Positions 1 to 33,745 of a stretch of 33,745 bases of DNA are shown here, one piece after another. The notes under the pieces are model-generated. The model was not told the DNA's origin. It searched no databases and saw only the letters and a list, made by a program, of their open reading frames with translations. The DNA comes from Thermoguttaceae bacterium (lineage in GTDB: Bacteria > Planctomycetota > Planctomycetia > Pirellulales > Thermoguttaceae), in the NCBI GenBank assembly GCA_028694795.1, contig JAQVKF010000018.1, positions 1 to 33,745 on the forward strand. Direction: 5' to 3'. Made by a program: the position numbers and the translations under genes. How positions within the stretch are numbered: the stretch's first letter is position 1; every line of letters begins with the position of its first letter.

Positions 1-1212
1 CCAAATTTTGCCCAAATTGGACAGAACGGCGGTCGCGCGACAACGCTGACGCTGTAGTTCACGTTTCAAACCACCGGGCAAAAAACGACTCGCTCGAAGA
101 TTCAAAATCAATGACAGCCCCAAATCGTTCCGCTTGATTCGACGCATTTCTCGATGGATATTGGCTAGCAGCGAATCTGGATTCTGTAACTGACTGGCAC
201 AACGATCGAGGAAGACCATCGACGTGATATTTGCCGCGGATACCGCCGTATGGAACGATTGCCGTATATTCATCGGGATTGAAACACGTAGCCAACCATT
301 GTCTTTTTGCGAAAGATACTGGTGACGCAATTGGCCGATCGCGCGGAAAAAGTCTCGAAGCATCAAATCGTTGACCGTCACGCCCTGTAATTTCGCCGCC
401 TGACAATAAGCCGTCGTCTCGGTCGCGTTCAATTCAAAATGAAGGAACGTGGGATGGGGATGGACGGGTATTTGACGGGATGGAACGCGATGCGGCAGTA
501 ACGGTTGTGCCTTCCGGAATAAAAAGTGGATCAAGCCGCTCAAACCGCCGCAAACTGCCTGACGGAAATAACGTCGCCACGAAATGCCAAAATAGTCCCG
601 AATCCCTAAATTTTCCGATTCGAGGGGTGGCAAAACAACGTCAAATGTTGTCGAATCCACCGAACGGATGGCGGATGCAACCGTTTCAGAATCCGTGCTG
701 GTTGAGGTGGTTGGCATGGTTGACGAAAATGACGCATTCCAAAGGTGGTGATACGCGAGAAAAAAATCACGTATCAATTGCAAAATACCCACTCCATCGC
801 TGCAACAGTGATGTACTTGGAATAATACTTCCGTTCGTGTTTCCTGATTCGCGATCTGCTGTTCGAGGACGTAAAGTCTTAATCCCGCTTCACGGAAAAG
901 TTGCATAGGCCGAATGAGGGGGAGCAACGGGTCGTTTTCGTCATTGCACGGCTCTGTGGACGTGGTCGTATGGAAAACAATTGGCGTAGGGGTATGGACC
1001 CGGTTCCAGAAAAAGCCGCGTTCATGTCCTGACATTTTCTGTACGATGATGGATTGCATCAGCGGATGACGACGCACGGTGACCTCTAACGCTTCTCGAA
1101 GCAGGGATCGATCGAGACGTCCGGAAAAACGAAGACGACGGAACGAGTCCATCGGGAATGCCGCCGTATCATCCAGTAACATATATTCTTCAAAAGTCGA
1201 AATCCGATTCAT
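1..1212 (-). CDS. Condensation/acyltransferase-like protein (HHxxxDG family), 3' end missing
   Basis: Reading the minus strand from the ATG at 1210-1212 gives 404 codons without a stop up to the window edge, so the gene continues beyond it. The protein begins MNRISTFEEYMLLDD and carries HHCCSDG at about residues 134-140, the HHxxxDG acyl-transfer motif of the condensation, wax-ester synthase/DGAT and alcohol-acetyltransferase superfamily. Later come VNDLMLRDFFRAIGQ and SNLG, which match the second-lobe elements of the same fold. There is no signal peptide or membrane segment, so it is probably cytoplasmic. It resembles the gene at 20136-21566 along its length (FEEYMLLDD versus FEYYMWVDH; HHCCSDG versus HHCVSDG; SIPMNIR versus GVPVSMR). 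By family it should transfer an acyl group between a thioester and an alcohol or amine; the substrate cannot be told. It is divergent from folD, 272 bases away. Family is well supported, function is not. Confidence 0.85.
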   Translation of the reverse strand, partial: MNRISTFEEYMLLDDTAAFPMDSFRRLRFSGRLDRSLLREALEVTVRRHPLMQSIIVQKMSGHERGFFWNRVHTPTPIVFHTTTSTEPCNDENDPLLPLIRPMQLFREAGLRLYVLEQQIANQETRTEVLFQVHHCCSDGVGILQLIRDFFLAYHHLWNASFSSTMPTTSTSTDSETVASAIRSVDSTTFDVVLPPLESENLGIRDYFGISWRRYFRQAVCGGLSGLIHFLFRKAQPLLPHRVPSRQIPVHPHPTFLHFELNATETTAYCQAAKLQGVTVNDLMLRDFFRAIGQLRHQYLSQKDNGWLRVSIPMNIRQSFHTAVSAANITSMVFLDRCASQLQNPDSLLANIHREMRRIKRNDLGLSLILNLRASRFLPGGLKRELQRQRCRATAVLSNLGKIW

Positions 1213-1411
1213 TATTTGATCTGCAAAAAACTGCTTTTCAGTTGGAAATACCGAACCTCATGACCAGTGCTTTCCACGGTAAGCGGGCATATTTACCACT
1301 TTTTTTATTTCGATTCAAGAGGAATTCAGCAGGGTTGGGCTTTTTCGGTAAAAAACGACGAAAATCAAACCCGATCCGCGCACCTGAAGAAAAATGCCGC
1401 GTCACCGTTTC

Positions 1412-1440
1412 TTCCCAAACACCTCGGTATAGGGTATAAA
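1412..1440 (+). promoter_or_regulatory. Candidate sigma70-type promoter for folD
   Basis: TTCCCA at 1412-1417 (4 of 6 matches to TTGACA) and TATAAA at 1435-1440 are separated by 17 bases, about 45 bases before the folD ATG. The rest of the 1213-1484 spacer between the divergent genes shows nothing else recognisable. Found by eye only. Confidence 0.35.
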
Positions 1441-1484
1441 TAGTGGGGGCATCGCGGAATCAACAGATGAAGGAGAATAGAGGG

Positions 1485-2372
1485 ATGACGGCGGCGATTC
1501 TTGACGGTAAAGCGGTAGCAATGCAAATTCGAGCGGAAATTGCGGAGCGTGTGGCAACATTTCGACAACGAACCGGTGTCACGCCATGTCTAGCGACCAT
1601 TCTCGTTGGTGAAGATCCCGCGAGTCAGGTCTATGTGCGGAATAAAGGGATTGCTTGCGAAAAAGCGGGAATGATCGGGCTGCATGTCGAGCTTCCGGCG
1701 ACTACCACGCAAGCGGAGTTGCTCGCTAAAATCGCGGAACTCAATGCGGATTCCACGGTTCACGGGATTCTCTGCCAACTACCGTTACCGAAGGGATTGG
1801 ACGAAACGGCGGTACTACGAGCAGTTCGACCGTCGAAAGATGTTGATTGTTTCCACCCAGAAAACGTCGGTTTATTGGTACAGAATCGTCCACGATTTCT
1901 GCCGTGTACGCCCGCCGGAGTACAACAGCTTCTCATTCGTGAAAAAATTGAGACCCGCGGCCAGCACGTCGTCGTGGTCGGACGCAGTGATATCGTCGGC
2001 AAACCAATGGCGATGATGATGATGCAAAAAGGCGACGGGGCGGACGCGACCGTTTCGGTCGTCCACAGTCGAACGCGAAATCTGCCGGAAATCACCCGGT
2101 CTGCCGATATTTTGATTGTCGCGATGGGGCACGCGAAATTCGTTACCGCCGATATGGTGCGAGCAGGCGCGGTGGTGATTGACGTTGGAATCAATCGTGT
2201 GGAACCTGCGCCGGACGCCGCGCCGGGGACCAAGGTGAGGCTGTGTGGGGATGTTGATTTTGACGTGGTGAAGGAGATTGCCTCGGCGATCACGCCGGTA
2301 CCGGGTGGCGTGGGACCGCTCACGATTGCCATGTTACTCGAAAACACGATGCGAGCCGCCGAAGCGATGTGA
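1485..2372 (+). CDS. folD: Bifunctional methylenetetrahydrofolate dehydrogenase/cyclohydrolase FolD
   Basis: The product interconverts 5,10-methylene-, 5,10-methenyl- and 10-formyl-tetrahydrofolate in the cytoplasm, supplying one-carbon units for purines and formyl-Met. It is 295 aa, the usual length. Visible signatures are YVRNKGIAC with Tyr50 and the catalytic Lys54, GILCQLPLPKGLD, the NADP-site segment VVVGRSDIVGKPMA, and the C-terminal PGGVGPLTIAMLLENT. The ATG at 1485 is chosen because AAGGAG lies at 1470-1475, 9 bases upstream; an in-frame GTG at 1443 would add 14 residues unlike the family. A short-chain dehydrogenase follows about 58 bases later on the same strand. The segment ADMVRAGAVVIDVGINRVE is also typical. 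Identification is secure. Confidence 0.97.
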   Translation: MTAAILDGKAVAMQIRAEIAERVATFRQRTGVTPCLATILVGEDPASQVYVRNKGIACEKAGMIGLHVELPATTTQAELLAKIAELNADSTVHGILCQLPLPKGLDETAVLRAVRPSKDVDCFHPENVGLLVQNRPRFLPCTPAGVQQLLIREKIETRGQHVVVVGRSDIVGKPMAMMMMQKGDGADATVSVVHSRTRNLPEITRSADILIVAMGHAKFVTADMVRAGAVVIDVGINRVEPAPDAAPGTKVRLCGDVDFDVVKEIASAITPVPGGVGPLTIAMLLENTMRAAEAM

Positions 2373-2430
2373 ACGGCTATGGTCAAATGAGCACGTTGTG
2401 GTTCTTTCCCGCAAAACATGAAGGATGACG

Positions 2431-3231
2431 ATGAGACGACAACTAAGCGGTTTTCGCGCGATCATTACCGGAGCGTCTAGCGGAATCGGTCATGCGGTAG
2501 CTTTGGCATTTCTGCGGCAAGGCGTTCGTGTCGTGCTGGTCGCTAGGCGCGAAACACGGCTTCAAACGCTCGCGGAGCAATATCCAACGCAAACGGTGGT
2601 GGTGGCGGGCGATATCACCGACGCCATCGTGCGTCACGCGGCGATTTCTGCCGCGAAAGAGCGGTTTGGCGGATTGGATATACTCGTTAATAATGCGGGA
2701 GTCGGCGCCCATGGTCCGTTCGAAACCTCTGATGAAGCTACCCTGCGGCGGTTGTTCGAAGTCAATTTTTTTGCTCCGGTCGAATGGCTGCGTGAGGCCC
2801 TGCCACTGCTTCGCATGGGGGATCAACCGCTGGTGGTCCAATTGGATTCGGTGTTGGGTTTTTGGGGAATTCCAGATATGAGTGGTTACTGCGCGGCGAA
2901 GTTCGCGCTGCGTGGGTTTGACGAGGCAATCCGTGGAGAGTTGCAAGCGATGGGCGTTGATCTGCTTACGGTGTCGCCGGGGACAACGCGATCGGAATTC
3001 CATGAAAACGCTATCGAAAAACGAAGCTGTCCGGCAGGTTCGACGCGTTTTGCGAGTTCGGCGGAATCGGTCGCTCGGCGGATCGTACGAAGTATTCAAC
3101 GCGGCGATCAGCGACTCGTACCGAGCTTTTTTCCACGCTTAGCAATATGGATCAGCCGTCTGTTTCCCGTAACATTTCGATATTGGACGACGCGAATCGT
3201 TTTGAAAAATCGAAGAAAGGATTCGGAATGA
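2431..3231 (+). CDS. Short-chain dehydrogenase/reductase (SDR)
   Basis: This is a classical Rossmann-fold NAD(P)-dependent oxidoreductase of 266 aa. TGASSGIG lies at residues 13-20, NNAG at 87-90, and the catalytic Ser140, Tyr153 and Lys157 (SGYCAAK) are all present, so it should be active; the substrate is unknown. The last 40 residues contain a basic, hydrophobic stretch (FFPRLAIWISRLFPV) that may touch the membrane, as in DltE-like SDRs. GAAGG at 2420-2424 fits the ATG at 2431 with 6-base spacing better than the ATG at 2425, which it abuts. The TGA overlaps the ATG of the following PQQ-repeat lipoprotein (ATGA, 3228-3231), which suggests translational coupling. Confidence 0.93.
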   Translation: MRRQLSGFRAIITGASSGIGHAVALAFLRQGVRVVLVARRETRLQTLAEQYPTQTVVVAGDITDAIVRHAAISAAKERFGGLDILVNNAGVGAHGPFETSDEATLRRLFEVNFFAPVEWLREALPLLRMGDQPLVVQLDSVLGFWGIPDMSGYCAAKFALRGFDEAIRGELQAMGVDLLTVSPGTTRSEFHENAIEKRSCPAGSTRFASSAESVARRIVRSIQRGDQRLVPSFFPRLAIWISRLFPVTFRYWTTRIVLKNRRKDSE

Positions 3232-4622
3232 ATCGACGCCAATGGGGAAAAAATCTCTTCCACTTAACCAGTGTCATCGCTCTCAGTTCGTTCGGCTGCC
3301 ACCCCAAATCTTCGGAACAAATCGACGCGATGAAGACTCGTTCCGATGCCAACGTCCATCCGGAAAACGCCGCGTTAGGCGAGGCCAATGCGGAAAATAC
3401 TTCGTCCATCCATCCGCGTCTGTCCGAGCCATCCGCCGTGGCTGGGGCCGAGCTGCCTACGTGGGCCGCTGGTCATGATTGGCCGCTGGTTCGTGGAGAT
3501 CGACAAGCGACGGGCGTGGCTTGGACCACGTTGCCGGAAAAGCTCCAACCCATCTGGACTTACGAATGCCAGGAAGATATTTTTGCCCAAACGCCAGTTC
3601 TCTGTCAGAATCGACTCTATGTAGGGAGTGCCGATAGCCACTTGATCGCTCTCGACGCGACTGATGGAAAGGTGTTGTGGAAATCGGCTACGGAGCTCGG
3701 TTTTACGGCTTCGCCAGCCATCTTGCCAGCGGTCAGCCAGTCCTCGCCATCATTGGCCAATCCATCCACTCCGAACACATTGAATTTGCCGCGTGAATCG
3801 GGAGTGGAATCCGTTTTGATAGCGGGGGATGCGGTCGGCGTGATTCGACGCTACGATCCGGCTGATGGGCACGTTCTGTGGAATTTTACCACTGATGGTG
3901 AGATTGATTCCTCGCCCACTTTTTTGCGAAAAGAGTGGCTGCCCGAACTTGCGGAGGATGCGACGCTCGTCGGTTCGCAGGATGGATACCTTTATTGTCT
4001 TGCGATTTCAGATGGTAAAATGCTGTGGAAATACCAAAATCCTGACCAAATTCGTTGTTTTTCCACCGTGATCGGAGATCGAATTTTTGTCGCGGGTTGT
4101 GATGGGGCGTTGCACCAACTCGACGCTGTGCGTGGAACGTTACTGCGTTCGACGCCACTCGAGGCACCCACGGGGAATGCGCCGGCCGTCCTTGATTCCC
4201 TTCTTTTTGTTGGAACGGAAGGAAGGAAATTATTGGCGATTGATTGGCGAAAGGGTGAGATCGCGTGGAAATATCCATCCAATGATGAAGCTGTTTCTGC
4301 TTCCATACGCAGTTCCGTTGCCATTCGTTCCGATTTGGGCGTGGTGGCGACGCAAAATAAGACGGTGCACGGTTTTCTTCCCCAAAGCGGCGAAATCGTT
4401 TGGCAAACCTCGGTGCGTAGTCGGCTTGAAGCCTCGCCTGTACTCTGTGAAAATCGAATTTACCTCGGTGGTATGGATGGACGTTTGTACATATTGGACG
4501 CTTTTACTGGGAAATTGCTCCACGATGATACGTTGGGTGGACGCATTGCCGCCGCCGTTGCCATCGCCGATGGTCGATTATTTGTGGGGAACGACAACGG
4601 ACAGCTCTTCTGCCTCGGTTAA
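3228..4622 (+). CDS. PQQ-repeat (beta-propeller) lipoprotein-like protein
   Basis: The 464-aa product starts MNRRQWGKNLFHLTSVIALSS followed by FGC, an export signal ending at a weak lipobox (Phe at -2), so it is probably a lipoprotein outside the inner membrane. From about residue 80 it shows repeated PQQ-type blades: RLYVGSADSHLIALDATDGKVLWKS, then blades containing RRYDPADGHVLWNF, YLYCLAISDGKMLWKY and LHQLDAVRGTLL, and a last one near RLYILDAFTGKLLHDD. Such proteins are often scaffolds like BamB rather than quinoprotein enzymes, and I see no catalytic or haem motif. The ATG at 3228 follows AAAGGA; an in-frame ATG at 3147 lies inside the SDR gene and would hide the signal peptide. It overlaps the SDR stop by four bases. 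Role unknown. Confidence 0.9.
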   Translation: MNRRQWGKNLFHLTSVIALSSFGCHPKSSEQIDAMKTRSDANVHPENAALGEANAENTSSIHPRLSEPSAVAGAELPTWAAGHDWPLVRGDRQATGVAWTTLPEKLQPIWTYECQEDIFAQTPVLCQNRLYVGSADSHLIALDATDGKVLWKSATELGFTASPAILPAVSQSSPSLANPSTPNTLNLPRESGVESVLIAGDAVGVIRRYDPADGHVLWNFTTDGEIDSSPTFLRKEWLPELAEDATLVGSQDGYLYCLAISDGKMLWKYQNPDQIRCFSTVIGDRIFVAGCDGALHQLDAVRGTLLRSTPLEAPTGNAPAVLDSLLFVGTEGRKLLAIDWRKGEIAWKYPSNDEAVSASIRSSVAIRSDLGVVATQNKTVHGFLPQSGEIVWQTSVRSRLEASPVLCENRIYLGGMDGRLYILDAFTGKLLHDDTLGGRIAAAVAIADGRLFVGNDNGQLFCLG

Positions 4623-4852
4623 TTTCATGTCGCACGGTTCATTTTCCACGCCGTATCATCTCGTCCATTTGCTGCCACGGAACATGGATTTTGCCATCAC
4701 GGGGATGCGAAAAATAGGCGGATACTGGTATTGGACTTCCAGAGCGTTTATCATAGAAACACATTGATGATGGAGACCTTCTGAAATTGGGAATCGGTTT
4801 TTCAATCGAACTCGGATCGGAAGACACGGGTCGAAAGTGAGAGGATGAAACC

Positions 4853-7800
4853 ATGAATCGAACATTGGGTTGGCTAGTCGGTTTCGTGTGGTGCGTTGGA
4901 GTGGGAATTCCGATGGAAGCGGCGGTCGGTGTGGAACCGTCCGAATCACGTTCTGCCCCGGTGGTCCGATTCGACTTCGAAGACGGTACATCGCAAGGCT
5001 GGACGATTTCCGAAGGGATGTTCGGAAAATGGATCGGTGAACGTGAGAATGAATATCATAACGAGGCGATTCCCTATGTTAAGCAAGGACGCTATTATCT
5101 CACGACACTCGACAATGAGGACGCGACCATTCCGAACGACGGTTATACGGGAGTGATTGAATCGCCCGTTTTTACTATTTTGGACGATGTTGCAGGAAAC
5201 CGTGCGACGCTGCTGGTCGGTGGCGGTGGCAAGACCCGTTCCGCGGAAGAGTATATTGCCCTGGTTATCTGGGACGCCGATCAGACTGATCCTGATCAAG
5301 CCAACCAGGAAGTGCTGTTTGCGCGGGGCGACGATTCGCAAAAATTGGCGGCGTGCGAATGGGATTTGACGCCTTGGGTGGGGAGATTGGCTTATTTGCG
5401 AGTCGTCGATCGACATGCGGGCGGCTGGGGACATATTCGGTTCGATGATTTCCGCTGTACAGGCCGACTCGAACCGCAAAAAACGGAACAACGTGACGCT
5501 ACACGGCTCCAGCGAAAATTGCAAATGCAGTATCAACCGAAAATCGAAGCGTTATCCGCGGCGATCCAAGAGCTAGGATTAACAGAATTCCAAGAGCCGT
5601 TGGAACAGTTGAACCATCGTTTCCAAACGCGGCTGAAAACATCCGAGGCGACCATAGATTCGGCTAATCTATGGGAACGAGACTTCGAGGCGTTACGTAA
5701 GAGGGTACTCGTTACGAAGAATCCACTCGTGGCCGCGCATCCCATCCTATATGTCGAGCGTCCACAATATACACCAGATCACCATAACACGGAAACGATT
5801 TTCCAGACGGGCGAGATCAACACGGCTTCGTTCCGTGGTGGAGCGGCGTTAAAAGTGTGGGATGCGGCGACCGATACGACACATACGATTTACGAGTTAA
5901 AAGAAGGTGGAATCCGCGATCCGGACGTTTCGTTCGATGGTACGAAGATACTCTTTTCGGCGAGAAAAAACCGAGACGATGATTGGCATCTGTACGAAAT
6001 TTCAGCGAGTGCGACACCGGAATCGCCGATTGGTTTGCGGCAAATCACCGATGGTCCAGGAGTTTCGGATATCGATCCGATTTATTTGCCGGATGGCGAT
6101 TTCCTGTTCGCCTCGACCCGCGATCCGAAATACTGTATGTGCAATCGGCACATTATGTGTAATCTTTTCCGATGTGGTCCGAATGGCGAGAATATTTATC
6201 AAATCACGTGGAATACGCTGTTCGACGGCCATCCGACGCTATTAGAAGACGGACGTGTTATTTACGATCGTTGGGAATACGTGGATCGTAATTTTGGCAG
6301 CGGGCAGGGCACTTGGACAATCAATCCTGATGGTACGCAACCGGTGGTTCATTATGGTAATAGTACCTATTCGCCGGGTAGTGTTCTTGATTCGCGACCG
6401 ATTCCCGGTACGCAAAAAGTCGTTTCGACTTTTTCATCTTGTCACGATCTTCCTTGGGGAGCGATTGCGGTGATTGACCGTCGCCGTGGCGTCGAGAACC
6501 GGCCTGGTGTGGAACGCACGTGGCCGGAGGATGCGATTCAATTGGTCGATGTCGGCGATTATGACACATTCAAACGAGTCTATCCACGTTATGAAGATCC
6601 GTACCCGCTTTCGGAGCATTTTTTCCTCTGTTCACGTATGCTCGGCGGCGAATCGGGGGAGCGGATGGGAATATTCCTTCTCGATACTTTCGGAAATGAA
6701 ATTTTACTCCACGAAGACGCTCAGGGTTGTTTCGATCCAATGCCGCTGACCGCACGGAGTGTTCCACCGATGATCGTCCCCCGAAGCGATTTTTCACGCA
6801 CCGATGGTGAATTTTTTGTTCAGGATGTTTACGAAGGTGCCTCAATGCGAGGTGTACCACGCGGTTCGGTCAAATCGTTGCGTGTGATTTCGTCGCCGGA
6901 AAAACGGTTCTGGTGCGGACCGGCGTGGGATGGTGGAACGGGACAACAGGCTCCCGGCATGGCGTGGGACGATTTCAACAACAAAGCGATCCTCGGTACG
7001 GTTCCGGTCGAAGAAGATGGTTCCGCGTACTTCACGGTCCCAGCGGGGGTTTTTGTCTATTTCCAGGCGCTGGACGCCGATGGACGCATGATCCAAACGA
7101 TGCGTAGCGGTACGAGCGTTCAACCGGGTGAGCGTACTGGTTGTATTGGTTGTCACGAAAATCGTCGAGGAAGTGCCCCGATGGTGACGTCGTTCTCCGC
7201 GACAGCCGGTGGTTCATTACCGATGGCGGTGTCGCGAGAACCGAGCGTGCCGCAACCGTGGTACGGTCCCGCGCGGAATTTTAGTTATCGAACGGAAGTT
7301 CAGCCGGTTTGGGATCGATACTGTGTTTCGTGTCACGACTACGGTCAACCAGCGGGTGAAGTGCTGAATTTGTCCGGGGATACAAATCTTATTTTCAATA
7401 CGTCGTATACGGAGTTGCGTCGTAAACCGGCGGTTGGCGTGAAAGTTGTCGGTGCGGGACCGGCCCCTGTGTTACCAGCGTATACGTGGGGAGCATCGCA
7501 ATCACCTGTCGCGCGGGTTGTCCAGTCCGGTCACCAAAATGCGGACCATGATCGTGGTTTCACGATGGACGCGGAATCGGTGGACCGTGTGTTGACGTGG
7601 ATTGATTTGAACGCGCCGTATTATCCGGAATATGCGACCAGTTTTCCAGATCATCCGTTTGGTCGCGCTCCTATCACAGGGGAAGAACTCAATCGATTGA
7701 ATCAGCTGACCGGTTTAGATTTGTCACGACCGGAGAACCTGACACTGTTGAGTTTTACGCGACCGGAAGTCAGTCCCGCGTTGTCGAAGATTCCGTTGGA

Positions 7801-7990
7801 TCGTCCATCGGATCGCGAGGAAGCGCTGGAGATTTTACGACGTGGACAGCAGCGATTCGCGGCGACCCCAGGAGCGGAGATGACTAATTTTCAGTTCACA
7901 CGTCCGGAGGAAATTTCGAGACGGGAAAAAGCGGAACGTTTGCGAGCGGCCGATCACGCGGCTCGGCAACAACTGCTTTTACAACCGTAG
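4853..7990 (+). CDS. Secreted dihaem PD40/HzsA-middle-domain-like protein
   Basis: The 1045-aa protein has an N-terminal signal peptide (hydrophobic run to about residue 24). A jelly-roll-like segment follows (about 35-207, VVRFDFEDGTSQGW to HIRFDDFRCTG), then a helical linker (about 210-290). A long beta-propeller region contains TolB/PD40-like repeats (PDVSFDGTKILFSARKN, DIDPIYLPDGDFLFASTR) and the Cys-rich CMCNRHIMCNLFRC. Two c-type haem motifs follow, CIGCH at residues 764-768 and CVSCH at 824-828. This arrangement resembles the planctomycete family related to the alpha subunit of hydrazine synthase. No beta/gamma partner or other anammox gene is nearby, so hydrazine synthesis is not implied; an extracytoplasmic redox or sensing role is an inference. 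AGAGGA precedes the ATG by about 8 bases. The 230 bases upstream contain no other gene. Confidence 0.85.
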   Translation: MNRTLGWLVGFVWCVGVGIPMEAAVGVEPSESRSAPVVRFDFEDGTSQGWTISEGMFGKWIGERENEYHNEAIPYVKQGRYYLTTLDNEDATIPNDGYTGVIESPVFTILDDVAGNRATLLVGGGGKTRSAEEYIALVIWDADQTDPDQANQEVLFARGDDSQKLAACEWDLTPWVGRLAYLRVVDRHAGGWGHIRFDDFRCTGRLEPQKTEQRDATRLQRKLQMQYQPKIEALSAAIQELGLTEFQEPLEQLNHRFQTRLKTSEATIDSANLWERDFEALRKRVLVTKNPLVAAHPILYVERPQYTPDHHNTETIFQTGEINTASFRGGAALKVWDAATDTTHTIYELKEGGIRDPDVSFDGTKILFSARKNRDDDWHLYEISASATPESPIGLRQITDGPGVSDIDPIYLPDGDFLFASTRDPKYCMCNRHIMCNLFRCGPNGENIYQITWNTLFDGHPTLLEDGRVIYDRWEYVDRNFGSGQGTWTINPDGTQPVVHYGNSTYSPGSVLDSRPIPGTQKVVSTFSSCHDLPWGAIAVIDRRRGVENRPGVERTWPEDAIQLVDVGDYDTFKRVYPRYEDPYPLSEHFFLCSRMLGGESGERMGIFLLDTFGNEILLHEDAQGCFDPMPLTARSVPPMIVPRSDFSRTDGEFFVQDVYEGASMRGVPRGSVKSLRVISSPEKRFWCGPAWDGGTGQQAPGMAWDDFNNKAILGTVPVEEDGSAYFTVPAGVFVYFQALDADGRMIQTMRSGTSVQPGERTGCIGCHENRRGSAPMVTSFSATAGGSLPMAVSREPSVPQPWYGPARNFSYRTEVQPVWDRYCVSCHDYGQPAGEVLNLSGDTNLIFNTSYTELRRKPAVGVKVVGAGPAPVLPAYTWGASQSPVARVVQSGHQNADHDRGFTMDAESVDRVLTWIDLNAPYYPEYATSFPDHPFGRAPITGEELNRLNQLTGLDLSRPENLTLLSFTRPEVSPALSKIPLDRPSDREEALEILRRGQQRFAATPGAEMTNFQFTRPEEISRREKAERLRAADHAARQQLLLQP

Positions 7991-8041
7991 TGGCTTCCGG
8001 TCCCCATTTGTCGAATATACCCAATATTCCACACCAACCCG

Positions 8042-8066
8042 ACCGCCCGAATGGCCGAGGGGCGGT
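8042..8066 (+). terminator. GC-rich hairpin after the dihaem gene
   Basis: ACCGCCC (8042-8048) pairs perfectly with GGGCGGT (8060-8066) across an 11-base loop, about 50 bases after the stop of the 1045-aa gene. No T-run follows, so it is only a possible terminator. Confidence 0.3.
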
Positions 8067-8206
8067 AGGCTGCCGCACTTGCAGTCCGACTGTCCGTGCA
8101 GCGGGCCAAGAGGGGGTAAAAGTTTTCGGACTGTTATTCGCCTGTAAATCGGGTATGATACTGATATTGTAGGGTTTTAGGGGGACACCATCAGGTCTCC
8201 AATATT

Positions 8207-9610
8207 ATGACAGAAATCGAGAAGAAAATGGAACCGAACGCAGTGCCGTTGGCACGAGTGGTATTGAAACCGAACCGAGTTCGCGCTCTCGCGACACATC
8301 ATCCATGGGTACGCGACACGTCAATCGCGTCGATTGAAGGTTTTCCCGTTGACGGTGGCGTGGTCGATTTGGTCAATCCGAAGGGACATTTTATTGGACG
8401 TGGTATTTTCAATGGTCACAGCAAACTTCGCGTCCGACTTTACACGTGGGACGAGTCGGTACCATTAGATCGCGATTTTTGGTCCCAACGGTTAGATCGC
8501 GCTTTGCGTTTGCGCACATCGCTCGGATATCGCCCCTTCCGTCCGTCTGAGGCTACTGTGGAGATATCGGGTGTGGCTGGAGTTCCATGCCCTGCCGCGG
8601 CTGGTGCTTTCGTGATGACGGAGGCGATGCGATTGGTCAATAGTGAGGGCGACTCGCTTTCTGGTTTGGTGGTGGATCAATACGGTGATTATCTGGTGGT
8701 TCAAGTGACCTCGCTTGCGATGGCGTTGCGTTTGGACACGTTGGTTCCGCTTCTTGTGGAAAAGACGGGGGCGAAGGGCGTTTTCGTTCGCACGGAAAAG
8801 AATATCGCCAAGGTGGAAGACATTCAGCTGGAAGAGCGAGTTCCCTATTGGGGTGAGATGCCTCCTGTGATTAGTGGGATTGAGCAGGGTGTGGAAACGT
8901 CCGAACCGGCTGATTCGTCCATGTCGGGAGACCATGCGCAATCGGATTTCCATACGCCTGTTTTGGTACGTGACGCAGGAATTTGTTATGAGGTTTATCC
9001 GGCGGCGGCCGGCCAAAAGACTGGGCTATATCTGGATCAACGAGAGAACCGATTGGCGGCGGCGCGTTACCTGACGGGTTGCAATGTGCTCGATATGTTC
9101 TGCTACAATGGAGGTTTTAGTTTGGCGGCATTGCAGCACGGCGCGACGCATTGTACGGCCTATGACACGAGCGTGAAAGCGGTGGAGCAGACGTTGCGGA
9201 ATGCGAAACTTAATGGTTTTGGTCCGGAATGCCTGACGGCAGAGCGTGGCGAGGCGTATGATGTGTTGGAAGCGTTGGCGGCGGATCCGTCACGTCGATT
9301 TGGTGGAGTGATTTTGGATCCACCAAAATTCGCGCGATCGAAAGGTGCGATTGAGGAAGCGTTGCGTGGTTATCATTATCTGAATCGATTGGGATTGGCA
9401 CTCGTGAAACCAGAAGGTTTTTTGGTTACCTGTTCCTGTTCTGGGTCGGTTTTGCGGGAAGATTTTTTTGACATGCTGATCGGTGCGGCGCAACAGGCTG
9501 GACGTGAGGTTCAGGTTTTGGAACAGCGTGGTGCGGCGGCGGATCATCCCGTCGCGATCAATTGTCCCGAAAGCGAATATCTTAAATGCTTCATTTGCCG
9601 CGTCCTATAG
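8207..9610 (+). CDS. rlmI: Class I SAM-dependent rRNA methyltransferase, RlmI-like
   Basis: By family the enzyme makes 5-methylcytosine at position 1962 of 23S rRNA. Of 467 aa, about 16-95 form the PUA-like RNA-binding domain (VVLKPNRVRALATHHPWV to GIFNGHSKLRVRLY). A central domain includes LSGLVVDQYGDYLVVQ, and the C-terminal Rossmann methyltransferase carries GQKTGLYLDQRENR, VLDMFCYNGGFS (SAM site), DPPKFARSK and the catalytic-region CSCSG. An insert of about 40 residues (around 220-265, acidic and Ser-rich) separates EERVPYWGE from the GQKTG block and makes the protein longer than the roughly 395-aa E. coli RlmI. No strong ribosome site is seen; the ATG at 8228 is an alternative start. A TATGAT at 8154-8159 could be a -10 element but has only a weak -35. 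Confidence 0.92.
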   Translation: MTEIEKKMEPNAVPLARVVLKPNRVRALATHHPWVRDTSIASIEGFPVDGGVVDLVNPKGHFIGRGIFNGHSKLRVRLYTWDESVPLDRDFWSQRLDRALRLRTSLGYRPFRPSEATVEISGVAGVPCPAAAGAFVMTEAMRLVNSEGDSLSGLVVDQYGDYLVVQVTSLAMALRLDTLVPLLVEKTGAKGVFVRTEKNIAKVEDIQLEERVPYWGEMPPVISGIEQGVETSEPADSSMSGDHAQSDFHTPVLVRDAGICYEVYPAAAGQKTGLYLDQRENRLAAARYLTGCNVLDMFCYNGGFSLAALQHGATHCTAYDTSVKAVEQTLRNAKLNGFGPECLTAERGEAYDVLEALAADPSRRFGGVILDPPKFARSKGAIEEALRGYHYLNRLGLALVKPEGFLVTCSCSGSVLREDFFDMLIGAAQQAGREVQVLEQRGAAADHPVAINCPESEYLKCFICRVL

Positions 9611-9755
9611 TGGTTTGCCATGAATTTTGGCTTTCATGACGCGTCGATTGAATGGTTCAGCCGCGCATCATGTCAACGCGGGTCAAAATGTGCGACTTGC
9701 GGCAAGGTGGGCAAGCAAGGATGGAAGCGAGGATGGAACTTGTGCGGAGAAGGGG

Positions 9756-10064
9756 ATGAGTGGTTTAACGATAGAAGTTCGAGAAACGGGACTGTTGATC
9801 GCGGTACGTGCTCATGCCGGAGCGAGGAAGAATAGTGTCTGCGGTGTTCATGACGGTGTGTTACGGGTGCACGTGGCAGTCGCTCCCGAAAAAGGCAAAG
9901 CGAATAAGGCGATTGCGGAAACGATAGCAAAATTCTTGGGAATACGCCGTTCACAGATCGAAATCGCGAGTGGTTTGACTTCGCCGCAAAAGAAATTTTT
10001 CCTCATGGGGATCACCGTGGCGGAAATCCAACAGCGAGTGGTCACGTTAGAATCGCAAGAATAA
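9756..10064 (+). CDS. DUF167/YggU family protein
   Basis: This 102-aa cytoplasmic protein matches the small DUF167 (YggU) family. The core reads AVRAHAGARKNSVCGVHDG, then LRVHVAVAPEKGKANKAI and FLGIRRSQIEIASGLTSPQKKF, ending with the conserved small alpha/beta fold. The molecular function of the family is not established. The start at 9756 is chosen because GGAGAAGGGG lies directly upstream; the frame is open back to 9627, but those 43 residues are unlike the family. It follows rlmI on the same strand after 145 bases. The stop codon overlaps the stem of the terminator at 10063-10095. Confidence 0.9.
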   Translation: MSGLTIEVRETGLLIAVRAHAGARKNSVCGVHDGVLRVHVAVAPEKGKANKAIAETIAKFLGIRRSQIEIASGLTSPQKKFFLMGITVAEIQQRVVTLESQE

Positions 10065-10095
10065 GACGGAAATCCGCTTTATGGGTTTCCGTCTT
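10063..10095. terminator. Symmetrical terminator between convergent genes
   Basis: AAGACGGAAA (10063-10072) pairs perfectly with TTTCCGTCTT (10086-10095) across a 13-base loop. The stem lies between the convergent DUF167 gene (stop 10062-10064) and lpxA (stop 10127). The plus strand continues TCTTTAT and the minus strand also ends in a short T-run, so it could serve both directions. Confidence 0.7.
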
Positions 10096-10126
10096 TATCG
10101 GTCCCGACTTTATTACGCGGCAAATT

Positions 10127-10939
10127 TTACACATCTTGTCTTCGATCACGTCCGCGTCCGTGGCGTCCTTGGTGTTGTTCCTCGATAAATTGGAACAGTG
10201 TTTGGACTTCCGAAATCATTTTGTTCTCCGCGACAAGGGCTTCTTGCGTTCGTATGAGTCCAATTTTCTGCCGATAAAGCATTCGGTGCGCTTCTGCTAG
10301 GATATCGATGGTTTCCCTCGAAAATTGATTCCGCAAGAGGGCGACGACATTCACGCATCGTGGCCGTGCGGGGTACCCCTCCGCCAACATATAGGGCGGA
10401 ATATCGTGTCGAACCGCGCTCATGCCCGCGATAAACGCAAATTGCCCAATGCGTGCAAAATGATGAACCGCGACACCGCCAGACAGCGTCACACGGTCTT
10501 GCACCTGAACGTGACCGCCGAGAAGCACCCCGTTCGTCAGAATGACGTGGCTGCCGACCGTACAATCGTGAGCCACATGGCAGCATGCCATCAGGTAATT
10601 ATCGTTGCCGATCTGAGTAACACCGCGATCTTTGCTCGTGCCCGGGTTGATCGTTACACATTCACGAATGACATTGCGATCGCCAATTTCGATATGTGTT
10701 TGTTCGCCATGCCACGAAATATCTTGCGGCGGTGTGCCTACCACCGTATTCGGAAAAATATGATTATCTTCACCAATCGTCACATGTCCGGTCAACGTCA
10801 CGTTATTTTCAAGCCGTGTGCCACGACCGATTCGAACATGCGGACCGATGACGCAAAATGGTCCTACCACGACGTCGTCCGCGATCTCCGCCGCCGCGTC
10901 TACACAAGCCAATGGATGAATGTGATGCTGTTGAGTCAT
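10127..10939 (-). CDS. lpxA: UDP-N-acetylglucosamine acyltransferase LpxA
   Basis: LpxA catalyses the first step of lipid A synthesis, moving a 3-hydroxyacyl chain from ACP to UDP-GlcNAc. The 270-aa protein starts MTQQHHIHPLACVD and shows left-handed beta-helix hexapeptide repeats through about residue 190. The catalytic motif is CHVAHDCTVG with His124 (equivalent to E. coli His125). SAVRHDIPPYMLAEGYPAR precedes the helical C-terminal domain. The C-terminus ends in a basic Gly/Arg/His-rich tail (HQGRHGRGRDRRQD), which is unusual. The ATG at 10939 fits the family; the frame stays open upstream to an ATG at 11053, adding 38 residues, and neither site has a clear Shine-Dalgarno. It lies downstream of lpxC and is probably co-transcribed with it. 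Confidence 0.95.
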   Translation of the reverse strand: MTQQHHIHPLACVDAAAEIADDVVVGPFCVIGPHVRIGRGTRLENNVTLTGHVTIGEDNHIFPNTVVGTPPQDISWHGEQTHIEIGDRNVIRECVTINPGTSKDRGVTQIGNDNYLMACCHVAHDCTVGSHVILTNGVLLGGHVQVQDRVTLSGGVAVHHFARIGQFAFIAGMSAVRHDIPPYMLAEGYPARPRCVNVVALLRNQFSRETIDILAEAHRMLYRQKIGLIRTQEALVAENKMISEVQTLFQFIEEQHQGRHGRGRDRRQDV

Positions 10940-11058
10940 TTTATTTGAGCCTGTACATGGGGCGTACCGTCTTGATTCCTCGTGTGATGCCGGGGCCTCT
11001 TGTTTCGATCGAATGTCCAACACTCGGAAACTTGATGCCATGTCATGAGCCATGTCTG

Positions 11059-12015
11059 TTACATTGGATTGGGTATTTCCATTCGCGATTTCTTGTCACT
11101 AAATCGCCCTTGGCCGAGTTCCCCTTGGTTCGGTTCTTTATCGGAGTCTGAATGTATCTCGAAAATTTCCGATTCCCGTTGCCACATTTCTTGCACGAGC
11201 CGCGCGTTGAGCTGATGGCCGCTGCGATACGCGGAGAAATGCCCGAGAATGCCGAAGCCCATCAGTGTCATATCTCCCATCATATCGAGTAATTTGTGTC
11301 GAGCGCATTCGTCCACAAATCGCAATTTGTTTTGAAGTGGACCGTTGTCGTCCAGAATCAACACTTCCTCTGGACGCACACGCAGTCCAAAGCCATGCTG
11401 CCGCAACTGCTCCGCTTCGTGTTTTAATATAAAGGTCCGTGATGATGCCACTTCCTTCGCGAAATCATCCTCATCTGGTGAAAATCGGAAGACTCCAGAT
11501 GGAATCACGGGTCGATCTCCATAATCAATCTCATATTGAAATCGTGTTCGACCATCCGTCGCTGGTATTACTTGAATCCACGCTCCATTGGCCTCCATCC
11601 GAATTGGACAAAGAAGCCGACGTTCTCGTGATGGCTCCGATTGTGACACCAAACCGACCGATTGGATCGCCTGGACGATCGGACCTGAAGAACCGTCTAA
11701 ACCTGGAAGTTCTGGAGCATCACAGTGAATTTCCACATTATCCACGCCCATGCCGGTCAGTGCCGCCATCAAATGTTCTACCATACCAACCTCGGCCCCG
11801 GAACCATCCGGTGCGATAAGCGTAGTGCGACGCGGTGATTCACCTCGACAACGGATATTTCCTGGAATCGCGGACGAGCCGGGGATGTCGATACGTCGAA
11901 AAAATATTCCCGCGTTAGGCGGAGCCGGATGAAGAGATACATGCACATCTTGACCACTCCAATAGCCGAAACCGTCGAAATGGGCCGTACCACCAAGGGT
12001 ATGTTGAATTCTCAT
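11059..12015 (-). CDS. lpxC: UDP-3-O-acyl-N-acetylglucosamine deacetylase LpxC
   Basis: LpxC is the zinc enzyme of the committed step of lipid A synthesis. The 318-aa protein has the zinc ligands His81 (VEHLMAAL), His240 and Asp244 (ARHKLLDMMGD), with Glu80 and His267 (RSGHQLNA) as catalytic residues. LDGSSGP at 106-112 and GHFSAYRSGHQ are also conserved. It is a stand-alone LpxC, not the LpxC-FabZ fusion seen in some phyla. The C-terminal 30 residues are polar and variable. lpxA follows downstream with 119 bases between, which supports an outer membrane containing lipid A. Start is the ATG at 12015; no obvious ribosome site precedes it. Confidence 0.96.
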   Translation of the reverse strand: MRIQHTLGGTAHFDGFGYWSGQDVHVSLHPAPPNAGIFFRRIDIPGSSAIPGNIRCRGESPRRTTLIAPDGSGAEVGMVEHLMAALTGMGVDNVEIHCDAPELPGLDGSSGPIVQAIQSVGLVSQSEPSRERRLLCPIRMEANGAWIQVIPATDGRTRFQYEIDYGDRPVIPSGVFRFSPDEDDFAKEVASSRTFILKHEAEQLRQHGFGLRVRPEEVLILDDNGPLQNKLRFVDECARHKLLDMMGDMTLMGFGILGHFSAYRSGHQLNARLVQEMWQRESEIFEIHSDSDKEPNQGELGQGRFSDKKSRMEIPNPM

Positions 12016-12534
12016 GTCTATGATGGATCAATCTTTTGATATTTGGTTCCAATAACAATAATACGTCCGTGGTGAGGATCGTTCCGTATCCTCTTTCCTT
12101 ATATATAGAAAAACGTTCTCCGGAATCCAAGAAAGATTTACCCGGCGAACGTTTCTAAAAGGAGAATTCTTCCACTCGATGCGTTCCCTTCAAGAATACT
12201 TGAGCGAGCGATTCGTTCAAACAACCGTTCGGAACCTTGAATGGCTTCCAAATGGAATAAACAAGTATCGGGTGGAAAAATTCCTAAAAAACAGTTGCTG
12301 TGAATGGGAAAAACCCGTTGAAAAACATCCTCGACCAATGAACCCGCGAAAAAATCACGGGGTGCATTTCATTCGGTTTCGTCGATTCTTCTGTTTCCCA
12401 GCCTCTGTAAAAGTACATATATCCCCCCCATAAAATCCACTCAAACCGTATTACTGCGTGACCACGACGACCAATCAATATTGGTATTGGCGGCGGTTAG
12501 GGACCTATGGATGTTGGGTCAAATTTCTACGAAT
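12016..12534. other. 519-base gap between the OmpH-like gene and lpxC
   Basis: No convincing gene is seen; an 84-codon plus-strand frame (12179-12433) resembles nothing and lacks a ribosome site. Two inverted repeats lie near the lpxC side: GAGGAT (12074-12079) with ATCCTC (12088-12093), and AAACGTTC (12111-12118) with GAACGTTT (12147-12154). They may be terminator or leader structures upstream of lpxC. Confidence 0.4.
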
Positions 12535-13287
12535 TTAGCGAAGCGGTGCCGCTGGAGCTGAGGCTGTTCGAGCCGGTTGTGCTGTTGGCTGTGCCGCTGG
12601 ACGCGCCGCTGGCTGTGCGTTTGCCACTACCGGCTGTGCCGCTGGTTGAGCCTCGCCCGACGCTTGTGCCGGGAACGGAATCTTCAGCATTTGGGCAATC
12701 GCGTCGGTGATGTCATATCGCGGATTGGTGTAAACCGCACGATTTGCCATTGCCATACTCGTTTCTGCCGGATCCTCTGAGTTGACTGGACGTGCCTGTA
12801 CACTACCGGCAAACAGCGCGAGATTCACATTGTTACTTTGGCAAAACTGAGCGACCGCCGTCTGGATATCGCAATACGCTTTATAAGTTTCCTGAAGCCC
12901 GCGACGATTTAAATCTCGACGTTTCAGATCAATCTGCGACTGAAGCAGACTTTGCTTCGTCATGAACTCTGATTCCTTAGCCGCATATTCCTCCGTACCG
13001 TCTTTCATCGTTGCCAATTCCTGCTGCATAGCGCGAAGTTCCGCCACACTCTGCTGGACCGTCTGATCGTAGGCGGTGGCTTCCGCTTTAAGCACTTCGT
13101 TAGCTTTTGCCAAACCGGAATGATTCATCATCAAATATTCCACATCGACGATCACCACGGGGACTACCGCGCGAGCCGGTTGAGTCGCCGGTTGTGCTGC
13201 CGCCTGTTGCGCGGACGCCGAACCAACCAACATCATGGCACAGAGTCCCGAAAGTACGAGACTTTTCAGAGAGAAAAATTTTTTCAC
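12535..13287 (-). CDS. OmpH/Skp-like periplasmic chaperone
   Basis: The 250-aa protein starts at GTG 13287, preceded by AAGGAG 7 bases upstream. This start gives a clean signal peptide: (V)KKFFSLKSLVLSGLCAMMLV ending GSASA|QQ. The longer frame from the ATG at 13401 would bury that signal. The mature part opens with VVPVVIVDVEYLMMNHSG, then a long coiled coil (about 75-150, including MQQELATMKDGTEEYAAKES), as in Skp/OmpH chaperones that hold unfolded outer-membrane proteins. The end is a low-complexity Ala/Pro/Gln tail of about 45 residues (AQPAARPAAQPTAQPAR). It sits beside lpxC-lpxA and a membrane-anchored protein, matching the envelope-biogenesis clusters where ompH is usually found. Confidence 0.87.
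   Translation of the reverse strand: MKKFFSLKSLVLSGLCAMMLVGSASAQQAAAQPATQPARAVVPVVIVDVEYLMMNHSGLAKANEVLKAEATAYDQTVQQSVAELRAMQQELATMKDGTEEYAAKESEFMTKQSLLQSQIDLKRRDLNRRGLQETYKAYCDIQTAVAQFCQSNNVNLALFAGSVQARPVNSEDPAETSMAMANRAVYTNPRYDITDAIAQMLKIPFPAQASGEAQPAAQPVVANAQPAARPAAQPTAQPARTASAPAAPLR
12540..12675 (-). repeat. Low-complexity AQPA-type coding repeat
   Basis: The C-terminal tail of the OmpH-like protein is built from short imperfect repeats of AQPA, ARPA and AQPT. At DNA level these appear as repeated GCCGCTGG and GGCTGTGC words on the plus strand. It is probably prone to slippage and length variation. Confidence 0.6.
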
Positions 13288-13681
13288 GTTTGCACTCCTT
13301 TGCTTGCGAGGCATTTGAACGCCTCTTAAATACTCGTCCATCGGAAAATTATGCTGTGTGTCGTTCGATTCGATCCCCAATCCAATCTGAACGACTGGCA
13401 AAATCCGCCTAATTTAATCGACGGAATCCGGTACTCCCATTGTCACGGGATATGTCAAAATCCTTTTCTAACCCGCTCCATGGGAATAGCGAAACCTCGT
13501 ATGCTGCCGAAGGAACGACTTCGATTCGGTCGAATGCCTCGTTCGTCGGCGTCGCACACTGATCAGTCGATACTTTTCGATTGAAACGGTTATGATGATT
13601 CGTCATGGAACCGGTTGACCGTATTCTGCCTTATTTTTCGATTTTGGTAAATAGCAATTTTTGAAAAAATCGAGTGATGTT
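13288..13681. other. 394-base spacer upstream of the OmpH-like gene
   Basis: No gene is seen. TCGATTTT (13638-13645) can pair with AAAATCGA (13666-13673) just after the stop of the gene ending at 13682, but the stem is AT-rich and no T-run follows. The promoter of the OmpH-like gene should lie here, but I cannot pick it. Confidence 0.3.
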
Positions 13682-15436
13682 TTAAGGACGCTCATGGCGC
13701 GCGTCAGCCATTTGTGCCGGAGCTGCCAATGTATCTTCGGGGTGCGACCCAGATGGTAATTTCCTGAGTAATTGCTCATATTTGCCTCGATATGCCGTTA
13801 CCACCGTCTTTTCTTGTGATATGGGCGGCGGAATCATCGCCTGAACGAACATCGAGAGCGATACCGGTTGCTCCGTTTGTTTCGGTTGTCCTAACACCGG
13901 TTTTTCTTGACGATCCACCAGAACGACCGGAAATAAATTGCCTTTGGGATCGCTAAATAACATTTCTGGAAGGTTGTCGAGTGAGCTGATCTGGATTCCG
14001 TCATTTTGTAATTCAAAACGAAACGCCAATCGGCTAAATGCGACATCCGGTGGTTGAACGCCATTCGAAAAGACTGTCGGACATCGTAATCGCGACGCCG
14101 CTTCGCGAACAAAGGAACCGGAAATAACGCCATTTTCCGCGTAAAATGTACCGTTCGCCCACTCGATTTGTCCGTGATTCCACTGCGCATCAAACCCACG
14201 AAGCGTACTATCCGCCTCCAACCAGTGGGGCGATTGCATTTGATGCATCATCGGCGATGGATCGCAATGAACCACTTCGATTGCCTCCATTCGAAGCAAT
14301 TGTGCATCTAAACGGCCAAAAATACGTCCTCGAAAAAGGGCCGACGTCCCAAGGTATGGGACCGATGGGGCTATCATGGCAAGGTATTGCGCTGGAATCG
14401 AAGAACTACCGGTATCTAGTCCGTAAAAGGTGCGAACCACGGACTCACTGGTCGCCGAACCATTCGTTGGGGTTTCCTCCTTCGGATCGGGAGACGTTTG
14501 AGTGATCGCCGAAGGTCCCATTCGAAGTAAACTACGCTCCGTTGCGTAATAGCGCTCCATCCACAGATGAATCTCACGACCAGGAGAAATGGTTGTAATG
14601 TTCGGGTTGGTTGCGGACTCCAGACTATTTGGATCGGTCGAAGCGATGAAACGATTGGGAGTCGATAGAGGTGAATTCGACGCCGAACTCTCTTCCAGCT
14701 CGCGAGGGTGTTCTCTGTTCGGTGGGGTCGCAAAATCGAGCGTTGGTTTTTCGCTCCATTCTACGGGTAGCACATCGGCGGGCGGAATCACCGGATTGTC
14801 CAACGTGAAAAATGCTTCCGCAAGGCTGTGCAGCGTTTCGAGAGAATCCCCTCCGGAGAGTGATCCGTGGAGATTGCGAAGCCGAATTGTGGAATGCTGT
14901 CCATCGGTCTTTACGTATTGGGCGGTCAAAACGGGACTGCTCCATTGGATATTGATCGCTGGTTCACCACAACGTGTGATCAACGCCTGTTCCAAAATAC
15001 GTAACATCTCCTCACGGCCATTCAACGTAATCGTTGGCTCTGTAAGTTCCAGTCGATAAATAGGATACGTCGATAAATCGGGTACGTTTGATTCCGCGGT
15101 ATGAGTCGATTTGGTGGAATTGGTGTTTTGGACCGAAGGTGAAACATAAAAGCGGCTCATTTCCAGCTGTGGAATGGTGACGAGCGTTTGCCCTGTTTCA
15201 CGCGATCGAATGACGACGCGAGTCAACCGTTGAACCCCCGGACGAGGGGTGATCACCTCCGCAATGGAGACCTCCGCTCCGAGTTTCCAGCTCCACGTTC
15301 GAGACATAACGACAGCGGTCGGTCCGTACCTCAACCAGAGGCAACCGAGAATGACGCAAACGAGCGGCAGGACTCCGAGGAGCCAGTACAGCCGATACGT
15401 CCACCGTCGTCGTGTTCGATCTGAAAGTGGAATCAT
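13682..15436 (-). CDS. Membrane-anchored protein of AsmA-like appearance, unknown function
   Basis: The 584-aa protein has one N-terminal transmembrane segment (about 14-36, YRLYWLLGVLPLVCVILGC) and the rest should be periplasmic. Just after the anchor, VSIAEVITPRPGVQRLTRVV and TGQTLVTIPQLEMSR resemble the start of AsmA/TamB-like proteins, where a helix inserts in the inner membrane and a beta-rich groove follows. The middle (about 215-335) is Ser/Thr/Pro-rich and probably disordered. The C-terminal part has short beta-like phrases such as LRGFDAQWNHGQIEWANGT. I do not recognise a named family. It lies upstream of the OmpH-like gene and lpxC-lpxA on the same strand, so a role in envelope assembly is plausible but inferred. 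Confidence 0.75.
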   Translation of the reverse strand: MIPLSDRTRRRWTYRLYWLLGVLPLVCVILGCLWLRYGPTAVVMSRTWSWKLGAEVSIAEVITPRPGVQRLTRVVIRSRETGQTLVTIPQLEMSRFYVSPSVQNTNSTKSTHTAESNVPDLSTYPIYRLELTEPTITLNGREEMLRILEQALITRCGEPAINIQWSSPVLTAQYVKTDGQHSTIRLRNLHGSLSGGDSLETLHSLAEAFFTLDNPVIPPADVLPVEWSEKPTLDFATPPNREHPRELEESSASNSPLSTPNRFIASTDPNSLESATNPNITTISPGREIHLWMERYYATERSLLRMGPSAITQTSPDPKEETPTNGSATSESVVRTFYGLDTGSSSIPAQYLAMIAPSVPYLGTSALFRGRIFGRLDAQLLRMEAIEVVHCDPSPMMHQMQSPHWLEADSTLRGFDAQWNHGQIEWANGTFYAENGVISGSFVREAASRLRCPTVFSNGVQPPDVAFSRLAFRFELQNDGIQISSLDNLPEMLFSDPKGNLFPVVLVDRQEKPVLGQPKQTEQPVSLSMFVQAMIPPPISQEKTVVTAYRGKYEQLLRKLPSGSHPEDTLAAPAQMADARHERP

Positions 15437-15586
15437 GCGGTTAATCCATTATCCCGTATCAATCCATGGTATGTGGCGTGATACCCCATCCGCTGAACAT
15501 GCCGCCGTTTCGTCTGTCGTTTACAACGGAGAAACCGCGGCTAATTGTCAGACGGCGACGTGTTCATCCGTAAAGGTCGATTTTTC

Positions 15587-16729
15587 CTATCGTTGCGAGT
15601 GGAATCCGTTCCACATCCGCCGCATTTCGGTGAGTGAATCACCCGAAAATTTGGTCGTGAGCGCTTCCGCGACCGTAAATGCCACGACACATTCTAACAC
15701 AATCGCCGCTGCTGAAACCGCGCAAACATCACTTCGCTCATACGCCGCCTGAACCGGCTCGTGCGGCGAGGCTAACGTAACGGATGGAATCCCGTGACGA
15801 AGCGTCGGGATCGGTTTCATCGCCGCTCGAACCACCAATGGTTCCGAATTGGTCATGCCCGCTTCCAAACCACCCGCTCGATTCGTCGGACGATACCAAC
15901 CCTGATGCGGTGTGTCATAAAGCCTTGCGTCATAAGCAATTGCGTCGTGAACCTCACTGCCTGGATGACGCGCAGACTCGAAACCGAAACCAATTTCTAC
16001 GCCTTTAATCGCTTGAACCGCCGCGACCGCTTGTGCAATACGACCGTCTAACTTTCGATCCCATTGTGCATGCGTCCCTAAACCAATTGGTAATCCCTCG
16101 ACCCGTATCTCAAGTACGCCACCAAGCGTATCACCTGCCTCGCGATGGGTGTCAATCAATCCCTTAAACTTTGCATCTTGTTCTGGTATCAACGTGTACA
16201 GCTCGGACTGATCCCGCAACACACGCCGAGAGGTATTGTCTATTTCTCCGATTTTACCCATGTTGGCGTCTAATCCGCCGATTGAGGTCACATAACCGAG
16301 GACGCGAATGTGGAACGCGTCGAGCAGAATCTTCGCAAGCGAACCTGCGGCGACACGAGCCGCCGTTTCTCTGGCACTTGCGCGTTCCAAAATCCCCCGA
16401 ATTGATCCGGCATATTTTATAGAACCCGCAAGATCGCCATGTCCCGGACGTGGACTTTCCAAATCGTCCATCTTTTCGATTTTATAATCACGATTCGGAA
16501 TCAGCAGCGCGATGGGCGAACCGATGGATTGACCGTGCCAAATGCCCGACAGAATCTCAACACGATCCGTCTCAATTGACTGACGTCCGCCACGACCATA
16601 TCCACCCTGACGCAACGCCAAATCAGCGTTGATCTTTTCCGGATCAATCGTTACACCAGATGGAAAACCATCCACAAGTGCAAGTAATGCCTTGCCATGG
16701 GATTCGCCCGCCGTCAAATATCGCATCAT
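15587..16729 (-). CDS. aroC: Chorismate synthase
   Basis: AroC converts 5-enolpyruvylshikimate-3-phosphate to chorismate using reduced FMN, the last shared step of aromatic amino acid synthesis. The 380-aa protein is full length. It shows the N-terminal GESHGKAL, RPGHGDLAG, the family signature ERASARETAARVAAG, DRKLDGRIAQAVAAVQAIKG, and near the end RSDVCAVSAAAIVLE. Two adjacent ATGs (16729 and 16726) could start it; no strong ribosome site precedes either. It is separated from rpsT by a strong terminator (16839-16873), so it probably has its own promoter. The next gene on this strand starts about 150 bases after its stop. Confidence 0.97.
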   Translation of the reverse strand: MMRYLTAGESHGKALLALVDGFPSGVTIDPEKINADLALRQGGYGRGGRQSIETDRVEILSGIWHGQSIGSPIALLIPNRDYKIEKMDDLESPRPGHGDLAGSIKYAGSIRGILERASARETAARVAAGSLAKILLDAFHIRVLGYVTSIGGLDANMGKIGEIDNTSRRVLRDQSELYTLIPEQDAKFKGLIDTHREAGDTLGGVLEIRVEGLPIGLGTHAQWDRKLDGRIAQAVAAVQAIKGVEIGFGFESARHPGSEVHDAIAYDARLYDTPHQGWYRPTNRAGGLEAGMTNSEPLVVRAAMKPIPTLRHGIPSVTLASPHEPVQAAYERSDVCAVSAAAIVLECVVAFTVAEALTTKFSGDSLTEMRRMWNGFHSQR

Positions 16730-16838
16730 TTTTCTGTCACTTTCGAGTGCTTTTCCGCGGTCCGATGAAAATGAAATGTCGGATTAAACGAAGTATAACG
16801 GTTTTACTTAAAATGACCCAGAGCAATTTCGAAAAAAG

Positions 16839-16873
16839 AAAATGGAACATCCATGAAGAATGTTCCATTTTTT
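16839..16873 (-). terminator. Intrinsic terminator downstream of rpsT
   Basis: AAAATGGAACAT (16839-16850) pairs perfectly with ATGTTCCATTTT (16860-16871) across a 9-base loop. On the minus strand the hairpin is followed by TTCTTTTTTC, a good U-tract, about 80 bases after the rpsT stop and before aroC. The plus strand also ends in TTTTTT, so it could work both ways. Confidence 0.85.
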
Positions 16874-16949
16874 GCACGCTTTCCAATCTAGTATCCATGA
16901 TATCTCATGAATCTGATCGAATCAGGGATGGACTGCGACGATTATTTGA

Positions 16950-17219
16950 CTATTTACCGGCGGCTTTTTTGATTCTTGCCGAAAGGCGGGATTTGCTGCG
17001 CGCGGCGGTATTTTTGTGGATCACTCGCTTTGCAGCGGCCTGATCCAGGCATTTCGTCGCTTCACGGAACAGTTCCGTCGCTTCCGCAACGTTACCACCT
17101 TCAATCGCAATCAAAACCTTCTTGCAACGAGTACGTACTTCTCGCTTCGCCGCTCGGTTCCGTTCACAACGCACTTCATCCTGACGCAGACGTTTCTCAG
17201 CACTTTTTGTATTCGGCAT
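16950..17219 (-). CDS. rpsT: 30S ribosomal protein S20
   Basis: This 89-aa basic protein binds 16S rRNA in the small subunit. It begins MPNTKSAEKRLRQDEVRCERN and contains RVIHKNTAARSKSRLSARIKK, the conserved S20 C-terminal segment; the length is typical. AGGAG lies about 11 bases before the ATG. It is monocistronic by position, with an intrinsic terminator about 80 bases downstream and 254 bases of spacer upstream in which I see no gene. S20 synthesis is autoregulated in E. coli, but no matching leader structure can be claimed here. Confidence 0.97.
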   Translation of the reverse strand: MPNTKSAEKRLRQDEVRCERNRAAKREVRTRCKKVLIAIEGGNVAEATELFREATKCLDQAAAKRVIHKNTAARSKSRLSARIKKAAGK

Positions 17220-17473
17220 CTTTGTTCAATACTCCTGAACCATTGATTCTATCCAATACCCCCGACATCTCGCCTCGTACGCACGACTCGGGCCTCTGAC
17301 TGTCGGAATATCTGATATACGGCTGAATAACACTCGAACGTGACTGCGATTCCACTACCACGTTTCCATGTCATTAAATCCCATGTACCGCCGTACCCCC
17401 GCGAACTGAGAGCTTTTAGGTCCTACGGAGAACAACGCGATACCTCCTGATCACGGGGAAAACTTTTCAGCCA

Positions 17474-18913
17474 TCAGCCTTCCGCCGCGCCATCAGGAGA
17501 GTTTCCCTTATTCTGACGTATTTGAACGATTCTGTCTAGCAGGACCGGCACATCTTTATACGCAAAATCCATTTTTGCAAGTTCACTTAACCATTTTTCC
17601 CCATTATCGAGGTCGCCAAGGTAGACCGCCAGCTTGCCTCCCAGATACAAAGTTCGTTTACGATTGTCAGGATCTCGATCCGGAATCTCCTTAATCGCAT
17701 CCTGATAATAGCTAATCGCCAAACGATACTGTTTAATCTTCTGGAAACACTGACCCAACGCCAATAAACAGTGACCACGACGACGCGGGTCATCCTTGGC
17801 ACGTTGGAACTCCGCAATCGCTTCGGTGATCTTGCCCGCCATTTGATAACGTAACCCTAATTCGTACTTGAAGTTAAGGTTGTTCGGATACCGCTCGCAA
17901 CGACTGATGGCGAACTCCAACTCTTTGAGAAAAACCTCTTTACGTATCTCGTTGACTCGTTCCACCGATTCCGGTTTTGAAGGATCCGCCTCGGCCTCCG
18001 CGCGATCGAGTGTTAAACGAACCTTACGCATTTCAATATCTTCACGCTTTTCTACCATATCGACATTCGTGGGCCAGTGTTCGATTGCCCGGTCGATGAC
18101 GGCCAAAGCCTTTTCGAAATCTTCATTCCGAATGTGAAGATCTATCAATTGGGTATACAGAGATAGGTCATCCGGATTGCGGCGAATATCCTGCTCCATA
18201 CGCTCTTCGGCGGTCGTTTGCTTACCGTCCAATCCCTTTTTCGCCCCATCACCCTTCGAGTTTTGTGCGTTGATCGTTCGCTCGACGTGAATACTCGAAA
18301 TTTCACGGTCCGCCTCCTCGTCCATTGGAAGAGCCGATTTGACACGTACCCAACACGCCATCGCGTCTTCAAGTAGACCCAAACGATGCAACAGCGTACC
18401 ACAGTGGCGATTCATTTCCGGGTCTCGTGGATCAACCGCCAACGCCGCCTTTAACCACGCAAGTTGGCCATCGACAAACCCCATCCCCTCACAGGCCTGA
18501 GAAAGACCGAGCAGAGCGGTGGTGTCCCACGGATTGAGCTTGCAAATCTCAACGCCCGCCTTGAGCATATCCATCCATTTACTCTGCATGGAGGCTTTTT
18601 TGAGACTTGCTTTCGCTCCGGCGGTCTTGAGTCCCGCCATCGGTGCACCTTTGTGATTCTTGTTGTACTTTGTCTCCATATTGGCGAGAAAACTTTGGAT
18701 ATAAAGTACATTGCCTGGATCGCCACTTACACACTGGACGAACAGATCGGTCGAATAATCGTAGTTGCCTTGCCGCATTTGCGTATTGGCCGCTTGGAAC
18801 GCCTGTTGTAAACGTTTCTGTCGTGCGGGTGTCAATGGACGTGGAGCCACGCTTTCGGATACGGGTTGATCTGGGTCTGTTGTTGGGGTTTCCGTTGTTT
18901 TATCTTCAGCCAT
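17474..18913 (-). CDS. TPR-repeat protein, cytoplasmic
   Basis: The 479-aa protein has no signal peptide or membrane segment. Its N-terminus is acidic and Thr/Pro-rich (residues 1-25). Tetratricopeptide-like helical pairs follow, for example WDTTALLGLSQACEGMGF near 130, LAWLKAALAVDPRDPEMNRH, ALAVIDRAIEHWPTNVDM near 275, FKYELGLRYQMAGKITEAI near 355 and YRLAISYYQDAIKEIPDRD near 405. TPR arrays usually hold protein partners, and no enzymatic domain is visible. The start is the ATG at 18913, with GAGGAGG about 11 bases upstream. It is divergent from hemD, separated by 127 bases that should contain both promoters. Its partner is unknown. Confidence 0.85.
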   Translation of the reverse strand: MAEDKTTETPTTDPDQPVSESVAPRPLTPARQKRLQQAFQAANTQMRQGNYDYSTDLFVQCVSGDPGNVLYIQSFLANMETKYNKNHKGAPMAGLKTAGAKASLKKASMQSKWMDMLKAGVEICKLNPWDTTALLGLSQACEGMGFVDGQLAWLKAALAVDPRDPEMNRHCGTLLHRLGLLEDAMACWVRVKSALPMDEEADREISSIHVERTINAQNSKGDGAKKGLDGKQTTAEERMEQDIRRNPDDLSLYTQLIDLHIRNEDFEKALAVIDRAIEHWPTNVDMVEKREDIEMRKVRLTLDRAEAEADPSKPESVERVNEIRKEVFLKELEFAISRCERYPNNLNFKYELGLRYQMAGKITEAIAEFQRAKDDPRRRGHCLLALGQCFQKIKQYRLAISYYQDAIKEIPDRDPDNRKRTLYLGGKLAVYLGDLDNGEKWLSELAKMDFAYKDVPVLLDRIVQIRQNKGNSPDGAAEG

Positions 18914-19040
18914 TGCTGTCTTTTCCTCCTCGCCATTTTTTTCGACGATTCTATCTATTCACAGAAAAAATCGACAAGTCCACTCCCAACGTCATTCTAA
19001 ACCGAATAATATAACAGTACAACATCTGGAGGAAGATTTT

Positions 19041-19964
19041 ATGAAAAATGATCCCAATAATCCTATCCGAAAATGCAATTTACACGAATTGCCCGTTTTG
19101 CCCCGCGATTCGTCCACACCCAGAACGTCGCAGCCACTCGCAGGCCGCACGATTCTAATCACTCGTCCTGTCGAGCAAGCTGAGTCGCTCTGCTTGCCGT
19201 TGGAACAGCTGGGAGCGCGTGCTCTCATACAACCGATGATTCGTATCGAGCCACCGAAAGAAATGGCTCCTTTTCGAGCCGCGATTCAACGGTGTCATGA
19301 AATGCTTCCTTCCGAATCGCATTGTCTTTCGGCGGAATCGCCCTACCCTTCGAATGCGACGAGCGTTTGGCTGTTTTTCGCCAGTGCGAATGGCGTCCAG
19401 AGCTGGTGTGAAACGTGGAATCAGCAATTTCACGATGCGATTGCTTCGTTACGTCTTTTACAACGGTTGGGACTTGTGAAAATCGCGGCGATCGGTGCTG
19501 GAACCGCGGCAAAATTGGAAGAGTACCAACTATCGGTTGATCGTGCGCCGGAGCGGGCCGAGAGTGGCGCATTTGCAGAGGCGTTCGAGAAGGAATCGCG
19601 ACGTGGTGAAACTTTTTGGCTGGTGCGAGCGGACCGCGGACGTGAGTTGTTGCCTAATCAACTGGCGGCTTGGGGTGGACGGGTGACGCAAATCGTGGCC
19701 TACCATAGCGAAGATATTGTGACACCCGACCCCGGTATCCCCGCGAATCTGGACGGTATTGATTGGGTGACCGTGACCAGTAGCGCGATTGCGAAGAATC
19801 TGATTCGAATGTTTGGTGACCATCTCCAAAAAGTACGGATCGCGTCGATCAGCCCGATTACTTCTGAAGTGTTGCGTCAGGCGGGACTCAAACCTGCGGC
19901 GGAAGCCACCACCTACACCATGCCGGGAATCGTCGCCGCCATCGTCGCCGCCGCCGATCGTTGA
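19041..19964 (+). CDS. hemD: Uroporphyrinogen-III synthase
   Basis: HemD cyclises hydroxymethylbilane to uroporphyrinogen III for haem and related tetrapyrroles. The family is poorly conserved in sequence, but the 307-aa protein shows its landmarks: ILITRPVEQAESLCLPLEQLGA at the start of domain 1, FFASANGVQSW, KIAAIGAGTAAKLEEY, then VTVTSSAIAKNL and ASISPITSEVLRQAGLKPA in domain 2, with the final MPGIVAAIVAA. About 35 N-terminal residues before the first domain are extra. A strong GGAGGA lies 8 bases before the ATG at 19041. It stands alone, without other hem genes nearby; haem would also be needed by the dihaem protein at 4853-7990. Confidence 0.92.
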   Translation: MKNDPNNPIRKCNLHELPVLPRDSSTPRTSQPLAGRTILITRPVEQAESLCLPLEQLGARALIQPMIRIEPPKEMAPFRAAIQRCHEMLPSESHCLSAESPYPSNATSVWLFFASANGVQSWCETWNQQFHDAIASLRLLQRLGLVKIAAIGAGTAAKLEEYQLSVDRAPERAESGAFAEAFEKESRRGETFWLVRADRGRELLPNQLAAWGGRVTQIVAYHSEDIVTPDPGIPANLDGIDWVTVTSSAIAKNLIRMFGDHLQKVRIASISPITSEVLRQAGLKPAAEATTYTMPGIVAAIVAAADR

Positions 19965-20000
19965 CACGCCGCATCCGCTACCGCAGGTTTGCCCAACGCC

Positions 20001-20034
20001 TTTCGCGGTGTGAACCACGATTTTCACCGCGAAA
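20001..20034. terminator. Hairpin between convergent hemD and HHxxxDG gene
   Basis: TTTCGCGGTG (20001-20010) pairs perfectly with CACCGCGAAA (20025-20034) across a 14-base loop, 37 bases after the hemD stop and about 100 bases from the stop of the convergent gene. There is no T-run on the plus strand, so its strength as a terminator is uncertain. Confidence 0.55.
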
Positions 20035-20091
20035 TAGCAACACAGCAAGCCCGCGTCCCCTATATGCTCATGTTTCGATATTCATTGTTTC

Positions 20092-20150
20092 GGTATCCAT
20101 TCGATGGGCCGTGATGGATTACTTTGTGTGATGGATTACTTGGTATCCAT
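20092..20150. repeat. Short tandem duplication over a stop codon
   Basis: GTGATGGATTACTT occurs at 20111-20124 and again at 20128-20141, and GGTATCCAT occurs at 20092-20100 and 20142-20150. The second copies contain the stop and last codons of the HHxxxDG gene, so the 3' end of that gene appears to have been partly duplicated. Confidence 0.7.
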
Positions 20151-21566
20151 GCCGGACGGTTCGAGATTTTTCAGAATTTGTTGCCGAAAAAGCTCGGTGA
20201 ATTCTTTCGCCTCGGCCATCGTAAAGCGGTGCGGATCGAAATGAAAACCAATGGCCATTTGACCATGATATAAATGGTAGGCAATGGCGAGACCCGTGCG
20301 AGGACGAACGGGGGGAGCGGAGATCATACCGTCGAATTGCAAATTGCCAACGCGGATGGAACCATTGTCGTTCGTTGGAAATTCTCTTTCAAAACGACGT
20401 GGAATATCACCAAGGTAACTGTGAATCGCGGTTGCAAAACAGGTGGTCGAACCTACAAAATAACGCACAATCCACGGATGATTTTGAGTACGATTCAGTA
20501 ATCTCGCAAAATATAACGCTTTGTTCTCGGTATGCGTTTCGAGAATTTCCTGATTCAAGTCGCTTAAAAGCTGCTGCGGCTGAATGCTTGATGCGCAAAG
20601 CCGACGGACGGGGAAAACATAACTCACCACGTTGGCGGCGGGAAGTTTTTCATGGTTTTCACCACGCATACTCACCGGTACGCCCACACGGAACCAATAC
20701 GATTTTGTCTTACGCGGTCCGTATTTCTCGTGCCATTTTGCAATACAAACGTATAAATCTCGCATGAGCAACACATTGAGCGTCGCGTCGACCGACTTGG
20801 CGCATTCTCGTAATTTTGACACTGTTTTCGTGTCAAAATCGAGTTCGAGCGTTTGACGGCATGGCTGTTGGTCTTCCGGAAGCGACTGCGTTTGCGCAAG
20901 CGATTCATCCTGCAAATGGGGATGCTCCGATTTCAATCGCTTCGCGGACGGCGACATCAGCTGGGCGGGCGGAATAATGACCCAACGTAAAAAACTTTTA
21001 ATTCGCTTATAAGAAGATCTTAATGAACGAAAATGCCCGCTGAAAACTTTCGGGAAATTTTTGCGTTCGCTGAGCGTTGCGGGATCTAACTCTGGAATCG
21101 CGATTGTCTCACCCATCGAACGCGCATAAAACGCGAGTAAATCGCCCAGCATACGAAAAATCCCCAAACCGTCCGAGACGCAATGGTGAACGAGCAGATG
21201 GAGTCTGCTGTACCCATCGGCGACATGCACACGAATCCGAACGCCGGGCGTTTGTGTCAGATCAATGCCGCGTAGCGGCAGCGTTTCGCGACACGTTGGG
21301 GCAGAGGCATCTTCCCATTGAACGGGATGGACGTAATTTTCGTGGTAAATCCAACTGGGTAGTGGGCGTGTGGAGGGGTCCACTGTGCAGGAAAAGAGCG
21401 GATGACGCCGCATCGTTTCGTGGACCGCTTCTTCGAAACGAGTGCGATCAATTTCTCCTGTGAATCGCAACGTGGTTTCGACCTCCATCGGATATTCCGG
21501 ATGATGGTCTACCCACATATAATATTCAAAAGGCGTCATCATTAACGGGAAAATCTGGTCCATCAT
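20136..21566 (-). CDS. Condensation/acyltransferase-like protein (HHxxxDG family)
   Basis: The 476-aa cytoplasmic protein belongs to the same superfamily as the gene at the left edge. It begins with PLMMTPFEYYMWVDHHPEYP; HHCVSDGLG at residues 127-135 is the acyl-transfer motif, with His128 as expected general base. LNVLLMRDLYVCIAKW, GVPVSMRGENHEK and SYLGDI correspond to later elements of the fold. Family members include NRPS condensation domains, wax-ester synthase/diacylglycerol acyltransferases and alcohol acetyltransferases. No carrier-protein or adenylation domain is present here, so a free-standing O- or N-acyltransferase is likelier than an NRPS module. It is convergent with hemD and divergent from a Tat-exported hydrolase. 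Substrate unknown. Confidence 0.87.
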   Translation of the reverse strand: MMDQIFPLMMTPFEYYMWVDHHPEYPMEVETTLRFTGEIDRTRFEEAVHETMRRHPLFSCTVDPSTRPLPSWIYHENYVHPVQWEDASAPTCRETLPLRGIDLTQTPGVRIRVHVADGYSRLHLLVHHCVSDGLGIFRMLGDLLAFYARSMGETIAIPELDPATLSERKNFPKVFSGHFRSLRSSYKRIKSFLRWVIIPPAQLMSPSAKRLKSEHPHLQDESLAQTQSLPEDQQPCRQTLELDFDTKTVSKLRECAKSVDATLNVLLMRDLYVCIAKWHEKYGPRKTKSYWFRVGVPVSMRGENHEKLPAANVVSYVFPVRRLCASSIQPQQLLSDLNQEILETHTENKALYFARLLNRTQNHPWIVRYFVGSTTCFATAIHSYLGDIPRRFEREFPTNDNGSIRVGNLQFDGMISAPPVRPRTGLAIAYHLYHGQMAIGFHFDPHRFTMAEAKEFTELFRQQILKNLEPSGMDTK

Positions 21567-21623
21567 ATCTGATCCGTTCTGAGTTTGACCGAAAATGTTC
21601 TCAAAAAAGACGTGAAAAAATAC

Positions 21624-21653
21624 TTGCGAATATCTATCCGTTTCGCTTACACT
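21624..21653 (+). promoter_or_regulatory. Candidate promoter for the Tat-exported hydrolase
   Basis: TTGCGA (21624-21629) and TACACT (21648-21653) are 18 bases apart, about 40 bases before the ATG at 21695. An inverted pair ATACA/TGTAT follows directly. Judged by eye only. Confidence 0.35.
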
Positions 21654-21694
21654 ATACAGTGATGTATTGTGCGATCGCTTTTAGGAGGTTTAAT

Positions 21695-22645
21695 ATGCAA
21701 CGTCGTCATTTTTTGAGTTCCACGGTGGCTGGCGCGCTTGCCGGAGCCACATTATTACAACTTTCCAGTGGTATGAATAAACTTTCTGCCGCTCCTTTGC
21801 AAGGTGAATCTGGCGATTCGGTGAAAAAAAATAAAAAAGTCGTCGAAAAACTTTGGAAAGAGGAAATGCCAGGGCGTATCGAAGGGAATGATTTCGAACC
21901 GACCTTTAATATTTTCCTGCCTGATCCGGAAAAAAATACGGGCGCGGCCATCGTCATTTGTCCAGGTGGGGGGTACGGCGGTACCGCAATTGATCATGAA
22001 GGGTGGCAAGTCGCCGATTGGCTTAATCAAAATGGTATCGCCGCGTTCGTGTTGGATTATCGTCTAGGCGGACGTGGTTACAAACATCCGGCTCCGATGC
22101 ACGATGCGCAGCGTGCGATCCGAACGGTCCGGGCGCGGGCGGAGGAGTTTCGGGTTGATCCGCATAAAATCGGAATTCTCGGATTTTCCGCCGGTGGACA
22201 TCTCGCTTCGACCGCGGTTACGCATTTTGATGCTGGCGATCCCAATGCCAAAGATCCAATTGATCGTGTGAGTTGCCGGCCTGATTTTGGCGTTTTATGC
22301 TATCCGGTTATCGTCTTTGATGAGAAGGGCGTCACACATTTTGGTTCGCAGTATAATTTGCTCGGTCAGGACGCTCCGAAAGAGCTAGTCGATTCATTGT
22401 CGAACGAAAAACAAGTCACGAAGGAAACGCCCCCATGTTATATCTGGAGCTCGACAGGCGATACGGGTGTTCCACCGGAGAATTCGGTTCAGTTTTATCT
22501 GGCGATGCGTAAAGCGGGCGTACCCGCGGAATTGCACATTTTCGAACAGGGCGAACATGGTAAAGGTCTCGCCACGGGAATGGTCGGTATGCGATATTGG
22601 CCGGAACTGTGCATCGAATGGCTCCGTGCCCGCGGAATTCTCTAG
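21695..22645 (+). CDS. Tat-exported alpha/beta hydrolase, acetyl-xylan-esterase-like
   Basis: The 316-aa protein starts MQRRHFLSSTVAGALAGATL, a twin-arginine signal, so it is exported folded. The hydrolase domain has the oxyanion-loop phrase CPGGGYGG (89-96), nucleophile GFSAGGH with Ser165, and likely Asp256 (STGDTGVPPE) and His288 (GEHGKG). This matches the secreted esterases that planctomycetes use on acetylated or feruloylated polysaccharides; a xylan substrate is inferred. AGGAGG lies at 21683-21688, 6 bases before the ATG at 21695; the frame extends to an ATG at 21659, but that start has no ribosome site and lies within the probable promoter. Confidence 0.9.
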   Translation: MQRRHFLSSTVAGALAGATLLQLSSGMNKLSAAPLQGESGDSVKKNKKVVEKLWKEEMPGRIEGNDFEPTFNIFLPDPEKNTGAAIVICPGGGYGGTAIDHEGWQVADWLNQNGIAAFVLDYRLGGRGYKHPAPMHDAQRAIRTVRARAEEFRVDPHKIGILGFSAGGHLASTAVTHFDAGDPNAKDPIDRVSCRPDFGVLCYPVIVFDEKGVTHFGSQYNLLGQDAPKELVDSLSNEKQVTKETPPCYIWSSTGDTGVPPENSVQFYLAMRKAGVPAELHIFEQGEHGKGLATGMVGMRYWPELCIEWLRARGIL

Positions 22646-23091
22646 TGCGTTGTTCACATGGTGATTGTATGTTGAAAAGTCGATTGTCGAGAGGCGTAAC
22701 TCCGTTCTCGGCATTCGTCGATTCATAAGACTTACCTGACTGTGGTGCTGCCGATTCCTACGGCGCACCTGCGGATTGCATCAACCTTTTTACCTAACGG
22801 TGGTGCTGCCGCATCGCTGATTTACCTTCCCATTTCATGGCTGGTTACCCCGATTGGGGCCACTTTTCCCTTTGATGATGTGGACCCGCCCTAGGACGTG
22901 TCCACGTGAAAACGGACCAAAATCACTGCTGCCGCGGCTGTCCACCGCCTTCCACCCCTTGGATGACGGCATCGGTGAACACGTGGCACACGTGAGTCGA
23001 TGACCGAGAATGTGATCATCACAGTCTACCATAGAAGGACGACTCATTTGTGCGGCTCTGAATCAAGAGAATATGTTATGGGGAGAACGAG
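22646..23091. other. 446-base gap with degenerate short repeats
   Basis: No convincing gene is seen; a 70-codon minus-strand frame (22835-23047) has no ribosome site or recognised family. Two imperfect copies of a TTACCTaACnGTGGTGCTGC-type word followed by CG lie at about 22732 and 22790. CCCC-GATT-GGGG forms a small hairpin at 22848-22859, and several CACGTG words occur between 22900 and 23000. Related words recur at 25400-25467. Confidence 0.5.
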
Positions 23092-23613
23092 ATGTCCCTA
23101 ATCATGGTGGATGTGGAAGCCGACGGTCCGATTCCGGGCGATTATTCGATGATTTCCTTGGGTGCGGTACGTGTCGATGATACGTTGGAATGTACTTTTT
23201 ACGGACAATTACGACCGATTTCAGAACAATTCGTGCTGGAAGCTCTCGCCATTTCGGGCTATTCGCGGGAGGAAACACAGCAATTTGATTCTCCGACGAA
23301 AGTCATGACGTCATTTCAAACATGGCTCCAAGAAAATAGCCCCAGCCGTCCGATGTTGATCAGCGATAATAATGGTTTTGACGCGATGTTCATCCAGTGG
23401 TACTTCTGGCATTTCCTAGGTGAAAATCCATTCGGTCATAGTTCGCTGAATCTTGGTTGTTTGTATAAGGGACTCGTCCGAGATTGTTTTCAAAATTTCA
23501 AACATTTACGTAGAACGACGCATTCGCACCATCCCGTAGACGATGCTCGCGGTAACGCGGAAGCTCTTTTGACCATGAAACATGAGATGGGGTTAAAAAT
23601 TCGTTTGGAATAA
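23092..23613 (+). CDS. DEDDh-type 3'-5' exonuclease
   Basis: The 173-aa protein is a compact RNase-H-like exonuclease. The metal ligands are visible: Asp7 and Glu9 in MVDVEADGP, Asp97 in NNGFDAMF, and His146/Asp151 in HHPVDDARGNAEAL. It is a single catalytic domain with no polymerase, RNA-binding or zinc domain, so DNA and RNA substrates are both possible. GGGAGA lies about 7 bases before the ATG at 23092. It is the only intact gene between the repeat-rich gap and the decayed sulfatase. A weak GATGGA/TCCATC pair lies shortly after its stop. Confidence 0.88.
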   Translation: MSLIMVDVEADGPIPGDYSMISLGAVRVDDTLECTFYGQLRPISEQFVLEALAISGYSREETQQFDSPTKVMTSFQTWLQENSPSRPMLISDNNGFDAMFIQWYFWHFLGENPFGHSSLNLGCLYKGLVRDCFQNFKHLRRTTHSHHPVDDARGNAEALLTMKHEMGLKIRLE

Positions 23614-23760
23614 ATTTTGCCGACGATTTTGTTTTTTGAATCACTAAGATGGATATCAGTTACCTCAGGGATCATTCCATCCTTTAAAAGTCTGGAGATT
23701 TGCTTAGGAATCTTCAATCACTTTGTTTTTGTAAGAAACATTTATAGGAAAAATCTTCTA

Positions 23761-25149
23761 TGAGGCTAGGGAAACGATTGATTTTTTGCGATTGGCTTTT
23801 TGCTGCTGCGTGTTTCTAACCATGATCTTTCGTCCATTATATGCGGCAGATGTAACTTTGAATGCACACGTGTCAACGGCTCAAACCGCTGTGCCGTTAC
23901 GACCGAATACCTTTTTATTCTTGCCGATGATCTTGGGATTGGTGACCTAGGGTGTTATGGTCAGCAACATATTCACCCCCTCTGCCGCACAGGGAATTCG
24001 TTTTACGTAAGGGTATAGCGGGGCAAGTGTTTGTGCTCCGTCACGTGCCACTCTGATTACGGGACTTTTGACGGGAGACTTGTCCGATTCACGCAAATCA
24101 TGAAATTGGTGTGGAAGTTCAGATGCCGCTGCTGGAGGGAACGTTTACGGTCGCCAAAATGCTTCAATCGCAAGGGGATGCGACGGGCTATTTCGGCAAA
24201 TGGGGGATGGGCATGTTCGACACGACCGGTTCACCTTTCAAAATGGGATTCGATTAATTCGCGGGATACAACAGCCAACGACACGCCCACCATTATTTGC
24301 CAAATATCTCAACGACGACCAGACACGTGTCGAACTTGGTGGAACGGTCCACTCCGCTGACTGGATCGGTGAACGAGCGATTCGATAGATACGCGAAAAC
24401 GTTCAGGCGAAAAAACCGTTCTTCCTTTTCTATGCGACGACGATGTATACCTACCACGAAGTGACGTCGTTGGGTGTCTATGCAGATACTGATCGGATAG
24501 ATGTATAGAAGACACTATGATACAATCAGACACGGCTGAATACAGGGGCGGGAGTGATAAGATGCCTAGAAGAAGAGGAATGGATGGCAATACGCTGATC
24601 ATTTTTAGCGGTGATGGTGGGGCGATTTTCAACCGGATTCGGTGAATGAACGTTTTTTTAACCAATCAATGGGGCTACTGGGTTGGAAACGCAGTGCGTA
24701 TGAGGATGGACTTCGGAATGCGTGTTTGGCGTAGTGGAAGGGAAAAATCCAGCCCGGTCAAGTGTACGACGTACCGTGGGTATTGTACGATTTTTTTGCC
24801 GACTTATGCGGAATTGACCGGAACGACCATTCCGGAAGGTGCGACGGATGACGAATCAATGACGCCACTGTTGTTTAGCGGTGCGGCGGGGGGCACTTGA
24901 GTGATCCGCATTGTCGCCGTATAGAGCGTTCCATCGGGAATTGCATGAGGGAAATCCCATCCAGGGGATTCGATTTGGCGATTGGAAAGAGGTCGAAATG
25001 GTCCGAAACCCTCGATTGAACTGTACGATTTGAATACCGATTGGCAGGAAAAACGAAATATCCGGCAGAACACCCGGTGAAAGTCAAAAAGCCGCCGAAT
25101 TACAGCGAACGATGTGAACTCTGGCCCTAACTGGCCCATGGGCGAGTGA
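23761..25149 (+). pseudogene. Decayed arylsulfatase
   Basis: Pieces of a full sulfatase can be read in order by changing frame. They are a signal peptide ending PLYAAD (about 23761-23850), ILADDLGIGDLGCYGQQHIH, AAQGIRFT-stop-GYSGAS, the formylglycine signature CAPSRATLITG (Cys at 24032), NHEIGVEVQMPLLEGTFTVA, YFGKWGMGMFDTTGSPFKMG, AKYLNDDQTRVELGG, AKKPFFLFYATTMYTYHEV, GNTLIIFSGDGG, WKGKIQPGQVYDVPW, FLPTYAELTGTTIPEGATDD and the C-terminal GPNWPMGE before TGA at 25147-25149. In-frame stops occur at 24008 (TAA), 24255 (TAA), 24386 (TAG) and 24732 (TAG), with at least five frameshifts and small deletions. A working copy would be a secreted enzyme cleaving sulfate from polysaccharides. It is certainly non-functional. 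Confidence 0.93.
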
Positions 25150-25515
25150 TGGGGTAATGTTAAGGCTGAAGAGATGTACTTGGGCGTGTGTACATATAAT
25201 CACATGGTAAAAAGCATGGCCAAGAATGGAATAACAGTAATCGCAATGGTTCATGTCGGCCGATGTTGAAGTTTTTGCGTCTAGTAAAATGTTTTGGAAT
25301 GGGTGTTTGAGGGGAAACTTTTTGCAAAAAGTTTCCTCTCATTGGTTTTTCGCTTCAAAAAAGTTTTACAAAAAAACCTTTCGTGGAAAATACGCAAACT
25401 TTCTACCTAACACTGGTACAGCCGATCGCCCCGATTGGTGTGGTAACTTGTGTGAACACGTCCTAGGACAGTAATCGAAGATGCCAAGCCTCGTCCGCAA
25501 TTTTTGTTGCAATTG
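25150..25515. other. 366-base gap between sulfatase pseudogene and tsaB
   Basis: No gene is seen. It holds the palindromic element at 25309-25378 and, at 25400-25467, short words related to those at 22732-22905. Confidence 0.5.
25309..25378. repeat. Compound palindromic element (MITE- or REP-like)
   Basis: 25313-25336 is a perfect 24-base palindrome (arms GGAAACTTTTTG/CAAAAAGTTTCC). With one G-T mismatch the stem extends to 25309-25340. A second inverted pair, GGTTTTT (25344-25350) and AAAAACC (25372-25378), follows at once. The convergent pseudogene and tsaB lie on either side. It could be a dispersed palindromic repeat or a double terminator; no transposase is present. Confidence 0.6.
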
Positions 25516-26334
25516 TCAAATTTTCTGTTGCGTTCGGCGCTCTTCTGCGGCACTCGGACGGCTATAAAATGGTTGCACTTTCCACAAATCGGCGTAATCT
25601 TCCGCCGCCATTTTTCGGGTGGTGATCGTCGCTACCGCACGAGCGGTTGGCGAACGAAGCGTTTCCCGAACGAGTAACAAGTGGGATGGTAATTTGGCTT
25701 GGACGGTTGGACGATTGAGGATCGAACCCGCAAGCCAAATCGAAGTATCCTGCGGCAATTGGGCGATTTCAGTCAACGCGTCACTAATCGAGATCGGCCG
25801 ATCGGTCACCGCGATACGTTGCCAACCACCGTTTTGCCTATTCGTTTCTGTTGGTTTTTCGTCCGACAGGCGACTTAATGCGGTTGGTCCAAATCTTTTC
25901 ACCGAAGCTGATTGATAAATGGCCGTTACGACCTGTCCGCGTTGTGCATCGACCCATACCACCAAGGTCGTCGCGGACGAACTCTTGGGCAGTGTGGCAA
26001 AAAACGCTTCCGCAAAGGTGTCTCGCGTATCGACCGTTACCAATTTCGCGTGAGTGACGTATCCAATCGCCTTTGCCGTTGCCAAACCAACGCGCAAACC
26101 GGTGAACGAACCCGGACCGATACTAATGCCAATCGTAGTTAAATCTCCCGCCGACCACCCCGCCTCGTGTAACATCCGAGCTAAAAGCGGGGCGAGCGAT
26201 TGGGCACTACGGCTTTTCGGATCTAAACGTTCTTCACAATCGTACAACGGAGTGGATGAGGTTGTGTCCCACTCCTGCAATGCAATCGACCCCGCGGTCT
26301 CGGATGTCTCTAAAGCTAAAATCTTTTGAGTCAT
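25516..26334 (-). CDS. tsaB: tRNA threonylcarbamoyladenosine biosynthesis protein TsaB
   Basis: TsaB partners TsaD (and TsaE) in making t6A37 in tRNAs that read ANN codons; it is a regulatory, non-catalytic ASKHA-fold protein. The 272-aa product begins KILALETSETAGSIAL and has the hallmark GISIGPGSFTGLRVGLATAK near residue 70. It is longer than the 231-aa E. coli protein, mainly through a variable C-terminal half. Its ATG (26332-26334) overlaps the TGA of the EpsI-like gene (26331-26333) as ATGA, so its translation may depend on ribosomes finishing that gene, which is now interrupted. If coupling matters, tsaB expression could be reduced. Confidence 0.94.
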   Translation of the reverse strand: MTQKILALETSETAGSIALQEWDTTSSTPLYDCEERLDPKSRSAQSLAPLLARMLHEAGWSAGDLTTIGISIGPGSFTGLRVGLATAKAIGYVTHAKLVTVDTRDTFAEAFFATLPKSSSATTLVVWVDAQRGQVVTAIYQSASVKRFGPTALSRLSDEKPTETNRQNGGWQRIAVTDRPISISDALTEIAQLPQDTSIWLAGSILNRPTVQAKLPSHLLLVRETLRSPTARAVATITTRKMAAEDYADLWKVQPFYSRPSAAEERRTQQKI

Positions 26335-27242
26335 TCTTGTTTATCCTGTACGAGCGTGGATGGCGCGGCAGCAAATTCGGGATATCCACTCCAAAGGAAT
26401 TTCTGGATTTCGAGCGTCAAGCTCTCCGCTGTCGTGAGCATTTTTGCGGGATCTGAATCTTCCATCCGCAGATCGAACATGACCTTTACCAAGGGCGGCC
26501 ATGAATCTTTACCGAAACAGCAGCAAATACGCGCCCAACGTGTTGGCATCTCCCCCATCGCATAATAGGCCTCAGGACCGCGTCCATACTGAAACCATTA
26601 ACCGACATAACGTGTTTCCTGTGCGTTAGCAAAGGTCAACAGCCGGACTGGAAATAACTGACCATTCGGACCTGGAACGAGAATGTCCTCACTCTTTTGT
26701 AAGCTGAATCCATTGCCTGGATAACATTTTTCGGGAATATGCACACGAAAATAATCTTTTGTCCAAATGAAATGGAGAAAAGCCCGCGTACCTTCTTCGT
26801 TTTGATAACAACGATCAAACATCGAAATAGGGGCTAAGTAAGCGATGGTACTCGCACGGTCACTTTTTTCCTGAGGTGTGATAATGGCCACGGAACTGTC
26901 CGACTGGTTTACCTGTTTCCAAACACCACTCTCACGCGGAAAATCCGTGACATCTAAGCCCAAATCCGCAATTCCTTGGAATGTCATGCCTCGTTGCACT
27001 TGAACCGCCATGCCGAGAAAAATCCCGCAAAGCAATACGATCAACCAAACTCGACATACACTATGTGAATGCTGCTTGTCTGAGGTGGACAACACCGTCA
27101 TGGGCCTTCCTTCCAATGGTTTGGAGGGAGAACAGAGCGTGGAGGACGAAGACTCTGTGAATGGTCCTTTTGGAACCGATGGAACAGGTTCATCGATACG
27201 CGGAATCTCTCCCAACCGATTGAATGTGTCGTCCTGCGTCAT
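26331..27242 (-). pseudogene. EpsI-like exosortase-associated protein (DUF3485), interrupted by TAA
   Basis: From the ATG at 27242 the frame runs 214 codons to a TAA at 26598-26600, then continues in the same frame without another stop to TGA at 26331-26333 (303 codons in all, excluding the end). The first part has a membrane segment (about 62-80, VCRVWLIVLLCGIFLGMAV) and the EpsI hallmark FRVHIPEKCYPGNGF. After the TAA come WFQYGRGPEAYYAMGE and a helical end WARICCCFGKD. The family usually has an aromatic Y-W-F/Y-Q here, so the TAA probably replaces a Tyr codon (TAT or TAC). EpsI proteins work with exosortases in exopolysaccharide and surface-protein export. Either a recent nonsense mutation, readthrough, or a sequence error. 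Confidence 0.85.
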
Positions 27243-27495
27243 TGGTTCGATTCCCCCGGGTTTCTAATATTCACGGTGATGGACGGATGCCTCATGATCT
27301 TAATCTGCGGATTATCGGTACAAACTGCCGAGTCTCACACTTCCAAAACAGGCCGAAACAATCGGGCTAAATAAGACCTTTTGATTGAATTCGGTGTTTT
27401 CGCGATTTCTCGCCCCAAAATTGCATTGGGCTAGATTCCCATCTGTTCACCTTTAATGTATCGCATAACCCAATGCCCCCATTGGATTGGATTAT

Positions 27496-29646
27496 TCAGT
27501 TGGATCGGATATATCGTTTGGATCGTCGTACGGACATGGACTCGATGGTGACAAATCCCATGAGCGGAATGTTCAAATTTTCAAAACCGTTTGAAGTTGC
27601 CAAAATCTCCGGTTTACGACTGTAATCGCGAATCGTACACAAAATCGTACTATCCACGGCTCTGGCGAGCAATCGACTGTCCGCATAAGGTAGGATCGCT
27701 GCACTATCTAAAATCACAAACTCAAAATTTTCACGAAGCTGATTAAGTACCTGTGGAAGTGGTTCGCTTGCCAACTCGGATTCGATCGGTAGCGTCGTGT
27801 CTCCTGTCGGCAGAAAGTACAGATTTTCTACTCCATTGACCTCCTGAACCGCATCTTGCATGGCGGCTTGATTTAACAACAGCTCCGTGAAACCTGGTAT
27901 CTGTTCAGTCTGAAAAATTCTGTGTAATTTACCACGTCGGAAATCCGCATCGACCAGTAACGTTCGATATCCTAAACGTGCCAGACTCCATGCCAGATGG
28001 AAAGCGGATAACGTTTTCCCCTCGCGAACCACGGCACTTGTAATGAGCAGAACTCGAACATTGCGGCATTCTTTTTCTCGAATAAGACGCGTTGCGATGA
28101 TATCCATTGACTCACGGAGAAATTTTTGCCATTTCGGCTTGCCCTGTCCACGAAGAACTGCTCCAGGAACCCGTGGAATAGAGCCTAATAAATCCAAGCC
28201 TGAAAATTTTTTGACTTGGTGACCTGAGTAAATTCGCCCTTTGGAAAACTCCTGAAGAACAAGCAAAAATGTCGGAATGAGGAATCCCGCAAAACCTCCC
28301 GCCACCATACCGGCAAATAATGAAGTGGTGTCCGGCGTGGACAGCTCCATGGGGTCAGAAACACGTTGAATTTTGGGAAGGTTCGCTTGAATCCGTAATC
28401 GCAGTGCCTCTCGATCTGACTGCAATTTTTGTAACAACCCAACCTTACGGTCAATTTCGTTTTGAATGAGTTTCAAGCCGACAGAACCTTTACCGAGCTC
28501 AGCCGCCTGATCTTGAAGACGTGCAGCTTCCTCTTCCATATTTTCCTTTTCAACCAGAAGCATGTCGCGAGTAATATTAAAACGTTCGATATTGCGACCG
28601 GTTTGTGCCGCAACAGCCCTTTGGTAATCAGGAATTTTCTTTTGGGAATACTCCGCTCTTTGCGTTCGAAGGAGTTCCATTTCACTTCGTAAACGCTGGT
28701 ACGACGCATTTGAATTCAGGTCGCTGCCACGTTGAAGATTGGTGTCCATTTGTTCAAGTGCAGTCAGGCGATATAACAGATTTTGGTAAATGGGATCGCG
28801 GCTCATATATTCCAGAAAATCTGGATCATCAAGATTGAATGGAGTTTTGTTCACACTACTTAAAGTCGCTTCTTCAAGCTGAATGTTGGCATCAATCTCA
28901 CGAATCTTCAATGTCGCATTTCGCATTTGAGCTCTTGCATCTGCGTGTTCCTGCCACAATAATTGTTGACGAACCGCCAGCGTCTCCGGATCGCCTGTTT
29001 GTGACATCATCGCCTGAGCCTTATACACATCTTGATCTTGATTGATCTGTTCTTCCATACTTGCAATCGCATCTTGCAATTTGAGAGAGATCATATTCTT
29101 TTCTTCGACATCTTTATCCGAAACACCGGTCTGATACGCGCCGATAATAGCCTCGAGTAATTTTTTCGATTCCGTTGCGTCTTCCGATCGAAGGCTTAAA
29201 CGCACTAATTCGGAACCTTCTAAAACGGTTACGCTCAAATGTTCTTGAATCCAGTCAATCGGGTCTTGATCTTTCGAATCAGGGAGAATCGAGAGACGAT
29301 TGACAAGAGAACTCTCTAACGCTTTTTTAAGCGTTTGGCGGCTCTTCATGATCGTCGTTTGGGTTGCCAAAAAAGACTCGTTTTTTTCTTGATCGACAAA
29401 CATGGAACTCGCGTCTGCCGGTTGTGACACCGAGAGGAAGGCCTCCGCCCCGAAATATACGGGAATATTGGACCACGCTAAATAAACAAAGAGTGAGCCA
29501 AGGGCCGCTCCCAAAATCACCGAGGGTATCCAGCGGCGACGAAGTGAATGTAATACCGCAAGAGGATCAAAATCGACATTCTGCCTGGTATGGAATTTGC
29601 CCACTCGATCCATCACTTCGGGGCTTGATATGGCTTTCGTACTCAT
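27496..29646 (-). CDS. Wzc-like polysaccharide co-polymerase/tyrosine autokinase-type ATPase
   Basis: The 716-aa inner-membrane protein has the Wzz/GNVR layout: a membrane segment near 39-59, a periplasmic coiled coil (about 180-420), a second membrane segment near 441-463, and a cytoplasmic BY-kinase-like domain. That domain has a Walker A-like ITSAVVREGKTLSA (536-548, less canonical than xxPGEGKT), Walker A' LLVDADFRRGK (563-573) and Walker B FVILDSAAILPYADSR (643-658). It lacks the usual C-terminal tyrosine cluster; RYIRSN has one Tyr, so autophosphorylation may be weak. The ATG at 29646 shares its A with the exosortase TGA (TGATG), with AGGAG 9 bases upstream. It should control chain length and export of exopolysaccharide. 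Confidence 0.9.
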   Translation of the reverse strand: MSTKAISSPEVMDRVGKFHTRQNVDFDPLAVLHSLRRRWIPSVILGAALGSLFVYLAWSNIPVYFGAEAFLSVSQPADASSMFVDQEKNESFLATQTTIMKSRQTLKKALESSLVNRLSILPDSKDQDPIDWIQEHLSVTVLEGSELVRLSLRSEDATESKKLLEAIIGAYQTGVSDKDVEEKNMISLKLQDAIASMEEQINQDQDVYKAQAMMSQTGDPETLAVRQQLLWQEHADARAQMRNATLKIREIDANIQLEEATLSSVNKTPFNLDDPDFLEYMSRDPIYQNLLYRLTALEQMDTNLQRGSDLNSNASYQRLRSEMELLRTQRAEYSQKKIPDYQRAVAAQTGRNIERFNITRDMLLVEKENMEEEAARLQDQAAELGKGSVGLKLIQNEIDRKVGLLQKLQSDREALRLRIQANLPKIQRVSDPMELSTPDTTSLFAGMVAGGFAGFLIPTFLLVLQEFSKGRIYSGHQVKKFSGLDLLGSIPRVPGAVLRGQGKPKWQKFLRESMDIIATRLIREKECRNVRVLLITSAVVREGKTLSAFHLAWSLARLGYRTLLVDADFRRGKLHRIFQTEQIPGFTELLLNQAAMQDAVQEVNGVENLYFLPTGDTTLPIESELASEPLPQVLNQLRENFEFVILDSAAILPYADSRLLARAVDSTILCTIRDYSRKPEILATSNGFENLNIPLMGFVTIESMSVRRSKRYIRSN

Positions 29647-31409
29647 CAATTGAGCTCCTCCTGAACGGATTGATCATCGGACGATATTGATTTTAACGAA
29701 GAATCGACAGTTGAGAGTGTATGGGTATCCCCTTCTGAATCAGCTAATTCGGAAGACCGGTTGATCACCTCGTCAGAAACGGATTCCCTTTCAGCGGCAG
29801 ACTTTTTAAGTCCTTCTGATTTCGGCGTTTCCGTCGATTCCGGCGTCTCTGCAAGCGTCGGTTCCACAAACAATATCGACATCAACTCTATTTCCCCCCA
29901 CAATAAAAGCATTGCGAACGGGGCCATGAACATTCCGGCACCATCGTGGAAAAATTTTTCCGCTGATGCCGAATCTGCGTACATGTAAAGGAAACCGGTT
30001 ATAGTAATTCGAAATACATTTGACAAAATGGCAATGGGCACCGCACTAATCAGTACTATTCCCTTTTCGAGCCAATCGCCACGCATGATGAACATACCAG
30101 CGGTACAGATACAAAAAAACAGTACCAACATTTTAAGCCCGCTACACGCTCCAATCACTCCCATCAAATGACCATTAGGTAATGTAATGACATTTCCTGA
30201 CGAATCGGCGGCAATACCAAAAAGCTGAAGAAGCCATACACTTGTCATTGTTCCGATGAGCTGAAGTTTATCCGCGAACATGATACTAAGTAGTTCGGGC
30301 AGCGGTATCATGAAGCCTAAAAAGAGGATCGACGGTGCACTCCAACGTGCCAAACGCGTGCCGCCTAAGAGAAATACTACTCCCAAAAGCAGCGGAACCA
30401 ACGAGGCTGGATAGAGTACCGGATCGCTCAAAAAGGAACCCGCGATGCGAATCGCTCCACCTAGCAAAAGGAACGCCAATCCCCAAAACCAACCCCACGC
30501 GGCCGGACGTATCGCATCCAACCAACAAACCACGGCAGGACTCGCTAAGCGAACGGCTGCTACCAAAAAACAAAACCAACCGAAAATCAAGCAAATCGTA
30601 TCACCATGAAAACGCACGAATGCAAGTTGAAATGTGTGCGTTCCCATTGGCGTTTTCAAACAATCGACGATCTGTTGACGTGAAAAATCAGTCGCTATGC
30701 CAGGAACTCCAAATTTTAATTCATCCTGAAGCTGTTGAGGTGGATGAATTTCCTGTTCAGACGAATTCGTCGCTGATGTATCGCGAGATTTCCCATCGGA
30801 TTGGTCGTTATTCTGGGAAGACTCCGCCGATTCGGAAGGCGTTTTGCCCGGTTCTGGAGACGCTTCGTTTGTTGGAAGTGCGTTACGTGTGGCTACCTGA
30901 GCCGCAACCTCAACCTGATAATAGACGATCTGTCCCGCGAACTGAACGACCGTGCCTAAAAACAGCAACGCACATGCTTGACACAACGCGTTTTGTCGCA
31001 ACAACTGAACAAAACATTCCCACGAGGAAGAACGGGACTCCTTTTTTTTCGAGTGCGAAACCGAATCGTTCTCCATGGATCGAGCGTTCTCCGACATTTT
31101 TAGAGAATCCTCAACCTCCGAAGAATCTGTTTTGAAAGAGGCGTCTGTCCTTAAAGTCGCCGAATCGGAAAAATTCAAATCACAAGAAGATGTGGTTTGA
31201 AGTGCGGATTTTGCTCGTTGGAAACCAGGAAACCATTCACGCCGATACCAAAGCAACCACAATGCGAATGGAATGACCGCGTAACCATGCACGTAATCAT
31301 TGTCATACCAGCGTGTCCAGAGTGGACCACACGCTTTCAGGTAGAAATATACTAGTCCACCCCAAAGGACGATCAAGCCTAACGATACCCCCCACGCTCG
31401 CTTAATCAT
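29646..31409 (-). CDS. Exosortase (XrtU-like), with long hydrophilic inserts
   Basis: The 587-aa polytopic membrane enzyme is predicted to cut and attach or release proteins bearing a C-terminal sorting tail. The catalytic triad is visible: Cys422 in IGACSGLKML, Arg467 in SNVFRIT and His488 in FHDGAGMFM. At least eight hydrophobic segments occur. The core is split by two hydrophilic inserts, about 66-130 and 178-235, rich in Ser, Glu, Asp and Lys, and the C-terminal tail from about 515 is acidic. These make it longer than usual exosortases of about 280-500 aa. AAGGA lies 6 bases before the ATG. It is translationally joined to the Wzc-like gene. No PEP-CTERM-type substrate lies in this window. 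Confidence 0.92.
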   Translation of the reverse strand: MIKRAWGVSLGLIVLWGGLVYFYLKACGPLWTRWYDNDYVHGYAVIPFALWLLWYRREWFPGFQRAKSALQTTSSCDLNFSDSATLRTDASFKTDSSEVEDSLKMSENARSMENDSVSHSKKKESRSSSWECFVQLLRQNALCQACALLFLGTVVQFAGQIVYYQVEVAAQVATRNALPTNEASPEPGKTPSESAESSQNNDQSDGKSRDTSATNSSEQEIHPPQQLQDELKFGVPGIATDFSRQQIVDCLKTPMGTHTFQLAFVRFHGDTICLIFGWFCFLVAAVRLASPAVVCWLDAIRPAAWGWFWGLAFLLLGGAIRIAGSFLSDPVLYPASLVPLLLGVVFLLGGTRLARWSAPSILFLGFMIPLPELLSIMFADKLQLIGTMTSVWLLQLFGIAADSSGNVITLPNGHLMGVIGACSGLKMLVLFFCICTAGMFIMRGDWLEKGIVLISAVPIAILSNVFRITITGFLYMYADSASAEKFFHDGAGMFMAPFAMLLLWGEIELMSILFVEPTLAETPESTETPKSEGLKKSAAERESVSDEVINRSSELADSEGDTHTLSTVDSSLKSISSDDQSVQEELN

Positions 31410-31418
31410 GGTCCATCC

Positions 31419-31460
31419 TTATGCTGCCTGTGAATCCAACTTCGTCAAAATTCCCGACAT
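31419..31460 (-). CDS. Possible 13-codon leader peptide before the exosortase
   Basis: ATG at 31460 preceded by GGAGG (31466-31470) with 5-base spacing starts a 13-codon frame, MSGILTKLDSQAA, that stops with TAA at 31419-31421, 9 bases before the exosortase ATG. The ribosome site is better than that of many true genes here. No known leader matches it, so it may be chance. Confidence 0.3.
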   Translation of the reverse strand: MSGILTKLDSQAA

Positions 31461-31472
31461 ATATTCCTCCGA

Positions 31473-31478
31473 ATTATA
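31473..31478 (-). promoter_or_regulatory. Perfect TATAAT upstream of the exosortase operon
   Basis: TATAAT reads on the minus strand 64 bases before the exosortase start. The best -35 is TTCATT, 18 bases further upstream (3 of 6 matches). Transcription from it would begin near the ribosome site of the 13-codon leader. Confidence 0.35.
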
Positions 31479-31606
31479 GCCCGAATAGGAGGATGTAATG
31501 AAGTCTATTCTCGAATGTTTCGATGTTTTTCTCAAATGCGACCCGTTATAAAACAAAATGTTTTTCTAGCTTTTCCAAGTCGTGTATTGTGTTGCTTGCC
31601 TGCATA

Positions 31607-33745
31607 TTATCCTTCGCTACGTTTGGGCCAGCGACGCGATTTCGAGTACTCCTGTTGTTTTACTTCGTTTCGGACATAACGCACATTTTGCGAGCCTACG
31701 AGTTCTTCGACTTGTTGGCGAACCTCCGGGGTCAGATCCACTTGCAGACGACTGCATGGCCCGCTTACCCGCATCCCATTCGCCAGATCCATGACCAAAC
31801 TAATCTGGCTATGTCCGGGTGAACCTCGCAGAAGTTCGTAGAGCATTTGGAGACCGCTGCCGCCGAGTTTTTTTTCCTCTAAACGGATACGCACCTCGCG
31901 GATCATCCGTTTGGGAAGTTCCTCAATCGGAATAATCTCATTCACCGTAAAATTCGCTTCGTCATCTTCACCACCCCGTTTGTCGATTGAACCCATTAAG
32001 CCGACCACGCTTTCGTCTTTGATCAGTTCCCGATAATCGACAAAAGTGCGAGGCCAGACGTTACAGCGGATCGTGCCGGACAAATCCTCTAAATCGAAAC
32101 TGGCGAATTGATTCGGCTGGCCTTCGACCGATTTTTTCGTCGTGCGAATAATCGAACCACCGATCATCCCACCGAGAATCACCGACGTCTTATTCGGAAG
32201 TTTTTTGGCCGCTTGCGTCTCATGCGTACAAAACTGACAAAGCAAATCGGCGTATTCCTGCAGCGGATGATTCGAAAGGTAGTAACCAAGAACCTCTTTC
32301 TCCTTGATGAGCAAATCTTTTGAGTCCCACTCAGGCACGTCTGGCAGTACGATGGGGGGCGGAAGATCACCATCGTCGCCGCCAAAGAGTAAATTTTGCC
32401 CACGTCGTCTATTTTTCGCCGAGGCCAAGCCCGCCTGCAACGCTTTTTCGATCATGATGGTTAATTGGGAGCGTTTGGCACCGAGCGAATCCATCGCACC
32501 GGCTTTGATAAGCGATTCGATGACGCCGCGACCCGCCGCGGACGGATCGACACGCTCGCAAAAGTTGAACAGATCGGTAAAGCATCCCCCTTTTTCGCGT
32601 GCCGCGACGATCGCTTCCGCCGCGGATGTACCACAGCCCTTGATCGCCGACATTCCGAACAGTATTTTACCATCCTCCACCGCAAAAGTCGATTGTGACA
32701 CATTGATATCCGGCGGAACGACCTCTATCTTCATGCGCACGCAATCTTCCAGATGCTCGATTAGATCGTCTTTGGTCTTAAAATTACGCGCGGAGATGTC
32801 GCCCGTCAGAATCGCCGCCATGAATTCCTGGGGATAATGTTGTTTGAGATACGCTGTAATATACGCAATCTTGGCGTAGGCCGTTGTATGACTTTTATTA
32901 AAACCGTACCCCGCAAACTTCTGAATCAAACCAAATAGATGTTCGGCCTCTTTGGCGGACAGTCCTTTGGTTTGCGCTCCTTCCAAAAATTCGCCATGGA
33001 ATTTCGCGATTAATTCCAATTTTTTCTTGCTGATCGCCTTAATACAAGTGTATGCGTTCGACAGCGGAATGCCGCCGAGACGGTTCAAAATACGCATCAC
33101 CTGTTCCTGATAGACCATGACGCCATGTGTCTCTTCCAGCACATCTTTCATGATCGGATGGGGATATTCCGCCGCTTTGCGTCCATGTTTGACGTCAACG
33201 TAAAGATCGACCATACCACCTTCGAGCGGACCGGGACGATACAGGGCGAGCGTGGCGATGATGTCGCGGAAACGATCCGGTTTCATCCGTAGCAAAAGAT
33301 TGCGAATTCCGCCTCCCTCGAGCTGGAATACGCCCTTCGTTTCGCCGCGTTGGAGCAATGCGTAGGTTGCCTCATCATCAATCGGAAACTCATATGGATT
33401 GACTTTTTCGCCCCGTGTTTTTTCGATCAATTTGACCGCATTCGCCAAAATGGAGAGGTTCTTCAGTCCCAAAAAGTCCATTTTGAGCATTCCGGCTTTA
33501 TCGATGTCGGCCATCGCCCATTGGGTGGCAATGTCATCTTTACCGGTCACACGTTGGAGCGGAATCAATTCGATCAGCGGTTGGCTGGCGATGACGACGC
33601 CCGCCGCGTGGGTTCCGATATTCCGCGCCAGACCTTCGACGCTGCGTGCCAGACCGACCACCTGTTGGATATCGTGGTTGCTATCGATTAATTTACCGAA
33701 ATCGGGATTTTGCTCCAACGCTTTTTTGATCGTCATTTTTGGGGC
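31607..33745 (-). CDS. dnaE: DNA polymerase III alpha subunit, C-terminal part
   Basis: The frame is open to the right edge (codons for Ala-Pro-Lys precede the Met at 33736), so the N-terminal PHP domain and the polymerase catalytic aspartates lie outside. The visible 712 residues include THAAGVVIAS, MLKMDFLGLKNLSIL, TKGVFQLEG, LYRPGPLEGGMVD, FNKSHTTAYAKIAYITAYLK and the helix-hairpin-helix region. An OB-fold follows (VILGGMIGGSIIRTTKK to TIRCNVWPRTFVDY), and the C-terminus is a short domain ending YSKSRRWPKRSEG. It is the replicative polymerase, working with the clamp in the cytoplasm. The exosortase starts 197 bases after its stop on the same strand. Confidence 0.96.
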   Translation of the reverse strand, partial: APKMTIKKALEQNPDFGKLIDSNHDIQQVVGLARSVEGLARNIGTHAAGVVIASQPLIELIPLQRVTGKDDIATQWAMADIDKAGMLKMDFLGLKNLSILANAVKLIEKTRGEKVNPYEFPIDDEATYALLQRGETKGVFQLEGGGIRNLLLRMKPDRFRDIIATLALYRPGPLEGGMVDLYVDVKHGRKAAEYPHPIMKDVLEETHGVMVYQEQVMRILNRLGGIPLSNAYTCIKAISKKKLELIAKFHGEFLEGAQTKGLSAKEAEHLFGLIQKFAGYGFNKSHTTAYAKIAYITAYLKQHYPQEFMAAILTGDISARNFKTKDDLIEHLEDCVRMKIEVVPPDINVSQSTFAVEDGKILFGMSAIKGCGTSAAEAIVAAREKGGCFTDLFNFCERVDPSAAGRGVIESLIKAGAMDSLGAKRSQLTIMIEKALQAGLASAKNRRRGQNLLFGGDDGDLPPPIVLPDVPEWDSKDLLIKEKEVLGYYLSNHPLQEYADLLCQFCTHETQAAKKLPNKTSVILGGMIGGSIIRTTKKSVEGQPNQFASFDLEDLSGTIRCNVWPRTFVDYRELIKDESVVGLMGSIDKRGGEDDEANFTVNEIIPIEELPKRMIREVRIRLEEKKLGGSGLQMLYELLRGSPGHSQISLVMDLANGMRVSGPCSRLQVDLTPEVRQQVEELVGSQNVRYVRNEVKQQEYSKSRRWPKRSEG

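Follow-up and report, generated by a model that had tools for sequence, protein, structure and literature searches.

The closest described counterpart of the gene considered here is the EpsI/DUF3485 family (PF11984 in Pfam; TIGR02914 and the EpsI types V and B in NCBIfam), with which it shares a Pfam domain match, an N-terminal membrane helix, a site beside exosortase and kinase genes, and the H-x-P..CY, W-F/Y-Q, and W-P-P-x-x-K motifs. Unlike that family, it has one in-frame TAA immediately ahead of the W-F-Q motif, which interrupts the frame through the C-terminal motifs, and it scores under the cut-offs of the NCBIfam models, both TIGR02914 (27.3 vs 42.8 bits, above chance at E 2.1e-6) and the typed ones. 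As of 2006, EpsI was described as a protein without known function, and the exosortase family as having conserved Cys, Arg, and His residues (PMC1569441).

The gene lies in a window of 33,745 nucleotides that is one whole contig (C120) of a draft Thermoguttaceae genome (310 contigs, 3.99 Mb, 89% complete), and its features are listed in Table 1. We consider it probable that an ordinary EpsI gene, part of an exosortase/PEP-CTERM locus, recently acquired the TAA by a nonsense mutation, and we infer here that the base itself is real.

Table 1. Features of the EpsI locus, in window coordinates
Feature	Position	Strand	Basis or remark
tsaB, intact; start overlaps the final EpsI stop as ATGA; neighbor not common to relatives	25516..26334	-	domain match
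EpsI/DUF3485-family gene with one in-frame TAA inside	26331..27242	-	whole frame, 304 codons including both stops
Post-stop tail, 88 conserved codons and TGA	26331..26597	-	family positions W216, F217, Q218, G220, W248, P249, K253
In-frame TAA, codon 215	26598..26600	-	column is Y/F/H/W in 51/52 homologs
Polysaccharide chain-length/tyrosine autokinase-like protein, intact	27496..29649	-	domain matches
Exosortase (PF09721), intact, sole one detected in the genome	29646..31409	-	domain match

A single stop in an EpsI frame with a conserved tail

A sequence-only reading of this DNA had proposed an EpsI-like gene with a single in-frame TAA at this place, and both the frame itself and a profile match to PF11984 (DUF3485) bear it out; the match covers residues 71–220 of the read-through protein, with X at the stop, and scores 33.3 bits against a cut-off of 26.1. 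From its ATG start the frame runs for 214 codons to the TAA and then for 88 sense codons to a TGA. The same reading had counted 89 codons after the TAA; the frame does run on as it said, and its count takes in the TGA. Each of the remaining five frames across this stretch contains 8 to 13 stops so that, judged by those frames, the open tail is not a chance outcome. The 88-residue tail searched alone gave no match in Pfam or NCBIfam, and no solved structure with a sequence relation to the read-through protein was found. AlphaFold2 run on the single read-through sequence gave a model too poor to use (pLDDT 42.7, pTM 0.28).

We aligned 52 homologs found by similarity to the read-through protein, 29 from a search of the same family and 23 from a search of the same class. 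At the column of the stop they have Y (29), F (13), H (6), W (3), or V (1), and Tyr, which the earlier reading had named as the residue replaced, is thus the majority there. The tail aligns in register with every one of the 52, and each of these runs on past the stop column, for 64 to 122 residues in all cases but one, a gene truncated by its contig end that has 53 more. None of the 52 terminates at or near that column, as homologs normally ending at the TAA would do, although with this query any family ending there could be found through its N-terminal part only. An alignment of 18 rows has 11 invariant columns, and five of them (W216, Q218, G220, P249, and K253) follow the stop. The mean BLOSUM62 score per site against the homologs is 0.82 for the tail and 0.90 for the head, and the after-minus-before difference of this gene ranks 19th from lowest among 53, so its tail is no more diverged than its head. 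Codon usage agrees: past the stop the in-frame codon score is −3.99, where 88 windows from other genes average −3.97 (sd 0.06) and out-of-frame windows −4.20. The sequence past the TAA is family-like, as the earlier reading had held. The conserved tail and its gene-like codon score together indicate that normal constraint had acted on the whole frame before the stop arose.

We saw no signs of decay beyond the stop; the tail is unworn, and the frame is, as judged from its sequence, a full EpsI gene with one lesion. Of 2718 possible single substitutions in the frame, 125 (4.6%) make a stop, and one such lesion is therefore an ordinary event. By our own arithmetic, neutral drift at d changes per site would add about 42d further stops to the frame; the presence of none gives d < ~0.07 at 95% from the count alone, and a lower value if indels are included. 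The lesion is evolutionarily young, or else it is an error. A restart of translation past the stop was considered and rejected from a reading of the sequence: the ATG overlapping the TAA belongs to a different frame, and the earliest start codon in the EpsI frame, 13 codons downstream of the TAA, comes after the W-F-Q-x-G motif, so that a fragment begun there would also be without the membrane helix.

Gene neighborhood and copy number

The genes around EpsI are intact. The order exosortase–kinase–EpsI on one strand is found here and in all five relative loci that are long enough to show it (L103, L104, L105, L107, and L108); on the 4.2-kb contig of a sixth locus, L106, only the kinase and EpsI are present. 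The exosortase, as read by eye, retains a Cys-x-Gly motif plus the Arg and His motifs. Its 587 residues include long polar stretches, at about 65–135 and 180–235, that divide its Pfam match in two. Five PEP-CTERM open reading frames in the genome score over the cut-off, all of them with open frames.

On the other side, the final TGA of EpsI and the start of tsaB overlap as ATGA at 26334–26331. This overlap had been described as conserved; it is present, and conservation is where the description fails. tsaB was found in 18 of the 19 relatives searched and lies at the EpsI locus in none of the 18, being on other contigs or, in G088 and G405, >1 Mb from EpsI. Among the genomes compared, only this one has the EpsI/tsaB overlap, and we reject the idea of the overlap as a conserved unit.

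EpsI is present in a single copy. Searches of this 89%-complete genome with the PF11984 profile, with the protein, and with profile A2 at E ≤ 1 returned only the one match, and the second EpsI that the sequence-only reading had suggested looking for was not found by any of them. Among 119 genomes of the family, PF11984 matches at 78 places in 58 genomes, and a stop lies inside the match at just one of these places, the gene described here. An order-wide search likewise gave no internal stop among the EpsI matches listed, many of which end near model position 150.

An exosortase is present in 78 of the 119 family genomes and occurs together with EpsI in 57, while one genome (G039) has EpsI without a detected exosortase. 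The remaining 21 of the 78 exosortase-bearing genomes, including G007 and G008 (both 98% complete), show no EpsI match; in these EpsI is either dispensable or has diverged past the profile, and it is possible that their EpsI lies below the detection limit of the profile. Judged by these sequences, it does not look rare in the family for an exosortase to occur without EpsI, and the exosortase may work without it. The TAA had been said to remove the exosortase partner, and it does fall in the sole detected EpsI of the genome, but given those 21 genomes it is not established that the stop disables sorting.

Several other features of the window may be mentioned. A decayed sulfatase-like stretch (23850–25150, plus strand) is readable only piecewise across several frames, two of which match PF00884 at 25.0 and 19.7 bits (stops written as X), of which the higher is right at the cut-off; this suggests that the contig carries another dead gene, at ~23.9–25.1 kb, a point in favor of a real mutation in EpsI. 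A 1045-residue protein (4853–7990, plus strand) contains a hydrazine synthase alpha middle domain (PF18582, 110 bits), and no anammox gene set is evident around it in the window. A stand-alone condensation-domain protein (PF00668, 46 bits) is encoded at 20136–21566 on the minus strand, with no further peptide-synthetase domains among the window genes scanned.

Explanations for the stop

The single lesion and the conserved tail leave a very recent mutation or a sequence error as the right pair of answers, as the sequence-only reading had it. The error is the main rival to a real mutation, and we regard it as the less likely of the pair, though well worth keeping in view. In that case EpsI is intact in the organism itself, and the TAA comes from a single wrong base or from a minority strain variant chosen by the assembler. 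Such an error is in keeping with a draft in 310 contigs that is 89% complete, with a lesion that stands isolated before a fully conserved tail, and with the open frames of all 19 further genes called in this window; a wrong consensus base would, moreover, look identical to a real TAA. Against it, the site is no homopolymer, and the draft is not visibly error-rich. The latter point comes from a scan of 393 kb of the genome for split genes, which covered 510 cases of neighboring open stretches parted by one stop. A stricter first scan flagged two pairs and not EpsI; knowing how EpsI itself scored, we then relaxed the thresholds, and at the relaxed settings three single-stop splits have coding signal on both sides, EpsI and the same two pairs, which are ordinary neighbors (etfB/etfA and ruvC with the next gene). 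There is thus no second single-stop split gene in the 393 kb, a result still compatible with one error.

It is quite improbable that the truncated protein of 214 residues is still functional and the stop a tolerated new gene end. The membrane helix and the H-x-P..CY motif do precede the stop, and EpsI may be dispensable generally, as the 21 exosortase genomes without a PF11984 match would allow. Past the stop, however, lie W, Q, G, P, and K positions that are conserved, and none of the homologs ends near the TAA.

Readthrough of the stop to give full-length EpsI, whether programmed or by a suppressor tRNA, would account for a frame that stays conserved and gene-like past the TAA, but what we know of termination in this genome speaks against it. 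TAA ends 82 of the 197 open reading frames of at least 250 codons in the 393 kb, and it is the true stop of etfB. A UAA with U as the next base terminates translation strongly. Of the 41 tRNA matches in this incomplete genome, ARAGORN typed all but one, which a contig end truncates, and none of the typed loci has a UUA anticodon or would read UAA. The RNA surrounding the TAA is no more stably folded than shuffled sequences (148 of 200 fold as well; z-score 0.59), and no other EpsI match among those listed in the family has a stop. Genome-wide recoding of TAA we reject on its use as an ordinary stop, on the lack of a suppressor tRNA among the loci typed, and on the absence of another split gene in the 393 kb, and programmed readthrough, which the sequence-only reading had also offered, we dismiss as very improbable.

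Consequences and comparison with known systems

If the TAA is a recent nonsense mutation, as we favor, translation would end after 214 residues. Of the conserved motifs the product would retain Cys-Tyr, along with the membrane helix, and lose W-Y/F-Q-x-G and W-P-P-x-x-K, and most likely it would be inactive or degraded. Ribosomes would halt 264 bases ahead of the overlapping tsaB start. The PEP-CTERM substrates, like the exosortase and the kinase, stay intact. Any effect of the stop on sorting or on tsaB is one that we infer; expression of tsaB could be lowered if it depends on upstream translation.

A real stop would place an EpsI-minus state beside an intact exosortase, an intact kinase, and five PEP-CTERM proteins, and together with the relatives that have an exosortase and no EpsI match (21 of 78) it would bear on the need for EpsI in sorting. 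One may go further and suppose that the stop is fixed as well as real, and that the exosortase still processes its PEP-CTERM substrates without full-length EpsI. This is unlikely, but if true the lineage would be a natural EpsI knock-out, showing which sorting step needs EpsI or does not. Otherwise the significance is small: single nonsense lesions are common, and the TAA may be a consensus error.

With bacterial recoding (selenocysteine, pyrrolysine, or suppressor tRNA) the gene shares an in-frame stop beyond which the frame stays conserved; it differs in that its codon is TAA, an ordinary stop in this genome, with no suppressor tRNA found and no local RNA structure. From single-nonsense bacterial pseudogenes in general we see no distinctive difference: like them, this EpsI gene has one lesion, intact flanks, and a frame and codon signal kept past the stop, as known here from the consensus sequence.
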